A DNA stretch of 64,000 nt from Acetobacter suratthaniensis (GTDB taxonomy: Bacteria; Pseudomonadota; Alphaproteobacteria; Acetobacterales; Acetobacteraceae), in NCBI RefSeq assembly GCF_017377745.1, contig NZ_JAFVMG010000002.1:62001-126000 (forward strand), written 5' to 3'. Positions 1 through 64,000 of this stretch are shown here, piece by piece. The translations under genes and the position numbers were made by a program. The stretch's first letter is position 1; every line of letters starts with the position of its first letter. Under the pieces are notes generated by a model, which worked only from the letters and a program-made list of their open reading frames with translations, had not been told where the DNA came from and did no database searches.

Positions 1-1795
<1,795 letters not shown>

Positions 1796-1962
1796 GAAAA
1801 CCTCCAGAAAACAGGCGAGGCGCGACGGGAGAGCCCTTCGCGCCTGTGGCCGCCGAACACCGCGGATATCGCCCTAGGCCAAGCCTTCAGGCATTCCGGC
1901 TGACGGACACCGGCCGAGAAACATGAAAACACCTGACATGACGCCAGGCACCTGAACCGCAC

Positions 1963-2000
1963 GGGCCGGACGCACCCCAATCAGGGGCGCAGCCCGGCCC
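1963..2000. other. Long stem-loop between rpmB and fusA
   Basis: An imperfect inverted repeat of about 16 bases per arm (GGGCCGG arm at 1963-1969, CCGGCCC arm ending at 2000) surrounds a short loop with inner GCACCCC/GGGGCGC pairing. There is no T-run on either side, so it is not a classical terminator. It could reduce transcription from rpmB into fusA or act in mRNA processing. That role is inference. Confidence 0.45.
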
Positions 2001-2022
2001 GAACACGGCAAAACCCCTGAAA

Positions 2023-2328
2023 TCAGGCGCCAGCAGCGGCCTGTTTCTTGGCCTGAGCGCGCTGCAGGCGACGCTTGATCACCAGAGCTTCGGTCGGCAG
2101 CTTGCGGTTGGCCGTGCCGAGCAGGAAGGCATCAAGCCCACCATTGTGCTCGATGGTACGCAGGCCACGTGCCGTCACGCGCATACGCACGGAAGAACCG
2201 AGCGTTTCGGACATGAGGGAGGCATCCTGCAGGTTGGGCAGGAAGCGGCGGCGGGTCTTGTTGTTGGCATGACTGACGTTGTTTCCGGTCAGCACGCCCT
2301 TGCCGGTGATCTGGCAACGACGGGACAT
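2023..2328 (-). CDS. rpmB: 50S ribosomal protein L28
   Basis: This is a structural protein of the large ribosomal subunit, 101 residues. It starts with the L28 signature [21 protein letters not shown], shown here across its first 21 positions by [11 protein letters not shown] then [14 protein letters not shown]. The protein is basic throughout and ends in a Lys/Ala-rich tail, slightly longer than the 78-residue E. coli form, as is usual in alphaproteobacteria. It is transcribed toward fusA, with a stem-loop in the 227-base gap. A candidate promoter lies at 2409-2437. The usual E. coli partner rpmG (L33) is not adjacent. Confidence 0.97.
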
Positions 2329-2408
2329 TGTCTCATCCTTGTCTTAACAAAAATAAAGGAACAGAGGGCCGAGACAGAACCCGGCGACCACATTCGGGAT
2401 TGGCGCGG

Positions 2409-2437
2409 CTTATGACTTAGCCATCGCTTCCAGTCAA
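2409..2437 (-). promoter_or_regulatory. Candidate sigma-70 promoter for rpmB
   Basis: On the minus strand TTGACT (2437-2432) is followed after 17 bases by CATAAG (2414-2409). The -35 matches at five of six positions and the -10 at four of six. It lies between the stop of the upstream small gene (2447) and the rpmB start (2328). Predicted by eye only. Confidence 0.45.
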
Positions 2438-2446
2438 GGGTTTACC

Positions 2447-2743
2447 TCAGGCTTTCTCGCTTTCGTGGCCATCTTCCGCCTTTACGGAAGCATGAACATC
2501 GCCCGAGCGCACGCTGCTGGCGGCAGAGTCGAGGATACGCAGGACGGTCTCTTTGTCCACACTGCGTGCCAGAACACCCAGCGCACCGCCCAGAAGGGCC
2601 GAGGCCACCGCCAGTGGCGGATATTTTTCCTGCTTCAGATGGTCGATGGCATGCTCGATCACCATGGCGCAACGCGCCAGATCTTCGGGAACATCCGCCT
2701 GATGGGGAGGTGCTGCCGTATCCTGCGATGAAGTATCCGCCAT
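2447..2743 (-). CDS. Small protein of unknown function
   Basis: I do not recognise this 98-residue protein. The ATG at 2743 has AGGAG nine bases upstream, so it looks translated. The N-terminus (about 1-20) and C-terminus (from about 75) are polar and probably disordered. The middle, about 22-72, is predicted helical and includes a short hydrophobic stretch, AVASALLGGALGVLARSV, too short and mixed for a confident membrane segment. It follows the Atm1-type exporter by 48 bases on the same strand, so co-transcription is likely. No function is proposed. Confidence 0.7.
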   Translation of the reverse strand: MADTSSQDTAAPPHQADVPEDLARCAMVIEHAIDHLKQEKYPPLAVASALLGGALGVLARSVDKETVLRILDSAASSVRSGDVHASVKAEDGHESEKA

Positions 2744-2791
2744 ATTTTTTCACTCCTCTACCCCACCCGGATTCGGGGCGGGCTTCTTCTT

Positions 2792-4609
2792 TCAGCCTTC
2801 CGCGACTGCTTCGCCAGCCTGGGCGGCCCACATCCCTGCGTAACGCCCCTGCGCAGCGAGCAGCGCCTCATGCGTGCCACGCTCCACCACGCGGCCATGT
2901 TCCATCACCAGAATTTCATCCGCGTCCACAATGGTGGACAGACGATGGGCAATGACGAGCGTGGTACGGCGGGCAGAGACGGTTTTCAGGGCAGCCTGAA
3001 TTTCCTGCTCGGTATGTGTGTCCAACGCGCTTGTAGCCTCGTCAAGCACAAGAACGCGTGGGTCTTTCAAAATCGTCCGGGCAATGGCCACACGCTGCTT
3101 TTCACCCCCCGATAGCTTAAGCCCGCGCTCTCCCACCGCCGTGGCATAGCCTTCGGGCAGGGAGAGGATGAAATCGTGGATCTGGGCAAGCCGCGCCGCC
3201 TGCTCGACCTCCTCCTGTGTGGCCCCCAGACGCCCGTAGGCGATGTTGTAGCCTATGGTATCGTTGAACAGCACCGTATCCTGAGGCACCACCCCTATAG
3301 CGGCTCTGAGGTCAGCCTGCCGGTAATCCCGCACATCATGCCCATCCAGCCGCACACTGCCCGATGACACATCGTAAAAGCGGAACAGCAGCCGGCTGAT
3401 GGTGGACTTGCCTGCCCCCGTGGTTCCCACAATGGCCAGCTTGCTGCCCGGCGCCGCCACAAAACTGACCCCATGCAGGATTTCCCGCTCGGGCCTGTAG
3501 CCAAAACGCACAGCGCGGAACTCCACCTCCGCCGGGCCAGCATCCGACAGGCGCGTGGCCATAGGCAGCGGCTGGGCGGGGTCTGCAACCTCCACGGTTT
3601 CGTCCACCAGCCCCATCATGTGTTCCAGATCGACCAGCGCGGTGCGAATGCCCGAATAAACCGACCCCAGAAAATTCAGCGGCCCGTAAAGTTGGAGCAG
3701 ATAGGTGTTGAGCATGACAAACTCACCCACCGTAATCTGCCCCGCCTGCACATCACGCCCGCCCAGCAGCATGATGGCGGCCAGTGAAATAGCCACAATG
3801 GCCGCCTGCCCGAAATTGAGCAGGCCGAGCGAATACTGCGTTGTCAGCGCGGCCTTTTCATACCGCGCCTGCGCACTGTCATAACGCCGGGCCTCATGCA
3901 GTTCGTTGCCAAAATACTTGACCGTTTCATAGTTCAGCAGGCTGTCCAGCGCCTTGCCGGTGGCTTCGCTATTGGTTTCGTTCATCTTGCGGCGCACACC
4001 CAGACGCCACGTTGTAAACCGCACCGTAAACAGGATGTAGGCAACAATCATGACCGCCACCAGCACCACATACCACCCGCTGAACAGGTGCCCGATAACC
4101 GCCAGCACCAGAACAGACTGCAAAATGGTGGGGGAGATGGACATGAGCATGCGCAGCAGCGTTTCCACCGCCTCGGTGCCGCGCTCTATGGCGCGGGTCA
4201 CAACGCCTGTGCGCCTGTCCAGATGGAACCGTAGCGACAGGGCATGCATATGCTGGAAACTGCGATACGCCGCCTGCCGCGCCACACGGAACCGCACAGG
4301 AGCAAACAGGGCATCACGCAGGTTGGTCAGCGCCGCTGATAACAGCCGGACAAGACCATACCCGACAATAAGGGCTGCTGGCGCCATAGCAAGATTGGCC
4401 GGATGCACGAAGCGATCCACCACACGGCTGTAAACCAGTGGCACGCATAACGTGACCAGTTCTCCCGCCAGCATGACAAGCAGCACAAGCACAACCCGCC
4501 CGCGCAGGGCAAGATCACCTCTCGGCCACAGATAGGGCAGAAGGCGGGCATAGGTAAGGGAGGCGGGTTTCTGAAGCGGCCCGGACACCGCACGACGCGA
4601 ACGAGACAT
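2792..4609 (-). CDS. Atm1-type ABC exporter, membrane and ATPase domains fused
   Basis: This is a homodimeric inner-membrane half-transporter of the Atm1/HMT1 class (about 605 residues). The family exports glutathione-linked sulfur compounds or metal adducts. Six membrane helices occupy roughly residues 30-330. The ATPase domain has Walker A GTTGAGKST, the signature LSGGEKQRVAIAR, Walker B VLVLDEATSALD and the switch His in VIAHRLST. A motif typical of Atm1, NYETVKYFGNE, is present in the membrane domain and supports this class over MsbA. I chose the ATG at 4609 (MSRSRRAV); 30 further codons are open upstream but contain little that looks like a coding start. It is divergent from the Nudix gene, with a 164-base gap. 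Confidence 0.92.
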   Translation of the reverse strand: MSRSRRAVSGPLQKPASLTYARLLPYLWPRGDLALRGRVVLVLLVMLAGELVTLCVPLVYSRVVDRFVHPANLAMAPAALIVGYGLVRLLSAALTNLRDALFAPVRFRVARQAAYRSFQHMHALSLRFHLDRRTGVVTRAIERGTEAVETLLRMLMSISPTILQSVLVLAVIGHLFSGWYVVLVAVMIVAYILFTVRFTTWRLGVRRKMNETNSEATGKALDSLLNYETVKYFGNELHEARRYDSAQARYEKAALTTQYSLGLLNFGQAAIVAISLAAIMLLGGRDVQAGQITVGEFVMLNTYLLQLYGPLNFLGSVYSGIRTALVDLEHMMGLVDETVEVADPAQPLPMATRLSDAGPAEVEFRAVRFGYRPEREILHGVSFVAAPGSKLAIVGTTGAGKSTISRLLFRFYDVSSGSVRLDGHDVRDYRQADLRAAIGVVPQDTVLFNDTIGYNIAYGRLGATQEEVEQAARLAQIHDFILSLPEGYATAVGERGLKLSGGEKQRVAIARTILKDPRVLVLDEATSALDTHTEQEIQAALKTVSARRTTLVIAHRLSTIVDADEILVMEHGRVVERGTHEALLAAQGRYAGMWAAQAGEAVAEG

Positions 4610-4773
4610 TCTGTGGATGTGACATGCCAGCGCTTTTTTGCAAGCCCCCAAAGCCTTGCCACATCGCGCGTCACACCGGATAACAGGGTCTTTCAGCACC
4701 CTGTACGCCGCTCCGGCGCACCACCCTGCCTATCCGCCACACCCGGCCACCATGCGGGACAACAGGATTTTTC

Positions 4774-5664
4774 ATGTTTTCCAATCCCTCTCCCTTTTTA
4801 AGACATCTGCAAGAATGCAACACAGCCAACCCCGCCGCCACACGTGCGCCGTTCAGTCTTGCGGGCGTGGCTGCAGGGTGGATTACCCCTGCCCTGTTCG
4901 AACGCCTGACACAGGCGGGCCTTGGTTCCGCACAGGATGGCTTCAACCTGCCTGAACCTGCCACACTCGAACAACTGGGCGAGCAGCTTGCATCTGAGGG
5001 GTTTTACACCTCCCATCATGAGCTGTTTGATGTCGCAACCAATGTGGATTGCCCCACCATTGCCCGCATAGACCGTGGCGCCCTGCCGCTTTTTGGTCTG
5101 GTTGCTGCCGGTGTGCATATGAATGGCCTTGTCCACATGCCCTCCGGCCTGCACCTGTGGACAGGGCGGCGTGCCGCGAACAAACGGCTTGACCCGGCCA
5201 AGCTCGACCATCTGGTGGCAGGCGGAATCCCCGCCGGACACACCCCGGACGAAGCCCTGACCAAGGAAGCGGCGGAAGAAGCCAGCATCCCCTCAGCCCT
5301 GATCGCAACCGCACAGAAAACCGGCAGGATCGTTTACGCACTCGACCGCCCCGAAGGACTGCGGCGTGACGTTCTGTATTGTTATGATCTGTATCTGCCG
5401 ACTGATTTCACCCCCATCGCAGCGGATGGAGAGGTTGAATCCTTCACGCTCATGCCGGTTGAGGAAGCCTTCCGCATCGTGCGCGATACGGATGAGTTCA
5501 AGTTTAACGTCAATCTGGTGCTGATTGACCTGTTCCTGCGCCACGGACTGATCGACCCTGACAGCAGCGAAGGCCGCCAGCTCCGTGCTGGGCTGAAATA
5601 CGGCCTGTCCAGCGCCAGCCCGGGCCATGCAGCCCGGACCGGCACCGAGAATCAGGCAGAGTAA
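4774..5664 (+). CDS. DUF4743/Nudix hydrolase, thiamine-diphosphate related
   Basis: This 296-residue protein has an N-terminal DUF4743 domain (about 1-120) and a Nudix domain (about 115-260). The Nudix box at 150-172 is the variant of this family: GGIPAG, then TKEAAEEASIP with the two catalytic glutamates. Close eukaryotic relatives are the yeast YJR142W and plant Nudix proteins, which hydrolyse damaged forms of thiamine diphosphate. Applying that role here is inference from the family. The ATG at 4774 has AGGA six bases upstream. Its 3' end overlaps the 3' end of glnD on the other strand by 13 bases (5652-5664). No thiamine gene is adjacent. Confidence 0.87.
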   Translation: MFSNPSPFLRHLQECNTANPAATRAPFSLAGVAAGWITPALFERLTQAGLGSAQDGFNLPEPATLEQLGEQLASEGFYTSHHELFDVATNVDCPTIARIDRGALPLFGLVAAGVHMNGLVHMPSGLHLWTGRRAANKRLDPAKLDHLVAGGIPAGHTPDEALTKEAAEEASIPSALIATAQKTGRIVYALDRPEGLRRDVLYCYDLYLPTDFTPIAADGEVESFTLMPVEEAFRIVRDTDEFKFNVNLVLIDLFLRHGLIDPDSSEGRQLRAGLKYGLSSASPGHAARTGTENQAE

Positions 5665-8603
5665 CGCGCCGCTGCCTGCGCCGAGGCTTCGGCCTCGGCT
5701 TCCTTCAACCCGGCGAGCAGACGCTCACGGATTTCCTCAAGCCGCTTCTTGTCGGTAATCTTGAGGCCGAACAGATCCTTGACGTAGAACACGTCCACCG
5801 CCCGCACGCCGTACGTGGTGATGTGCGCCGAGGCGATCTGAAGGCTTTCCTTGTTCATGGCCTCTGTCACATCATGCAGCAGGCCGGGCCGGTCGCGTCC
5901 GTTGACCTCAATAACAGTATAGGTATTGGACGCACCGTTATCGACCACCACGCGCGGCGGCACATGGATGGCCCGCATACGCAGCGGCATGTGGCCAAAG
6001 CCCGCACGCGCAATTTCAGCCTCGATATCCAGCTCGCCACTCAGCCCCTGATGGATCAGCGCTGAAAGACGCGCCAGACGATGCGCCTCCTCATAGGCCT
6101 GCCCGGATGTATCCTGAATCCAGAACGTATCGAGCGCCATGCCGTGCGTCATGGTATGAATACGGGCATCGACAATGGAGGCTCCGGCAAGCGCCAGTGC
6201 TCCGGCAATTTTGGAGAACAGGCCCGGCACGTCCACGGTATAGACGGTTACTTCCGTCACCCCACGCGCGGGCAGCGGCAGCACATCGACCGTCAGCGGG
6301 GCATCGGCGGCATCGGCCTCGCGCACCAGACGGGCATGGCGGCGATGCGTCTCGTAATCGAACGACAGCCAGTAGCCCGCGTAACCCAGCCCCAGAAAGC
6401 GATCAATTTCCTGACGGGAAAGACCATCCTCGGTCAGCACTTCCGCCGCAATGTCTTTGGCGTGGCGCACACGCACATCGCGTTCGGTGGTGGACAGACC
6501 GCCCGCCAGCACTTCGGCCACGCGCACATACAACTCGCGCAGCAGGGTGGCCTTCCAAGCGTTCCACACCTTGTTGCTGACCGCACGCATATCCACAATG
6601 GTCAGCAGCAGCAGCAGGCGCAGGCGTTCGGGCGACTGCACGATATCGGCCACATCCAGAATGGTCTTGGGGTCGTCTATATCGCGCTGGAAAGCCGTAT
6701 GGCTGAGCAGGAGGTGGTGTAGCACCAACCACGAGACCGTTTCCGTCTCCTCCCCCGACATGCCAAGACGCGGGCAGAGATCAGCGGCGATTTCCGCCCC
6801 GATTTCAGAATGATCCCCACCCCGACCCTTGGCCACATCGTGCAGCAGCACGGACATATACAGGGCCCGGCGCGAGTTCAGCCCCTTGACCAGCTCGTAG
6901 GCAATGGGGATTTCGTCCGCCATGCGCCCGGCCACAACCTCGTCCATAATGCGGACAGCCTCGATCGTGTGCTCGTCCACCGTAAAGACATGATAGGTAT
7001 CGAACTGCATCTGCCCGACAATGCGCGCCCAGTCGGGGATAAGCCGCCCGAAGATACCGGTTTCGTTGAGAATATGCAGCCAGTGTGAATGCCCGGATGG
7101 CGGATGATTGCCATAGGAGACAGCATACCCGGCCTCTTCCGCGGCAGAAGGCGGCGGCGGCGCGGCCAGCAGGCGGCGGCGGGGCCGCTGCTCCTCAGCT
7201 GGGATTTCGCCACAGAGGAGGTCTAGGAAAATCCGCGCGGCTTCAGGGTTGTCGCGCAGGGTGGTCGCCCGGCGTTCCCAGCGGATCAGCTCATGCCGGG
7301 CCAGAGGATGCAGCGCCCGGCGGCGCAGGCGCGCCCAATCCAGAATCTGCATCATCTTGATAGGTTCACGGTCGAACGACACGCCCCTATCAGGCAGGAT
7401 CTGGCCGTCAAGCAGGGTAAACCCGGCTTCACGCATGGCCTCATCAGGCTTGGCGGCATGAGCCACCGGCCCCTGTGCCTGCCGCAGCACGGCGGGTTCC
7501 AGCACATGGGTCAGACGCATGACTTCACGCGCGGTCAGGAAGTAGTGCCGCATGAAGCGCTCGACACCATTCTGGCGACCATGACGGGTATAGCCCATCC
7601 GCGCCCCGATAACGGGCTGGGTATCAAAGGTCAGACGTTCTTCCGCGCGGCCCGCCACGTAGTGCAGGTGCAGGCGCACCGTCCACAGGAAGTCCCACGA
7701 CCGGCGGGCGCGGGCGGCTTCCTGTTCTGTCAGCAGGCCCATCCAGATAAACTCTGGGGCCAGCAGATCCTTGACATGACGCGTGCCAAAGGTGTTGCGG
7801 CACATCCAGTACAGGGTTTGCAGGTCACGCAGCCCGCCACGCCCTTCCTTGATGTTGGGCTCCACCAGATAGGGGCTGTCGCCAAAACGGCGGTGCCGTT
7901 CCAGCCGCTCGCGCCGCTTGTCCTGAATGAAGCCACCGACACCGGCCTCAACACAGGCAAGGATATAGCGGGCCTCGAACATGGCGAACAGCGCCGTATC
8001 CCCGGCCAGCAGGCGGGCATCAAGCAGGGCTGTGCGCACGGTGGTATCCGCCGCAGCCTCGGTAATGCACTCATTGACCGTGCGGGTTGCGTGGCCGACC
8101 TTAACCCCTAGATCCCACAGGAAATACAGTATGTATTCGATCAGCGGATGCACGCGCTCGCCAGCATCATCCGCAATCAGGAATAGCAGATCAATATCGC
8201 TGAACGGCGCCAGCAGACCGCGCCCGTAACCGCCCGTAGCCGCCATGGAAAAGCCCGACAGCCCACCCGCGGGGCTTGCTGGCCCCACCAGTTCAGTCGC
8301 GCGCATGGCCAGATCCACAATGGCGCGCAGCATGACATCCGTGAAGGATGCAATCATTTTGGCTGCTGCGGCGCCCTTGAGTTCATACCGCTCAAAACGG
8401 TTGCGGATATCGGCCTGATAGCGGCCCAGATAGCGGCGGAAAATCGCCACGGCCTCTTCCCGCTCGGGAATGACCGCTTCTTCTCGCGCGGCGTCTCTGA
8501 GCTCACGGGTCAGACACGCGGCAAGGGCTTCTGGCGTCAAGGCCGCCAGTACGGCCATGTCAGGCTGCTGCCCAGAGGCAGCGTGTGCGGAAGAAGTGGA
8601 CAT
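5652..8603 (-). CDS. glnD: Bifunctional PII uridylyltransferase / uridylyl-removing enzyme
   Basis: GlnD senses glutamine and adds or removes UMP on PII proteins, controlling nitrogen assimilation. At 983 residues it is somewhat longer than the E. coli enzyme. The nucleotidyltransferase domain has GGYGRG near residue 123, followed by the metal-binding SDIDLLFL. The HD domain with LLHDVAKGRGGDHSE near 585 is the UMP-removing site. Two ACT domains, about 775-850 and 890-965, bind glutamine. It lies 29 bases after mutS, so mutS-glnD is probably one transcript. The C-terminus is Ala/Glu-rich. Confidence 0.97.
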   Translation of the reverse strand: MSTSSAHAASGQQPDMAVLAALTPEALAACLTRELRDAAREEAVIPEREEAVAIFRRYLGRYQADIRNRFERYELKGAAAAKMIASFTDVMLRAIVDLAMRATELVGPASPAGGLSGFSMAATGGYGRGLLAPFSDIDLLFLIADDAGERVHPLIEYILYFLWDLGVKVGHATRTVNECITEAAADTTVRTALLDARLLAGDTALFAMFEARYILACVEAGVGGFIQDKRRERLERHRRFGDSPYLVEPNIKEGRGGLRDLQTLYWMCRNTFGTRHVKDLLAPEFIWMGLLTEQEAARARRSWDFLWTVRLHLHYVAGRAEERLTFDTQPVIGARMGYTRHGRQNGVERFMRHYFLTAREVMRLTHVLEPAVLRQAQGPVAHAAKPDEAMREAGFTLLDGQILPDRGVSFDREPIKMMQILDWARLRRRALHPLARHELIRWERRATTLRDNPEAARIFLDLLCGEIPAEEQRPRRRLLAAPPPPSAAEEAGYAVSYGNHPPSGHSHWLHILNETGIFGRLIPDWARIVGQMQFDTYHVFTVDEHTIEAVRIMDEVVAGRMADEIPIAYELVKGLNSRRALYMSVLLHDVAKGRGGDHSEIGAEIAADLCPRLGMSGEETETVSWLVLHHLLLSHTAFQRDIDDPKTILDVADIVQSPERLRLLLLLTIVDMRAVSNKVWNAWKATLLRELYVRVAEVLAGGLSTTERDVRVRHAKDIAAEVLTEDGLSRQEIDRFLGLGYAGYWLSFDYETHRRHARLVREADAADAPLTVDVLPLPARGVTEVTVYTVDVPGLFSKIAGALALAGASIVDARIHTMTHGMALDTFWIQDTSGQAYEEAHRLARLSALIHQGLSGELDIEAEIARAGFGHMPLRMRAIHVPPRVVVDNGASNTYTVIEVNGRDRPGLLHDVTEAMNKESLQIASAHITTYGVRAVDVFYVKDLFGLKITDKKRLEEIRERLLAGLKEAEAEASAQAAARYSA

Positions 8604-8632
8604 CGGGCTTCGGGTTCGGTTCCTGTAGGGGT

Positions 8633-11293
8633 CTAGAAACTGTCGGTTTCAGGGCTGGACTGTCCATGATCGCCCATGGCCTGAGAGTGCGTCCGCTCGG
8701 CTTCCCTGCGCAGGTCATACACAAGCTCCAGAGCATCGCGCGGGGTCAGGCTGTCGGGGTCGGTATCCATTATTCGTTTTCTTAACGTATTTTCAGGCGG
8801 ATGGGGTAATGTCTTCTGCGTGTCGAAAAGGGGAAGCGGCTCGGGTATTGTATTTTCAGCACGCTCCAGTTCTTTGAGCAACCGTGCCGCCCGTTCCACA
8901 ACCGGAACAGGCACCCCTGCCAGACGCGCAACATGCACACCCCAGCTTTTTTTGGCTGTGCCCGGCAGCACCTCATGCAGGAACACAATCTGCCCACGCC
9001 ACTCCCGCACGCCCATGGTGTGCAGGCTCAGACGCGGCAGGGTATCAACCAGCCGCGCCAGCTCATGGAAATGCGTTGCAAAAATGGTTCGGCAGCGCAC
9101 GGTTGAGTGCAGCGCCTCCAGCACACCCCATGCAATGGCCAGGCCGTCCAGCGTTGCGGTGCCACGGCCGATTTCATCCACCACCACCAAAGAGCGTGGT
9201 CCGGCCTGATTGAGAATGGCGGCGGTTTCGGTCATTTCCACCATAAAGGTCGAGCGGCCCCGTGCCAGATCGTCCGAAGCCCCCACACGCGAGAAGAGCT
9301 GGTCCACCACCCCCAGACAGGCCCGCTCCGCGGCAACGGGAAAACCCGCCTGCGCCAGAATAACCGCCAGCGCCGTCTGGCGCAGGAACGTAGATTTACC
9401 GGCCATATTAGGGCCTGTCAGCAACATGACGCGCTGCTCGGGCGGCAGGCGGCAGTCATTAGGCGTAAAGCGTGTGCCTGCGGGCAAGGCGGCCTCCACC
9501 ACAGGGTGTCGGCCTCCCTCAAGGACAAAAGCCGTATCGTCCGTAACCTGCGGCGTACACCACGCCCCACCCGCCGCCAGCGTTGCACAGGACTGAAACA
9601 CATCCAGCTCCGCCAACGCCTGCGCCAGCGGCGGCAGATCGGCCTCTGCCAGAATAACGTCCACCAGTGCACCAAACACCGCACGCTCACGGCGGGCGGC
9701 CTGCTCGGCGGCTTCGGTTATCCGTGTATTGAGAGTAGCCAGCTCTTCCGTAACAAAACGCGCATTACTGGCCGTACCCTGCCGCAACACCAGTTCAGCC
9801 CTGTCCTTGAGGCGCGCACTGGCCGCCACTGGCACTTCCATGACGTAACCAAGCTGGGCGTGATGGCGGATCTTGAGGGTCGTAACACCGTAACGGGTCG
9901 CATATTCAGCCTGCATGGCGGCAATCAGGCGGCGCGAATCATCGCGCAGGGTGCGGTGTTCATCCAGTTCCGCATCGTAACCCGGCGCGATCACCCCGCC
10001 ATCATCCAGTCTGGCGGGCAGGTTTTCGGCCAGCGCGCGCCCCAACTGCGCCTCCAGCCCTCCGGCGACCGACAGAAACGCACAGACACGCGCCAACTCG
10101 CGCGGCAGGTCGCCTATCCGATGCAGCGCACCACCGGCCTCGCGTGCGGCCTGAATACCATCGCGCACCGCCGCCAGATCGCGTGGCTGGCCCCGCCCAA
10201 CCGACAGACGCCCAAGCGCACGTGCAATGTCAGGGGCTTTTTTCAGGGCTGCGCGCAGTCCTTCGCGGCTGATGGGCTGTTCACGCAGCCAGCCCCATGC
10301 CTCCTGCCGCGCGGCAATCCGGGCAGGCTGCGTCAGGGGGGCTGCCAGCCATTCGGCCAGCAATCGCGCACCTGCGGCGCTGGCAGTGCGGTTAATCGCG
10401 GCAAACAGCGTGTGATCGGTACCGCCATCACGCGCGCGCAGCAGGTCGAGACTCGCACGGGTGGCGGGGTCTATGCCCAGAATACCGCTTTCATTCTGCG
10501 TGACCGGGCGGGCCAGACGCGGCAGGCGCCCCGCCTGCGTGCGGCGCACATACTCGACCGCCGTAGCGGCCGCCGTACTTTCCTCGTCCGAGAACGTGCC
10601 GAACGCATCCATGCTGGCCACGCCAAAAGCCGACGCCAGGCGCTCCCGCGCGGCCTCGGCTGATGGCGCGACCATATCGGGTGCGCGGCGGCTATTGAAA
10701 TCCGCCAGATCAAGTGTTGCAGGCGCAAGAATTTCAGCGGCATCAAGCCGCCCCAACAGAGCGGGCAATCCGCTGATATTCAGGCTGGCCGTTTCGAACA
10801 CGCCAGTAGAAACATCAATCCACGCAGCCCCCAGTGTTTCATGCTCTTTCGCCTTGCGGCTCCGTCCGGCTCCGGCTGTCAGCACCAACAACAGATTCGA
10901 ACGCCCCGGCTCCAGCAACTCGTCCTCGGTCAGGGTGCCGGGCGTGACCAGCCGCACCACCGCACGCGCCAAGGGGCCTTTGGATGGGCGACCTTTAACG
11001 GGCGTTTCCGTCTGCTCGGCCACGGCCACGCGAAAGCCGCGCCGGATCAGCCGCGCAAGATAGGCCGGAGCCGCCGCAACCGGCACCCCACACATGGAAA
11101 TGGGCTCTCCGCCATGGGTGCCGCGCGCTGTCAGGGCAATATCAAGGGCTGACGCGGCGGTAACCGCATCATCAAAAAACAGTTCGTAAAAATCACCCAT
11201 GCGGAAAAACAGCAGGGCTTCGGGGTTTTCGGCCTTGAGCGTGAACCACTGCGCCATAGCGGGCGTGGCCCCTTCGGAGGAAAGTCGTGTCAT
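8633..11293 (-). CDS. mutS: DNA mismatch repair protein MutS
   Basis: MutS recognises mismatches and recruits MutL. From the ATG at 11293 (MTRLSSEGATPAMAQ) it has 886 residues; an open extension of 35 codons upstream looks non-coding. The mismatch-contacting Phe-x-Glu is in GDFYELF near residue 35. The ATPase shows Walker A GPNMAGKSTFLRQT near 627, Walker B VVVDEIGRGTATLDG, and FATHFHEL. The final 40 residues end in DHGQSSPETDSF, after a helical stretch consistent with the C-terminal dimerisation region. MutL is not in the window. Confidence 0.98.
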   Translation of the reverse strand: MTRLSSEGATPAMAQWFTLKAENPEALLFFRMGDFYELFFDDAVTAASALDIALTARGTHGGEPISMCGVPVAAAPAYLARLIRRGFRVAVAEQTETPVKGRPSKGPLARAVVRLVTPGTLTEDELLEPGRSNLLLVLTAGAGRSRKAKEHETLGAAWIDVSTGVFETASLNISGLPALLGRLDAAEILAPATLDLADFNSRRAPDMVAPSAEAARERLASAFGVASMDAFGTFSDEESTAAATAVEYVRRTQAGRLPRLARPVTQNESGILGIDPATRASLDLLRARDGGTDHTLFAAINRTASAAGARLLAEWLAAPLTQPARIAARQEAWGWLREQPISREGLRAALKKAPDIARALGRLSVGRGQPRDLAAVRDGIQAAREAGGALHRIGDLPRELARVCAFLSVAGGLEAQLGRALAENLPARLDDGGVIAPGYDAELDEHRTLRDDSRRLIAAMQAEYATRYGVTTLKIRHHAQLGYVMEVPVAASARLKDRAELVLRQGTASNARFVTEELATLNTRITEAAEQAARRERAVFGALVDVILAEADLPPLAQALAELDVFQSCATLAAGGAWCTPQVTDDTAFVLEGGRHPVVEAALPAGTRFTPNDCRLPPEQRVMLLTGPNMAGKSTFLRQTALAVILAQAGFPVAAERACLGVVDQLFSRVGASDDLARGRSTFMVEMTETAAILNQAGPRSLVVVDEIGRGTATLDGLAIAWGVLEALHSTVRCRTIFATHFHELARLVDTLPRLSLHTMGVREWRGQIVFLHEVLPGTAKKSWGVHVARLAGVPVPVVERAARLLKELERAENTIPEPLPLFDTQKTLPHPPENTLRKRIMDTDPDSLTPRDALELVYDLRREAERTHSQAMGDHGQSSPETDSF

Positions 11294-11491
11294 ACCCGTA
11301 TCATAGAAGAGCCGCCGGACGGGGCAACCGGCTTTACGGCCTCTACCCCGCATTATACGCGACACCCTGCCTTTTACGCCCACGCCCAACGCGCCCATGC
11401 CGCACGCTCATTGCCGCAACGCAGCGCACGCGGGAAAATTCCGCCACGCAGGACATTCCGTCCGGGCGGCGGATGCTGTACCATGCGTGCC

Positions 11492-13018
11492 ATGAACACG
11501 GCCTATCTCGCGCTTGAGCGCCATTTCGCCCGTATTGCCTCCCTACAGGACGCCATTGGCCTTCTGGGGTGGGACAAGGAAGTCATGATGCCTTCGGGCG
11601 CTGCGGAGCGCCGGTCGGAAAATCTGGCCATGCTCGAAGGGCTGCGCCATGAAATCCTGACCGCCCCCATCATGGCTGACCTGCTGGATCAGGCCGAGGC
11701 CGCGCCAGCACGCGCGGCATCAGCCGAAACGGACTGGCAGCGCGCCAACCTGACAGCCATGCGCCGCCAGCACACGCGCGCCACCGCCCTGCCGCAGGAT
11801 CTGGTGGAAGCCCACGCGCAGGCCACAACCCTGTGCGAAATCGCATGGCGCGATGCCCGCCAGAACAGCGACTTCAAAGCCCTGCTACCCGCCCTGACCG
11901 AAGTGCTGAACCTGACACGCGCCATCGCTGCCGCCACAGGTGAGGCCTGCGGTCTCAGCCCTTATGATGCGCTGCTCGATTCCTTCGACCCCGGCACGCG
12001 TCAGGCGGACATAGACCCGCTCTTTACCCGCCTGCGGGCCGAACTGCCCGCCCTGACCGCCGCCGCACTGGAAACACAGGCCGCCCTGCCCACCACCAGA
12101 GCGCCACAAGGCCCCTTCTCCCTGCCCCGGCAGGAAGCACTTGGTCGCGAACTGATGCAGCGCATGGGCTTTGACACCACGCGCGGACGGCTGGATGTCA
12201 GCCTGCACCCGTTCTGCGGGGGGGCCACACATGATGTGCGCCTGACCACCCGCTACCGCGAGGATGATTTCATTCCCGCCATGATGGGAATCCTGCATGA
12301 AACAGGCCACGCCCTGTATGAAATGGGCCTGCCCGATGCGTGGATTTCGCAGCCAGTAGGGCAGTCCGGCGGCATGACACTCCATGAAAGCCAGTCGCTT
12401 ATCATGGAGATGCAGTTCTGCCGTTCAGCCCCCTTTACCCGCTGGCTGGCCCCGCGCCTGCGTGCGGCCTTCGGCGTAGCGGACAACGCACCGGGATGGG
12501 ATGCACAGGCGCTGCACCGCCAGCTCACACATGTGGAGCCGGGCTTTATCCGTGTCGATGCTGATGAAGTCACCTACCCGGCTCATATTCTGGCGCGCTA
12601 TGAGCTGGAAAAAGCACTGGTTTCGGGCGATCTGGCGCTGAAAGACCTGCCAGCCGCCTTCAACGAGCGCATACACACCCTGCTGGGCCTGCGCGTGCCT
12701 GATGACCGGCAGGGTTGCCTACAGGATATTCACTGGCCCGCCGGGCTATTTGGCTATTTCCCCTGCTACGCATTGGGGGCCATGACTGCGGCCCAGCTCC
12801 GTCAGGCCGCCTGCACGCAGGAGCCTGCCATCCTGCCCGCTATTGAACAGGGTGACTTCGCACCCCTTCTCGAATGGCTGCGCACGCATGTGCATGGACG
12901 CGGCAGCAGCGCACCGCTCAGACAGATCGTGCTGGAAGCCACAGGTGCGCCGCTGGATGCGGATGCCTATCTCACCCACCTTCGCACCCGTTACGTGGAT
13001 CGTGCCCCCAATGCCTGA
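11492..13018 (+). CDS. M32 family metallocarboxypeptidase (Taq type)
   Basis: This is a cytosolic zinc carboxypeptidase of about 508 residues, releasing C-terminal amino acids. The zinc motif HETGH is at residues 269-273 from the ATG at 11492, followed by ALYEMGLP, and SGGMTLHESQSL carries the third ligand. The N-terminus, LGWDKEVMMPSGAAERRSE, is typical of M32. An ATG at 11483 is an alternative start. The stop overlaps the start of the next gene (ATGCCTGA), so the two are probably translationally coupled. No signal peptide is seen. Confidence 0.93.
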   Translation: MNTAYLALERHFARIASLQDAIGLLGWDKEVMMPSGAAERRSENLAMLEGLRHEILTAPIMADLLDQAEAAPARAASAETDWQRANLTAMRRQHTRATALPQDLVEAHAQATTLCEIAWRDARQNSDFKALLPALTEVLNLTRAIAAATGEACGLSPYDALLDSFDPGTRQADIDPLFTRLRAELPALTAAALETQAALPTTRAPQGPFSLPRQEALGRELMQRMGFDTTRGRLDVSLHPFCGGATHDVRLTTRYREDDFIPAMMGILHETGHALYEMGLPDAWISQPVGQSGGMTLHESQSLIMEMQFCRSAPFTRWLAPRLRAAFGVADNAPGWDAQALHRQLTHVEPGFIRVDADEVTYPAHILARYELEKALVSGDLALKDLPAAFNERIHTLLGLRVPDDRQGCLQDIHWPAGLFGYFPCYALGAMTAAQLRQAACTQEPAILPAIEQGDFAPLLEWLRTHVHGRGSSAPLRQIVLEATGAPLDADAYLTHLRTRYVDRAPNA

Positions 13019-14180
13019 TACAGCCCCCTGTCGCCGCTTTTTCAAACGCCCCGCCCCCCGGCGGCTGGGCGTTCTTGCCACGGCGCTGGCATGCCTTGTC
13101 CTCAGCCCGCAGGCTTGGGCACTGCACATGCCAAAGGACTCTGAGCTGGGGCCACAGGCGCTCACGCCCTTCCTGCAATCGCCCGACCATATCTGGGATA
13201 CCGTGCTACCCCTGCCCGATGGCCGGATGGTGCTTGAAGCCCCGGCATGGCTCGGCAATCACGGGCCGCAACTCTATATCCACACACCTGATGGGGCTAC
13301 AGTGCCTTGGCCTGCGGCGCTCTCAGACACCACGCAGGATACGGGTGTTCAGCCTGATAGCACCGGCCCGCTCATAGCCGCAGCAGGTCTGACGCGCACC
13401 GCGCAAGGCAGCCTGTGGGTGCTGGACAGCGGCGTGCCCCAGCGCGAACAACCAGCCAAAGCCGCACCCAGACTGATCGAGATCGACCCCGCCCGCAATG
13501 CGGTGGTGCGCAGTGTGCGCATTCAGGCCGATGCCCTTCAGCCGGGCAGCATTCTCTCAGGCGTAGCCGTACACGACAATACCGCCTACGTGCCGGATTC
13601 CGGCGTGGGGGCCATTCTGGTCGTGGATCTGGAAACGGGTGTAACCCGCCGCTTTCTGGATCGGCACCCCGCACTGGTCGCCACACGCCCCATCATGACG
13701 CCGCAAGGCCCGCTACACCACCCGGATGGCGGGCTGGTAGCCGTGGATTCCAGCATGATCGCGGTCAGCCCGGATGGAAGCTGGATTGTGGTGCAGGCAC
13801 CGGGCGGGTATCTCTCCCGCATTGATACCGCCATTTTTAACGACCCGCACATTACCCCCGCGGCGTTTGAAGAAAGCGTTACCCAGTGGTTCAAGACACC
13901 CAGCCTCGGCGGATTGGTGATTGATGCCGATGGCACGCTCTACTGGTCTGACCTCACCACCGGCAGCATACAGAGCTACACCACCGGGCGCATTCCGCGC
14001 AGGCTGATAACCGATGAACGCCTGCGCTGGCCCACCACACCGGGGCTTGATGGCAAAGGCCACCTCTATGTCACGGCCAGTCAGGTTGACCACAGCGGCG
14101 CGTTTGGCGGGGCACCGTCCATGAACTGGCCCGTAACACTCTACCAGCTCACCCTGCCCACGACGGCTCCCGCCCGTTAA
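13011..14180 (+). CDS. Secreted major royal jelly protein/yellow family beta-propeller protein
   Basis: This is a protein of 389 residues from the ATG at 13011. It begins with a Sec signal: basic PCRRFFKRPAPRRLG, hydrophobic VLATALACLVLS, and a likely cleavage after AWA. The body resembles the MRJP/yellow family: GSLWVLDSGV, then ILSGVAVH, TAYVPDSGVGAILVVDL, and AVSPDGSWIVV. The bacterial members are usually annotated as L-dopachrome tautomerase-related or SMP-30-like; substrates are unknown. A six-bladed propeller in the periplasm is inferred. It is coupled to the M32 peptidase gene by an 8-base overlap. A 35-base hairpin separates it from thrC. Confidence 0.82.
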   Translation: MPDTAPCRRFFKRPAPRRLGVLATALACLVLSPQAWALHMPKDSELGPQALTPFLQSPDHIWDTVLPLPDGRMVLEAPAWLGNHGPQLYIHTPDGATVPWPAALSDTTQDTGVQPDSTGPLIAAAGLTRTAQGSLWVLDSGVPQREQPAKAAPRLIEIDPARNAVVRSVRIQADALQPGSILSGVAVHDNTAYVPDSGVGAILVVDLETGVTRRFLDRHPALVATRPIMTPQGPLHHPDGGLVAVDSSMIAVSPDGSWIVVQAPGGYLSRIDTAIFNDPHITPAAFEESVTQWFKTPSLGGLVIDADGTLYWSDLTTGSIQSYTTGRIPRRLITDERLRWPTTPGLDGKGHLYVTASQVDHSGAFGGAPSMNWPVTLYQLTLPTTAPAR

Positions 14181-14200
14181 CCCCTGATCCTTTTTTATAC

Positions 14201-14235
14201 GTCCTGCACCCGCCCGGCACCGGCGCGTGCGGGAC
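14201..14235. other. Strong stem-loop between the MRJP-like gene and thrC
   Basis: Arms of 14 bases (GTCCTGCACCCGCC and GGCGCGTGCGGGAC) pair with one mismatch and one G-U around a 7-base loop. On the plus strand no T-run follows, though six T precede it. It may terminate the upstream transcript or stabilise an mRNA end. The thrC start is 55 bases downstream. Confidence 0.5.
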
Positions 14236-14290
14236 GAATGTTCCACAAGGCCACTTCGCGGCACACGCCATTCAGGATATACTGTCGTCC

Positions 14291-15694
14291 ATGCGTTACA
14301 TTTCGACCCGCGGGAACGCCCCCGCCCTTTCCTTCTCCGATGTGCTGCTCACCGGCCTGGCCGAGGATGGCGGGCTTTACCTGCCCGAAACATGGCCGGA
14401 ATTCTCCCTTTCCGACTGGCAGGCCCTGCGCGGACTGCCCTACCCTGAACTGGCAGCCCGTGTCATGGCCCCCTTTACGGCGCCGGACATCAGCTTCGAG
14501 ACGCTCAAAACCCTGTGCGAGCGCGCCTATGCCGGTTTCAGCCACCCCGCCACGGTGCCGCTGACACAGGTGGATGACGGGCTGTTTGTGCAGGAACTGT
14601 TCCACGGCCCCACGCTGGCCTTCAAAGACATGGCCATGCAGGTGCTGGGCCACCTGTTCGAGCATGTGCTGACCCAGCGCAACGAGCGCGTAACCATTGT
14701 GGCCGCGACCTCGGGCGATACGGGCTCGGCCGCTATCGAGGCCTGCCGTGGGCGCGAACGCCTGTCCGTTGTCATTCTGCACCCCAAGGGCCGCACCTCC
14801 GAAGTGCAGCGCCGGCAAATGACCACGGTGCTGGAACCCAACGTGACCAACCTTGCGGTGGAAGGCACGTTTGATGACTGTCAGGATCTGGTAAAAGCCC
14901 TGTTCGCGGATATGTCCTTCCGCCGGGAAATGAACCTGTCCGCCGTCAACTCCATCAACTGGGCGCGTATTGCTGCCCAGATTCCCTATTACGTGCATGC
15001 CGCCCTCGCCCTTGGCGCTCCCGAACGCGAAGTCTCTTTTGCTGTGCCCACCGGCAATTTCGGCAATATTCTGGCCGCATGGGCCGCACGCCGCATGGGC
15101 CTGCCCATTCGCCAGCTCTGCGTGGGTTCGAACCGTAACGATATTCTCACGCGCTTCCTCAACGCCAATGACATGACCATCAAGGGTGTGGTGCCAAGCC
15201 TCTCGCCCTCCATGGACATTCAGGTCTCCTCCAACTTCGAACGCCTGCTGTTCGAACTGCTGGGCCGCGATGCAAAGCGTTGTGCCGAACTCATGACCGG
15301 TTTCCGCGCCAGCGGACACATGGATATTCCGGCTGAAACATGGGAGCGTGCGCGTGACCTGTTCTCCGGGCTGGCACTGGATGATGCCCAGACCGAAGCC
15401 GCGATCCGCTCCGTTCACCAGCGTTCAGGCTATCTGGCAGACCCGCATAGCGTGATCGGCATTGAGGCGGGCAGGCGCTTCCGCCAGCCCGGCATTCCCA
15501 TGGTGGCGGAAGCCACGGCGCACCCGGCCAAGTTCCCCGATGCCATGGTGGCCGCAACCGGTATCCACCCGGCCCTGCCGCCCCATATGGCCGACCTGTT
15601 CGAGCGCCGCGAGCGCTACCGCACCGTGCCTGCCACTCAGGACGCCATCAAGGACGCTGTCCGCGCCGCCCTTGCTGGCGGCAACACCGACTAA
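14291..15694 (+). CDS. thrC: Threonine synthase
   Basis: ThrC converts O-phosphohomoserine to threonine with pyridoxal phosphate. The 467-residue length and N-terminus MRYISTRGNAPALSFSDV fit the longer form found in proteobacteria and yeast. The PLP lysine is K112 in TLAFKDMAMQ. The phosphate-binding region SGDTGSAAIEA and SVNSINWARIAAQIPYYV follow. The M16 peptidase gene follows 62 bases downstream; thrC next to this peptidase is a conserved alphaproteobacterial pair. No thrA or thrB is in the window. Confidence 0.97.
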   Translation: MRYISTRGNAPALSFSDVLLTGLAEDGGLYLPETWPEFSLSDWQALRGLPYPELAARVMAPFTAPDISFETLKTLCERAYAGFSHPATVPLTQVDDGLFVQELFHGPTLAFKDMAMQVLGHLFEHVLTQRNERVTIVAATSGDTGSAAIEACRGRERLSVVILHPKGRTSEVQRRQMTTVLEPNVTNLAVEGTFDDCQDLVKALFADMSFRREMNLSAVNSINWARIAAQIPYYVHAALALGAPEREVSFAVPTGNFGNILAAWAARRMGLPIRQLCVGSNRNDILTRFLNANDMTIKGVVPSLSPSMDIQVSSNFERLLFELLGRDAKRCAELMTGFRASGHMDIPAETWERARDLFSGLALDDAQTEAAIRSVHQRSGYLADPHSVIGIEAGRRFRQPGIPMVAEATAHPAKFPDAMVAATGIHPALPPHMADLFERRERYRTVPATQDAIKDAVRAALAGGNTD

Positions 15695-15756
15695 AAACAA
15701 ACGCTCCACCCCATCAGGCTGCCTGCCCGGCAGCCTTTCCTTTTTTCAGGACGAGA

Positions 15757-17022
15757 ATGACAGACCCCATCAGACAGACCCGCCTGCCCTCCGGCCTGAC
15801 CGTTATCACCGAGCGCATGGCGCACGTGGAAACGGTATCTTTCGGTGCGTATGTTTCCGCTGGCACACGCAACGAAACCGCCGAGGAAAACGGTGTCTCC
15901 CATTTTCTCGAGCATATGGCCTTCAAGGGCACGCATAACCGCTCCGCCCTGCGCATTGCCGAGGAAATCGAAAACGTGGGGGGGCATATCAATGCCTATA
16001 CCGCCCGCGAGCAGACGGTGTTCTATGTCAAGCTGCTCCGCGAAAACCTGAATCTGGGTATCGACATCATTGGCGATATCCTGACCCACTCCACCTTCGA
16101 TGCGGCTGAACTCGAACGTGAGCGCGGTGTGATCTTGCAGGAAATCGGTCAGGCCAACGATACGCCCGACGATATCGTGTTTGATCATTTTCAGGAAACC
16201 GCCTTTCCCGGTCAGCCTATGGGGCGCCCCACCCTCGGCACGGAAGAGCTGATCCGTAACATGAGCCGCGAAACGCTCATGTCCTACATGGCCACACATT
16301 ACACGCCCGATAACGTGATCGTTGCCGCGGCTGGCAATCTGGAGCACGAGGCGGTGGTGGAGCAGGTGCAGCGGCACTTTGCAGACCTGCCAAACGCCAC
16401 CCGCCCCAGTGTGTCGCCCGCTCGCTATCTGGGGGGTGAGTACCGCGAAAGCCGTGAGCTGGATCAGGCACATGTGCTTCTGGGCTTCCCCTGCGCGGGG
16501 TATCAGGGGGCGGACTACTACGCCACCATGCTGCTTTCCACTCTGCTGGGTGGGGGCATGTCCTCACGGCTGTTTCAGGAAATCCGCGAAAAACGCGGGC
16601 TGGTCTATTCGGTCTATTCCTTCAGCGCGCCTTTCCTCGACGGTGGTCTGTTTGGCATCTATGCCGGAACCGGAGAAAAGGAATGTGCGGAACTCATTCC
16701 TGTAACACTGGACGAGCTGCGCAAGGTGCAACTGAACGTGCAGGATGATGAACTGGCCCGCGCACGTGCTCAGCTCAAAGCCTCGCTGCTGATGTCGCTC
16801 GAAAGCACAGGCAGCCGGTGTGAACAGATTGCCCGCCAGCTCCAGATTTTTGGACGCATCATCCCCACACAGGAAACCGTGCGCCGGATCGAAGCTGTCA
16901 CCACGGATGACATCCGCGCTGCGGCAGCCCGGATTTTTGCCGGAACACCCACACTGGCAGCCCTTGGCCCCATTGGTCACATTCCTTCCCTCCAGAGCAT
17001 TACGGAGAATCTGGCAGCATGA
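15757..17022 (+). CDS. M16 family zinc protease (mitochondrial processing peptidase-like)
   Basis: This 421-residue protein is close to bacterial relatives of the beta subunit of mitochondrial processing peptidase. The inverted zinc motif HFLEH is at residues 49-53, with E129 as third ligand 76 residues later. The C-terminal half has the glycine-rich loop LLGGGMSSRLFQEIREKRGL. A start with GGACGAG just upstream is clear. No signal peptide is seen, so it is probably cytosolic. Its last four bases overlap the start of pmbA (ATGA), implying coupling. Substrates in bacteria are not well defined. Confidence 0.94.
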   Translation: MTDPIRQTRLPSGLTVITERMAHVETVSFGAYVSAGTRNETAEENGVSHFLEHMAFKGTHNRSALRIAEEIENVGGHINAYTAREQTVFYVKLLRENLNLGIDIIGDILTHSTFDAAELERERGVILQEIGQANDTPDDIVFDHFQETAFPGQPMGRPTLGTEELIRNMSRETLMSYMATHYTPDNVIVAAAGNLEHEAVVEQVQRHFADLPNATRPSVSPARYLGGEYRESRELDQAHVLLGFPCAGYQGADYYATMLLSTLLGGGMSSRLFQEIREKRGLVYSVYSFSAPFLDGGLFGIYAGTGEKECAELIPVTLDELRKVQLNVQDDELARARAQLKASLLMSLESTGSRCEQIARQLQIFGRIIPTQETVRRIEAVTTDDIRAAAARIFAGTPTLAALGPIGHIPSLQSITENLAA

Positions 17023-18359
17023 CGGCCCAGACCCTGTCCCTGCTTTCCGACCTGCTGCGCCATGCCAGACAGGCCGGGGCGGATGCGGCCGAGGCCGTGC
17101 ATGTCAGCAGCCTTTCCGTAGGCGCTGGCGTACGAAACGGTGTGACCGAAGAACTCGAACGCTCCGAAACCACGGATATGGGGCTCAGGGTTTTTATCGG
17201 CTGCAAGAGCGCCATTGTCTCTACCTCCACCGTAGAGCCTGCCCGTTTCGGACAACTGGCGGCGCAGGCCATGGCTATGGCCCGTGTTCTGCCTGATGAC
17301 CGCTACGCAGGGCTGGCCTCTCAGGCCATGACAACCCCCTGCACTGATAATGCCCTGCAGCTGAACGACCCCGCCGAACCGGATACCGCCACCCTGCTGG
17401 AACGCGCCCGTCTGGGCGAGGATGCAGCCTTGGCCATTACCGGGGTAACGAACAGCGCTGGCGCCAGCGCTTCATGCGGGCGCACGCAGGTCAGTTTTGC
17501 GACAACAGGTGGGTTTTCCGGCCAGTATGCCCGCAGCAGCCACGCCAACTCTGTTTGCGTTCTGGCGGGCAGCGGCGAGAGCATGCAGCGCGATTACGAT
17601 CATCACGCCACGCTCTGGCTGCACGATCTGACAGATGCCGCCGAACTCGGCCGCAATGCAGGGCAGAAAGCTGTCGCGCGCCTGAACCCGACCCGCCCGC
17701 GCACAGGCCGCACGCCCGTTGTATTCCACCCCCGGGTGGCGGGCAGTTTTCTCAACCATTTTGCCGGGGCGATTAACGGCACGGCCATTGCACGCGGCAC
17801 ATCCTTCCTCAAGGACAGGATGGATCAGGCGCTATTCTCCAGCGAAATCAGCATTACGGACGACCCTACCCGCATCAAGGGCCTGCGCTCGCGCCCCTTC
17901 GATGGGGAGGGCCTGCGCATGGCCCCGCTCAGTCTTGTGCGCGATGGTGTGCTGTCTTCATGGTTGCTGGACAGCCGCAGCGCACGCCAGCTCGGGCTGG
18001 AAACCAACGCGCGTGCAGGCCGTGGCACCTCCGGCCCACCCTCACCGGGGGCCACCAACCTGTTTTTCGAACCCGGCACCCTCAGCCCGACCGAACTCAT
18101 GGCCGACATCAAGGAAGGGCTGTACATCACCGAAATGATGGGGTCTTCCATCAATGGCCTGACAGGCGATTACAGCCGGGGTGCATCAGGCTTCATGATC
18201 CGGGACGGACAGATTGCCGAGCCTGTGGCTGAGTTCACCCTTGCCGGTAATCTGCTGGAAATCTTTGCCTCCATGACACTGGCGAACGATCTGGCCTTCC
18301 GTTTTGGCACCGACGCCCCCACATTAAGGGTCGAGACCCTGAATACCGCAGGGGCCTGA
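17019..18359 (+). CDS. pmbA: PmbA/TldD family protein, PmbA type
   Basis: This is a 446-residue member of the TldD/PmbA family, which forms a TldD-TldE heterodimeric protease in E. coli (maturation of microcin B17, CcdA turnover). PmbA (TldE) lacks the HExxxH metal motif of TldD, and none is seen here. Recognisable stretches are FHPRVAGSFLNHF, GRGTSGPPSPGATNLFFEPG and the C-terminal GASGFMIRDGQIAEPVAEFT. It overlaps the M16 gene by four bases; the Tim44-like gene follows 27 bases later. TldD itself is not in the window. Confidence 0.9.
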   Translation: MTAQTLSLLSDLLRHARQAGADAAEAVHVSSLSVGAGVRNGVTEELERSETTDMGLRVFIGCKSAIVSTSTVEPARFGQLAAQAMAMARVLPDDRYAGLASQAMTTPCTDNALQLNDPAEPDTATLLERARLGEDAALAITGVTNSAGASASCGRTQVSFATTGGFSGQYARSSHANSVCVLAGSGESMQRDYDHHATLWLHDLTDAAELGRNAGQKAVARLNPTRPRTGRTPVVFHPRVAGSFLNHFAGAINGTAIARGTSFLKDRMDQALFSSEISITDDPTRIKGLRSRPFDGEGLRMAPLSLVRDGVLSSWLLDSRSARQLGLETNARAGRGTSGPPSPGATNLFFEPGTLSPTELMADIKEGLYITEMMGSSINGLTGDYSRGASGFMIRDGQIAEPVAEFTLAGNLLEIFASMTLANDLAFRFGTDAPTLRVETLNTAGA

Positions 18360-18386
18360 CCTTTTTTGCCTGAGAGTATCTGATCT

Positions 18387-19337
18387 GTGAGCGTTCGTTT
18401 TTTATCCTCCGCACTGGCCATGGTCATGACCGCGAGCCTTGCCATCGGTCCCCTTGCCTCCCATGCCGATGCACGGGCAGGCAGCGGTGGCTCCATGGGG
18501 AGCCGGGGCAGCCGGACATGGAGCGCACCGCCCAGAACCAGCACATCCCCCTATGAGGCTGCGCCGATGGAACGCTCCATCGCGCCGCGCATGGCGCCCT
18601 CTACCCCCGGTTACGGTGCCATGGGTGCAGCGCCCTTCGCACGGCAGGGCATGCCTTACCAGAACCGCCATCCGTTCCTGACCGGGTTTGCTGGTGGTTT
18701 CCTTGGAGCCGGGCTTTTTGGCCTGCTCTCTGGCCATGGCTTCATGGGCGGGGTGGGCGGTCTGTTCAGCTTCCTTGGGCTGCTGATCCAGATCGGGCTG
18801 GTTGTGATGGTGGTTATGTGGCTTGTGCGCCGCTTTTCCGGCGCAGGCAACCGTATGGGTATGGGCGCGCAAGGGGCGTCTGGCCCGGCATCACCTCCCT
18901 TTGGCGCACAGCCTCAGCCCGCCAGCACACCGGTGCAGATCATGCCTGCGGATTATCAGGCCTTCCAGCAGACCCTGCTGGATATCCAGACCGCATGGAA
19001 CCAGCAGAACATCTCGGCCATGCAGCAGATGGCCACACCAGAGATGGTCTCCTACTTCAACGAACAGCTGGCCACACTCGCCAGCCAGGGTGCGCGGAAC
19101 GTTGTCTCTGATGTTCGCTTTCTTCAGGGGGATCTGTCCGAGGCATGGTCTGAAAACGGTATGAACTACGCCACGGTCGCCATGCGCTACAGCCTGATCG
19201 ACCTGACCACGAATGCTATGGGGCAAGTGATAGACGGCAGTTCGACCGATCCTGTCACCATTACGGAACTCTGGACTTTTGTCCGCCCCGCACGGGGGGG
19301 CCGCTGGCTGCTTTCCGCTATTCAGCAAACCCGCTAA
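18387..19337 (+). CDS. Tim44-like domain membrane protein
   Basis: This 316-residue protein starts at a GTG (18387). It has a hydrophobic signal or anchor at about 5-25 and a Ser/Gly/Arg-rich low-complexity segment to about 75. A glycine-rich membrane region follows at about 92-150 (GGFLGAGLFGLLSGHG, then LLIQIGLVVMVVMWLV). The C-terminal Tim44-like domain is at about 185-316 (YQAFQQTLLDIQTAWN, TITELWTFVR, WLLSAIQQ). The domain is shared with mitochondrial import protein Tim44 and ribosomal protein L45; bacterial roles are poorly known. It is the last gene of the thrC-M16-pmbA group. Confidence 0.85.
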   Translation: MSVRFLSSALAMVMTASLAIGPLASHADARAGSGGSMGSRGSRTWSAPPRTSTSPYEAAPMERSIAPRMAPSTPGYGAMGAAPFARQGMPYQNRHPFLTGFAGGFLGAGLFGLLSGHGFMGGVGGLFSFLGLLIQIGLVVMVVMWLVRRFSGAGNRMGMGAQGASGPASPPFGAQPQPASTPVQIMPADYQAFQQTLLDIQTAWNQQNISAMQQMATPEMVSYFNEQLATLASQGARNVVSDVRFLQGDLSEAWSENGMNYATVAMRYSLIDLTTNAMGQVIDGSSTDPVTITELWTFVRPARGGRWLLSAIQQTR

Positions 19338-19353
19338 GGCGGTCAACCAACAG

Positions 19354-19391
19354 AAAAGGCCGGGGAGCACACTGCTCTCCGGCCTTTTTTA
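19354..19391. terminator. Bidirectional rho-independent terminator
   Basis: An almost perfect hairpin (AAAAGGCCGGGGAGC with GCTCTCCGGCCTTTTTT) lies between the convergent Tim44-like gene and the CoxF-like gene. T-runs follow the stem on the plus strand (six T) and, more weakly, on the minus strand (four T). It probably ends transcripts from both sides. Confidence 0.85.
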
Positions 19392-19439
19392 TGTACCCGC
19401 TCACCGCTGGCCTATAAACAGCGCACAGCGCGTCTCCTA

Positions 19440-19589
19440 TCAGGCGTGGAGCAGGCCTAGCCCAAACATCACGCTTGCCAGAACCAGCATGAAAGCCAGC
19501 ATGCTTCTCACGCGCTGTGTCTGCCTGCGTTGTGTTTCCGCCAGCTCAGCCTGTGCGCTCACAGCCGTTGTCGCATCGGTATCGCTCAT
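19440..19589 (-). CDS. CoxF-like small single-pass membrane protein
   Basis: A 49-residue protein follows ctaB after 12 bases. The ATG at 19589 has GGGAG seven bases upstream. The N-terminal half is polar and contains ETQRRQTQRVRS; a single membrane helix, MLAFMLVLASVMFGLGLL, ends two residues before the stop. In alphaproteobacterial cox operons a small protein of the same design (coxF) sits in exactly this place, between ctaB and ctaG. The call rests on position and topology more than on sequence. Here no ctaG or coxC follows; a terminator does. Confidence 0.65.
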   Translation of the reverse strand: MSDTDATTAVSAQAELAETQRRQTQRVRSMLAFMLVLASVMFGLGLLHA

Positions 19590-19601
19590 GGTGCTGCTCC
19601 C

Positions 19602-20567
19602 TTACCCAATCCAGTTCCAGCCGCGCAGGATATGATCCGCCAGCAGGCCGCAAAACAGGAAGAAAAGATATGCGAGTGAAAACCGGAACGAAATCCGTGC
19701 AGCCTTGTCGCCCGCAAGGCTGACACCCGTGGCATCCTGCGGTTCCAGCAGCACCCGCACGGCACAGGCGATAAAGCCCAGCCCCAGCACAAGCGCCGTA
19801 ACCGTATAAAGCCAGCCGCTCAGCCCAAGCACCGATGGCACAAGAGAAACCGCCAGCAATACCAGCGTGTAGCCAAAAATCTGCCAGCGCGTATGCCGCC
19901 CTCCCCGCACAACCGGCAGCATGGGAATCCCTGCGCGCCCGTAGTCCTTGCAGGCATAAAGCGACAGCGACCAGAAATGCGGCGGTGTCCAGAAAAACAC
20001 GATCCCGAACATGACCACCGGCATAACCGCCATATGGCCCGTAGCCGCAGCCCAGCCGATCATGGGGGGGAAAGCTCCCGCAGCCCCACCAATCACGATG
20101 TTCTGCGGTGTCGAACGCTTGAGCCACATCGTATAGATGACGGCATAGAAAAAGATGGAAAACGCCAGAATGCCCGCCGCCAGAGTGTTGGTGGCAATCC
20201 ACATCAGGCAGACAGACAGGCAGGACAGCCCGATACCATAGGCCAGAGCTTCGTCCTGCGGAATGCGCCCCCCCGGAATAGGGCGGGTAATGGTGCGCTG
20301 CATGATGGCATCAATATCGCGGTCAAACCACATATTGATGGCCCCTGCCGCCCCCGAGGCCAGACAGATGCAGAAAATGCTCACTGCCGCGACAAACGGG
20401 TTGAGATGGCCCGGTGCCATGATCATGCCCGCGGCACCCGTAAATACCACGAGAGAGATAACGCGGGGCTTAAGCAGCATCAGCCAGTCACGCGCCTGCG
20501 TGCCAACACGCGCCGTTTCAAAACGCACCCGGCGGGCGGGTTTATCCGTCAGTGCTGCTTCGCTCAT
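19602..20567 (-). CDS. ctaB: Protoheme IX farnesyltransferase (heme O synthase)
   Basis: This 321-residue polytopic enzyme transfers farnesyl to heme B, making heme O. The first Asp-rich motif is in NMWFDRDIDAIMQRT, followed by TRPIPGGRI; the second is in DYGRAGIPMLPVV. Between them is the family segment STPQNIVIGGAAGAFPPM. About eight or nine membrane helices are expected. Its ATG overlaps the stop of the oxidase-like gene by four bases. In acetic acid bacteria the main oxidase is a bo3 ubiquinol oxidase that needs heme O, so this gene probably remains functional even though its neighbour appears degenerate. The symbol cyoE would also fit. Confidence 0.94.
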   Translation of the reverse strand: MSEAALTDKPARRVRFETARVGTQARDWLMLLKPRVISLVVFTGAAGMIMAPGHLNPFVAAVSIFCICLASGAAGAINMWFDRDIDAIMQRTITRPIPGGRIPQDEALAYGIGLSCLSVCLMWIATNTLAAGILAFSIFFYAVIYTMWLKRSTPQNIVIGGAAGAFPPMIGWAAATGHMAVMPVVMFGIVFFWTPPHFWSLSLYACKDYGRAGIPMLPVVRGGRHTRWQIFGYTLVLLAVSLVPSVLGLSGWLYTVTALVLGLGFIACAVRVLLEPQDATGVSLAGDKAARISFRFSLAYLFFLFCGLLADHILRGWNWIG

Positions 20568-21880
20568 GCCCGCTCTCCCTTGCTGGTCTCACCGGACTGA
20601 ACCGGAACCAGCATGGTAGCACCCATCTGCTCCACAGAGCCGTAACGCAGGCCAAGCCCCGCGGCCAGAAGGAAACACAGCGCCGACAGACCGAACAGCG
20701 CGCTGCCCAGCGCCTGCTGGCCGGGCACAAAAACGAGGGCCGTGGCCACAACCGTCAGTACAAAATGCAGCCGCGCCAGACGCCTTGGGTACCAGAACCC
20801 GCCGGTCTGGCCACGCCACAGGTAAAAGCCACCACAAACAGCGTAGAGCGCACCAAGCTGGAGGGCGGAATGCAGGCCAGCCCCCTGCACAAGCTGGGCC
20901 ACCCAGCCAGCCGAGACCACGACCAGAAATCCCATGCCCCACAAAAGCGGCACACGCGGCGATACCCGGCTGCGCCACGTACCGGCCAGCCATAGCCCGG
21001 CAAGGCTGACAGCCGAAAACGTGCAGACTGCGAGCAGAATAGCCCCGATCCGCAGCGCACTGGCCTGTTCAGCCCCGGATGCCAGATCAGCCTTGGCCCA
21101 CGCAACAAGGCCAGTACCAGCCGTAGCCGCCATGACAAGAGCCACCGGTTTTTCGGAAAAGCGGCCGATACGCGCACTCATTTCAAACACGACACCAAAA
21201 CCGGCCAGCAGCACCACCAGCCCGATCGGCCCGGCAAAGGTTTCCACGCCTGCGGTTGTCGCAACGGGGAACAAACCGAAAGAGGTCAGCACCTGCCGTA
21301 CCAGATGGGCTGCAAAAACCGGAACCGCCAGCAGCAGCACAGCAGCCGACAGCATTTCCCCCCACACGAAAGGCGAAAAACTGGAACGCCCGGCGCTATC
21401 GGCCCGGCTGTCAAAAATCGTTACCAGAAGCGCCATGCACGCCAGCAGCGTCCCTACGCACCACAACAGGGTGGCGATAGTCGCCCCGGTTCCATGCAGA
21501 CCCGAACCTGACAGGGCCGCGCCCACTGTCAGCACCATGCCCGCCGTCACCAGCCCCAGACCGGACAGGTTCAGGCCATTGGCCAGCATACCTGCCCGCT
21601 GTAGCGCACCGGGCAACCACAGGGTACCGAATCCGCACACCATGGCAGGCACAACGACATAGAGCAGCATCAAGATCGGGTGGGCCTGCTCCAGCCCTGC
21701 CCAGACAGACCCCGAAGCCAGCGTACCCATACCCGCGAAAGCGGAAATCCCTCCGCCGACCAGTGCTGCAATCACAGCCAGAGCCAGCCATCCAGCTCCA
21801 AGTCCGGCCTCGACACCTGTTAGAAAACGGGTGGAGCCGTAGGCTTGGGCATGCGGGTTCTGAGCATGGACAACGGTCAT
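20564..21880 (-). CDS. Degenerate cytochrome c oxidase subunit I homologue lacking metal ligands
   Basis: This is a 438-residue polytopic protein with about 11-12 membrane helices; the ATG at 21880 has AGGAAG upstream. Segments align by eye with CtaD/Cox1: HPILMLLYVVVPAMVCGFG (67-85) with the helix II heme-ligand region; SPFVWGEMLSAAVLLLAVPV (169-188); LLAGFGVVFE (224-233); KPVALVMAATAGTGLVAWA (244-262); and RRLARLHFVLTVVATALVFV (366-385). H67 corresponds to one low-spin heme ligand. The HPEVY site of helix VI reads AGPIG, the His-His pair of helix VII reads KA, and the HFH motif of helix X is missing. It cannot form the usual binuclear centre. The open frame is intact. Coupled to ctaB by a four-base overlap. 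Its present function is unknown. Confidence 0.75.
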   Translation of the reverse strand: MTVVHAQNPHAQAYGSTRFLTGVEAGLGAGWLALAVIAALVGGGISAFAGMGTLASGSVWAGLEQAHPILMLLYVVVPAMVCGFGTLWLPGALQRAGMLANGLNLSGLGLVTAGMVLTVGAALSGSGLHGTGATIATLLWCVGTLLACMALLVTIFDSRADSAGRSSFSPFVWGEMLSAAVLLLAVPVFAAHLVRQVLTSFGLFPVATTAGVETFAGPIGLVVLLAGFGVVFEMSARIGRFSEKPVALVMAATAGTGLVAWAKADLASGAEQASALRIGAILLAVCTFSAVSLAGLWLAGTWRSRVSPRVPLLWGMGFLVVVSAGWVAQLVQGAGLHSALQLGALYAVCGGFYLWRGQTGGFWYPRRLARLHFVLTVVATALVFVPGQQALGSALFGLSALCFLLAAGLGLRYGSVEQMGATMLVPVQSGETSKGERA

Positions 21881-22031
21881 GGTCTTCCTGTTTCCATCAT
21901 TTCATACGCGCATGGCAGGATGGCGCGTTACGGTTTCAAAAACGAGAAACCTTCAATCCGGCTCTTTCTAGCGTGTTCCGCCGCATGGAACGAGCCATTC
22001 AGCCCCGCGCCCATCACGCCCCTGCCACGCC

Positions 22032-22053
22032 GCACACGCACATATGCGTGTGC
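22032..22053. repeat. Perfect 9-bp inverted repeat
   Basis: GCACACGCA and TGCGTGTGC flank a four-base spacer CATA. It lies in the 220-base gap between pmtA and the oxidase-like gene, 27 bases from the G homopolymer. No T-run follows on either side. It could be an operator or a short hairpin at the end of the pmtA transcript. Confidence 0.55.
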
Positions 22054-22079
22054 AAAAGGAACGAGACAGGGCGCAAGCC

Positions 22080-22094
22080 GGGGGGGGGGGGGGG
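22080..22094. repeat. Homopolymer of 15 G (plus strand)
   Basis: Fifteen consecutive G on the plus strand (C on the coding strand of the neighbours), then C and GGG. The tract begins six bases beyond the pmtA stop codon and about 200 bases upstream of the oxidase-like gene. Tracts of this length change size by slipped-strand mispairing and are also prone to sequencing error. Confidence 0.95.
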
Positions 22095-22100
22095 CGGGTA

Positions 22101-22838
22101 TCAGCCCGGCAGGTTTTCGAGCGTAACCAGCGTAAACAGCCCCATTGGCGGGACAGGCTGGATATAGGCGCGCGCGAGATCATTCGGAGGCAGCAGCGAT
22201 TCCATAGCAAAATCAGGATGCCAGCCGAGCGAGCGCGAGGCACGGGCCATGGCGTGCTCAACTGCACCGCGCACACCACCCGGTGCCAGAAAGTGGTTTA
22301 CGAACAGGATATAGCCGCCCGGACGGACAACCCTTTTCAGTTCGCACAGCAGCTTGCGCGGATGCGGCACAACAGAGGCCACGAACATTGCCACCGCAAT
22401 ATCGAAGGAATTATCTGCAAAGCGCGTAGCTTCAGCATCCATTTCCAGCAGGTCGCGCACGGTTGCAAGATTATCGCGCTGCACGCGTTCGCGCGCCTTG
22501 GCCAGCATGTCGCTTGAAAGATCAATGCCGGTAATGGCCTTGTCGGCCTTATAATGCGGCAGAGCCAGACCGGTACCCACACCCACTTCAAGCACATCCG
22601 TGCCGGGCAGGCCGTTTACGGCTTCGACCGCACGCAGGCGGCCAAAGCGCGAAATGCCACCGAAAGCCACGTCATACACATTGGCCCAGCGACGATAGGC
22701 GAGTTTGACGGCTTCCGCATCAAGCGCTGAGCGCGAGGGAGGAGGAACAGGTGCGCCTTCCCCGTCAGAGGGATACCCGTTCAGCATGTCGTGTACTTCC
22801 CCTGCCTGCCTGTTCGCCACTATTTCTTCAAGAGCCAC
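22101..22838 (-). CDS. pmtA: Phosphatidylethanolamine N-methyltransferase, PmtA type
   Basis: This 245-residue SAM-dependent methyltransferase most resembles the soluble PmtA enzymes that methylate phosphatidylethanolamine toward phosphatidylcholine, an abundant lipid in acetic acid bacteria. The SAM site is DVLEVGVGTGLALPHY, with TGIDLSSDML and MDAEATRF following. RRWANVYDVAFGG upstream and HFLAPGGV downstream fit PmtA. The GTG at 22838 has GAGG upstream; an ATG at 22787 is an alternative. A related class, ubiquinone/menaquinone methyltransferases, is less likely given the Tyr-Asp N-terminal motif. Confidence 0.82.
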   Translation of the reverse strand: MALEEIVANRQAGEVHDMLNGYPSDGEGAPVPPPSRSALDAEAVKLAYRRWANVYDVAFGGISRFGRLRAVEAVNGLPGTDVLEVGVGTGLALPHYKADKAITGIDLSSDMLAKARERVQRDNLATVRDLLEMDAEATRFADNSFDIAVAMFVASVVPHPRKLLCELKRVVRPGGYILFVNHFLAPGGVRGAVEHAMARASRSLGWHPDFAMESLLPPNDLARAYIQPVPPMGLFTLVTLENLPG

Positions 22839-23020
22839 TCTGCCTCTTCCTTCCCCGTTGCGGTTCGCGGCCTCTGGCCTGCGCCCCGCACTACTGCCCG
22901 CACCATGCTCTGGCTCAAGGCGTGGGCCTTTGTATCATTACCTGAGCCGGACTATCGCCGGTTTTCGACATTCCGCCAAATATTTTGCCAGCAGAACGGG
23001 CAAAACATCCACGCATGCCC

Positions 23021-24016
23021 TCAACTGCCGCCCAGACGCCCCTCGATGGCCTCCCATACAAGGGCTGCACCATTCACGCCATCAAAGCGCTCAAGTTCCT
23101 GCAAACCAGTGGGGGAAGTCACGTTGATTTCGGTCAGATACTGCCCGATAACGTCAATGCCCACAAAAATCAGACCATGTTCTTTCAGGAACGGTCCGAT
23201 GGCCTTGCAGATTTCCTGATCACGCTCGGTCAGCCCGACCTGACGCGCCACCCCACCTACGTGCATGTTCGAGCGATGGTCATCCCCCGAAGGCACGCGG
23301 TTGATCGCACCAACAGGCTCGCCATCCACCAGAATGATACGCTTGTCACCGGCAGTAACGGCTGGTTCGTAGCGCTGGATCATCAGCGGTTCGCGCGAGC
23401 GGGCAAAGTGCATTTCCAGCAGGGCGTTAAGGTTGCCGTCATCCTCACGGATACGGAACACGCCGCTGCCACCGTTGCCGAACAGAGGTTTGACAATGAT
23501 GTCGCGCCATTTAGCGCGGAAGGCGCGAATCTCCGCCACATCCCATGTCACCAGCGTAGGGGGCATCAGATCCGGGAAATGCGTGACCAGAATTTTTTCC
23601 GGGCAGTCGCGTACCCAACGCGGGTCATTGACCACCAGCGCCTGCCCCGGCCCGGTGCCATGCACATGGTCAAGCATATGGGTTGCGGTAATATAGGCCA
23701 TGTCGAACGGGGGGTCCTGACGCATCAGCACCACATCCACCTCACCCAGAGAGCGCCGCACGGCTTCGCCAAAGGTTGCGTGGTTACCCTTTTCGCGCCG
23801 GACGGTAACAGGGCGCATAAGCGCGCTAACCCGCGCGGGCCTGTGCTGCCCCGGCTGCGCCACGCCCTCACCCAGAGCAAGGCTGTTAACATCATAGACA
23901 AACAGGGAGTGCCCCCGTGCCTGGGCCTCCAGCATCAGGGCGAATGTGGAATCGCCCTCGATATTGATATGCTCCAGCGGATCCATCTGAACCGCCACAA
24001 GCCGATGCGAGCCCAT
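23021..24016 (-). CDS. gshB: Glutathione synthetase
   Basis: GshB joins gamma-glutamylcysteine and glycine using ATP. The 331 residues start as in E. coli with a short strand, then [20 protein letters not shown]. The ATP-grasp domain spans about 120-315: [16 protein letters not shown] is the ATP-binding loop, and [21 protein letters not shown] carries the metal ligands (shown over positions near the C-terminus as DVIG and EINVTSPTG). It lies 117 bases downstream of the glycosyltransferase gene and 182 bases upstream of pmtA, on the same strand. The first-step gene gshA is at 59643-61073. Confidence 0.96.
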
Positions 24017-24133
24017 ATCCTTACACTTCCCGTTTCTTCTGATGCCGCGAAATATGGCAACATTCTGCCCGTTTTACCACCAACACGCAAACACACCCGG
24101 CCTGCATGCCTATTCCCCCGGTCTGATCACGCC

Positions 24134-25606
24134 TCATGAACGACGAACCGGCAGGCTGGCCGCTTCTCCCAGAGAGGCAGCGCCGGGCTTACAGCGCAGG
24201 CTTACCGGTTGCAGGACATACCATTCCGCCACCATACCCCGGCGCGCACGCGCCACGGGCTGGCCGGGGTCTCCCAGAACCTCAAACACACTTGGATTGG
24301 GGGCACCTTTATCCTGCGCAGAACGCAGCAGCATACCCCGCAGGCCACAGGCCGGACGCGGAAAATCAAACAGACGCCAGCGCGGTTCGACCGCCACAAC
24401 CTCAATATCACGCGTGTAAAACGCTAGCTCACCCGCCAGACCATAGTTTTCGGTTATCAGAACGGGAGCCACGCCCGCAGCCTCACTGGCCATATGCGCC
24501 TGCATGGCCTGAGCCAGTGTGCTCCATCCCCCCATCTGCCTCAGAGTTACATCCGTACGCACGGGCAGGCGTAGGGGCGCGAAGGTTGCCTGCACCATGA
24601 CCACGACAGTAAGGACACCACCAAGCCAGACAGCTCCTTTCCACCACCGGGGGCACCACACCCCCGCCGCCAATGCACAAGCGGGATACACCAGCACGGG
24701 CCAGTTGGCCTGCACCCGCGCACCAAGCGCATGCTGGAAAAACACAGCCAGCGGACACAGGATCATGCACAGCAGCAGCGCGGAAAAACCATCGCGCCGG
24801 CGCCACAAATGCACGCAGCCCCCCACAAACAGGACAAACACCAGCCCCGAGGCCAGCCCCACCTGCCCGCCCAGCAACTCGGACAGAAACACCGGCGCCC
24901 GCGCTGGTTGCCAGTCCAGCACCCGCCCGCCCTGTCGGGTTAAACCACCCCATGCGTGCTGCGCGTTCCACCAGATGACAGGGAGCACACACACGCACCC
25001 GACAATCGCCCCCAGCCACGGCCACGGCTTGCGCAGCCAGACCCGACCTGCCGGGCTGCCGACCAGCCACAACCCCACGCCGGCAACGGGCAGCACCATG
25101 GAATATTTGCTGTCAAAACCAAGCCCCGCCGCCAGCCCGGCCACCAGCCAGAGCCATGACGCACCGCCCATGCAAAGCCCACCCAGACTCCAGAGCAGCA
25201 GGGCTACAAAAAAAATCAGTGGCGTATCGGGCGTCATGATAATCGCACCAAGCCCGATTGCGAGCGTAGCATTGAGCAGCAGCGCCACGCGGGTTCCGGC
25301 CCGCCAGTCTGGCTGGCCATCTGGGCGGCGCAGCCATAGCGCACCAACATGGGCAAGCAGAACGGAACCAAGAGCGGCCGAAAGTGGCCCCATTACCCGC
25401 AGGCCAAGGGGGGTATCCCCCACCACCAGCAGGCCGAACCTGATCCACAGCGCCACCATGGGGGGGTGATCAAAATACCCGGCGGCAGGGGCGAGCGCCC
25501 AGAGCCTGTAATACGCTTCGTCAGGTGTAAGCGGCACACTGGCCGCAACCGCCAGCCGGAAGAGCGTCAGGAGCGCCAGTACGGTCAACCATCCACCGCG
25601 GCCCAT
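24134..25606 (-). CDS. GT39/ArnT-like membrane glycosyltransferase
   Basis: This roughly 490-residue integral membrane protein resembles the PMT_2 family, which transfers sugars from undecaprenyl- or dolichyl-phosphate carriers to lipids or proteins on the periplasmic side. The first periplasmic loop carries the acidic motif LTPDEAYYRLWA (Asp-Glu), then FDHPPMVALWIRFG. There are about 10-12 hydrophobic segments, and a soluble tail from about 360. I prefer the ATG at 25606 over a TTG at 25624. It follows the GT2 gene by 22 bases. A GT2 enzyme that makes a lipid-linked sugar and a GT39 enzyme that uses it is a common pairing. The acceptor is unknown. Confidence 0.83.
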   Translation of the reverse strand: MGRGGWLTVLALLTLFRLAVAASVPLTPDEAYYRLWALAPAAGYFDHPPMVALWIRFGLLVVGDTPLGLRVMGPLSAALGSVLLAHVGALWLRRPDGQPDWRAGTRVALLLNATLAIGLGAIIMTPDTPLIFFVALLLWSLGGLCMGGASWLWLVAGLAAGLGFDSKYSMVLPVAGVGLWLVGSPAGRVWLRKPWPWLGAIVGCVCVLPVIWWNAQHAWGGLTRQGGRVLDWQPARAPVFLSELLGGQVGLASGLVFVLFVGGCVHLWRRRDGFSALLLCMILCPLAVFFQHALGARVQANWPVLVYPACALAAGVWCPRWWKGAVWLGGVLTVVVMVQATFAPLRLPVRTDVTLRQMGGWSTLAQAMQAHMASEAAGVAPVLITENYGLAGELAFYTRDIEVVAVEPRWRLFDFPRPACGLRGMLLRSAQDKGAPNPSVFEVLGDPGQPVARARRGMVAEWYVLQPVSLRCKPGAASLGEAASLPVRRS

Positions 25607-25628
25607 ACGCTCCCCCGCCCCCAACAGG

Positions 25629-26792
25629 TTACGGTCTCCAGACGATTGTGGAAGACATGGCGTAATTCCACACCGCCGCCATAATGGCCCCGGCCACGCT
25701 GGCCTCCGTAATCATATGCCCCTGATCATAAAGCATGCGGGCAATGCCGATATTGGCAATGGCACCCACCGAGCACACAAGCATGAACAGCAGCAGGCCC
25801 CGCGCAATCCGCGCACCCTTGAGCCGCCGGTCACGATAGGTGACGGTGTTGTCGAGGAAGAAATTAACAATCATGGCCACAACGGTGCCGATACCCTGTG
25901 CAAGCCCGAAATCGGCACCGCCCAGCAGAGCCAGCCGCATGATCACCAGATTGGTGAGCACACCCGCAAGCCCCACCCCGCAGAATGCAATAAAGCGCAG
26001 CGGCACCAGGCCGTGGCAGAGCTTATCCACCAGCAGGGCACCAAACTGGAGCATGACCAGCACATCCAGCTTGCTCTCCCCCGCAACGCGCGCGCGGAAA
26101 CCGCAGGGCACTTCCTGCACTTTCAGTGGTTTGGGCGAGGACAGAACCAGATCAAGCAGGATTTTGAAGCCAGTCGCAGCCAAAAACGGCGCGATCTGCT
26201 GGAACCTGTCCTGCCTGATAGCGAAAAATCCGCTCATGGGGTCTGTCAGCCGCACCGGCATAAACCGCTGTGCAAGCCAGATACCACCATCGGACAGGGC
26301 ATGCCGCCAGGCGTTGGCCAGCCCCTGATTGCTGCCACCTTCAACATGGCGGCTGCCAACGGCGAGATCGCACCCACCGCCCGCAACGGCATCAATCAAA
26401 GCAGGCAGGCGGCTTTCATCATGCTGGAGATCACCATCCATAACCGCCACAATCTGTGCGGAAGACGACAGCGCCCCTTCTATCACAGCCGAGGACAGAC
26501 CCCGGCGACCAATACGGCACAGGCCGCGCACGCGGCTGTCTTCCTGCGCGAGAGCCCGCACGACATCACTTGTGCCATCGGGGGAGTTGTCATCAACAAA
26601 AATGACCTCCCAGTTCCGGCCATCCAGAACCTTGCGCAGCATGTCCACCAGCGGCCGAACATTTGCGCTTTCATTATAACAGGGCACGATGATGCTGACA
26701 TCGGGCCCACCTGTCACGTCCGCCACTCTGGCTCCCTGCACCACATCACTAGTCATATCATCCACTACCGGCCTATCCGCACGCTCACTCAT
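25629..26792 (-). CDS. Polyprenyl-phosphate glycosyltransferase (GT2) fused to GtrA domain
   Basis: This is a dolichol-phosphate-mannose-synthase-like enzyme of 387 residues. The GT2 domain (about 30-245) has SIIVPCYNESANVRPL, VIFVDDNSPDGTSD and MDGDLQHDESRLP, where the Asp residues bind nucleotide sugar and metal. The C-terminal GtrA-like domain (about 265-387) has four membrane helices, including FIAFCGVGLAGVLTNLVIM. The product is expected to be a sugar on undecaprenyl phosphate. Its ATG overlaps the stop of the lrp gene by four bases. The GT39 gene follows. Confidence 0.9.
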   Translation of the reverse strand: MSERADRPVVDDMTSDVVQGARVADVTGGPDVSIIVPCYNESANVRPLVDMLRKVLDGRNWEVIFVDDNSPDGTSDVVRALAQEDSRVRGLCRIGRRGLSSAVIEGALSSSAQIVAVMDGDLQHDESRLPALIDAVAGGGCDLAVGSRHVEGGSNQGLANAWRHALSDGGIWLAQRFMPVRLTDPMSGFFAIRQDRFQQIAPFLAATGFKILLDLVLSSPKPLKVQEVPCGFRARVAGESKLDVLVMLQFGALLVDKLCHGLVPLRFIAFCGVGLAGVLTNLVIMRLALLGGADFGLAQGIGTVVAMIVNFFLDNTVTYRDRRLKGARIARGLLLFMLVCSVGAIANIGIARMLYDQGHMITEASVAGAIMAAVWNYAMSSTIVWRP

Positions 26793-27274
26793 GCGGCTGG
26801 CCCCTCGTTCTCATTTTTCAACGGCACGCCCCACCGCTCCAGACTTGTGCGGATGGTCTGCAGGGTCTGCACACGGATAACATGCGTGGCTTCAGTCAAC
26901 TGGCGGGTGAGCAGGTTTTCGTGGGCGGCATCACGCGCAATCAGCCTCACGAGAAAATCACCGCCACCACGGATCATGTGGCACTCGCGCACTTCCGGCC
27001 ACTGGGCCAGATAATTCTCAAAGGCGCACAACACGGTTTCCTTCTGGCTTTCCAGCCCAATCAACGCAAAAAACGTAATTGGCCAGCCAAGAGCCGCTGC
27101 GTCCGGGTCGGCATGATAGCCGCGTACCACACCGTCATCCTCCAGACGCCGGACACGGCGCAGGCAGGGCGGTGCCGATATACCCACGCGCCGGGCCAGT
27201 TCGACATTGGTGATACGCCCATCGTCCTGCAACTCTGCCACGATGCGAAGATCAACTGCGTCCAGATCCACCAC
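26789..27274 (-). CDS. Lrp/AsnC family transcriptional regulator
   Basis: This DNA-binding regulator of about 161 residues has a winged HTH at about 1-60 (LRIVAELQDDGRITNVELAR, GISAPPCLRRVRRLEDDGVV) and a RAM/AsnC ligand domain after it (ending TIRTSLERWGVPL). I chose the GTG at 27274 because GGAG lies seven bases upstream; an ATG 105 bases further upstream would give an atypical N-terminus. It is divergent from trxB, with 235 bases between. An lrp gene beside trxB and an LsrB-type lysR is a known alphaproteobacterial arrangement. It is coupled to the GT2 gene. Confidence 0.92.
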   Translation of the reverse strand: MVDLDAVDLRIVAELQDDGRITNVELARRVGISAPPCLRRVRRLEDDGVVRGYHADPDAAALGWPITFFALIGLESQKETVLCAFENYLAQWPEVRECHMIRGGGDFLVRLIARDAAHENLLTRQLTEATHVIRVQTLQTIRTSLERWGVPLKNENEGPAA

Positions 27275-27509
27275 CTTCAAACTCCGATCCCCCCGTGCAG
27301 GATAAAATCCCTGCAGAGCACGCCATACCGGCAACTGGCACCGTATATGACACGCCCGCCTTCCCTCGGCAAACCGCATCCTTACACTGTCGCACCCCTT
27401 GCCCTACAGGGGCCGTGCGGTCATATCTGGCCCCATATCGCCCGGAACGCGCCGACAGCAGTGGCGCGGCCGGGCTTGGCCTTACCCGCTGGGGATGATG
27501 TAAAAAACC

Positions 27510-28457
27510 ATGACCGAAACAATCACGACCGACCTGCTTGTCATCGGCGCTGGCCCCGCGGGCTATACGGCCGCCATTTACGCCGCGCGCGCCAACCTGT
27601 CTCCCGTGCTGGTGGCGGGGCTGCAGCCCGGCGGGCAGCTGACCATTACCACCGAAGTGGAAAACTACCCCGGCTTTGCCACGGCCATTCAGGGCCCATG
27701 GCTGATGGAGCAGATGGCCGAACAGGCGCTGAATGTCGGCACGCGTATTGAATACGACATTATTACAGATGTGAAACTCGATGGGGGTTCGCCCTTCCGG
27801 CTGGTGGGCGATTCCGGCACGGTCTACATTGCGCGTTCCGTTATTGTCGCAACGGGCGCACAGGCCCGCTGGCTTGGTCTGCCCAACGAAAAACGCCTGC
27901 AAGGGGCCGGTGTTTCCGCCTGCGCCACCTGCGATGGCTTTTTCTACCGTGGGCGCAGGGTTGCCGTTGTCGGGGGTGGCAACACGGCCGTGGAAGAGGC
28001 GCTCTACCTCACCCACCACGCCGACCATGTCACCCTGATCCACCGCCGCGACACGCTGCGCGCTGAAAAAATCCTGCAGGATCGGCTGTTCGCAAACCCG
28101 AAGGTCAGCGTTGTGTGGAACAGCGTTGTCGAAGACATTCTGGCTGACGGCACGCCCCCAACCGTTAACGCCATCGCCCTGCGCAACACGCAGGACAACA
28201 CGCTCACCACCCTGCCGACTGATGGCGTGTTCATTGCCATCGGCCATTCGCCTACAACCGATATTTTCAAAGGCCAGCTCGAGCTGGATTCCGAAGGCTA
28301 TATTGTTACGGTTGCAGGCGGCACACGCACATCGGTCGATGGAGTCTTCGCCGCGGGCGATGTTCAGGACAAAATCTACCGTCAGGCTGTCACCGCAGCA
28401 GGCACAGGCTGCATGGCCGCACTGGATGCGGAACGTTTTCTGGCTGGCCTAAATTAA
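27510..28457 (+). CDS. trxB: Thioredoxin-disulfide reductase
   Basis: This 315-residue flavoprotein reduces thioredoxin with NADPH. The FAD motif LVIGAGPAGYTAAIYAAR is at the N-terminus, the redox-active pair is C138-A-T-C141, and the NADP motif VAVVGGGNTAVEEALYL follows. The C-terminal FAD segment is VDGVFAAGDVQDKIYRQAV. Length and order of motifs are standard. A 10-bp perfect inverted repeat follows the stop, then the lysR gene. Confidence 0.98.
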   Translation: MTETITTDLLVIGAGPAGYTAAIYAARANLSPVLVAGLQPGGQLTITTEVENYPGFATAIQGPWLMEQMAEQALNVGTRIEYDIITDVKLDGGSPFRLVGDSGTVYIARSVIVATGAQARWLGLPNEKRLQGAGVSACATCDGFFYRGRRVAVVGGGNTAVEEALYLTHHADHVTLIHRRDTLRAEKILQDRLFANPKVSVVWNSVVEDILADGTPPTVNAIALRNTQDNTLTTLPTDGVFIAIGHSPTTDIFKGQLELDSEGYIVTVAGGTRTSVDGVFAAGDVQDKIYRQAVTAAGTGCMAALDAERFLAGLN

Positions 28458-28466
28458 TAATTACTT

Positions 28467-28490
28467 CCCCATGGTCTCTTGACCATGGGG
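28467..28490. other. Perfect 10-bp stem-loop after trxB
   Basis: CCCCATGGTC and GACCATGGGG flank the loop TCTT. No T-run follows. It may be a weak terminator or an mRNA-stabilising end for trxB; it also lies 86 bases upstream of the lysR start and could be regulatory. Confidence 0.55.
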
Positions 28491-28575
28491 GGCAATTACT
28501 GCACGTATGTATAAACCATAAAGCATAATTTCATGCTTTACATGAGTATCATTCAATATTTAGTAGGAGGCGTGC

Positions 28576-29463
28576 GTGGACTGGGACAAACTCAGGGTTT
28601 TCCATGCTGTGGCGGAAGCCGGTTCCTTTACCCACGCGGGAGACGTTCTTAACCTGAGCCAGTCTGCTGTATCCCGGCAGATTTCCGCGCTCGAAGACGT
28701 TCTTCAGGTTCCTCTTTTCCACCGTCATGCAAGAGGTCTGATCCTGACCGAACAGGGTGAAACCCTGCATAAAACGGTGCGGGAAGTATTTTCCAAACTC
28801 GAAATGACACAGACCCTGCTGACTGAAAGCAAGGAAAAAGCCGCAGGTCGGCTGCGTGTCACAACAACAACCGGTTTTGGCAATTGCTGGCTTATGCCAC
28901 GCCTGCACAAGTTCATGCAGGCCAATCCTGAAATCGATATCTGCCTTATTCTGGAAGATAACGATCTGGATCTGGGCATGCGCGAAGCTGATGTGGCCGT
29001 GCGCATGCACGCACCGCGCCAGCCCGATCTGATCCAGCGGCATCTGGCAGATTTCCATCTGCCCATTTTCGCAGCCCCCCTCTATCTTGAAAAACATGGC
29101 ACGCCGCAGAGCCTTGAAGAAATCAAGAACCATCATCTGGTTCTGTTCGGCGAGCACCACCCACCCGTTACGCATGTAAACTGGCTGGCGCAGGCTCTGC
29201 AGAATACGGGTCATGCCGGGCTGCATAATACCCGGCTGGAAGTCAACAGCATGGCCGCCATGGCTTATGCCATTGCCGGTGGGTTGGGTATCGGTTCGAT
29301 CCCAACCTATGCCGCAGCGGCATTCCCAGATCTGGTGCAGATCCTGCCCGATGTCGCCACGCCGACTGTTGATGCCTATTTTGTCTACCCGGAAGAACTG
29401 CGCAGCTCCAAGCGCGTGTCAGTATTCCGTGACTTCCTGATGAGCGAGCTGGGTATCCGCTAA
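28576..29463 (+). CDS. LysR family regulator, LsrB/VtlR type
   Basis: This is a 295-residue LysR-type regulator. The GTG start at 28576 has AGGAGG six bases upstream. The HTH is at about 1-60: DWDKLRVFHAVAEAGSFTHA and LSQSAVSRQISALE, followed by FHRHARGLILTEQGE. These stretches closely match LsrB of Sinorhizobium and VtlR of Brucella as I know them. The effector domain has RLRVTTTTGFG and ends YFVYPEELRSSKRVSVFRDF. In rhizobia this gene lies next to trxB and lrp, as here; family members control redox, lipopolysaccharide or small-RNA genes. The targets here are unknown. Confidence 0.9.
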   Translation: MDWDKLRVFHAVAEAGSFTHAGDVLNLSQSAVSRQISALEDVLQVPLFHRHARGLILTEQGETLHKTVREVFSKLEMTQTLLTESKEKAAGRLRVTTTTGFGNCWLMPRLHKFMQANPEIDICLILEDNDLDLGMREADVAVRMHAPRQPDLIQRHLADFHLPIFAAPLYLEKHGTPQSLEEIKNHHLVLFGEHHPPVTHVNWLAQALQNTGHAGLHNTRLEVNSMAAMAYAIAGGLGIGSIPTYAAAAFPDLVQILPDVATPTVDAYFVYPEELRSSKRVSVFRDFLMSELGIR

Positions 29464-29485
29464 AATAGCACCCGCTTTACAGATC

Positions 29486-29535
29486 AAGGGCAGACCGTTT
29501 CGTACTGTTTAAAGGCGAATCGTTCTGCCCTTTTT
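29486..29535 (+). terminator. Terminator of the lysR gene
   Basis: AAGGGCAGACCG pairs with CGTTCTGCCCTT with one mismatch around a loop of about 23 bases, followed by TTTTT. It begins 22 bases after the lysR stop. Confidence 0.75.
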
Positions 29536-29791
29536 CATATGCACAGCAGTTCATACATAAAATCGCATAATAATGTGGCTGAATAGCACTCTTTCTATGT
29601 CTGTTCTTTAAATTTCAGAACCCACCTGTTTCATATCCTTTACACTTCTGCATATCTCTACTGCCAGAGAAGATCAGATAACCAAGAAAAACCGGGAAAA
29701 GGTTCAAAAAAAACGTATCTTCTCCATTCACAAACAAGAAACCATTCCCTATATTTGGAAAAGTAAATTCTTACTTTTAATTGGGCCAGCC
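29536..29791 (+). promoter_or_regulatory. AT-rich leader upstream of mucR
   Basis: The 328 bases between lysR and mucR contain the lysR terminator and then about 255 bases clearly richer in A and T than the rest of the window, with many A and T runs (for example around 29700-29780). No open frame of convincing quality is present. MucR/Ros proteins bind AT-rich DNA with T-A steps and usually repress their own gene, so this is a likely autoregulatory region. No individual promoter was assigned. Confidence 0.5.
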
Positions 29792-30262
29792 ATGACAGAC
29801 ACTGCAGACTACTCCCCCGTTCTAGAACTTGTATCAGAGATTGTGGCGGCATATGTTTCCAACAACCAGGTGGAAGCCACCGCCATTCCCGTTCTGATCA
29901 AGGATGTTTATCAGGCACTGAAAACCGCCGAACTGCCGCAGAGTGAGCCGGAAAAGCTTCAGCCTGCCGTGCCCGTCAAGCGTTCTGTTTTCCCTGACTA
30001 CATCGTGTGCCTTGAAGACGGCAAAAAGCTGAAAATGCTCAAGCGCCATCTCCAGAGCGCCTACAACATGACGCCTGAGCAGTACCGTGAGCGCTGGGGC
30101 CTGCCCGCAGACTACCCCATGGTTGCCCCCAACTATGCTGAACGCCGCTCCACACTCGCACGTGAAATCGGTCTGGGCCGCAAGATTCACGCTGCTGGGG
30201 ATGAAGATGAAGTGGGTGGCCGCGGCCGTCGCTCCAAGAAAAACGCGCCGACCAACGCGTAA
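29792..30262 (+). CDS. mucR: MucR/Ros family transcriptional regulator
   Basis: This 156-residue DNA-binding protein has the family core at about 64-130: FPDYIVCLEDGKKLKMLKRH, NMTPEQYRERWGLPADYPMV, then YAERRSTLAREIGLG. In Ros the zinc ligands are Cys, Cys, His, His. Here the corresponding residues are C73, D76 and H86, and the positions four and five after H86 are A90 and Y91. So the fourth ligand is missing. Some MucR homologues are known to fold without zinc. The N-terminal 50 residues match the MucR oligomerisation region; the C-terminus is Lys/Arg-rich. The gene stands alone between terminators. Confidence 0.93.
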   Translation: MTDTADYSPVLELVSEIVAAYVSNNQVEATAIPVLIKDVYQALKTAELPQSEPEKLQPAVPVKRSVFPDYIVCLEDGKKLKMLKRHLQSAYNMTPEQYRERWGLPADYPMVAPNYAERRSTLAREIGLGRKIHAAGDEDEVGGRGRRSKKNAPTNA

Positions 30263-30288
30263 TACATCCCTCAGATCAACGAGGCCCG

Positions 30289-30332
30289 AAGCCCGGTGGA
30301 GCGTCTGTCACGCCCCACCGGGCTTTATTTAT
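30289..30332 (+). terminator. Terminator of mucR
   Basis: AAGCCCGGTGG pairs with CCACCGGGCTT around a loop of about 15 bases, followed by TATTTAT. It lies 27 bases after the mucR stop. Confidence 0.8.
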
Positions 30333-30419
30333 GTCTTGACGCAAGAACCCTATACGCAGGAGTGTTAAAAGCGAGTGGCCCTGCTATCTGGCCATATGAT
30401 CAGATGGAAATGCACTACC

Positions 30420-30713
30420 ATGACCAGATCTGAGCTTATTGCTGTTCTTTTGCAGAAACATCCTCACCTGCAGGTCAGGGAGGCAACGCGTCTCGTCAAC
30501 ACTGTGTTTGGTGGCATCGCCCGCAGCCTTGCCAATGGACAACGCGTGGAACTACGCGGATTTGGGGCTTTTTCCGTCAAGGAACGCGACCCCCGACTAG
30601 GCCGCAACCCCAAAACCGGGGAACAGGTGCAAGTCAGCCGCAAATATGTGCCGTTCTTTAAAACAGGCAAAGAGCTGCATCAGCGCCTGAACACTCCACG
30701 CAAAAAAGAATAA
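30420..30713 (+). CDS. ihfB: Integration host factor subunit beta
   Basis: IHF beta pairs with IHF alpha to bend DNA at specific sites. The 97 residues start at the ATG at 30420 ([18 protein letters not shown]), typical of IhfB. The DNA-arm region reads [20 protein letters not shown], then PKTGEQVQV and [17 protein letters not shown]. An in-frame ATG 45 bases upstream is unlikely. The partner ihfA is at 35625-35945. It ends five bases before the convergent UdgX gene. Confidence 0.95.
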
Positions 30714-30718
30714 CCTGC

Positions 30719-31993
30719 CTACAGCAGACCCTTGCTGCACAGATAGTCGCGGGCAAGCTTTATATCCGCGACGAATCTTTCATATTCTTTCTGGCGCGTA
30801 GATTCGTCGGGCAACCGTAATAGATAGGATGGATGCACCGTCACCAGCCCACTGGTTGTTTCATCCAGCGGCAGAATACGTGATCTCTCACGTGAAATTG
30901 TAATGGGTCGTTTCAGCACGCTTCGCGCCGCCGTTGCCCCGAGCATGACCACCAACACGGGATCAAGAATACGCCTTTCAGCCTCCAGCCAGACATGACA
31001 GGCGTTAATAGCTCCCTCGTCAGGCTTCTGGTGCAACCGCCTGCCATTACGCCAGGTAAAACCAAAATGCTTGACGGCATTGGTCACGTAAATCTGCTCA
31101 CGGTTTAAACCTGCCTCCGCCAGCGCCCTGTCCAGAACCTGCCCTGCAGGCCCGACAAATGGCACTCCGGCCAGATCTTCCTGATCTCCCGGCTGTTCAC
31201 CCACCAGCATCAGCCGAAGACGCCCCTGCCCGCTCCCGAACACGGTGCGCGTCGCCTTTTCCCATGAGGGGCAAGCCCGGCAATCCATAGCGAGCGCACC
31301 AAGAGCCGCCAGACTATCCGCCTGCCGGGTTTCCTCCAGCGATGGCGGCTGAACCGTGTTCGGGTAACCCTGCCAGCATCCCTGCCCGGAGGGTTGCCAT
31401 GTGCTGGCCTGCACATGGGTGGCCTCAGTCTCGCCCGGCCCGAAAAATAGTCTCTGGCCATTCCACAACACACGTCGATAGGGGCTGCAAATCTCCCACA
31501 AACGTGGCATGCGCGCCTGACAGAAAGCGGCATTGGCCTCCAGAATATAGTGGGCAGGTGCGTCATGCAGGCAGGCCGTGGAGCGGTTTGCCGCAAAGGT
31601 GGAAAAACGCTGTCGGAAGGCCCTCGTTTCCCTTCGCACGCTTTCAGCTAGCGCACGCAGTGCCATCAGATCCGGGTCGTGCCCATTGCCCAGCGATAAT
31701 TCGCGCCGGGCCAACCGATAGAGGATTGTGTAACCAAGGCTGAAGCGGGTTTCATCACGCGCCTGAATGGCGTCTTCCAACAGCGCCAGCAAAGCCCGTG
31801 AAAGCGTAACACGCAGCCCCGATGGCGCAGACTCCTTCCCGCTATCCTGCTCCGGCAACGCTTCACCAAAGCCAGCCACCCGCCAATGCAGGGATTCTGG
31901 CGGTGTCTCCCGCGCGATATGCCACCTGACCGCCTGCCGCCATGCTGAAAAATCAACCTGATGCGCAAGAACACTCTCTGCCAAGCGACTCAA
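30719..31993 (-). CDS. DUF4130 domain fused to UdgX-type uracil-DNA glycosylase
   Basis: This is a two-domain DNA-repair protein of about 424 residues. Residues about 1-230 match DUF4130 (VDFSAWRQAVRWHIARETPP near the start). From about 235 is a UdgX-class uracil glycosylase: CRACPSWEKATRTVFG (iron-sulfur cysteines), GEQPGDQEDLAG at 265-276, RRLHQ at 318-322, and HPSYLLR at 387-393. In UdgX the His of the RRIH loop (here H321) attaches covalently to the abasic site left after uracil removal. I propose the TTG at 31993, which overlaps the murJ stop (TTGA); frames further upstream run inside murJ. Such fusions are known in proteobacteria. Confidence 0.9.
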   Translation of the reverse strand: MSRLAESVLAHQVDFSAWRQAVRWHIARETPPESLHWRVAGFGEALPEQDSGKESAPSGLRVTLSRALLALLEDAIQARDETRFSLGYTILYRLARRELSLGNGHDPDLMALRALAESVRRETRAFRQRFSTFAANRSTACLHDAPAHYILEANAAFCQARMPRLWEICSPYRRVLWNGQRLFFGPGETEATHVQASTWQPSGQGCWQGYPNTVQPPSLEETRQADSLAALGALAMDCRACPSWEKATRTVFGSGQGRLRLMLVGEQPGDQEDLAGVPFVGPAGQVLDRALAEAGLNREQIYVTNAVKHFGFTWRNGRRLHQKPDEGAINACHVWLEAERRILDPVLVVMLGATAARSVLKRPITISRERSRILPLDETTSGLVTVHPSYLLRLPDESTRQKEYERFVADIKLARDYLCSKGLL

Positions 31994-33549
31994 GCCCCCC
32001 CGCTGCGCCTGCCACGCTTTAAGCGGCCGGGCATGGCTGCAACCTGCTGCCAGCGCACGATTCCCGTCAGGCACAGCAGAAGCAGATACAGAGCACCACC
32101 ACCCACCACCATAAATCCAAGCCAGCACAGACGCAGCACGATATGGGCAGGAAACGGCAGCCCCCAAGCCCCCAAACCAACGCCTAGCGCCATGCCTAAT
32201 GCAGCAAGCCCCACAAACCCCATACGCATAAGCAACGCCTGTGGCACATGCAGCACCGCGCGCAGGCGCAGTATAATTGCCAGACTGGCAACATTGAGCA
32301 CCGCTGCCAGACTACTGGCCAAAGGTGGCCCCACATGAGCAAGCGGCTTCATAAACACAAGGTTAAGCAGCAGGTTAGCCACCAGTACACCAATGCCGAT
32401 CATGACCGGCGTACGGGTATCCCCCCGCGCGAAAAAGGCAGGCGACAGCACCTTGACCAGCACAAACGCAGGCAGACCAATGGCATAAGCCCGTAATGAC
32501 TGAGCCGACAGAACGGCATCATGCTCGGTAAAGGAGCCGTGGCCGAACAGAACCACCATAATGGGATCAGCCAGCACCAGAATACCGGCCACCGCAGGCA
32601 GCGTTAGCAACAGTACATACTCGATCGACCGATTCTGCGCCGTATGCGCCCCTTCATGATCACCCGCCGCGACATGACGGGTCAGAACAGGCAGTAGCGT
32701 TGTACCTGCGGCCGCACCCAGTACGCCCAGTGGCAACTGGTTAATCCGATCTGCAAAATACATGAGCGACACACTCCCCGCAGGCAGTAGCGTGCCGATA
32801 ATGGTGTCGATTGTCAGGTTGATCTGCCCGACTCCACTCCCTATCAACCCCGGCACCATGCGCCTGAGCAGCAGCCTGATGCGCGGCGTCAGGCGCGGCC
32901 AAAGTGGCATAAGGCCAAAGCGTGCCCGCTCACAGGCCCACATGAGTAGCCCAAGCTGCACCACGCCCGACAGGGTAACCCCCCATGCCGCAACAATTGC
33001 TACATTGGCGCTCAGGCACGCCCCCCCAAGAATGGCCGCGATGCCAACAATATTGAACGCCAGATACGCAGCCGATGCCATACCAAAACGATGCAGCCCG
33101 TTCAGCACCCCCGCCAGCAGCGCTGCGGCACAGATCATGACCAGATAGGGAAAGGTAATCCGGCTAAGCGTTACCGCCAGCGCATAGCGTTCGCCGCTTT
33201 GCACAAAGCCCGGCGCAATCGCCCGCAGCACCGCAGGCATGAACAACTCGCCCAGCAGGCATAAAAACACCAGCCACGCCAGCATGACGCCAAGCGTACG
33301 CCGCGCGAAGTGGCGCGCCTCATCCGCCCCATCCTCGACCAGCACAGACGAAAAAAGTGGCACAAATGCCGCGTTGAACGCCCCTTCACCAAACAGCCGC
33401 CGAAACATGTTAGGCAGACGGCAGGCAACCTGATAGGCATCCTGTAATGGGCCAGCCCCAAGAAACGCAGCCAGAAGCTGATCGCGCACAAGACCAAGAA
33501 TGCGGCTGAGCATGGTCCAGCCGCCAACTGTCAGAAAATTTTTCAGCAT
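31990..33549 (-). CDS. murJ: Lipid II flippase MurJ
   Basis: MurJ moves lipid II across the inner membrane for peptidoglycan synthesis. The 519 residues have about 14 membrane helices. Family segments are ARILGLVRDQLLAAFLG-like at the start (here SRILGLVRDQLLAAFLGAG), then FGEGAFNAAFVPLF, and PLGVLGAAAGTTLLPVLTRH. Its stop overlaps the proposed start of the UdgX gene. In many relatives murJ follows glnD; here glnD is 23 kb away. Upstream is a 152-base gap to the divergent AI-2E family gene. Confidence 0.96.
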   Translation of the reverse strand: MLKNFLTVGGWTMLSRILGLVRDQLLAAFLGAGPLQDAYQVACRLPNMFRRLFGEGAFNAAFVPLFSSVLVEDGADEARHFARRTLGVMLAWLVFLCLLGELFMPAVLRAIAPGFVQSGERYALAVTLSRITFPYLVMICAAALLAGVLNGLHRFGMASAAYLAFNIVGIAAILGGACLSANVAIVAAWGVTLSGVVQLGLLMWACERARFGLMPLWPRLTPRIRLLLRRMVPGLIGSGVGQINLTIDTIIGTLLPAGSVSLMYFADRINQLPLGVLGAAAGTTLLPVLTRHVAAGDHEGAHTAQNRSIEYVLLLTLPAVAGILVLADPIMVVLFGHGSFTEHDAVLSAQSLRAYAIGLPAFVLVKVLSPAFFARGDTRTPVMIGIGVLVANLLLNLVFMKPLAHVGPPLASSLAAVLNVASLAIILRLRAVLHVPQALLMRMGFVGLAALGMALGVGLGAWGLPFPAHIVLRLCWLGFMVVGGGALYLLLLCLTGIVRWQQVAAMPGRLKRGRRSGGA

Positions 33550-33749
33550 GATGTCCCGTGCGATCCGTCAAGGCCGTGGCGGTAGCCCCACGGCGCCGCC
33601 TGTCAGAGCATACCGGCTGCACGACTCATGAACAGTCTTAACAGATACGGCATAGGCATGCCGCTTACCTCGCTCTATTATCCCATGTCAAAGGCGGCAG
33701 CTTGCACAGCCTGCCGCCCGCCCCAGAAGCCTGGAAAGAATACACGCAT

Positions 33750-34868
33750 ATGCCAGCCCCGCCCGCCCAACACCCGGCCCCCATCACCCGCTGTCTGGGG
33801 CTGAAAGCCAGCCAGCGCTCAAAACGGGGGCAGGAAATCGCGCGTGCAACTCTGGCCACCTTTATCGCGGGTATGGCGCTTTACACTGTGCATGGCTTTT
33901 TACCTGCCCTTGCATGGGGCGGGGTTTTTGCCATTGCCACATGGCCGCTTTATACCCGGGCCTGCAAAGCCTGGCCCGATGCTGCGGGAGGCACAGTGCT
34001 GCCCGCCCTGTTTACGGCGGTAATGGCGCTGATATTCGTCATTCCCCTAACACTTCTGACGCTCGAAGCCATCGGCGAAGCCCAGAGTGTGCTGCGCTGG
34101 CTTGATGGCGCGCGCGCCCATGGCGTGCCTGTGCCCGAAGCCTTGGGCCATCTCCCCTTCGGTCAGGCTGCCATTACACAGTGGTGGCAAAGCCACCTGA
34201 CGGACCCACGCAATATTTCAGGCATGCTGGGTGCTCTGGATAATCGTGGCATGGCTATCACCAAAGCACTCGGTGCGCAGATCGCCCATCGTGGAACCCT
34301 GTTCTGCTTTTCCATCCTGACCCTATTTTTTCTTTATAAGGATGGGCCTTCCGTTATCCGCCAATGCCGCGTGGCCTCCTGCCGTGCCTTTGGCAAACGG
34401 GGGGAAACCATCGGCCGCCAGATAGTGGCCTCGGTGCATGGCACGGTGCAGGGGCTTGTTCTGGTGGGCATAGGCGAAGGCATTATTCTGGGCATCGCCT
34501 ATATGGTGGCCGGAGCGCCTCATCCTGCGCTTTTTGGTGTTATTACCGCTGTGGCGGCCATGATCCCGTTCTGCGCGCTTGTAGCTGTGGGACTGGTTTC
34601 GCTGCTGATTCTCGCACAGGGGGCCTCAGCAGCCTGTGTGATTATTTTTGCGCTGGGCGCCACAGTCATTTTCATTGCCGACCATTTCGTACGCCCTGCC
34701 CTGATCGGCGGCAGCACAAAACTGCCATTCCTGTGGGTGCTTCTGGGCATTCTGGGAGGAGCCGAAACATGGGGCCTGATTGGCCTGTTTATCGGCCCGG
34801 CCATTATGGCAGCACTCAACCTGCTGTGGCGGCGCTGGACATACGGCAATAGCGAGGCAGCCCCATAA
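33750..34868 (+). CDS. AI-2E family (DUF20) membrane transporter
   Basis: This polytopic protein of about 372 residues belongs to the DUF20/AI-2E exporter family, whose members include TqsA-like exporters and sodium/proton exchangers. The N-terminal paired helices are FIAGMALYTVHGFLPALAWG and LPALFTAVMALIFVIPLTLL. The C-terminal half has VQGLVLVGIGEGIILGIAYM, FIADHFVRPALIGG and FLWVLLGILGGAETWGLIGL, all typical. The ATG at 33750 was preferred; one at 33702 is possible. Divergent from murJ. The substrate cannot be predicted. Confidence 0.87.
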   Translation: MPAPPAQHPAPITRCLGLKASQRSKRGQEIARATLATFIAGMALYTVHGFLPALAWGGVFAIATWPLYTRACKAWPDAAGGTVLPALFTAVMALIFVIPLTLLTLEAIGEAQSVLRWLDGARAHGVPVPEALGHLPFGQAAITQWWQSHLTDPRNISGMLGALDNRGMAITKALGAQIAHRGTLFCFSILTLFFLYKDGPSVIRQCRVASCRAFGKRGETIGRQIVASVHGTVQGLVLVGIGEGIILGIAYMVAGAPHPALFGVITAVAAMIPFCALVAVGLVSLLILAQGASAACVIIFALGATVIFIADHFVRPALIGGSTKLPFLWVLLGILGGAETWGLIGLFIGPAIMAALNLLWRRWTYGNSEAAP

Positions 34869-34906
34869 ACAGGGGCGCCTCGCCATACCAACTTTTCGGA
34901 AAAATA

Positions 34907-34980
34907 TCGGGCAGGCGGGATTCGAACCCACGACCCCCAGTCCCCCAGACTGATGCGCTACCAGACTGCGCTACTGCCCG
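34907..34980 (-). tRNA. tRNA-Pro (anticodon GGG)
   Basis: A complete cloverleaf: acceptor CGGGCAG/CTGCCCG, D stem GCGC/GCGC, anticodon stem TCAGT/ACTGG with loop CTGGGGG (anticodon GGG), and T arm GTGGG-TTCGAAT-CCCGC. The discriminator base is A and CCA is not encoded. A T-run follows on the minus strand. This tRNA sits after merR in the plsX-fabH-ihfA-merR cluster, as in many alphaproteobacteria. Confidence 0.96.
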
Positions 34981-35012
34981 TTAAGTGTGAAGCGGTGTTT
35001 AGCAGGCGATCC

Positions 35013-35033
35013 CACACGGCACAAGCCCGTGTG
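35013..35033. other. Stem-loop between merR and tRNA-Pro
   Basis: CACACGG and CCGTGTG flank CACAAGC; three more pairs form beyond one mismatch. It lies 15 bases beyond the merR stop and 33 bases upstream of the tRNA 5' end. It could end or process the merR transcript; no T-run follows. Confidence 0.5.
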
Positions 35034-35047
35034 AGATAATTTTTTGC

Positions 35048-35632
35048 TTAAACAACAAGTTTCTGGCGAATGGCCAGCAGCTCCACCAGAATACCTTCCA
35101 GTTCAGCCCGCAGATGCGCGTCATAAACAGGCACGGCAACAGGAGCCGCCTCTTCCTGTACGCTGGCGGTTACAGACTGAGCTTCAGACTCCGCAATAAT
35201 ATCCTGCACCTCAGGGTTTTCATGCTGAAGAGCTTCGGCAACATCCACCGATTCCGCCGCGGTATCATCGACCACACGCGCAGGCATGGGAACAACCATG
35301 CCGCTATCGAGCAGGCGCTGAACACCCTTGACTGTATAACCCTGCGTATAAAGCAGATCGGAAATATGCCGCAAAAGGGCAATATCATCCTGCCGATAAT
35401 AACGCCGCCCCCCAGCACGCTTGACCGGCTGCACCTGCTGGAACTGGGATTCCCATAGTCTCAGCGTGTGCTGAGGCACATGCAGTTCGTCGGCAACTTC
35501 ACTAATGGTTCTGAAAGCGTCCGGTGCTTTTTCCAATTCGTCCAATCCCATGCCCTCTTCCTCGGAATCCAGCGCTTCCAACAGACCGATACGCACCTGC
35601 CCGGCGCTGCCGTATTCCGAAGAATCAGTCAT
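35048..35632 (-). CDS. MerR family transcriptional regulator
   Basis: This regulator of about 194 residues carries an N-terminal MerR HTH at about 38-110: [25 protein letters not shown], and [20 protein letters not shown]. No metal-binding cysteines are seen, and the rest is acidic with a helical end ([17 protein letters not shown]). It belongs to the MerR genes found after ihfA in alphaproteobacteria, with unknown target. The ATG at 35632 overlaps the ihfA stop (ATGACTGA); in-frame ATGs up to 35665 lie within ihfA. Confidence 0.92.
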
Positions 35633-35945
35633 CGTCATAGCCTTCATACCCTTCCGGGGGTTCATGATTGACCTCAGCTTTCAAAAGCTGACTGGACCTG
35701 AAAACCAGCACGGAGCGTGGCATGATCGGAACTTCCTCACCCGTTTTCGGGTTGCGTCCCGCTCGTTTGCCTTTCTTGCGAACGGCAAAGGTGCCAAATC
35801 CACTGATCTTGACGCTTTCTCCGCGTTCAAGCGCTTCCATGACTGTCTCCAGAACATCTTCCAGGAGCACAGACGACTCTTTACGAGACAGACCTACCTG
35901 CTGATAGACCTGCTCTATCAAGGATGCACGCGTCACAGTTTCCAT
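35625..35945 (-). CDS. ihfA: Integration host factor subunit alpha
   Basis: IHF alpha, about 106 residues from the ATG at 35945 ([20 protein letters not shown]). The central part reads [20 protein letters not shown], then [19 protein letters not shown], typical of IhfA. The C-terminal tail is unusually acidic ([13 protein letters not shown]). An open 12-codon upstream extension is unlikely. It overlaps merR by 8 bases and follows fabH by 85 bases. Its partner ihfB is about 5 kb away. Confidence 0.95.
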
Positions 35946-36030
35946 GAATCGGAGCGTAACCACGCCCGCAGGGCGCGTCAATTCATTCGCACAAACGTCG
36001 CATTTTTATAGAGAGCGCAGTCGCCGCCGG

Positions 36031-36996
36031 TTACATCCGAACTAGCGCCGAACCCCATGTCAACCCGCCGCCCAGCGCCTCAAGCAGCACCAGATCACCC
36101 TTGCGGATACGCCCGTCACGTATGGCCTCATCCAGCGCCAGCGGAATGGAGGCTGCTGAGGTATTCGCGTGTCGGTCAACGGTCACCACCACCCGCTCGG
36201 GTGGCAGGCCAAGTTTTTTGCCCACACCTTCGATAATGCGGATATTGGCCTGATGCGGCACAAGCCAGTCTACGTCGGCATAGGACAGCCCCTGAGCCGC
36301 CAGCGCCTCATCCACCGCAGAAGACAGCTTGGAGACAGCATGACGGAAGACATCGCGCCCGCTCATGACCAGATGACCGCTTTTGTCGGGCTGCCCCACG
36401 GCACCATCGACATAGAGCAGATCGCCCAGCGTGCCATCGGAATGCAGGTGGGTGGACAGTAGCCCGCGCCCGTCATCCTCATCCGAGGCGGACAGCACCA
36501 CAGCGCCCGCACCATCACCGAACAGGACGCAGGTGCCGCGATCCGACCAATCCAGAATGCGCGAATAAACCTCGCTGCCAATCACCAGCACCTTGCGGGC
36601 CATGCCCGCGCGGATATAGGCATCAGCCGTAGCCAGCGCAAAAATGAACCCTGAACAGGCCGCAGAAAGATCGAAGCCGAAGCCTCGCGTCATACCAAGC
36701 AGAGCCTGCACGCGCACCGCAGTTGACGGGAAAGCCTGATCGGGGGTGGCCGTTGCGAGAAAAATCGCATCAATATCGTCGGCAACCAGTCCGGCATAAT
36801 CGAGCGCTGCCTGCGCAGCCCGCGCTCCCATACTGGCGGCTGTATCATCTGGCCCGACCTTATGGCGACGGGTAATGCCGGTGCGGGTTCTGATCCACTC
36901 ATCCGACGTGTCCAGCTGGGCAGCAAGCTCGTCATTGGTCACAACCCTGTCTGGCAGGTAGCTGCCAGACCCGATCAGAAGCGCATGCTTCGTCAT
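36031..36996 (-). CDS. fabH: Beta-ketoacyl-ACP synthase III
   Basis: FabH condenses acetyl-CoA with malonyl-ACP to begin fatty acid synthesis. From the ATG at 36996 (MTKHALLIGSGSYLPD) it has 321 residues, the usual size; upstream ATGs at 37002 and 37032 are alternatives. The catalytic Cys is in DLSAACSGFIFAL, the His in WLVPHQANIRI, and the Asn in RHANTSAASIPLAL. It lies between plsX and ihfA in a conserved order. Confidence 0.97.
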   Translation of the reverse strand: MTKHALLIGSGSYLPDRVVTNDELAAQLDTSDEWIRTRTGITRRHKVGPDDTAASMGARAAQAALDYAGLVADDIDAIFLATATPDQAFPSTAVRVQALLGMTRGFGFDLSAACSGFIFALATADAYIRAGMARKVLVIGSEVYSRILDWSDRGTCVLFGDGAGAVVLSASDEDDGRGLLSTHLHSDGTLGDLLYVDGAVGQPDKSGHLVMSGRDVFRHAVSKLSSAVDEALAAQGLSYADVDWLVPHQANIRIIEGVGKKLGLPPERVVVTVDRHANTSAASIPLALDEAIRDGRIRKGDLVLLEALGGGLTWGSALVRM

Positions 36997-37078
36997 CGCC
37001 ATTCTTTCATTATCCACCGCCGCAACGGACATACATCGCTGCTCACCACGACAGGCCAGTTCATGTCTATGCGTCTAT

Positions 37079-38185
37079 TCAGGAAACCGGAACCGCAACC
37101 TCGCGTTCTTCGGCTACCTTCTGCCCGGAGAGCAATGCCCCCATATGGCTGAGACGGTCACGGATACTGTCATTGAAACCATGCGTAACCATGTCCATGG
37201 CTACATCAACGGCTGCGGCAAACCCTTCGGCGTCAGTGCCGCCATGAGACTTAACCACCACGCCGTTCAGGCCAACAAACACCGCGCCATTGTAGCGCCG
37301 GGGGTCCAGCCATTCCTTCATCCGCTCCAGACCGGGGCGGACAAGCAGATAACCGATTTTTGCCAGCACGCTGCTCTGGAACACCCGGCGCAGCAGGGTG
37401 GTGGCCATTTTCAGCACACCCTCGCCCGTTTTGAGCGCAACATTGCCGGTAAAGCCGTCCGTCACAACCACATCGGTCGTGCCTGCGGTAATATCATGCC
37501 CTTCCACAAAACCGTGGAACTGGGCAGCCAGCGGGCTTTCGCGCAGCGTTTCCGCAGCAACCCGCAGCTTTTCATCGCCCTTGAGTTCTTCCGAACCGAT
37601 ATTGAGCAGGCCGATGGTCGGAGCCGGGAGACCCAGCACCGACTTGGCAAAGGCTTCACCCATGACCGCGAACTCAACCAGATTGCGCCAGTCGCATACG
37701 ACATTGGCGCCCAGATCGAGCATGACCACGTCACCTTTCACGGTCGGGCTGATAGCCGCCATGGCGGGACGGGAAATACCCGGCAGGGTTTTGATCACGA
37801 TCTTGGCCAGAGCCAGCATGGCCCCGCTGTTGCCAGCGGACACCACGCCCTGAGCACGCCCACTGGCCACGGCATCCATGGACAGACGCATGGAGGACTG
37901 CCGCTGGCGCAGAGCCTGCGTGGGCTTCATGTCCATGGGAATGGACACATCGGTATGCCACACCGTGCACACCGCTGCCGCACGGGGATATTTAGCCAGC
38001 AGCGGTTGCAGTCTGGCCTCATCCCCGATCAGCAGGACGCGCAGATCACGGTGGCGTTCCGCGGCAATGGAAAGCCCGGCAACAACGACCTCGGGAGCCC
38101 CATCGCCTCCCATTCCATCCACCGCAAGGCTGAACGCCCCGGAGGGATCGGAAGGAAAACTGTCTGGAATCTCGGTCTTGTTCAT
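37079..38185 (-). CDS. plsX: Phosphate acyltransferase PlsX
   Basis: PlsX makes acyl-phosphate from acyl-ACP for phospholipid synthesis. The 368 residues have the family start FSLAVDGMGGDGAPEVVVAG, then VSAGNSGAMLALA, LNIGSEELKGDE and VVVTDGFTGNVALKTGEG. It is 80 bases downstream of rpmF and 46 bases upstream of the long form of fabH, so one transcript is likely. Confidence 0.97.
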   Translation of the reverse strand: MNKTEIPDSFPSDPSGAFSLAVDGMGGDGAPEVVVAGLSIAAERHRDLRVLLIGDEARLQPLLAKYPRAAAVCTVWHTDVSIPMDMKPTQALRQRQSSMRLSMDAVASGRAQGVVSAGNSGAMLALAKIVIKTLPGISRPAMAAISPTVKGDVVMLDLGANVVCDWRNLVEFAVMGEAFAKSVLGLPAPTIGLLNIGSEELKGDEKLRVAAETLRESPLAAQFHGFVEGHDITAGTTDVVVTDGFTGNVALKTGEGVLKMATTLLRRVFQSSVLAKIGYLLVRPGLERMKEWLDPRRYNGAVFVGLNGVVVKSHGGTDAEGFAAAVDVAMDMVTHGFNDSIRDRLSHMGALLSGQKVAEEREVAVPVS

Positions 38186-38265
38186 GCCTGCTTCTCTGCC
38201 ATGCCGCAGATGCCTTGCTCCCGTATCCGCACGCCTGAGCGCACGCTCAATACCCGCCTGAAAAA

Positions 38266-38469
38266 TCAGGCGCGCACAGCTACCTTCAGCGCCTTGCCAG
38301 CGGCAACCACTTCACGCCCATCGTAATGGCCGCAATGGCTGCACACATGGTGCGGGCGCTTCAGCTCACCGCAGTTGGAGCATTCAGCAAAAGCCTCGGC
38401 GCTGAGCGCCTGGTGGCTGCGACGCATACCACGACGAGAAGGCGAAGTTTTTCTTTTGGGTACAGCCAT
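38266..38469 (-). CDS. rpmF: 50S ribosomal protein L32
   Basis: A 67-residue protein starting [20 protein letters not shown], the L32 signature. Cysteines in [20 protein letters not shown] (two CxxC pairs) would bind zinc. It lies between the DUF177 gene and plsX, as in most proteobacteria. Confidence 0.98.
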
Positions 38470-38643
38470 GAGCCTGAGCCCCTTCCTGCAAAGACAAGTT
38501 AATAAATGCCCGGCTCGCGTTCCTGCGCCCTACCAGACAACACCATTCGGTTCATCACCAGACTGAGCCGGGGCCTCTAGCAGACGGAGGGTTTTTTCGC
38601 AAGTAATGCAAAAAGAAAACCCGCGTCTTTCTTTAACGCCCGC

Positions 38644-39198
38644 TCAGGCTTTTCCACCATTCCAGCGCGACAGCGCCGCAAACGGGTGGGGTCGCTGCTC
38701 GCTCTTATCCAGCGCTACGGGCTCTTCCGCATCGTCCTCATCCCTGACGAGGCCGGGCGGCAGATCAATATCCGGCGCATGGGGATAGGGATCGAGATCA
38801 AGCGCAAACTGCTCAACCACGGCCTCCCCCAGATCAATCTCCTGACCATCATAGGGAATTTCATCCGCCGCATCCATGTCGGGCAGATCAGACTCCACAA
38901 AATGTTCGGCCGGGACGAAACGAACCACAAAAGAGCCTGCAATCATATCCTCAAAAGTTTCAAGACTGACAACGCAGGTCTGCATGAAGCGTGCCGCCAG
39001 CGCTCCCTGAGCCTCCACCACGCCGCGCTTCTGATCACGCAGGTGGTAACGGCAGCGCAGCATATCAATGCGCGGCAACTTGAGCCGGGCCGCAACGGCG
39101 CGGCATTCCGCTTCTGTTGCCTCCACCGTGATTTCCGTGCCGTTCACACCGATTCGGCGCACGGCCAGAGGGCGAGAAAATTCAGGCCTGTCTTTCAT
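38644..39198 (-). CDS. DUF177 (YceD-like) protein
   Basis: A 184-residue protein from the ATG at 39198 (MKDRPEFSRPLAVRRIG). The family features are the N-terminal EFSRPLAVRRIGVNGTEITV, the central TCVVSLETFEDMIAG and EIDLGEAVVEQFALDLDPYP, with a Pro/Asp-rich end. The YceD family lies upstream of rpmF across bacteria and is linked to 23S rRNA accumulation in plants and E. coli. The 174 bases between it and rpmF hold only an imperfect A/T-rich repeat near 38594-38625. Confidence 0.9.
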   Translation of the reverse strand: MKDRPEFSRPLAVRRIGVNGTEITVEATEAECRAVAARLKLPRIDMLRCRYHLRDQKRGVVEAQGALAARFMQTCVVSLETFEDMIAGSFVVRFVPAEHFVESDLPDMDAADEIPYDGQEIDLGEAVVEQFALDLDPYPHAPDIDLPPGLVRDEDDAEEPVALDKSEQRPHPFAALSRWNGGKA

Positions 39199-39472
39199 GG
39201 AAACCTCCACAGGTGGCACAATGGCTCTTTCAAAAGTCGCGTGCCTGCGGGCCACGCCCGCACATGGCACACGGATCGTTCTATCATATCGCCCCGCAAC
39301 AGGGGAGTAATGCCGTGCAGCAAAGGGGAAATACGCTCCAAGCTCCATTCAGGAATTGACGCACCGCAATGGTTCGGGCATCCGAAACAAGAGAAATAAG
39401 CCCGGCCGGAGCAAGCCAGACCCTATGGCTTGAAACCACGGGGGACAGAAACGCAGGGAAAGCCTGAAACGC

Positions 39473-40030
39473 ATGACACTGCCACGCCGCAACCGGATGA
39501 CGCGCCTGCATGGTGCCTGCACAGCCCTTGCGGCGGTTCTGGCGCTTTCGGGCTGCGCGGTTTTCTCCCCCACGCCCATCCCGCGCGGCTCTCTGGTCGA
39601 GGCGGATGATTACAACCAGCTCATTCCCGGCTCCAGCACCCGTGCCGATGCGCTTGATCTGATGGGCACCCCCACCACCAAAGGGGCCTTTGACGACAAT
39701 ACGTGGATTTATATTTCCATGACCACGCGGCTGGTACCCATGGATTATCCAGCCGTGCTCAAGCAGGATGTGGTGGTTCTGAAATTCACCCCGACAGGCA
39801 CCCTGCAAAGCGTACGCGCCCTTGACCGCAAGGATGCGATACATGTGGCCATGGTTTCCAAGATCACCCCGACCCCCGGCACCAAAGTCAATGTTCTCCA
39901 GCAGATTTTGGGCAATGTCGGTCGCTACAACCCCATGCAGAACATGATGGGCTCCGGCTCGGCTGGCGGCATGATGGGTGGCTACAACAACCAGGGCCCC
40001 GGCCACTTCGGCTCTGGCAACTCTCTCTGA
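39473..40030 (+). CDS. bamE: Outer-membrane assembly lipoprotein BamE (SmpA/OmlA family)
   Basis: BamE is an accessory lipoprotein of the BAM complex that inserts outer-membrane proteins. The 185 residues begin with a lipoprotein signal ending LALSGC, so Cys at about residue 28 would be lipidated. The SmpA domain is at about 40-125: LIPGSSTRADALDLMGTPTT, then WIYISMTTR. The C-terminal 40 residues are Gly/Met/Asn-rich (GGMMGGYNNQG), low complexity, and longer than in E. coli. It is divergent from the DUF177 gene with a 274-base gap in which I see no gene. Confidence 0.93.
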   Translation: MTLPRRNRMTRLHGACTALAAVLALSGCAVFSPTPIPRGSLVEADDYNQLIPGSSTRADALDLMGTPTTKGAFDDNTWIYISMTTRLVPMDYPAVLKQDVVVLKFTPTGTLQSVRALDRKDAIHVAMVSKITPTPGTKVNVLQQILGNVGRYNPMQNMMGSGSAGGMMGGYNNQGPGHFGSGNSL

Positions 40031-40034
40031 GCGC

Positions 40035-41363
40035 CTAGCGCGGCAGGGTAATCCTGACGCGCAGCCCACCTTGGGGCGAATCCTCCAGCGTCAGTTCACC
40101 GCCATGGGCGCGCACGATATCGCGTGAGATCGTCAGCCCAAGCCCTGTGCCATTGATCTGACCGCTTTCAAAAGCAGTCAGAACCCGCTCGCGCCGATCC
40201 GGCTCGATACCCGGCCCGTTATCATCCACCAAAAATACTACCCGCTCGGGCGTAACCCGAACTGTCAGGCTGACACACGCCCCATGGCGGCGGGCATTGT
40301 CGATCAGATTGGTCAGAGTTCTACGCATGGCGTCAGGCCGCATGGGCACCACAAGCTCTGGCGAGACTTCCAGCCGCACCTCACGCCCGCCTGCCCGCGC
40401 TGCCGCCGCAACAATTTCTTTCAGGAATGGCCGCAGCGCGACATCTTCGACCTTTTCCATCCCCTCGCCGCGCACGAAGGCGAGATAGGTACCGATCAGG
40501 TTTTCCATCTCCACCACGTCGCCCACCATGTCGTCGATATCCTGCCGCAGATCCTCCGCACGCACGACGCCGGTTTGCGGGAGCATGACCAGAGAAAGCC
40601 GCAGACGGGTCAAAGGAGTACGCAGGTCATGAGAGACCCCGGCCAGAACCCGCGTCCTTTGCGCTACAAAGCGGTGTATGCGTGCCTGCATGCGATTGAA
40701 CGCCACAGCAACCCGACGCACCTCCTGCGCGCCTGTAGGCCGTATCATGCCCACATCACGCCCCAGCCCGAACTGTTCCGCCGCATGGCCAAGCATGCGA
40801 ATAGCCCTGACCTGCCTGCTCATGAACAGGCTGGCCAGCATGAACAACAGCAGCGTACTACCCACAGTCCAAGCAACAAACAGCCAGATCTGCCCCATAT
40901 CCAGCCGCTTGCGCGGGGCGTCCACCATCAACACACCATCAGGCAACTGTATGAAAATACTGACTTTTCTTGGATCGCGATTCCATGAAATATAAAATGG
41001 ATAGGAGATGGACGAGGCCAGATCGCGCACCAGATCATCATCCATCGGCCCCAGCACATGGGTGGAACCAAAGTGATCCAGCTTCATGCCCGGCCGCCAC
41101 TGCTCCCGCAGGTGCAGATGTGACCACGCCTGTGATACAAACCACGCCTTGTCAGCCGGGCTTTTAAGCCGCTCCAGCGCATTGAGCGACAGCACGACCT
41201 CAGAGGCCACGCTGTCCGTCAACCTGCGCGAGACGACCTTGAGAAAATTACCGTAAAACAGCTCAAGCGCGATCCCCTGCGTGGCCAGCAGCGGAAACAG
41301 CACAATCAGCAACGAACGCCCGAGAAACGAACGGGGCAAAAAGCGCCGCAGAATTCTTTCCAT
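40035..41363 (-). CDS. EnvZ-like sensor histidine kinase
   Basis: This inner-membrane sensor kinase has about 442 residues. I prefer the ATG at 41363, which has GGAGG seven bases upstream; an ATG at 41417 is also open. Membrane helices are at about 13-33 and 160-185, framing a periplasmic sensor of about 120 residues. A HAMP domain follows; the phosphorylated His is in GVSHDLRTPLTRL, then NLIDNARRHG, VDDNGPGIEP and GTGLGLTISRDI (N, G1 and G2 boxes). It lies directly after its response regulator. The signal is unknown. Confidence 0.93.
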   Translation of the reverse strand: MERILRRFLPRSFLGRSLLIVLFPLLATQGIALELFYGNFLKVVSRRLTDSVASEVVLSLNALERLKSPADKAWFVSQAWSHLHLREQWRPGMKLDHFGSTHVLGPMDDDLVRDLASSISYPFYISWNRDPRKVSIFIQLPDGVLMVDAPRKRLDMGQIWLFVAWTVGSTLLLFMLASLFMSRQVRAIRMLGHAAEQFGLGRDVGMIRPTGAQEVRRVAVAFNRMQARIHRFVAQRTRVLAGVSHDLRTPLTRLRLSLVMLPQTGVVRAEDLRQDIDDMVGDVVEMENLIGTYLAFVRGEGMEKVEDVALRPFLKEIVAAAARAGGREVRLEVSPELVVPMRPDAMRRTLTNLIDNARRHGACVSLTVRVTPERVVFLVDDNGPGIEPDRRERVLTAFESGQINGTGLGLTISRDIVRAHGGELTLEDSPQGGLRVRITLPR

Positions 41364-41422
41364 CCTGCGTCCTCCCTGCTCCACCATAAACTGCCACAGA
41401 CGCGCTCCCCGGCCCATCGCGC

Positions 41423-42154
41423 CTACAGGCCCGGCTTCAGGACATAACCGCGCCCTCTGACCGTTTGCAGGAAGCGCGGCTCCCTCGGGTCTGTTTCAAT
41501 ACAACGGCGCAAGCGCGTAACCTGCACATCCACTGCGCGCTCGCCTATTTCCAGCATATCCAGTGCCGTAGCAATTTCCTCGCGCGAGAAGATTTCGCCC
41601 GGCCTGCGCGAGAGCACGGCCAGTAGCGCAGCCTCGCCCCCGGTCAGGTGAATATTGCCATCTGGCCCCTGCAAAAGCAGGCGCTCCAGATCAAACTCCT
41701 TATCGCCAAGACGCACGATGCGTGGCGTGCCCGGTGTTGGCGCGGGCTGGTGTCGCCGCAGATGCGCCTTGAGCCTGAGCAGCAGTTCCCGTGGCTCGAA
41801 CGGTTTGGCAAGATAATCATCCGCCCCGGCTTCCAGCCCTGTAATCCGGTCTTCCGGTTCGCCTCGGGCGGTCAGCAGGATAATGGGCATGTCCAGACCA
41901 TCCGCCCGCAGGGTGCGGGTAAAGTCCAGCCCGTCCTGTCCGGGCATGTTCACGTCCAGCACAATGGCATCCGGCTGGATACCATTGAGCGTCTGCCGCG
42001 CTTCCTCCGCATGAGCCGCAACGCTGATACGAAACCCATTTTCAAATAGATAGCGATGCAAAAGGCGACGCAGCCTCGGGTCATCATCCACCACCAGAAC
42101 ATGCGATACGGCTTCTTCTTCCACCGGCTGTACTCCTGTCGCCTTAACCGCCAT
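41423..42154 (-). CDS. OmpR-family response regulator
   Basis: This is a 243-residue regulator: receiver domain about 17-130 with VLVVDDDPRLRRLLHRYLFE, the phosphorylated Asp in IVLDVNMPGQDGLD, and a C-terminal winged helix ending VQVTRLRRCIETDPREPRFL and TVRGRGYVL. It overlaps the marR gene by 11 bases and precedes the sensor kinase. MarR plus OmpR pairs of this kind (PetP-PetR) are known from Rhodobacter; equivalence is inference. Confidence 0.94.
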   Translation of the reverse strand: MAVKATGVQPVEEEAVSHVLVVDDDPRLRRLLHRYLFENGFRISVAAHAEEARQTLNGIQPDAIVLDVNMPGQDGLDFTRTLRADGLDMPIILLTARGEPEDRITGLEAGADDYLAKPFEPRELLLRLKAHLRRHQPAPTPGTPRIVRLGDKEFDLERLLLQGPDGNIHLTGGEAALLAVLSRRPGEIFSREEIATALDMLEIGERAVDVQVTRLRRCIETDPREPRFLQTVRGRGYVLKPGL

Positions 42155-42671
42155 GCTGGCGCCCGGCCTCTACCTTGCCTTCATTCGCCAGAACGCTCCG
42201 GCTATGTTCGGACAGCATGCCAAGCATAACCCGCCCAAATCCTTCCACCGCAGCGCCCCCCGCCTCTCGGTAGGCCTCCATAAGCCGCTGACGCACCACG
42301 GCAAACAGCCGGGCTTCGGCATCCTGCCCGGCGGCTGTCAGAAACAGCAGGCGCTGGCGTCTGTCTTCCCTGCCCCGCCGAATTTCCAGATACGCACGCT
42401 CTTCCAGCTCGTGCAGGGTGCGGCCAAGGCTTTGCTTGGTCACACCCAGAATATCCTGCACCCGACTGACCGGCATGCCGGGGCTGAAGGCCAGAACCTG
42501 CATGACACGATACTGTGCACGACCCAAGCCGTCTTCCTCCAGCATAGAGGCCACGGCTTCGGCCATGTCTCTTTGCGCCAGAAACATCAGGGCTTGTGCA
42601 AACCGCAACCGCTCTTCGCGCAGGAAGAGCAGGTCCGCACCCGCAGCGGCACGCGAAGGCAAGGCCGCCAT
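42144..42671 (-). CDS. MarR family transcriptional regulator
   Basis: A 175-residue protein with a MarR winged helix: GLGRAQYRVMQVLAFSPGMP, VSRVQDILGVTKQSLGRTLH and LEERAYLEIRRGREDRRQRL (about 50-115). N- and C-terminal helices would form the dimer. It lies 14 bases after coq9 and overlaps the response regulator gene, so the three regulators are probably co-transcribed with coq9 and def. It resembles PetP of Rhodobacter in gene context. Confidence 0.92.
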   Translation of the reverse strand: MAALPSRAAAGADLLFLREERLRFAQALMFLAQRDMAEAVASMLEEDGLGRAQYRVMQVLAFSPGMPVSRVQDILGVTKQSLGRTLHELEERAYLEIRRGREDRRQRLLFLTAAGQDAEARLFAVVRQRLMEAYREAGGAAVEGFGRVMLGMLSEHSRSVLANEGKVEAGRQHGG

Positions 42672-42685
42672 GTGCGCGGGGCCGC

Positions 42686-43354
42686 CTAGGCCGCCGCCTG
42701 TGGCCGGGCAAACCCGATCAGAGCCATGACACGCTCACGCGCCTTCCCCAGCCGCTGCACACAGGCCAGACGCCTGTCCACAAACGCCGCCAGCGCAGCC
42801 TCATCCGACGCACCTGCCAGCCAGAACAAAAAACTGGCTCCATATACCTGCGCCAGGGTCAGCCGCTTGGTCAGGTAGGTGGCTCCCGATGACTCATCCC
42901 GCGCAGCCATCCAGATTGCATTGACCGTACGCATCCACCCGCGCCGAAATGCCGCCTGCCCCCCCCCGACAAGCTGCGCCGATACACCACGGGCTGCCGC
43001 GCGCCGCACCGCTTCATCCATGGGCAGGCGGCAAAGCAGCGCTTCGCGCACACGCAGGCTCAGCCGCGGCTCAGATGTCTCCTGCATACGGGCCAGCATG
43101 TCGCGGTCGCATAGGTCTGACCACGCTTCCACCAGTTCCATCTCTCCGCCGGGGAACAGCAGTTCCGCTTCGCTGCCCGCTACATCCCGCAGGACAGACA
43201 CCCCCCAGCCCCGCTCACCCGCCACAGCGGCCAGCGCACGCAGGGCAGAATCCCGCTCAGAATGACGGGGCATAGCCTGCGGCATAACGCCAGTCGCCAG
43301 CGCCGTAGCCGCCAGTGAAACCGCCTGCTTCAGATTATCTGGCCGCATGCTCAT
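42686..43354 (-). CDS. COQ9 family ubiquinone biosynthesis protein
   Basis: A 222-residue protein. COQ9 binds lipid and supports the COQ7 hydroxylase step in ubiquinone synthesis in mitochondria; alphaproteobacteria have the homologue. The N-terminal half resembles a TetR-type helix bundle (ALRALAAVAGERGWGVSVLR), and the C-terminal family segment is WMRTVNAIWMAARDESSGAT, then DYLTKR-like TYLTKRLTLAQVYGASFLFWL. Its start overlaps the def stop by four bases. Confidence 0.87.
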   Translation of the reverse strand: MSMRPDNLKQAVSLAATALATGVMPQAMPRHSERDSALRALAAVAGERGWGVSVLRDVAGSEAELLFPGGEMELVEAWSDLCDRDMLARMQETSEPRLSLRVREALLCRLPMDEAVRRAAARGVSAQLVGGGQAAFRRGWMRTVNAIWMAARDESSGATYLTKRLTLAQVYGASFLFWLAGASDEAALAAFVDRRLACVQRLGKARERVMALIGFARPQAAA

Positions 43355-43881
43355 GCTTTTCCCCCATACCGCGCCATTTCGACATCAAAGCCCATACGGC
43401 TCATATCCGTCATGCGCATGGGATAGAGGATTCCATCAAGATGATCCATTTCATGCTGCATGACATGCGCACGAAAACCGGTCGCAACCCCTTCAATCTG
43501 CTGTCCGTTTTCATCCAGCCCCCGATAACGCACCGCCCTGTAACGCGGCACCTCGCCCCGTAGTCCCGGCAGGGACAGACAGCCTTCCATACGCAGCAGC
43601 GTTTCCTCGCCCAGCGGTTCCAGTTCGGGGTTGATGATCACCTGCACCGGCAGGGCCGGATCATCCGGGCCTTCGCTACGGGTTGGCGGCACGGAATACA
43701 GAAAAAGCCTGCGTGAGACATGCACCTGCGGCGCCGCCAGCCCCACGCCCCCGCTCTGCTCCAGTGTTTCGCGCATATCGCTGATCAGACGGCGGATTTC
43801 AGGAGCCTGCACATCGTCAACCGTCTGCGCCTCAGCCAGCAAAACAGGGTGGCCCATACGGGCTATCGCAAGAACTGCCAT
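43351..43881 (-). CDS. def: Peptide deformylase
   Basis: Def removes formyl from N-terminal Met of new proteins. From the ATG at 43881 (MAVLAIARMGHPVLLAEA) it has 176 residues. The three active-site motifs are GGVGLAAPQV, EGCLSLPG and QHEMDHLDG (metal ligands Cys, His, His). In E. coli def lies with fmt; here it precedes coq9. It is divergent from rpsU. Confidence 0.96.
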   Translation of the reverse strand: MAVLAIARMGHPVLLAEAQTVDDVQAPEIRRLISDMRETLEQSGGVGLAAPQVHVSRRLFLYSVPPTRSEGPDDPALPVQVIINPELEPLGEETLLRMEGCLSLPGLRGEVPRYRAVRYRGLDENGQQIEGVATGFRAHVMQHEMDHLDGILYPMRMTDMSRMGFDVEMARYGGKA

Positions 43882-43932
43882 CGCTTTTATTGTTCCTTCA
43901 TGCGTCAGGCGGCATTTTTTTTGCTTAAAACA

Positions 43933-43955
43933 CGTTTCCGTGCCCACCGGAAACG
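43933..43955. other. Perfect 8-bp stem-loop between def and rpsU
   Basis: CGTTTCCG and CGGAAACG flank TGCCCAC. It lies 52 bases upstream of def and just upstream of the candidate rpsU promoter, so it could be an operator or a def leader hairpin. Confidence 0.45.
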
Positions 43956-43965
43956 CAAGAACAAA

Positions 43966-43995
43966 TTGTATCTTCCATTCAAACAGTGTTATAGA
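43966..43995 (+). promoter_or_regulatory. Candidate promoter of rpsU
   Basis: TTGTAT (43966-43971) and TATAGA (43990-43995) are 18 bases apart, about 110 bases upstream of the rpsU start. Predicted by eye. Confidence 0.4.
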
Positions 43996-44105
43996 ACCCG
44001 CCAACAGGGGAATCGGTTCGCCCTCGTGGCGAGGCGGTGCCTATTCCAATTTGGCTTCCAAAAAGCCGGGCGACCGGATTTTTCTGAACAGGGGTTAGTG
44101 ACCAA

Positions 44106-44309
44106 GTGCACGTTCTCGTCCGTGACAACAATGTCGATCAGGCTCTTAAAGCGCTCAAGAAAAAAATGCAGCGCGAAGGCATTTTCCGTGAAATGAAACT
44201 CCGTCGGCATTACGAAAAGCCGTCTGAGCGCAAAGCGCGTGAAGGTGCGGAAGCCGTACGTCGCGCCCGCAAGATGGAACGCAAGCGCCTGGAACGCGAA
44301 GGCTTCTAA
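44106..44309 (+). CDS. rpsU: 30S ribosomal protein S21
   Basis: A 67-residue basic protein starting at a GTG (44106): [20 protein letters not shown], then [21 protein letters not shown]21 helps mRNA recruitment on the small subunit. It is monocistronic here, between the divergent def and a strong terminator. Confidence 0.97.
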
Positions 44310-44332
44310 GCCTTCCGCCCTATCAGGACGCG

Positions 44333-44368
44333 AAAAAAGGTCGATCCCGCTCGGATCGGCCTTTTTTT
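44333..44368 (+). terminator. Terminator of rpsU
   Basis: AAAAAAGGTCGATCC pairs with GGATCGGCCTTTTTTT around CGCTC, with a T-run of seven. It begins 24 bases after the rpsU stop. Confidence 0.9.
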
Positions 44369-44402
44369 ATGCCTACCTCCTGCCCCACGCTACAGGGCAG
44401 GC

Positions 44403-44437
44403 ATAAAAAAAGGGCGCCCAACCGGAGCGCCCCTTTT
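44403..44437 (-). terminator. Terminator of leuB
   Basis: On the minus strand AGGGGCGCT and GGGCGCCCT form a hairpin around CCGGTT followed by TTTTTTT. It lies about 50 bases after the leuB stop. Confidence 0.85.
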
Positions 44438-44484
44438 CTGCCGCCCTGCCCTTTCGCAAAAAACGAAAGAGCAGGATCAGTTTT

Positions 44485-45606
44485 TTATTTCTGCAGTTTG
44501 TCCAGTTCGCGCACAATGGCCTCGCCCATAACAGCCGTGCCAACGCGCGCCATGCCTTCAGACATGATATCCGCCGTGCGCAGGCCGCTGGCCAGCACAT
44601 TGGCAACCGCCTGCTCGATCAGGTCTGCCTCGGCCTGCATATCCAGCGAGTAACGCAGCAGCATGGCCAGAGACAGGATCTGTGCAATCGGGTTGGCAAC
44701 ACCCTGCCCTGCAATATCAGGCGCGCTACCATGAATCGGCTCGTACAGCGCCGGGCGCTTGCCATTGTCCTGCACCGCACCCAGCGTTGCGGAAGGCAGC
44801 ATGCCAAGGCTACCAGTCAGCATGGAGGCCAGATCGGACAGCAGATCCCCGAACAGGTTGCCGGTCACCAGCACGTCGAACTGGCGCGGGTTGCGGACGA
44901 GCTGCATGGCGCAATTATCCGCCAGCATATGGCTCAGTTCCACATCCTTGAACTCACGCCCATGCACATCGGTGACAACTTCCTTCCACAGAAGCCCACT
45001 TTCCATGACATTGCACTTCTCGACCGAGCAGACCCGGTTGGAACGCTTGCGGGCCAGATCGAAGGCCACGCGCGCCACGCGCTCGATTTCACCCGTGGTA
45101 TACACCTCGGTGTTGATACCGCGGCGGCTGCCATCGGCCAGCGTTTCGATGCCGCGCGGTTCGCCGAAATAGATGCCACCGACAGTCTCACGCACGATCA
45201 TGATATCGAGGCCACGCACCACTTCGGGACGCAGCGTGCTGGCATCCACCAGCGCATCGAACACCTTGGCAGGGCGCAGGTTGGCAAACAGCCCCAGTTC
45301 CTGACGCAGCTTGAGAATGGCAATTTCAGGCCGCTTGTCAAAACCGACATGCGTCCATTTCGGGTCACCAACGGAGCCGAACAGCACCGCATCGGACGCC
45401 CAGGCTTTTTCAATCACCTCGTCACGGATCGGCACGCCATATTCAGCCAGAGAGGCACCGCCCACCAGATCATAGGTCAGGTCAAACGTAACGCCGCGGT
45501 TCTTTTCCAGCCAGGCAAGAACCCGGTTCGCTTCCTGCATGATCTCGGGGCCGACACCATCGCCCGGCAGGACAAGAAGTTTAATGGGGGTCTTCTGCTC
45601 GCTCAT
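44485..45606 (-). CDS. leuB: 3-isopropylmalate dehydrogenase
   Basis: LeuB carries out the oxidative decarboxylation step of leucine synthesis. The 373 residues contain KLLVLPGDGVGPEIMQEANR, the substrate-binding MIVRETVGGIYFGEPRG, NLFGDLLSDLASML with catalytic Asp residues, and EPIHGSAPDIAGQGVANPIA. It is the last gene of leuCDB, 24 bases after leuD, and ends at a terminator. leuA is not in the window. Confidence 0.98.
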   Translation of the reverse strand: MSEQKTPIKLLVLPGDGVGPEIMQEANRVLAWLEKNRGVTFDLTYDLVGGASLAEYGVPIRDEVIEKAWASDAVLFGSVGDPKWTHVGFDKRPEIAILKLRQELGLFANLRPAKVFDALVDASTLRPEVVRGLDIMIVRETVGGIYFGEPRGIETLADGSRRGINTEVYTTGEIERVARVAFDLARKRSNRVCSVEKCNVMESGLLWKEVVTDVHGREFKDVELSHMLADNCAMQLVRNPRQFDVLVTGNLFGDLLSDLASMLTGSLGMLPSATLGAVQDNGKRPALYEPIHGSAPDIAGQGVANPIAQILSLAMLLRYSLDMQAEADLIEQAVANVLASGLRTADIMSEGMARVGTAVMGEAIVRELDKLQK

Positions 45607-45630
45607 GACGCGCTCCGAAAAAAGAAAAAA

Positions 45631-46254
45631 TCAGTCGATATGAATGGAAGGCATCCAGGGCTTTTCCTGATGCTCACGATTTTCATAGCGGGTGATGCCC
45701 TGCTCATGCTTGAGGGTCTGGCCAATATCGTCCAGCCCCTCAAGCAGCAGGTGCTTGCGGAAAGGATCGATTTCAAACGGCACTTCCTCACCATCGGGGC
45801 GGATCACCACCTGCCGGGCCAGATCGACCGTCAGGCGGGCATTCTCACCCATGGAGGCATCATCCATCAGGCGCTCACAGATCGCACGCGGCAGGTTGAT
45901 GGGCAGAATGCCGTTTTTGAAGCAGTTGTTGAAAAAGATATCGGCAAAAGACGGTGCAATCACGCACCGTATGCCAAAATCCAGCAGAGCCCAAGGCGCA
46001 TGCTCGCGGGACGAGCCACACCCAAGGTTGTCGAAGGTAATCAGGATTTGCGCTTTACGCCACGGCTCGCGGTTGAGAACGAAGTCAGGATTTTCCGCCC
46101 CATCCTCGCGGTAGCGCATGGCGTCGAAAGCATGCCGCCCAAGCCCCGTACGCTGCGTGGTTTTAAGAAAGCGCGCCGGAATGATCTTGTCCGTATCGAT
46201 ATTGGCTTCCGGCAGGGCGGCCGCAATGGCGGACAGTGTGGTAAATTTTTCCAT
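45631..46254 (-). CDS. leuD: 3-isopropylmalate dehydratase small subunit
   Basis: LeuD pairs with LeuC. From the ATG at 46254 ([20 protein letters not shown]) it has 207 residues. The swivel-domain signature is [15 protein letters not shown], then [20 protein letters not shown] and [16 protein letters not shown]. Its start shares one base with the leuC stop (TGATG). Confidence 0.97.
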
Positions 46255-47657
46255 CAGACCAGCTCCCTCACATCCGTCAGGCACCCTGTAACCGCCGCAG
46301 CCGCAGCCATAGCAGGCGAAAGCAGGTGGGTACGACCACCCGGCCCCTGCCGTCCTTCAAAATTACGGTTGGAGGTGGACGCACAGCGCTGCCCCGGTGT
46401 CAGGCGGTCGGGGTTCATGCCCAGACACATCGAGCAACCTGCCTCGCGCCATTCAAACCCGGCATCGAGAAAGATCTTGTCCAGACCTTCTTCCTCGGCC
46501 TGACGCTTCACATTGCCCGAACCAGGCACGATCATGGCGCGGACACCCTGCGCCACCTTACGCCCTTCGGCCACGAGGGCTGCGGCCCGCAGGTCTTCAA
46601 TACGGCTGTTGGTGCACGAGCCGATAAAGACAACATCAACCGGTGTCCCGGCAATGGCCTGCCCCGCCTGCAGGCCCATATAGTCAAGCATGCGCTGCAT
46701 CTGAACCCGGCGGGCCTCATCAGGCTCCTGCGCCGGGTCGGGCACAGCACCACTGATCGGCAACACCGTTTCGGGGCTGGTGCCCCATGTCAGGGTTGGG
46801 CTGATATCTTCTGCCCGCAGGGTCACTTCTTTATCGAAATGTGCGCCTTCGTCGGTCGAAAGCGTTTTCCAGTACGCAACAGCACGGTCGAAATCCTCGC
46901 CCTTGGGGGCAAAGGGGCGGCCACGCACATACTCGAAGGTCGTGTCATCCGGGGCGACAAGCCCTGCGCGTGCACCGGCCTCGATCGACATGTTGCACAG
47001 CGTCATGCGGCCCGCCATGTCCAGACCGCGTATGGCCGAACCCGCGAATTCAATCACATGACCCGTGCCACCCGCCGTGCCGATATGCCCGATGATCGCC
47101 AGCATAATGTCCTTGGCGGAAACACCATGGCCCGGCACGCCCTCAACGGTCACGCGCATGTTCTTGGCCGGTCTTTGCAGAATGGTCTGCGTGGCCATCA
47201 CATGCTCGACTTCGGAGGTGCCGATACCGAATGCCAGAGAGCCCATGGCGCCATGTGTGGAGGTATGGGAGTCCCCACACACAATGGTCATGCCCGGCAG
47301 GGAAATACCCTGCTCTGGCCCGACTACATGCACGATCCCCTGATTGGCTGAAAGCAGCGGGAAATACGGAACCCCGAATTCCTTTACGTTGCGTTCCAGC
47401 GTTTCAATCTGATTGCGGCTTTCGGGTTCCTCGATCGGCTGGGTGCGATCCGAGGTCGGGACATTATGATCCACCACGGCAATCGTCCGCTCGGGATGAC
47501 GCAGGCGCCGCCCGGCCAGACGCAGCCCTTCGAACGCCTGAGGACTGGTGACCTCATGCACAAGATGACGGTCTATATAAAGAATGGAGGTGCCATCGGG
47601 CAGAGTTTCCACGACATGATCATCCCAGATCTTGTCGAACAACGTGCGCGGCGCCAT
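46254..47657 (-). CDS. leuC: 3-isopropylmalate dehydratase large subunit
   Basis: LeuC isomerises 2- to 3-isopropylmalate with a [4Fe-4S] cluster. About 467 residues. Cluster cysteines are in [16 protein letters not shown] and in [33 protein letters not shown] is also typical. I prefer the ATG at 47657 (MAPRTLFDK), which has GGAG eight bases upstream; a GTG at 47663 would be too close. Neighbours are rplS upstream and leuD downstream. Confidence 0.97.
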
Positions 47658-47804
47658 GGCCACCTCTCCTTCTTATCCTGCCCTGTTTATGCCGTGGGTC
47701 AAAACAGCGGGGCGGTGTGCTTTATATATGGTGAGCAAGAGCCACAAAGCCCAAGCCTAAGACCCGAAATTAACGCAGGTTGTCATGATACCCGCATGCA
47801 CACG

Positions 47805-47836
47805 AAAACCCGGCCAGCCTTTTGCGCCAACCGGGC
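47805..47836 (-). terminator. Terminator of rplS
   Basis: On the minus strand CCCGGTTGGC pairs with GCTGGCCGGG (two G-U pairs) around GCAAAAG and is followed by TTTTC. It lies about 80 bases after the rplS stop, and separates it from leuC. Confidence 0.6.
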
Positions 47837-47915
47837 CAGCAGGCCACAAAGAGCCTGTTCGCGCGCGAGTCATGATGGCCCGAAAGCCACCATGACTAAT
47901 CAGCCCGTTACCGGA

Positions 47916-48299
47916 TCAACCGGCGACCGGAGCAACCACTTCACGCGGGCGCTCGGCAATACGAGCGGACTTGCCGCTACGGCCACGCAGGTAATACAGC
48001 TTCGCGCGACGCACCTTACCACGACGCACGACCTTGATTTCGGCCACGGTCGGGGCATAGAGCGGGAATACGCGCTCGACACCTTCACCGTTGGAAATCT
48101 TGCGCACGGTGAAGTTGCTGTTCAGGCCCTTGTTGGAACGGGCAATCACAACGCCTTCAAACGCCTGCAGACGCACGCGCTCGCCTTCCTTAACCTGCAC
48201 GGACACGCGCACGGTGTCGCCTGCTTCGAATTCCGGAACAGGGCGTTCCGCTGTCAGCCGCGCGATTTCCGCAGCTTCGTACTGCTGAATGATATTCAT
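47916..48299 (-). CDS. rplS: 50S ribosomal protein L19
   Basis: A 127-residue protein starting [20 protein letters not shown], with [20 protein letters not shown] and [20 protein letters not shown]. The open frame extends upstream to 48398, but the ATG at 48299 gives the known N-terminus. It lies 14 bases after trmD in the ffh-rpsP-rimM-trmD-rplS cluster. The C-terminus (about 115-127) is slightly extended. Confidence 0.98.
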
Positions 48300-48313
48300 C
48301 TCGGTATCCTTCC

Positions 48314-49066
48314 TCAAACCCCTAACTGGCGTGTCTGTGCGGCCCCGCCCACAGCTACAGCCCTGTTTGTTTCCTTGCGGGCCAGCCAGGCGGACCACAG
48401 ATCCGGCCTTCTTTCCCGCGTTGTTTCTTCCGCCTGCCCACGCCGCCAGGCCGCAATGGCGGCATGGTTACCTGATAGCAGGATTTCCGGCACGGCACGC
48501 CCTTCCCACTCAGCGGGACGAGTGTAGTGCGGATACTCCAGCAGCCCTTCGGAAAAACTTTCCTCCACGCCGCTTTCCTCGCTCCCCATCACGCCGGGCA
48601 GCAGGCGCACGCACGCATCCAGCAGAACCAGCGCTGCGGTTTCTCCACCAGAGAGAACATAATCCCCGATGGAAACCTCCTCAACGCCACGCGCCTGCAA
48701 CACGCGCTCATCCACCCCTTCAAACCGCCCGCACAGCAACGTAACCCCCGGCCCCTGCGCATAGCGGCGCACGGTCTGCTGGGTTAACGGCCTGCCGCGT
48801 GGCGTCAGATAGACCACGGGCACACCCGCAGGCACATCCGCAGCGCTGATGGCGGCATCGGCCACATCCGGCCGAATGACCATGCCCGCGCCACCGCCAA
48901 AGGGCGTATCGTCCACAGCCCGGTGCCGCCCCAGCCCATGCTGGCGCAGATCTTCGGTCCGGCACGACCACACCCCCGCTTCCAGCGCTCTCCCGGCAAG
49001 GGAAAGCCCCAGAGGCCCCGGAAACATTTCCGGAAACAGCGTCAGCACCGTGGCATGCCATGTCAT
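48314..49066 (-). CDS. trmD: tRNA (guanine-N1)-methyltransferase
   Basis: TrmD makes m1G37 in tRNA and prevents frameshifting. The 250 residues contain [15 protein letters not shown]-like (here [20 protein letters not shown]), [27 protein letters not shown] and the trefoil-knot SAM site [19 protein letters not shown]. The overlap with rimM is four bases (ATGA). Confidence 0.98.
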
Positions 49067-49605
49067 GCCGACACCCCGGCCTGCACCTGACGCCCCACAC
49101 CCCGACCTTCCTCCCCCGCGACATCAGTCGGGCGGATTACGCTCACGGTACGTTGCTTCAGGTCAACCTGAGGCACACAGGCTTTTGTAAATGGCACAAG
49201 CACGCCGCCTGCCAGTTCAAGACTGGCTCCGGCACCGTAATCATGCACCATGGCCACCCGCCCCAGAGAAAGACCATTTTCGAACGCTTCCATACCGATC
49301 AGATCGGCATGATAGAATTCTTCTTCCTCTGGCTCGGGCAAGGCCTCACGCGGCACATAAAGCCGCATGTTCACCAAAGCCTGCGCCTGCGTGCGGTCAG
49401 CAACAGGCCGACCCTGCGCATCCATCAGTTCCGCAACACCTTCCCCGCCGCGCCAACGCAAAGACCAGCGACGGCCCTGCGCATCAAGCAGCGCCTCATA
49501 CTGTTCCAGCGAGGCGGGATCTTCCGCATAGGAGCGCACGCGCACAAGGCCGCGCACTCCATGCGGTTTCCCCACAACACCGATCAGGATGAGATCAGGA
49601 GACAT
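49063..49605 (-). CDS. rimM: Ribosome maturation factor RimM
   Basis: RimM binds S19 and assists 16S rRNA processing. The 180 residues begin [20 protein letters not shown]; the C-terminal PRC-barrel starts near [17 protein letters not shown] and includes [20 protein letters not shown]. It lies 17 bases after rpsP and overlaps trmD. Confidence 0.96.
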
Positions 49606-49622
49606 GGCGGTTCAGACGGGTT

Positions 49623-49973
49623 TCAGGCTGCGGCTTCTGCTGCCTTGGCGGCAGCGGCGGCACGTTCCTGAGCACGCTTCTTGGGAGCGGACTTCTTGGG
49701 CTGCTCACGGAAAGCGGGCTTTTCGGCCAGACCAGCGTTACCCAGGAAGCGGGCAACACGATCGGTCGGCTGCGCGCCCTGAGAAAGCCAGTGCGTGATA
49801 CGCTCACCAACCAGACGCACGCGCTCGGCGTGGTCGGACGGCAGCATGGGGTTGTATGCGCCCACCTTTTCAATGAAACGGCCATCGCGCGGGCTACGGC
49901 TGTCAGCCACAACGATGTGGTAGTAGGGGCGCTTCTTTGCACCCGCACGGGCGAGACGAATTTTAAGACTCAT
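49623..49973 (-). CDS. rpsP: 30S ribosomal protein S16
   Basis: A 116-residue protein: [20 protein letters not shown], then [20 protein letters not shown] and an Ala/Lys-rich C-terminus (about 85-116) typical of alphaproteobacteria. It follows ffh by 62 bases. Confidence 0.98.
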
Positions 49974-50035
49974 TCGGACTTACTCCAGACCCAAAAACAA
50001 AAACCCGAAAACGTAACCGACGGAAACAGACCGCA

Positions 50036-51436
50036 TCAGCGGAAAGGAGGCATACCGGGTCCACCCGGCGGGCCTCCGCCCATTCCCTTAGGCATGAGCG
50101 CGGACATCCCCTGGCGCATGAGACCTTTCACACCCAGTTTGTTGAAGCGCTTCATCATGGAGGACATCATATCAAACTGCTTGAGCAGCTTGTTGACATC
50201 CTGAACCGTTGTCCCTGACCCGGCGGCAATACGCTTCTTGCGTGACGCCTTGATGATGGAGGGCGCGCGGCGCTCCCCCTTGGTCATGGAAGAAATAATG
50301 GCAAGGTGACGCTTGAGGATGGACTGATCGAGATCCTTGTCCCCAATCGCTTCCTTGATCTTGCCCATGCCCGGCAGCATGCCCAGAATACCGGAAATGG
50401 AACCAAGCTTGTTGATCTGGCGGATCTGGGAGGCATAGTCGTCCAGATCGAATTTGCCAGCCATCATACGCTTGGCAAGACGCTCACCTTCCTCATGGTC
50501 GAGGGTATCGGCGGCTTTTTCCACCAGGCCTGCAATATCACCCAGACCGAGAATACGGCCAGCAACACGCTCGGGGTGGAACTCTTCCAGCGCATCGAGC
50601 TTTTCGCCCGAACCCGTCAGCTTGATGGGGGCGCCGGTAATGGCCTTCATGGACAGGGCGGCACCACCACGGGCATCGCCATCCATACGGGTCATGACAA
50701 CGCCACTGACACCGACTGCTTCGTTAAACAGCTTGGCCGTGTTGACCGCGTCCTGCCCGGTCATGGCGTCCACAACCAGCAGGGTTTCCGCCGGGTTGAC
50801 CACATCACGGATCTGGCGGACTTCGTCCATCAGGGCTTCGTCAATGGACAGGCGACCGGCCGTATCCAGAATGACGACATCATACCCTTCGCGCCGGCCT
50901 GTTTCCATGGCGCGGCGGGCGATCTCGACCGGGGTCTGCCCGGCAACAATCGGCAGGGAAACCACACCCGCCTGCGTGGCAAGCTGGGCAAGCTGCAACT
51001 GCGCCGCCGGGCGCTGGGTATCCAGCGAGGCCAGTAGCACTTTCTTGCGCTCACGCTCATGCAGGCGCAGGGCGATCTTGCCAGAGGTCGTGGTTTTACC
51101 CGACCCCTGCAAACCCACCATCAGCACCGGCACCGGCGGCACCGCGCTGAGGTTGAGCGGCACGGCACCCGCGCCGCCAAGGGCGTCAATCAGGGCATCG
51201 TTAACGATTTTGGCAACTGCCTGACCGGGAGAGATGCTGTCCAGCACCTCATGCCCGACGGCACGCTCACGCACCTTGTTAACGAAGTCTTTTACGACAG
51301 GCAGCGCAACGTCCGCATCCAGCATGGCCAGACGGACTTCGCGCATTGCCTCCATCACGTCGGCTTCGGACAGCGCGCCACGTTTTGCGAGCCCGTCAAA
51401 AACCCCGGAAAGCCTGCCTGAAAGCGCTTCGAACAC
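50036..51436 (-). CDS. ffh: Signal recognition particle protein Ffh
   Basis: Ffh binds signal sequences and SRP RNA and targets membrane proteins with FtsY. About 466 residues from a GTG at 51436 (FEALSGRLSGVFDGLAKRG). The GTPase domain has MVGLQGSGKTTTSGKIALRL, DTAGRLSIDEAL and TRMDGDARGGAALS. The M domain has LGMLPGMGKIKEAIG and KASRKKRIAAGSGTTVQDVN, and ends in a Met/Gly/Pro-rich tail. A candidate promoter is at 51509-51537. Confidence 0.97.
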   Translation of the reverse strand: MFEALSGRLSGVFDGLAKRGALSEADVMEAMREVRLAMLDADVALPVVKDFVNKVRERAVGHEVLDSISPGQAVAKIVNDALIDALGGAGAVPLNLSAVPPVPVLMVGLQGSGKTTTSGKIALRLHERERKKVLLASLDTQRPAAQLQLAQLATQAGVVSLPIVAGQTPVEIARRAMETGRREGYDVVILDTAGRLSIDEALMDEVRQIRDVVNPAETLLVVDAMTGQDAVNTAKLFNEAVGVSGVVMTRMDGDARGGAALSMKAITGAPIKLTGSGEKLDALEEFHPERVAGRILGLGDIAGLVEKAADTLDHEEGERLAKRMMAGKFDLDDYASQIRQINKLGSISGILGMLPGMGKIKEAIGDKDLDQSILKRHLAIISSMTKGERRAPSIIKASRKKRIAAGSGTTVQDVNKLLKQFDMMSSMMKRFNKLGVKGLMRQGMSALMPKGMGGGPPGGPGMPPFR

Positions 51437-51508
51437 CAGTACAATACCCCATAACAAAACGCGCCACTGCGCGAAAACTCGCGAGGTGGCGGTTCTTTGT
51501 GTGAGACG

Positions 51509-51537
51509 GGGTTAGGCCATCACCTTCCCCCTGTCAA
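51509..51537 (-). promoter_or_regulatory. Candidate promoter of ffh
   Basis: A perfect TTGACA (51537-51532) followed after 17 bases by TAACCC (51514-51509), about 75 bases upstream of the ffh start. The -10 is weak. Predicted by eye. Confidence 0.4.
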
Positions 51538-51573
51538 GATCTTTGCGGGCAGGCCCCGACCCGCCCGACCCCT

Positions 51574-52311
51574 TTAGCCCTGACGGAACAGAACCAGAAA
51601 GCGCGCGGCGTGTTCCACCTCATCCTGCATGGCGGCCATACGGTCAGTTACCTCGGGGTCTTCCCCCCAGACCGCCATCTGCGCACGCTCATCCAGCGTG
51701 GCACAGGCTGCCAGCACTGCTGGAGACGCTGCCTCGCGTAGCAGAGCCAGCCCCAGCACGAGGCTCCCAAGCGCTGGAGCCGCAACCCCCAGCACCGCCA
51801 GTTCGGCATCTGAACAGGCGGCCAGCGCAGCCCGTAGAGCCTCAACGGCCTGTTCGGGCTGGGGTATGGGCATAACGCCCTGCGTCACCTCAAGCCGTGC
51901 ACCGGTCTCGCGCGCCAGCCAGTCCAGCCAGGGGTCCCATTCCATACGCTGCCGGTCGCCCAGAGCAGGATTGGCACCATCGCGGTAACACAGCAGATCG
52001 CTGCCCGCATACGCCAGCAGACTGGCCCGCACACCTTCACGCGCCCCCGGAATCCTCTCAAGCATGGAGCCGGCAATGCCCGTCAGCGGCAGTTCCGCCG
52101 GAGTAAAGCTGCCATCGGCCGTTTGCCCGGCCGCACGCCATTCCGCCGCCAGTGCCTCAGCCAGAGCCCGCGAGGGTACGCAGAGCGGCATTCTACCCGG
52201 CAGTCTTACGCCCCGGCCATCAAGCTGCACGGCGTAACCACCCCCCTCCTGCACAACATCCACCTGTTTCCAGAAACGCTTGCGTGCGGATGACTGCTGG
52301 GGCGCGCTCAT
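51574..52311 (-). CDS. ATP12 family F1-ATPase assembly chaperone
   Basis: A 245-residue protein. ATP12 in mitochondria binds the F1 alpha subunit during assembly; alphaproteobacteria carry the homologue. It starts with the family segment KRFWKQVDVVQEGGGYAVQL, DGRGVRLPGRMPLCVPS, then LAEALAAEWRA. LLAYAGSDLLCYRDGANPAL and EWDPWLDWLARETGARLEV follow. The start overlaps the asmA-like stop by four bases. No atp genes are in the window. Confidence 0.9.
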   Translation of the reverse strand: MSAPQQSSARKRFWKQVDVVQEGGGYAVQLDGRGVRLPGRMPLCVPSRALAEALAAEWRAAGQTADGSFTPAELPLTGIAGSMLERIPGAREGVRASLLAYAGSDLLCYRDGANPALGDRQRMEWDPWLDWLARETGARLEVTQGVMPIPQPEQAVEALRAALAACSDAELAVLGVAAPALGSLVLGLALLREAASPAVLAACATLDERAQMAVWGEDPEVTDRMAAMQDEVEHAARFLVLFRQG

Positions 52312-54497
52312 CGGAACAGCCCCAGACCCTGCAGAAGGTTCATGATCTTTTCTCCCTTACCGCTTTTTTTCGCAGGGGCCGCTGGCCCCGCAACCCCTTC
52401 GCGCGCAGTAGACAGCAGGGCTGGGCAGGAATCCGCGCTGCTGTCATCACCACCGATCGTGACACCATAACGCCCGCCGGTATCCGCATCCAGCGCGGGC
52501 CGTGGTGCCGCGACCGTTCCCCCCACCCGTATGCGCGAAGCCGCCGAAGCGCCGCCAAGCTGAAGGCGTGGCGACAGATGCAGATCAAGCGCCCCCGAAC
52601 CCAGACCAACGGTGCCGCTGCCATCAAGCTGCACAAATTCGCTTTGCAGGCCCAGCGTGTCGATATGCGCCACATCGCCACCAAGCTGCATATGCGCACC
52701 AAAGCAGCGCACCGGCATCCAGCCTTTCAGGTGCGGCGCCTGCGGCCCCAGTAGCGCTTTAACCAGAGTGGCGTTAATCCCGCCATCCACCACGGACAAC
52801 CCAAGATGCCCGGCCAGTGTCTGCCGCCGGGTAGCGCTATCATGCCCCTGCGCCGAAACAGCCCCCGCCACCAGCAGGTTGCCCCGCATGTCCTGCGGCA
52901 GGCCAAGCCATGTCTGCACAGCGGAAAGCGGCAGTATGACCGGGCTGGCCTTAAGGGCAAAATGCGGCCCATCGGCTGCGGGCGTTATATCCACCCGTGC
53001 CGACTGCGCGATACCGCTCCCCTGCGCTGTCAGCGGGGCAAGGCTCAGTTGCCCGGCCTGCGCCACAACATGCGCCACAAGGTCAGTCCAGCCCGTTCCC
53101 TGCCATGTCAGGCTGCGGGCACTGACATCGCCCACCCCTGACAGTGCAGCCAGCACCTGCTCCGCATCCTGCGCTTTCAGTAGCTTGAGCGTATCGGGGG
53201 TCTCTACATGGGCATTGACCCGCACCCCTTGCAGGGCAGGCAAAGCGGCATCGGGGGCAAGCTCTTCAAGCGCTCCCTGCATATCCAGAGCGGTATGCCC
53301 CACCCCGGCCGTGCCGCTGACATGCAGATGCGCCGCACCCTGCTCCAAAGACAGATCAACCGGCAAAGCCTGTGGTCTGGCACTCCAACCGCCCAGCACA
53401 CCCGCCGAACCCGCAACCGAAACCGGCTGCCCGCCAACCTGCCCGACCAGATGCACCGCCACCGGGCCTGCCGGGCTGTTTGCATCGACACTGAGGCCAG
53501 CAAGAGAGGCCCCCGTGAGCCAGCGCCCGATATCCAGAGCCGCTATGCGCGCATGCAGGCGCTGGATGCCGGGCTGATCCCCCCTGCCATCCAGCGCCAG
53601 ATCAAGCGAAACATTTTGCCCGGCGGGCACCCCGGCATGGGGGAAAAACACATTAAGGTCGGACAGTTGGGCCAATGAGCCCCCTACCGTCAGGCGGTAA
53701 CCCAACGCCCCGCCATCAGCCCCGGAAGACGAGGGCTGAGCAGGCAGCAAAGCGCCGTCAAGATGGGCCATACCGGCATCACGACCATCCACCTTCACGG
53801 CAAGGCGCAAGGCCAGAGGCAACGGAGCAGCTCCCCACGCAAGGAGCGGGCCGGTCTGGCCTGTCAGCACGAAATGCCCACGGCCTTTTTCGCCTTCGAC
53901 ATGCCAGTCGGTCATGGCGCCATCCAGCCCAGTCAGGCGGGCCTGACTGAGTTGGAGCGTACCGGAGCGGTGGGTCTGCGCACTATCCCAGCTGATATCA
54001 GCCTGAGTGAGCGTGCAGTCCGACAGACCGACATTCCAGTGCAACTGCCCCTGTGCGGGGCCAAGGCTGGCCTGTGCCCCACCATCAGCCTGTCCATCGC
54101 CTGCGCCCTGAGCCTGAACTTTGGCCTGCGTCCTGCCATCGGGCAGGCGATGCAGCCGCACATGAGGCTGAACGATACTGACAGAGCGGAAAATGACCTT
54201 ATGGGAAAATAGCGGCAGCAGAGACAGTCTGGCCCGCACCTGCTCAATGCTCAGCACATCCTCGCCCAGACCATTGGCGGCGGAAAGCGTGACATCCCGC
54301 GCTTCCACCCAAGGATATGGCAGAATCCAGACATGCAGGGTGCCGATATGGAGGCTGCGCCCGGTCTTTAACTGCACCGCGTCAACCAGCCGGGTACGCA
54401 GCCAGTCGGCATCCTGTGTAGCGGATACGATACTGCCACCGCCCACCAGCAGCACCGCTGCTCCGGCCAGCAGGCCGATTTTCCGTTTCAGACCCAT
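52308..54497 (-). CDS. AsmA family protein
   Basis: A 729-residue protein with one N-terminal membrane helix (KIGLLAGAAVLLVGGGSIVS) and a long periplasmic part rich in beta strands. It begins with AsmA-type features (LHIGTLHVWILPYPWVEARD, SIVQPHVRLHRLPDGR) and ends with the AsmA_2 region (LSVVDGGINATLVKALLG, VAHIDTLGLQSEFVQLDGSG). Large AsmA/TamB-like proteins are thought to move phospholipids between membranes. It is between the RluA-type gene and atp12 on the same strand. Confidence 0.85.
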   Translation of the reverse strand: MGLKRKIGLLAGAAVLLVGGGSIVSATQDADWLRTRLVDAVQLKTGRSLHIGTLHVWILPYPWVEARDVTLSAANGLGEDVLSIEQVRARLSLLPLFSHKVIFRSVSIVQPHVRLHRLPDGRTQAKVQAQGAGDGQADGGAQASLGPAQGQLHWNVGLSDCTLTQADISWDSAQTHRSGTLQLSQARLTGLDGAMTDWHVEGEKGRGHFVLTGQTGPLLAWGAAPLPLALRLAVKVDGRDAGMAHLDGALLPAQPSSSGADGGALGYRLTVGGSLAQLSDLNVFFPHAGVPAGQNVSLDLALDGRGDQPGIQRLHARIAALDIGRWLTGASLAGLSVDANSPAGPVAVHLVGQVGGQPVSVAGSAGVLGGWSARPQALPVDLSLEQGAAHLHVSGTAGVGHTALDMQGALEELAPDAALPALQGVRVNAHVETPDTLKLLKAQDAEQVLAALSGVGDVSARSLTWQGTGWTDLVAHVVAQAGQLSLAPLTAQGSGIAQSARVDITPAADGPHFALKASPVILPLSAVQTWLGLPQDMRGNLLVAGAVSAQGHDSATRRQTLAGHLGLSVVDGGINATLVKALLGPQAPHLKGWMPVRCFGAHMQLGGDVAHIDTLGLQSEFVQLDGSGTVGLGSGALDLHLSPRLQLGGASAASRIRVGGTVAAPRPALDADTGGRYGVTIGGDDSSADSCPALLSTAREGVAGPAAPAKKSGKGEKIMNLLQGLGLFR

Positions 54498-54526
54498 AAG
54501 TGCCTCTCTGTTTCTGCTGCCCGCCC

Positions 54527-55507
54527 TTAGCCGCCCCGCCGCACGGGGGCAGGTGTGCTACCCGGCGTAAAGCCCAGATCGCGGAAGGTTCCGCGCATAT
54601 GGGCTGGCAGTTCCGCCGCCACAATCAACCTGCCACCTGCGGGGTGCGGAATGTCGAGCATACGCGCATGCAAATGAAGCTGATCGGTAAAGCCCGAAGG
54701 ATGCGCCGCCTCCCCTCCGTATTTGGGATCGCCCAGAATGGGTGTGCCAAGGGATTCGCAATGCACGCGCAATTGGTGAGTACGCCCGGTCAGGGGGGAC
54801 AGTTCCAGCCATGAGAACCGGCGCCCCGCCGAATCCAGAACCTGATAGGCCGAGCGGGCTGACTGGGCGTCCTTATCCGAGCGGTCGGCGGCAACGGTAA
54901 TCGCTCCCGGCCCGACACCAAGGCGCGCCAGCGGCTGGTCGATTTCGCCTGACTGCGGGTCAGGCCTGCCTACCACCACGGCCCAGTAAACCTTATGCAC
55001 ATCCCGCCCCCGGAAAGACGCCGCCAACTTGGCCGCAACGCCGGGCGTGCGCGCCAGCAGCAGCAGGCCCGATGTGTCACGGTCAATCCGGTGGACAAGA
55101 CGCGGGCGCGGGTCATCACCCTCGCGCAGACCATCAAGCATCATATCAACATGCCTAGTAATGCCCGGCCCGCCCTGCACTGCCAGCCCCGCAGGCTTGT
55201 TCAGCACAATAACCTGGGCATCCTGATAGATGACCATGCCGCGGATTTCGCGCACCAGACGCTCATCCAGCGGGCGCGGCACATCCCGCGCGGGCTTTGC
55301 CGCGACAGGGATTGGCGGCACGCGCACGGCCTGCCCCGGCTCAAGACGGGTGGACGCCTCAACCCGACGACCATCCACCCGGATCTGCCCGGTGCGGCAC
55401 AGTTTCTGTAACCCGCCCTGTGTCAGGTGCGGGTAATGACGGCGGAAATAACGGTCAAGGCGGATACCGGCCTCATCTTCCGTTACGCTCAAAGTGACAA
55501 CGCTCAT
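54527..55507 (-). CDS. RluA family pseudouridine synthase (RluC-like)
   Basis: This 326-residue enzyme converts uridine to pseudouridine in rRNA. The S4 RNA-binding domain is at about 10-70 (GIRLDRYFRRHYPHLTQGGL, GQIRVDGRRVE). The catalytic domain has IVLNKPAGLAVQGGPG and the catalytic Asp in LVHRIDRDTSGLLLLART, then GRTHQLRVHCESLGTPILGD. Length and S4 domain fit RluC, but RluD cannot be excluded. The ATG at 55507 lies 11 bases after the rarA stop; a long open extension upstream lies within rarA. Confidence 0.92.
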   Translation of the reverse strand: MSVVTLSVTEDEAGIRLDRYFRRHYPHLTQGGLQKLCRTGQIRVDGRRVEASTRLEPGQAVRVPPIPVAAKPARDVPRPLDERLVREIRGMVIYQDAQVIVLNKPAGLAVQGGPGITRHVDMMLDGLREGDDPRPRLVHRIDRDTSGLLLLARTPGVAAKLAASFRGRDVHKVYWAVVVGRPDPQSGEIDQPLARLGVGPGAITVAADRSDKDAQSARSAYQVLDSAGRRFSWLELSPLTGRTHQLRVHCESLGTPILGDPKYGGEAAHPSGFTDQLHLHARMLDIPHPAGGRLIVAAELPAHMRGTFRDLGFTPGSTPAPVRRGG

Positions 55508-55517
55508 GCTGCGATAT

Positions 55518-56888
55518 TCACGACTGGCGCCGTTCGCGCAAGCGTGACCATGTTTCCAGCCTGTGACGGACATCACGTTCATACCCCCGGCCTGTGGGGG
55601 TATAGAAGGTCTGCCGCCGCATGCCCTGCGGGAAATAATCCTGACCTGAAAAGCCTTCTTCGCTATCGTGGTCGTATTCATACCCCTTGCCGTAACCAAT
55701 ATCCTGCATCAGCCGGGTGGGGGCGTTCAGAATATGGGCGGGGGGCATCAGACTGCCGGTTGCCCGCGCCGCGCGCCGCGCCGCATTATAGGCCTTGTAA
55801 GAGGCGTTGGATTTGGGGGCTGTCGCCAGATGTACCACAAGCTGCGCCAGCGCCAGCTCTCCCTCTGGCGAGCCAAGCCGCTCATAGGTCTCCCACGCCG
55901 AAACCGCTAGCGGCAGGGCGTGCGGGTCGGCCATCCCCACATCTTCAGTAGCGAAGCGTGTCAGCCTGCGGGCCAGATAGCGCGGATCTTCCCCGCCTTC
56001 TAGCATACGGGCAAACCAGTATAGCGCCGCATCGGGGTCTGAACCACGCAGGGATTTATGCAGGGCGGAAATCAGGTTGTAATGCTCTTCCCGGTCGCGG
56101 TCATACAGGATCGCGCGGCGGGCGAGCAGTCTGGCCAGCGCCTTGGAATCCAGCACGCCGCTGTCCTTCAGGCTGAGAATCTGCTCGACCATGTTCAGCA
56201 GGTAACGGCCATCACCATCCGCCATGGCGCGCAGGGTGGCGCGGGCATCTTCCGTCAGGGGCAGGGTTACGTTTTCGGCCTGCTCTGCACGGGCCAGCAA
56301 GGCTTCCATTGCGACATCATCCAGCCGGTTCAGCACCATAACCTGACAGCGCGACAGCAGGGCGGAATTAAGCGCGAAGGAGGGGTTTTCGGTGGTAGCC
56401 CCCACCAGAACCACCGTGCCATCTTCCACCACTGGCAAAAAGCCATCCTGCTGGGCGCGGTTGAAACGATGGATTTCATCCACGAACAAAAGCGTGGCCC
56501 CACCGCCTTCTGCCCGCCTGCGCGCGACCTCAAAGGCTTTCTTGAGGTCAGCCACACCGGAGAATACGGCGGAAAGCTGCACAAACGTCAGCCCAGCAGC
56601 TTTAGCCAGCAGCCGGGCGATGGTGGTTTTGCCAACACCCGGCCCGCCCCACAGGATCAGACTGGCCAATGAGCCGCGCTCCAGCATACGGCTGAGCGCC
56701 CCCTCCGGCCCAAGGAGGTGCCCCTGCCCCACCACATCTGCCAGTGTTGCGGGGCGCAGCCTGTCGGCCAGCGGTTGTGTCAGGGCGGAGGAGGCAGACT
56801 CGGTGCCGCCTGCATTGTTTTGCGGCGGCGGAGCCTCGGAGCCAAAAAGATCCTCTCCCGCCAGAGGGGTGTCACGCCGTGCCGCCAT
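55518..56888 (-). CDS. rarA: Replication-associated recombination protein A (MgsA)
   Basis: RarA is a AAA+ ATPase acting at stalled replication forks. The 456 residues start after a 35-residue lead with PLADRLRPATLADVVGQGHL; Walker A is WGGPGVGKTTIARLLAKA, Walker B LLFVDEIHRFNRAQQDGFLP, then GATTENPSFALNSALLSRC. The tetramerisation region follows with YKAYNAARRAA. It is upstream of the RluA-type gene, 11 bases apart. Confidence 0.96.
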   Translation of the reverse strand: MAARRDTPLAGEDLFGSEAPPPQNNAGGTESASSALTQPLADRLRPATLADVVGQGHLLGPEGALSRMLERGSLASLILWGGPGVGKTTIARLLAKAAGLTFVQLSAVFSGVADLKKAFEVARRRAEGGGATLLFVDEIHRFNRAQQDGFLPVVEDGTVVLVGATTENPSFALNSALLSRCQVMVLNRLDDVAMEALLARAEQAENVTLPLTEDARATLRAMADGDGRYLLNMVEQILSLKDSGVLDSKALARLLARRAILYDRDREEHYNLISALHKSLRGSDPDAALYWFARMLEGGEDPRYLARRLTRFATEDVGMADPHALPLAVSAWETYERLGSPEGELALAQLVVHLATAPKSNASYKAYNAARRAARATGSLMPPAHILNAPTRLMQDIGYGKGYEYDHDSEEGFSGQDYFPQGMRRQTFYTPTGRGYERDVRHRLETWSRLRERRQS

Positions 56889-57023
56889 GGCTGAATATCC
56901 TGCTGCCTCTAAATATCAAATAAGTGCTACCCGCGCCCATACTGCCTGAAACAGCATGGGCAACGCTTTGCACAATATCACAACGCGCCGCCGGTTTTTC
57001 CAGCCCCCGCGGCTTGTTTTGGC

Positions 57024-57758
57024 TTAATCAGCCTGCTGGGGCAGCACGAACAGGCTATCGGCCAGCGCCTGCCCTGCATGAATATCCGACAGGGTGACAC
57101 GGGTCTGGCGGGCCTGTGCATCCGTGACGCTCCACGCCACAAGCGCCAGCGACTTTTCACGGAAAACGAGCGTCAGGCTACCATCACCCGGAGCCGAAGT
57201 CCGCACCAGCGTCACCTGCACCAACCCGCTATCGCGCACGAAATCCGTAACCGTGACATCGCCCGACAGGCTGATATGGGCGCGCAGCAGCAGGCCCAGC
57301 GGCGTGCGATCAATGGGGATAACCGTTGTCTGATCAAGCTGGTTGTCACGGAACACAACCTTACCTTCCGCCGCAACCAGCAGCAGCGGAGATGGCGGAT
57401 CATAAACCAGACGCATCTTGCCCGGCCGTTGCATCCATACCGTACCGGTTTCGATCTTGCCTGCCGCATCAACCTGACGGATATGGGCCTCAAACGTGCT
57501 CTGGCGGTTCAGTTCCTGCTCGATTTTTCCCAGCAACACCCTGTCCTGCGGGGACAGCACAACACTGACCGGGCCGGATGGCGCTGCCACGGCGGGGCTA
57601 TCCACGCTTGAAACCACAATACCATCATCAGCCCCGGCCGCATGCGCGGGGCCAGTGCTGGCAAGCAACAGACCACACAGAGCGACAGACAGGCACCAAC
57701 GCCGCCCCATCATAGGCGCAGCAGAATTACAGGCGGGAAGAAAAGAAATTTTGTCCAC
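57024..57758 (-). CDS. lolA: Outer-membrane lipoprotein carrier LolA
   Basis: LolA carries lipoproteins across the periplasm. The protein of 244 residues has a signal peptide (RRWCLSVALCGLLLASTGPA, cleavage after AHA near residue 41). The core has LNRQSTFEAHIRQVDAAGKI, TGTVWMQRPGKMRLVYDPPS and DNQLDQTTVIPIDRTPLGLL, all typical. A GTG at 57758 has AAGGAAG upstream; ATGs at 57713 and 57710 would also keep the signal. It is 135 bases upstream of rarA. Confidence 0.9.
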   Translation of the reverse strand: MDKISFLPACNSAAPMMGRRWCLSVALCGLLLASTGPAHAAGADDGIVVSSVDSPAVAAPSGPVSVVLSPQDRVLLGKIEQELNRQSTFEAHIRQVDAAGKIETGTVWMQRPGKMRLVYDPPSPLLLVAAEGKVVFRDNQLDQTTVIPIDRTPLGLLLRAHISLSGDVTVTDFVRDSGLVQVTLVRTSAPGDGSLTLVFREKSLALVAWSVTDAQARQTRVTLSDIHAGQALADSLFVLPQQAD

Positions 57759-57809
57759 GTGATACGCTTCCTTACCGTCTGTCTTTAAAGCCGTTCCAAC
57801 CAGCCCGTC

Positions 57810-58724
57810 TCACACACGCCACAGCCCGGCTAGGAGTGCGAGGGCGACCGCCAGACCGATTTCCCGGTTCGCACGGAACTGCCGCAGGCACAAGGCCGGG
57901 TCTGCCGGGTTAACCCGCAGCGCCTGATACCCAAGCAGACAGGCGGGCAACAGCAGCGCAGGCCAGAACAGCCACCCCAACCCGGCCAGAACCGCAGCGC
58001 CCCCCAACAACACCACCATGCCCGCATAACAGGTCGCAATAAAACTGCGGGCATGCCCCGCCATCAGCCTTGATGTGGATTTGACGCCAATGCGGGCGTC
58101 ATCCTCCATATCCTGAAAGCCATAGATCGTATCAAAACCAAGCTGCCACAGAATGGTTGCCCCATACAGGGCCGCCTGCGCCCATGAAAGTGCGCCAGCC
58201 GCTGCCGCATAGCCCATGGGCGCGCCAAACCCGAAGGTAAAGCCCATGACAAGCTGAGGCCACCATGTCAGCCGTTTGGCCAGCGGATAAAACGCCACCA
58301 ACGCCAGAGAGGACACCCCCAGCACCCAGCTTAACGGATTGAGCTGCACCAGAACCGCCAGCCCTGCCAGCAGCAGGAAGGCCAGAAACGCCACGGCCTG
58401 TTTCATGCCCAGCGCACCACAGGCCAACGGCCGTCCCGCCGTACGGCTGACCTGCCGATCAATATCACGGTCCCACATGTCATTGACCACGCAACCCGCC
58501 GCCCGCATGACCAGACTGCCAATACCAAACAGCACAATCAGCCTGACGCGCTGCAATGGGGCCAGTCCCGCGCTCTGGGGCAGCAGAATGCCCCATATGC
58601 CCGGCAGCCATAGCAGCCATGTACCAACCGGCCTGTCCAGCCGCGCCAGCAGCGCATAAGGCCGCATGCCGCGCGGCAGACGGGAAATCCACCCAGTGGC
58701 CCGGATATCGGTATGCTGGCTCAT
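57810..58724 (-). CDS. ubiA: 4-hydroxybenzoate polyprenyltransferase
   Basis: UbiA attaches the polyprenyl chain to 4-hydroxybenzoate in ubiquinone synthesis. From the ATG at 58724 (MSQHTDIRATGWISRL) it has 304 residues. The first Asp-rich motif is NDMWDRDIDRQVSRTAGRPL; the second is around GFQDMEDDARIGVKS. Eight or nine membrane helices are expected. It is divergent from rsmE, with the starts about 90 bases apart. Confidence 0.95.
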   Translation of the reverse strand: MSQHTDIRATGWISRLPRGMRPYALLARLDRPVGTWLLWLPGIWGILLPQSAGLAPLQRVRLIVLFGIGSLVMRAAGCVVNDMWDRDIDRQVSRTAGRPLACGALGMKQAVAFLAFLLLAGLAVLVQLNPLSWVLGVSSLALVAFYPLAKRLTWWPQLVMGFTFGFGAPMGYAAAAGALSWAQAALYGATILWQLGFDTIYGFQDMEDDARIGVKSTSRLMAGHARSFIATCYAGMVVLLGGAAVLAGLGWLFWPALLLPACLLGYQALRVNPADPALCLRQFRANREIGLAVALALLAGLWRV

Positions 58725-58817
58725 GGCTGATACGGCATGAAAGCCCCTTTCGGCTGGCGTGTGAATGCTGCCCCCCTCTATGCCATAAAGACCCGGCATG
58801 CCATAAGCATGCGGATC

Positions 58818-59573
58818 ATGACCGGCTTTACCCAGCTTCCGCGTCTTTACACGCCCCCTGAAACCCTGCCCCCCGGCGGGCAGGAAGCACTATGCCCTAT
58901 GACCGCCGAACAGGCACGCTATCTGGGCACGGTTTTACGCCGCTCAGCGGGGGATGCGGTGCGCCTGTTCAACGCTCAGGCGGGCGAGTGGCTGGCCAGC
59001 ATAGCGGATGTCCGCAAGGATAAAGGGCATTTCCGCCTTGAGCGCCCTCTGCGCCCGGCCTGCCCGCAACCTGCCCTGACACTCGCCTTTGCCCTGCTCA
59101 AGCGCGATGCCACCGATCTGGTGCTGCGCATGGGCACCGAACTGGGTGTAACCCATTTTGTGCCGGTCATAACCGAACGCACCAACAGCCACCGCGTCAA
59201 TCTGGAACGGCTGCACGCCATTGCCACCGAGGCGGCGGAACAGTGCGAACGGCTCGATATTCCTGCAATCAGCGCCCCGGCTCCCCTTGTCTCGCTCATT
59301 GGGGCATGGCCCGCCGAGCGCACGCTGTTTGTCGCCCTCGAACGCATGGGCGATGCCCCTGCCCGCACTCTGGCTGAAGCCCGCGAGGCCGATGGCCTGC
59401 TGATCGGCCCTGAAGGCGGCTGGAGCGAAGTCGAGTGCCAGATGCTGGCAAAGCGCGCTTTTGTTGCTCCGGTTTCTCTCGGTTCTCTGGTGCTGCGGGC
59501 CGATACCGCAGTCGCCGCCGGGCTGGCCCTCATGGGGGGTGGCTTGCGTTCAGGAACCGTTTTGTCACAATAA
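58818..59573 (+). CDS. rsmE: 16S rRNA (uracil-1498-N3)-methyltransferase
   Basis: RsmE is a SPOUT-class enzyme. From the ATG at 58818 (MTGFTQLPRLYTPPE) it has 251 residues; ATGs at 58809 and 58737 are alternatives and there is no clear ribosome site. The PUA-like start includes AEQARYLGTVLRRSAGDAVR; the knot region has LLIGPEGGWSEVECQML and VSLGSLVLRADTAVAAGLAL. It precedes gshA by 69 bases with a possible terminator between. Confidence 0.95.
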   Translation: MTGFTQLPRLYTPPETLPPGGQEALCPMTAEQARYLGTVLRRSAGDAVRLFNAQAGEWLASIADVRKDKGHFRLERPLRPACPQPALTLAFALLKRDATDLVLRMGTELGVTHFVPVITERTNSHRVNLERLHAIATEAAEQCERLDIPAISAPAPLVSLIGAWPAERTLFVALERMGDAPARTLAEAREADGLLIGPEGGWSEVECQMLAKRAFVAPVSLGSLVLRADTAVAAGLALMGGGLRSGTVLSQ

Positions 59574-59585
59574 CGTGTCAGTCAT

Positions 59586-59615
59586 GCCTTGCGCGTCCTG
59601 CTGCGGGGCTTTTTC
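59586..59615 (+). terminator. Possible terminator after rsmE
   Basis: GCCTTGC can pair with GCGGGGC (two G-U pairs) around a 10-base loop, and five T follow. It lies 12 bases after rsmE and 28 bases before gshA, so it is either a terminator or a partial barrier. Confidence 0.45.
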
Positions 59616-59642
59616 TTATGCAGGCAATTTTAGGGAACTCTC

Positions 59643-61073
59643 ATGTCCAACCCCGGCGCGGCAGACGAAACCCCCATCCGCTCAGTCAGTGTTCTGGCCG
59701 AACTGCTCGCGCAGGGCTGCAAGCCGCGTGAGGCGTGGCGTATCGGCACCGAACACGAGAAATTTGGCTTTATCCGCCCTGAAACAGCGGCCAGCGAACC
59801 CTCTCCCTATCCGGGCCTGCCCGCCTATGCCACGCCCCCTTATGCCCCCGAAGGCATTGAAGCGCTGCTCAAGTCCTTGCAGAAATCCGAACCGGATGAC
59901 TGGACCTCGGTTCTGGACGGCTCGCACATTATCGGGCTGAAAGGCCGTGGAGAGCTGGCTGGCGCTGCCATCTCGCTTGAACCGGCAGGGCAGTTCGAAC
60001 TGTCTGGCGCCCCCTTGCGTACCCTGCACGAAACCGCGCGTGAACTGAACGCCCATCTGGACAGCGTGCGCCCGCTGGCGCGCAAGCTCGGACTTGGGTT
60101 CTCGCCGCTGGGTTTCCACCCCACCGCCACCCGCGCTGAAATGCCGTGGATGCCCAAGTCGCGCTACGCAATCATGCGCGACTACATGCCCAAGGTTGGC
60201 AGCATGGGGCTGGATATGATGCAACGCACCTGTACGGTGCAGGTCAATCTCGATTTCGGCTCTGAACAGGACATGATCCGCAAGATGCGCGTGTCCATGG
60301 CGTTGCAGCCGGTTGCAACCGCCCTGTTTGCCAACTCCCCCTTCAAGGAAGGCAAGCCTAACAACTTCCTGTCCAACCGCGCGCAGGTCTGGACCGATAC
60401 CGATAATGCCCGCTCCGGCATGCCAACCTGCGTGTTTGAGCCCGATTTCGGGTTTGAACGCTATGTGGAATGGATGCTGGACGTGCCGATGTATTTCATC
60501 ATGCGCGATGGCAAGATGCACAATGTGGCCGGGCGCTCTTTCCGCGCATGGCTCAATGGTGACAGGCAGGACGGGCTGGAAGGCTTTACCCCCACCATCG
60601 GCGATTTTGAAGACCACCTGACCACCGCCTTCCCCGATGTGCGGCTCAAGCAGTTCCTTGAAATGCGTGGAGCCGATGCGGGCTCCCCCGACATGATGCA
60701 GGCACTCTCGGCACTCTGGACCGGACTGCTGTATGATGATGCCGCCCTTGAATCCGCATGGGAACTGGTGCGCGCCTATCCGTGGGAAGATTTTGTAAAG
60801 CTGCGCAGCCTCGTGCCCATGATGGGGCTCGATACGCCGTGGGGTGAAGGCACCGTGCGTGACCTCGCCGCCCAGATGATTGCCATCGCTATGGACGGCC
60901 TGCAAAGCCGCGACATCGTGGATGAAGAAAGCCAGGCAACAGAGTGGATTTACCTCGCCCCCCTGACAGGGCTGGTCGCGGGCGCACCCACACAGGCCGA
61001 ACACTGGCTGGAACGCTATTACGGCGCATGGCAGGGCGATACGAGCCGTATTTTCCTCGAAAGCGAAATCTGA
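59643..61073 (+). CDS. gshA: Glutamate-cysteine ligase, alphaproteobacterial/plant type
   Basis: This enzyme makes gamma-glutamylcysteine, the first step of glutathione. The 476 residues follow the GCS2/plant GSH1 class, not the E. coli class: WRIGTEHEKFGFI, LKGRGELAGAAISLEPAGQF, FHPTATRAEMPWMPKSRYAI, and QRTCTVQVNLDFGSEQDMIR. Downstream GLDTPWGEGTVRDLAAQM is also typical. The ATG at 59643 has AGGGAAC upstream. A 12-bp perfect hairpin follows the stop. gshB is 35 kb away. Confidence 0.96.
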   Translation: MSNPGAADETPIRSVSVLAELLAQGCKPREAWRIGTEHEKFGFIRPETAASEPSPYPGLPAYATPPYAPEGIEALLKSLQKSEPDDWTSVLDGSHIIGLKGRGELAGAAISLEPAGQFELSGAPLRTLHETARELNAHLDSVRPLARKLGLGFSPLGFHPTATRAEMPWMPKSRYAIMRDYMPKVGSMGLDMMQRTCTVQVNLDFGSEQDMIRKMRVSMALQPVATALFANSPFKEGKPNNFLSNRAQVWTDTDNARSGMPTCVFEPDFGFERYVEWMLDVPMYFIMRDGKMHNVAGRSFRAWLNGDRQDGLEGFTPTIGDFEDHLTTAFPDVRLKQFLEMRGADAGSPDMMQALSALWTGLLYDDAALESAWELVRAYPWEDFVKLRSLVPMMGLDTPWGEGTVRDLAAQMIAIAMDGLQSRDIVDEESQATEWIYLAPLTGLVAGAPTQAEHWLERYYGAWQGDTSRIFLESEI

Positions 61074-61110
61074 CACCCGGCCCGGCCAGCGTCTGGGCAA
61101 CCCTGATCAA

Positions 61111-61143
61111 CCTCCATGCGGGGCAATATTTCCCGCATGGAGG
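61111..61143. terminator. Hairpin between gshA and the PhnA-like gene
   Basis: CCTCCATGCGGG and CCCGCATGGAGG form a perfect 12-bp stem with a 9-base loop. No immediate T-run follows; six T come 12 bases later on the plus strand, inside the end of the convergent gene. It probably ends both convergent transcripts. Confidence 0.65.
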
Positions 61144-61149
61144 CCAATA

Positions 61150-61497
61150 TCAGGCTTTTTTGACGAACTCTGACTTCAGGTTCATATCGCCCAGACCGGT
61201 AATCCGGCAGGCGATATTGTGGCCGCCGCCACCATCCACAAGACGGATGCCGCGCACCTTGGTGCCGCCCTTGATAACCTGCGATGCACCCTTGATCTTG
61301 AGATCCTTGATAACCGTCACGCTATCGCCATCCACCAGAACGGTGCCATTGGCATCCTTGACCACCGGCTGACCATCATCTTCAGCCTGTTCGGCGGGCG
61401 CATTCGCGCTCCATTCATGCCCGCATTCGGGGCAGACCCACAGCCCCCCATCCTCATAAGGATGTTCGGACGAGCAATGTGGGCAGTGCATTTCCAT
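61150..61497 (-). CDS. PhnA/YjdM family zinc ribbon protein
   Basis: A protein of about 115 residues from the ATG at 61497. The N-terminal zinc ribbon has [20 protein letters not shown] and ECGHEW (two CxxC pairs). The C-terminal PhnA domain reads [20 protein letters not shown] and [20 protein letters not shown]. Despite the old name, the family is not needed for phosphonate use and its role is unknown. An ATG at 61491 is an alternative start. Confidence 0.92.
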
Positions 61498-61598
61498 GAT
61501 GAAAATCAGCCTTCTTTCCAAAGAGAAAGCCGCACCCTACAGGATCGCTGCTCACAGGCATATCCCCGCCCACATCTGAAACACCCTGCACGCAGGTT

Positions 61599-62996
61599 TC
61601 AGGCGGTTTTCATCAGAAGACGGCTGACACTGATCAACGCGGCCGCCAGCGCCACACAGGCCGCCATAAACAGACAATCATGCGTGGCTCTGGTTGCGAA
61701 CAGGCCAAAAAACGCTGCCACCCCCATAGCACCAACAGTCTGCCCTGCCTGCCGCGCCACCTGCACCATGCCGCTTGCCCCACCCGCACGCATACCCGGC
61801 GCGGCAACCATCATGGCCCGGTTATTCGGCGGCTGGAAAAAACCAAACCCCCAGCCCGCTATCGCTGTACGCCACACAATATCCCATATCGCCGGATGTG
61901 CAGGCAGCCGCCAGAGCAGCAGAAAGCCACAGGCCGTAATGCTCAGCCCTATGGAAGAGAGCACGCCAGCCTCGTAACGGTCAGCCACCCGGCGAATAAC
62001 CGGCGCGGATAACAGGATACCAATCGGCCAGGGCGTAATGAGCAGACCCGTCTGGGCTGAAGACAGGCCCAACGTGTCATGCAGCATGAACGGCATGGAA
62101 ACGATATAGAAATTGGAGGCCACAAAACCAGCAAAGCCGCTAATAAACGCCAGTGTAAAAGCGGGCTTTCCCAGCAGATCTACCGGCAGGATCGGATGGG
62201 GCACATGCCGTTCGCGCCGGGTCAGCAAAACACCTGTGGCAAGCCCCGCCACCAGCAAAAAACAGGACAGAACAACGCCCTGCTGGTGTGCCAGTGAATC
62301 GCCCCCCATGATGCACAGGCCAAATGCCAGCATGCACAACACACTGCCCGTGCTGTCGGGCATGGCGTCCGTTCGGGGCGTATCAGGCAGGGCAAAGGCC
62401 GCAACCCCAAGCGCCAGAGCCCCCATAGGCAGGTTGATCCAGAACAGCCACGGCCATGCACCCATCGTCAGGATAACCGCCGCAGCCGTTGGCCCCATGG
62501 CCACGCCCAGCGCAACCACGACACCATTAAGGGCAACCCCGCGCCCGATTTCCGCATGAGGATAGATAAAGCGCACCAGAGCGATGTTCACGCTCATAAT
62601 GCACGCACCACCAACGCCCTGCAAAACCCGCGCCATGGCCAGAAATGGCAGGCTGGTCGCCACCGCGCAAAGCAGAGAGGCCACCATGAACAGCACAATG
62701 CCTGCCCGGCACAGCCGCGCAAAGCCCACACGGCTCCCTAATGCCGCCAAAGGCAGGAGCGTGACCAGACTGGCCATCTGATAGGCATTAACCACCCAGA
62801 TAGACGCCGAAGACGAGGCGTGCAGGTCTCGGGCAATATCAGGCAGCGCCACATTGGCAATGGCGTAATCCAGCAGAGCAAGGAAAACCGACAGGGCCAC
62901 GGCCAGCATGGCCCAGCCACGCGCCGTGCCATACAGCCCCCCCGTCCCGTCTGCTACAACGGGTTGCGCGGGCGTTGCCACGTCCTGCGTATTCAT
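61599..62996 (-). CDS. MFS transporter, DHA2 (14-helix) drug-exporter type
   Basis: A polytopic protein of 465 residues. From the ATG at 62996 (GGAGGTG upstream) it has about 14 membrane helices. Family motifs are FLALLDYAIANVALPDIARD at the end of helix 1 (motif D1), LAALGSRVGFARLCRAG (motif A), and ARVLQGVGGACIMS (motif B). ALNGVVVALGVAMGPTAAAV is the motif C region. Substrate unknown; EmrB-like and QacA-like members export many compounds. It sits between the PhnA-like gene and der, all minus strand. Confidence 0.9.
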   Translation of the reverse strand: MNTQDVATPAQPVVADGTGGLYGTARGWAMLAVALSVFLALLDYAIANVALPDIARDLHASSSASIWVVNAYQMASLVTLLPLAALGSRVGFARLCRAGIVLFMVASLLCAVATSLPFLAMARVLQGVGGACIMSVNIALVRFIYPHAEIGRGVALNGVVVALGVAMGPTAAAVILTMGAWPWLFWINLPMGALALGVAAFALPDTPRTDAMPDSTGSVLCMLAFGLCIMGGDSLAHQQGVVLSCFLLVAGLATGVLLTRRERHVPHPILPVDLLGKPAFTLAFISGFAGFVASNFYIVSMPFMLHDTLGLSSAQTGLLITPWPIGILLSAPVIRRVADRYEAGVLSSIGLSITACGFLLLWRLPAHPAIWDIVWRTAIAGWGFGFFQPPNNRAMMVAAPGMRAGGASGMVQVARQAGQTVGAMGVAAFFGLFATRATHDCLFMAACVALAAALISVSRLLMKTA

Positions 62997-63088
62997 GCCT
63001 GATTTCACCTCCTGCGTTGCATGCCCCGCGCCTTTTGCGCCAGAGACCGGCCTTTGCCTGCGCGCAGCACAGCCCAATCAGGGCGGAA

Positions 63089-63119
63089 CAGGGTCAGGAG
63101 GGTGAAAGACCTGACCCTG
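63089..63119. other. Perfect 10-bp hairpin after der
   Basis: CAGGGTCAGG and CCTGACCCTG flank an 11-base loop. It begins 11 bases after the der stop on the minus strand; no T-run follows. It could end the der transcript. Confidence 0.55.
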
Positions 63120-63129
63120 CCAGAACGAC

Positions 63130-64000
63130 TTAGCGATCCGCGTAAGGGTTTTTGGTGCCTCGGGTCTGTAGACGGATCGGCACGCCCGGCAGATCAAAGG
63201 TTTCACGCAGGCCATTCACCAGATACCGCTTGTAATCCTCTGGCATCTGCTCGGCCCGTGTGCCGAAAACGACAAAGGTCGGCGGCCGTGCCTTGACCTG
63301 CGTCATGTAACGCAGTTTCAGCCTCTTGCCGTTAACGAGCGGCGGCTGGTGCCGTTCCTGCATCTCTTCGAACCAGCGGTTAAGCTCGCCCGTAGGTACG
63401 CGCGCATTCCATACTGTCCATGCGTCCCGCACGGCCGGTAGCAGTTTATGCACGGCCACCCCTGTCAGGGCCGAGAACGTCACCACCGGCACGCCACGCA
63501 TCTGCGCCAGAGAAATGCTCAGCCTGTCCAGAATGGCCTTGCGGGTTTCCGCCCGGTCTTCCACCGCGTCCCATTTATTGAGCGCCAGCACACAGGCCCG
63601 GCCCTCGCGCTCGATCAACCGCGCGATCTGAAGATCCTGCTCCTGCACACCCAGTGTCGCATCGAGCACAAGAATGGCGACTTCCGCCATTTTCAGCGCT
63701 TCGATAGAAGCCGAGACGGACATTTTTTCCAGCGCTTCGTCAATCCGGGCTTTTTTACGCAGGCCCGCCGTATCAACGATCTCGAACGTGTCATCCCCAT
63801 CATGCAGGGTCACGGCAATGGAATCGCGCGTCAGCCCCGGCTCGGGGCCGGTGATCATGCGCTCTTCACCCAACAGGGTGTTAAGCAGCGTGGACTTGCC
63901 CGCATTAGGCCGCCCCACAATCGCCACGCGCATCGGCCCCGGCGGACGGGCATCCGCTTCGGCATCCGGGTCTTCCTGTTCGTCTTCTTCATCCCGCCCG
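63130..64000 (-). CDS. der: Ribosome assembly GTPase Der, 5' end outside the window
   Basis: Der (EngA) has two GTPase domains and a KH-like domain and is needed for 50S assembly. What is visible is the acidic linker ([18 protein letters not shown]), the second GTPase domain with [40 protein letters not shown] and LNKWD, and the KH-like C-terminus ([37 protein letters not shown]). The frame is open to the window edge, so the first GTPase domain lies beyond it; the Met at 63933 is internal. Confidence 0.97.

Follow-up and report, generated by a model that had tools for sequence, protein, structure and literature searches.

What could keep in place, directly beside the gene for heme O synthase, a cytochrome oxidase subunit I that has lost its site of oxygen chemistry? 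The question is raised by a stretch of 64,000 nucleotides of Acetobacter suratthaniensis (contig NZ_JAFVMG010000002.1, positions 62,001 to 126,000; hereafter the window), in which an earlier note had described a COX1 homologue without metal-binding residues and proposed that it might be maintained as a pseudoenzyme. The gene and the idea of a scaffold are both already in print. The accessible excerpt of PMC10715153 describes a deranged COX1-like protein of Acetobacter that is clustered with ctaB (citing Matsutani et al., 2014, BBA 1837:1810), states that all metal-binding residues are missing and suggests a structural role in stabilising CtaB. In the excerpts available from other papers, ctaD of A. 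pasteurianus SKU1108 (APT_01775) carries a locus tag adjacent to that of ctaB (PMC5158111), APA386B_609 is an incomplete cytochrome c oxidase that is probably inactive (PMC3751514), and a table footnote states that A. pasteurianus contains cytochrome c oxidase (PMC4596401). As far as these excerpts go, the gene is treated as an oxidase subunit, as an incomplete or probably inactive oxidase, or as a ligand-free protein.

We refer to the protein as CtaD', a name coined here for the COX1-derived pseudoenzyme encoded at 20564..21880. The features needed below, in coordinates of the window, are as follows.

20564..21880, minus strand: CtaD', COX1-derived pseudoenzyme of 438 residues with 12 predicted helices, in which the CuB and high-spin heme ligands are absent

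21680..21682, minus strand: codon of H67 in helix II, aligned with the low-spin heme ligand H94 of Paracoccus CtaD (coordinates from the frame start)

20870..20872, minus strand: codon of H337 in helix X, aligned with the low-spin heme ligand of the HFH motif (coordinates from the frame start)

21218..21232, minus strand: G217-P218-I219-G220-L221, the former HPEVY segment, with the CuB ligand, Glu and Tyr lost (coordinates computed)

21089..21094, minus strand: K263-A264, the former His-His CuB ligands by alignment (coordinates computed)

19602..20567, minus strand: ctaB/cyoE, heme O synthase of 321 residues (NF003349, 327 bits against a cut-off of 246)

22101..22838, minus strand: conserved upstream neighbour of CtaD', which we take to be a methyltransferase-like gene

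The intact frame of 438 residues that had been read from the sequence was recovered on the minus strand (window positions 21880-20564), together with its reported overlap with ctaB, which is 4 bp long (ATGA). Its kinship with COX1 also held in profile searches: Pfam COX1 (PF00115) matches residues 31-388 with an E-value of 5.3e-13 and 49 bits against a cut-off of 34.8, and the top sequence matches in the PDB are the COX1 proteins of Paracoccus and Rhodobacter, with E-values from 4e-16 (phmmer alignment). With the CtaD equivalog TIGR02891, CtaD' scores 53.1 bits, far under the cut-off of 670.75, which places it outside that equivalog. Among the intact named copies found, A. peroxydans has the nearest (84% identical for CtaD' and 95% for ctaB); A. 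papayae, whose CtaD' copy is broken, is equally near by its neighbours, and its ctaB is 96% identical.

A model of CtaD' built from 22 Acetobacter sequences contains 12 helices (pLDDT 74.2, pTM 0.77), and its best Foldseek matches are COX1 chains. The best row in VIA-align reaches a Z of 33.9, and the overlay on Paracoccus COX1 (1ar1), a comparison that the earlier note had suggested, returned the 12-helix COX1 fold with a Z of 32.0 and an rmsd of 3.3 over 396 aligned residues. Given that cbb3 oxidase (Z 30.9) and nitric oxide reductase (Z 29.9) are close behind 1ar1, the fold marks the superfamily and not a branch within it.

For comparisons across the family, 53 homologues were aligned, consisting of the window protein, 21 of the 22 named Acetobacter copies (A. 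papayae L040 was omitted for its broken frames), 20 loci (L055-L074) that we picked among the matches listed, and 11 inspected loci; the set takes in only part of all matches. Lengths of the segments between helices were taken from mid-helix to mid-helix with the helices of the model, and the medians of the 53 homologues were compared with those of six genuine CtaD of the same family (L075-L080). When the sides of the membrane are assigned by the topology that we assume for COX1, four cytoplasmic segments (2-3, 4-5, 8-9 and 10-11) match genuine CtaD in median length, and segment 6-7 is shorter by 3; the periplasmic segments 1-2, 3-4, 5-6, 9-10 and 11-12 are shorter by 7, 28, 14, 15 and 22, respectively, with segment 7-8 unchanged. 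The N-terminal end is 10.5 shorter and the C-terminal end 14 shorter. Subunit II sits on the periplasmic face of oxidase subunit I, which is the face trimmed in CtaD', and the cytoplasmic side, which is the face kept, is where one would expect heme O synthase to pick up heme.

The centre of oxygen chemistry is gone. The window protein has G217, K263 and A264 in place of the three CuB ligands, and G335 occupies the former position of the high-spin heme ligand. Across the family, none of the 53 homologues has His at the CuB position of HPEVY, the second His of the His-His pair is kept in five, and the high-spin ligand is His in one; the first His of the pair (H325 column) is kept in 13 by one aligner and in 18 by the other. 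Neither the active-site Tyr nor the K-channel Lys is present at the matching column in any of the 53. Hence, none of the residues that define a heme-copper oxygen reductase (three CuB His, high-spin His, Tyr and K-channel Lys) is found in the window protein, and a working oxidase was rejected on this loss of ligands, and also on the genome, in which one COX2 gene and no Cox11 were found. The genome holds one other COX1 gene, with the COX2 gene beside it, and a CtaA elsewhere. The surroundings of the heme are not intact either, given that the alignment shows gaps at the propionate arginines in 52 of the 53 homologues and at the Mg-site His in 47. We assume the names K-channel, Mg site and propionate arginines and the Paracoccus numbers, including H413 for the low-spin ligand of HFH, to be the customary ones, and H94 follows from the alignment. 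In six loci from other genera (L057, L060, L061, L063, L066 and L072), the Glu of HPEVY survives together with the first of the two paired His; both are missing from the window copy, and such partial retention suggests that the CuB ligands were lost stepwise.

The axial ligands of the low-spin heme, by contrast with those of CuB and the high-spin heme, have been kept. In both the phmmer and the multiple alignments, the HFH motif of helix X reads G335-L336-H337, with its second His, the low-spin ligand, in place; the other ligand is H67 of helix II, a residue that the earlier note had already aligned with CtaD. Both positions are His in 53/53 aligned homologues from 16 genus groups (multiple alignment), so that CtaD' has the pair of axial ligands by which the low-spin heme site of the COX1 superfamily is recognised. 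A separate HMM built from the six genuine CtaD only, and hence blind to the CtaD' family, recovered His at the first ligand in 51/51 aligned sequences and at the second in 50/51, the remaining one being a gap, with two of the 53 sequences not aligning at these ligands; a chance alignment of H67 and H337 was rejected on this ground. Of the 289 columns that are invariant in the six genuine CtaD, four (H67, W173, W261 and H337) are retained in all 53 homologues. The naive chance that both low-spin ligands would be among these four is 1.4e-4 (hypergeometric), a figure that ignores shared ancestry. The mean number of histidines per CtaD' protein is 7.7 in the 53 homologues, so His is not simply common.

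These alignments revise the earlier description in part. The description of a protein without metal-binding residues applies to CuB and the high-spin heme and fails for the low-spin heme site, and K263-A264 is indeed what remains of His-His. The replacement of HPEVY stands, but its register (AGPIG, 216-220) was off by one, the aligned segment being G217-P218-I219-G220-L221. The motif HFH, thought to be deleted between about residues 337 and 345, is present as G335-L336-H337, and the approximately 15 missing residues of the helix IX-X segment (28 residues in CtaD' vs. 43 in genuine CtaD) precede it. The retained bis-histidine pair also contradicts the published phrase "all metal-binding residues", as it appears in the accessible excerpt of PMC10715153.

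The gene is under purifying selection, as the dN/dS comparison proposed in the earlier note made clear. With 22 Acetobacter sequences (402 codons), omega of CtaD' is 0.10, approximately twice the 0.045 found for ctaB (21 sequences, 318 codons), and fixing omega at 1 changes the log-likelihood from -16747.5 to -18342.2, a cost of 1595 units. The values are 0.105 for CtaD' and 0.048 for ctaB with a transition ratio added, 0.117 and 0.046 with rate variation added, and 0.044-0.134 and 0.008-0.068 among 11 chosen close pairs. All 53 aligned homologues have open frames, and one further locus, that of A. papayae JCM 25143 (L040), which is one of the 22 named Acetobacter loci, carries a frameshifted copy. 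The neighbouring genes dpm, gt39 and pmbA are likewise only partially aligned in L040, so the broken CtaD' frames there are probably draft errors. The window copy thus has neither a broken frame nor an omega near 1, the marks of a pseudogene. Absence of a COX1 match and an omega of about 1 with frequent frameshifts, the two outcomes that the earlier note had named as speaking against itself, were both looked for and neither was found; its proposal of a maintained pseudoenzyme instead of decay is supported by the omega of 0.10, the open frames, the conserved locus with its ctaB overlap and the single clade formed by the family.

Regarding the clade, a protein tree places the 53 homologues together (SH-aLRT 100), nested within genuine CtaD and adjoining L079, with 35.4 changes per column across the clade; it is a quick tree with long branches, whose inner order is unsure. 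The order methyltransferase gene, CtaD' and ctaB is found in 22/22 named Acetobacter loci and in 20/20 of the loci L055-L074. A homologue of the next gene in the window, presumably tim44-like, is found in 20 of the former and 16 of the latter, the contig ending earlier in L048, L049 and L061. The overlap between CtaD' and ctaB is exactly 4 bp (ATGA) in all 21 named Acetobacter loci measured, where the in-frame ATG closest to the ctaD' stop codon was used as the start of ctaB. Behind genuine CtaD, too, ctaB comes next in 6/6 loci (L075-L080), in three of which the methyltransferase gene lies within the fetched stretch. Thus, the order is ancestral and adjacency to ctaB alone shows little; the shared gene order is best read as vertical descent of CtaD' from the aa3 gene without a change of locus.

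Searches of further genomes extended the family to small genomes. Forty genomes had no match in the first genome search; of the 20 of these that were listed, 17 were searched for ctaB and COX1, and G002, G007 and G050 only in a separate search. In 11 of the 16 loci inspected, a member of the CtaD' family with 403-423 residues lies upstream of ctaB. Four of these 11 genomes (G032, G046, G056 and G101) had given no match in the first genome search and seven had given weaker matches; most of the 11 are reduced (1.9-2.2 Mb), and CtaD' is open in them. Only a fragment, resembling genuine CtaD, is found in L126. G071 and G388, considered as possible genuine CtaD, turned out to be members of the CtaD' family.

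Among the 24 genomes searched for ctaB, 16 have it above cut-off. The other eight are five small genomes (G070, G210, G066, G116 and G029) and G034, G076 and G081; G034 is 82% complete and has no COX1 match, and G076 and G081 have a strong COX1 match each. In the five small genomes, neither ctaB nor CtaD' was found in the 8-9 kb around the upstream genes by a locus search that recovered the positive controls L112 and L114; genome-wide searches miss diverged CtaD' copies (e.g., G032 and G056), and absence in the five was tested at the locus. The upstream pair of the window, gshB and the methyltransferase gene, is still adjacent in all five (loci L168-L172), and in three the tim44-like gene follows, so that CtaD' and ctaB are missing together. 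It should be noted that CtaD' and ctaB are linked and that one deletion could remove both, which weakens their joint loss as evidence. These five genomes may serve as a model of life without heme O.

In G001 (L113) and G053 (L117), the methyltransferase gene adjoins ctaB with no CtaD' between them, and other COX1 genes are present. Their ctaB genes are outside the clade of 39 CtaD'-linked ctaB (support 92) and on long branches; outside that clade, ctaB can do without CtaD'. No ctaB without CtaD' occurs inside the 39-row clade, whose rows were chosen for carrying CtaD' and therefore do not constitute a survey of exceptions. In the ctaB tree, no end branches are longer than the three of L113, L117 and L131, as if ctaB of L113 and L117 had evolved faster once the neighbour was lost.

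We propose that CtaD' was once subunit I of the aa3 oxidase in the ancestry of the acetic acid bacteria and that its gene stayed in place when the aa3 oxidase was presumably replaced by the bo3 quinol oxidase. The oxygen chemistry (CuB, high-spin heme, Tyr and K-channel Lys) has been given up, as has much of the periplasmic face, to which subunit II would have docked; what has stayed is the fold of 12 helices, the length of most cytoplasmic loops and the bis-histidine site, putatively with one low-spin heme in it. In the membrane, CtaD' would act with heme O synthase, most probably by receiving or holding heme, either the substrate heme B or the product heme O, and would thereby stabilise CtaB or pass heme O toward CyoB. 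To judge from the ligands retained in the sequence, binding of one low-spin heme is quite probable; whether CtaD' works with heme O synthase is evenly balanced; and the whole, a maintained membrane heme protein working with heme O synthase, is our best explanation, with about an even chance of being right. It can be pictured as a protein halted after the first step of oxidase assembly, which might keep heme ready for CtaB or hand heme O onward. The occurrence of both low-spin ligands among four never-changing positions favours a role in holding heme over that of a bare scaffold. The loss of the propionate arginines indicates a looser heme site, which fits transfer and equally fits decay of the pocket. 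Counting against this explanation, G001 and G053 have ctaB without CtaD' at the locus, the omega of CtaD' is higher than that of ctaB, and Escherichia coli, to our knowledge, makes bo3 without any CtaD'-like protein. A more specific form is possible though rather doubtful: the oxidase core may have become, in a single conversion, a chaperone or relay that serves heme O synthase with one heme; it would take heme at the old low-spin site and hand on heme O or supply CtaB, with acetic acid bacteria dependent on it since the loss of aa3.

The conserved H67 and H337 could be structural instead of heme-binding, and CtaD' would then be a heme-free partner that stabilises CtaB, its two His being kept for the packing of helices. 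Such a partner is what the accessible excerpt of PMC10715153 suggests, and it would agree with the adjacency and overlap with ctaB, the joint absence of both genes from the five small genomes and the loss of the propionate arginines. Packing alone, however, predicts no such choice of survivors: the 4/289 columns include both axial ligands of a single heme, and of the remaining four metal-ligand His none is present in the window protein and each is missing from most of the 53 homologues. We consider a heme-free partner unlikely.

Still less likely is a low-spin cytochrome with an electron-transfer or sensing role of its own, for which the overlap with ctaB would be inherited operon order. The retained bis-histidine pair would suit such a cytochrome, as would the open CtaD' frames in genomes of 1.9-2.2 Mb and the ancestral order in which genuine CtaD precedes ctaB in 6/6 loci. 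The sole COX2 gene found in the genome, however, adjoins the other COX1 gene, and in the five small genomes the locus has lost CtaD' along with ctaB. Neutral decay of a dead oxidase gene, to which the lost catalytic residues and the broken frames of one named locus (L040, where partial alignment of dpm, gt39 and pmbA suggests draft errors) might point, was rejected as highly improbable by the omega test (0.10; pairs of 0.044-0.134; far worse fit with omega fixed at 1), the 53 open frames and two His that are unchanged over 35.4 changes per column.

A maintained heme protein allied with heme O synthase may be compared with several known proteins. The COX1-like genes of Acetobacter published before (PMC10715153, PMC5158111 and PMC3751514) belong, by their description in the available excerpts, to the same family and are likewise a lone subunit I; what differs here is that both low-spin ligands are found invariant over 16 genus groups and that evidence from selection, loops and the tree is at hand. 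In the excerpts accessible from the literature on the gene and on degenerate COX1, we found no mention of the low-spin pair, the spread over 16 genus groups, a selection test or the loop pattern, some of which may be contained in Matsutani et al. (2014). No phenotype of CtaD' was found among the papers listed on genetic screens, and the main text of PMC12041372 does not mention cytochromes. CtaD/COX1 of the aa3 oxidase (Paracoccus, 1AR1 and 1QLE) shares with CtaD' the 12-helix fold, the low-spin heme ligands and the genomic locus, whereas CtaD' is without CuB, the high-spin ligand, the active-site Tyr and the K-channel Lys and has trimmed periplasmic loops.

CyoB, subunit I of the bo3 ubiquinol oxidase, belongs to the same superfamily but keeps the active-site motifs; the other COX1-family protein of the host, which has 663 residues with HPEVY and HFH present and is encoded on a separate contig, is inferred to be CyoB from its size and its place beside the COX2 gene. 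Possible functional analogues are Surf1 and heme A synthase (CtaA/Cox15), membrane proteins that handle heme during oxidase assembly and whose folds we take to be unrelated to that of CtaD'. If CtaD' does hold one heme, it would be a natural experiment, an oxidase minus the reaction but with the first assembly step. On the same condition, CtaD' would also provide a handle on the route of heme O from synthase to oxidase and would be a candidate for a factor in the assembly or quality control of the bo3 oxidase, on which vinegar production depends.

When 190 genomes of the class were searched with a profile, 142 gave matches, and the best 20 loci were inspected for an independent case of such conversion. 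Seventeen of these have HPEVY, HFH and WAHHM, two belong to the CtaD' family (the window's own locus L148, and L156), and one is L149; no independent second case was found among these best 20 loci. L149 (G440), from another family of the class, encodes a divergent COX1 frame of 477 residues in which GHPELY and WGQH replace HPEVY and WAHH and HFH is intact; judging by these motifs, it may be another altered oxidase.

Finally, 15 consecutive G (poly-C when read on the gene strand) occupy positions 22080-22094 of the window, between the methyltransferase gene and ctaD' and approximately 200 bp ahead of the start of ctaD'. The matching interval in A. peroxydans (L033) and in four further loci examined lacks this tract, which is possibly phase-variable or error-prone.
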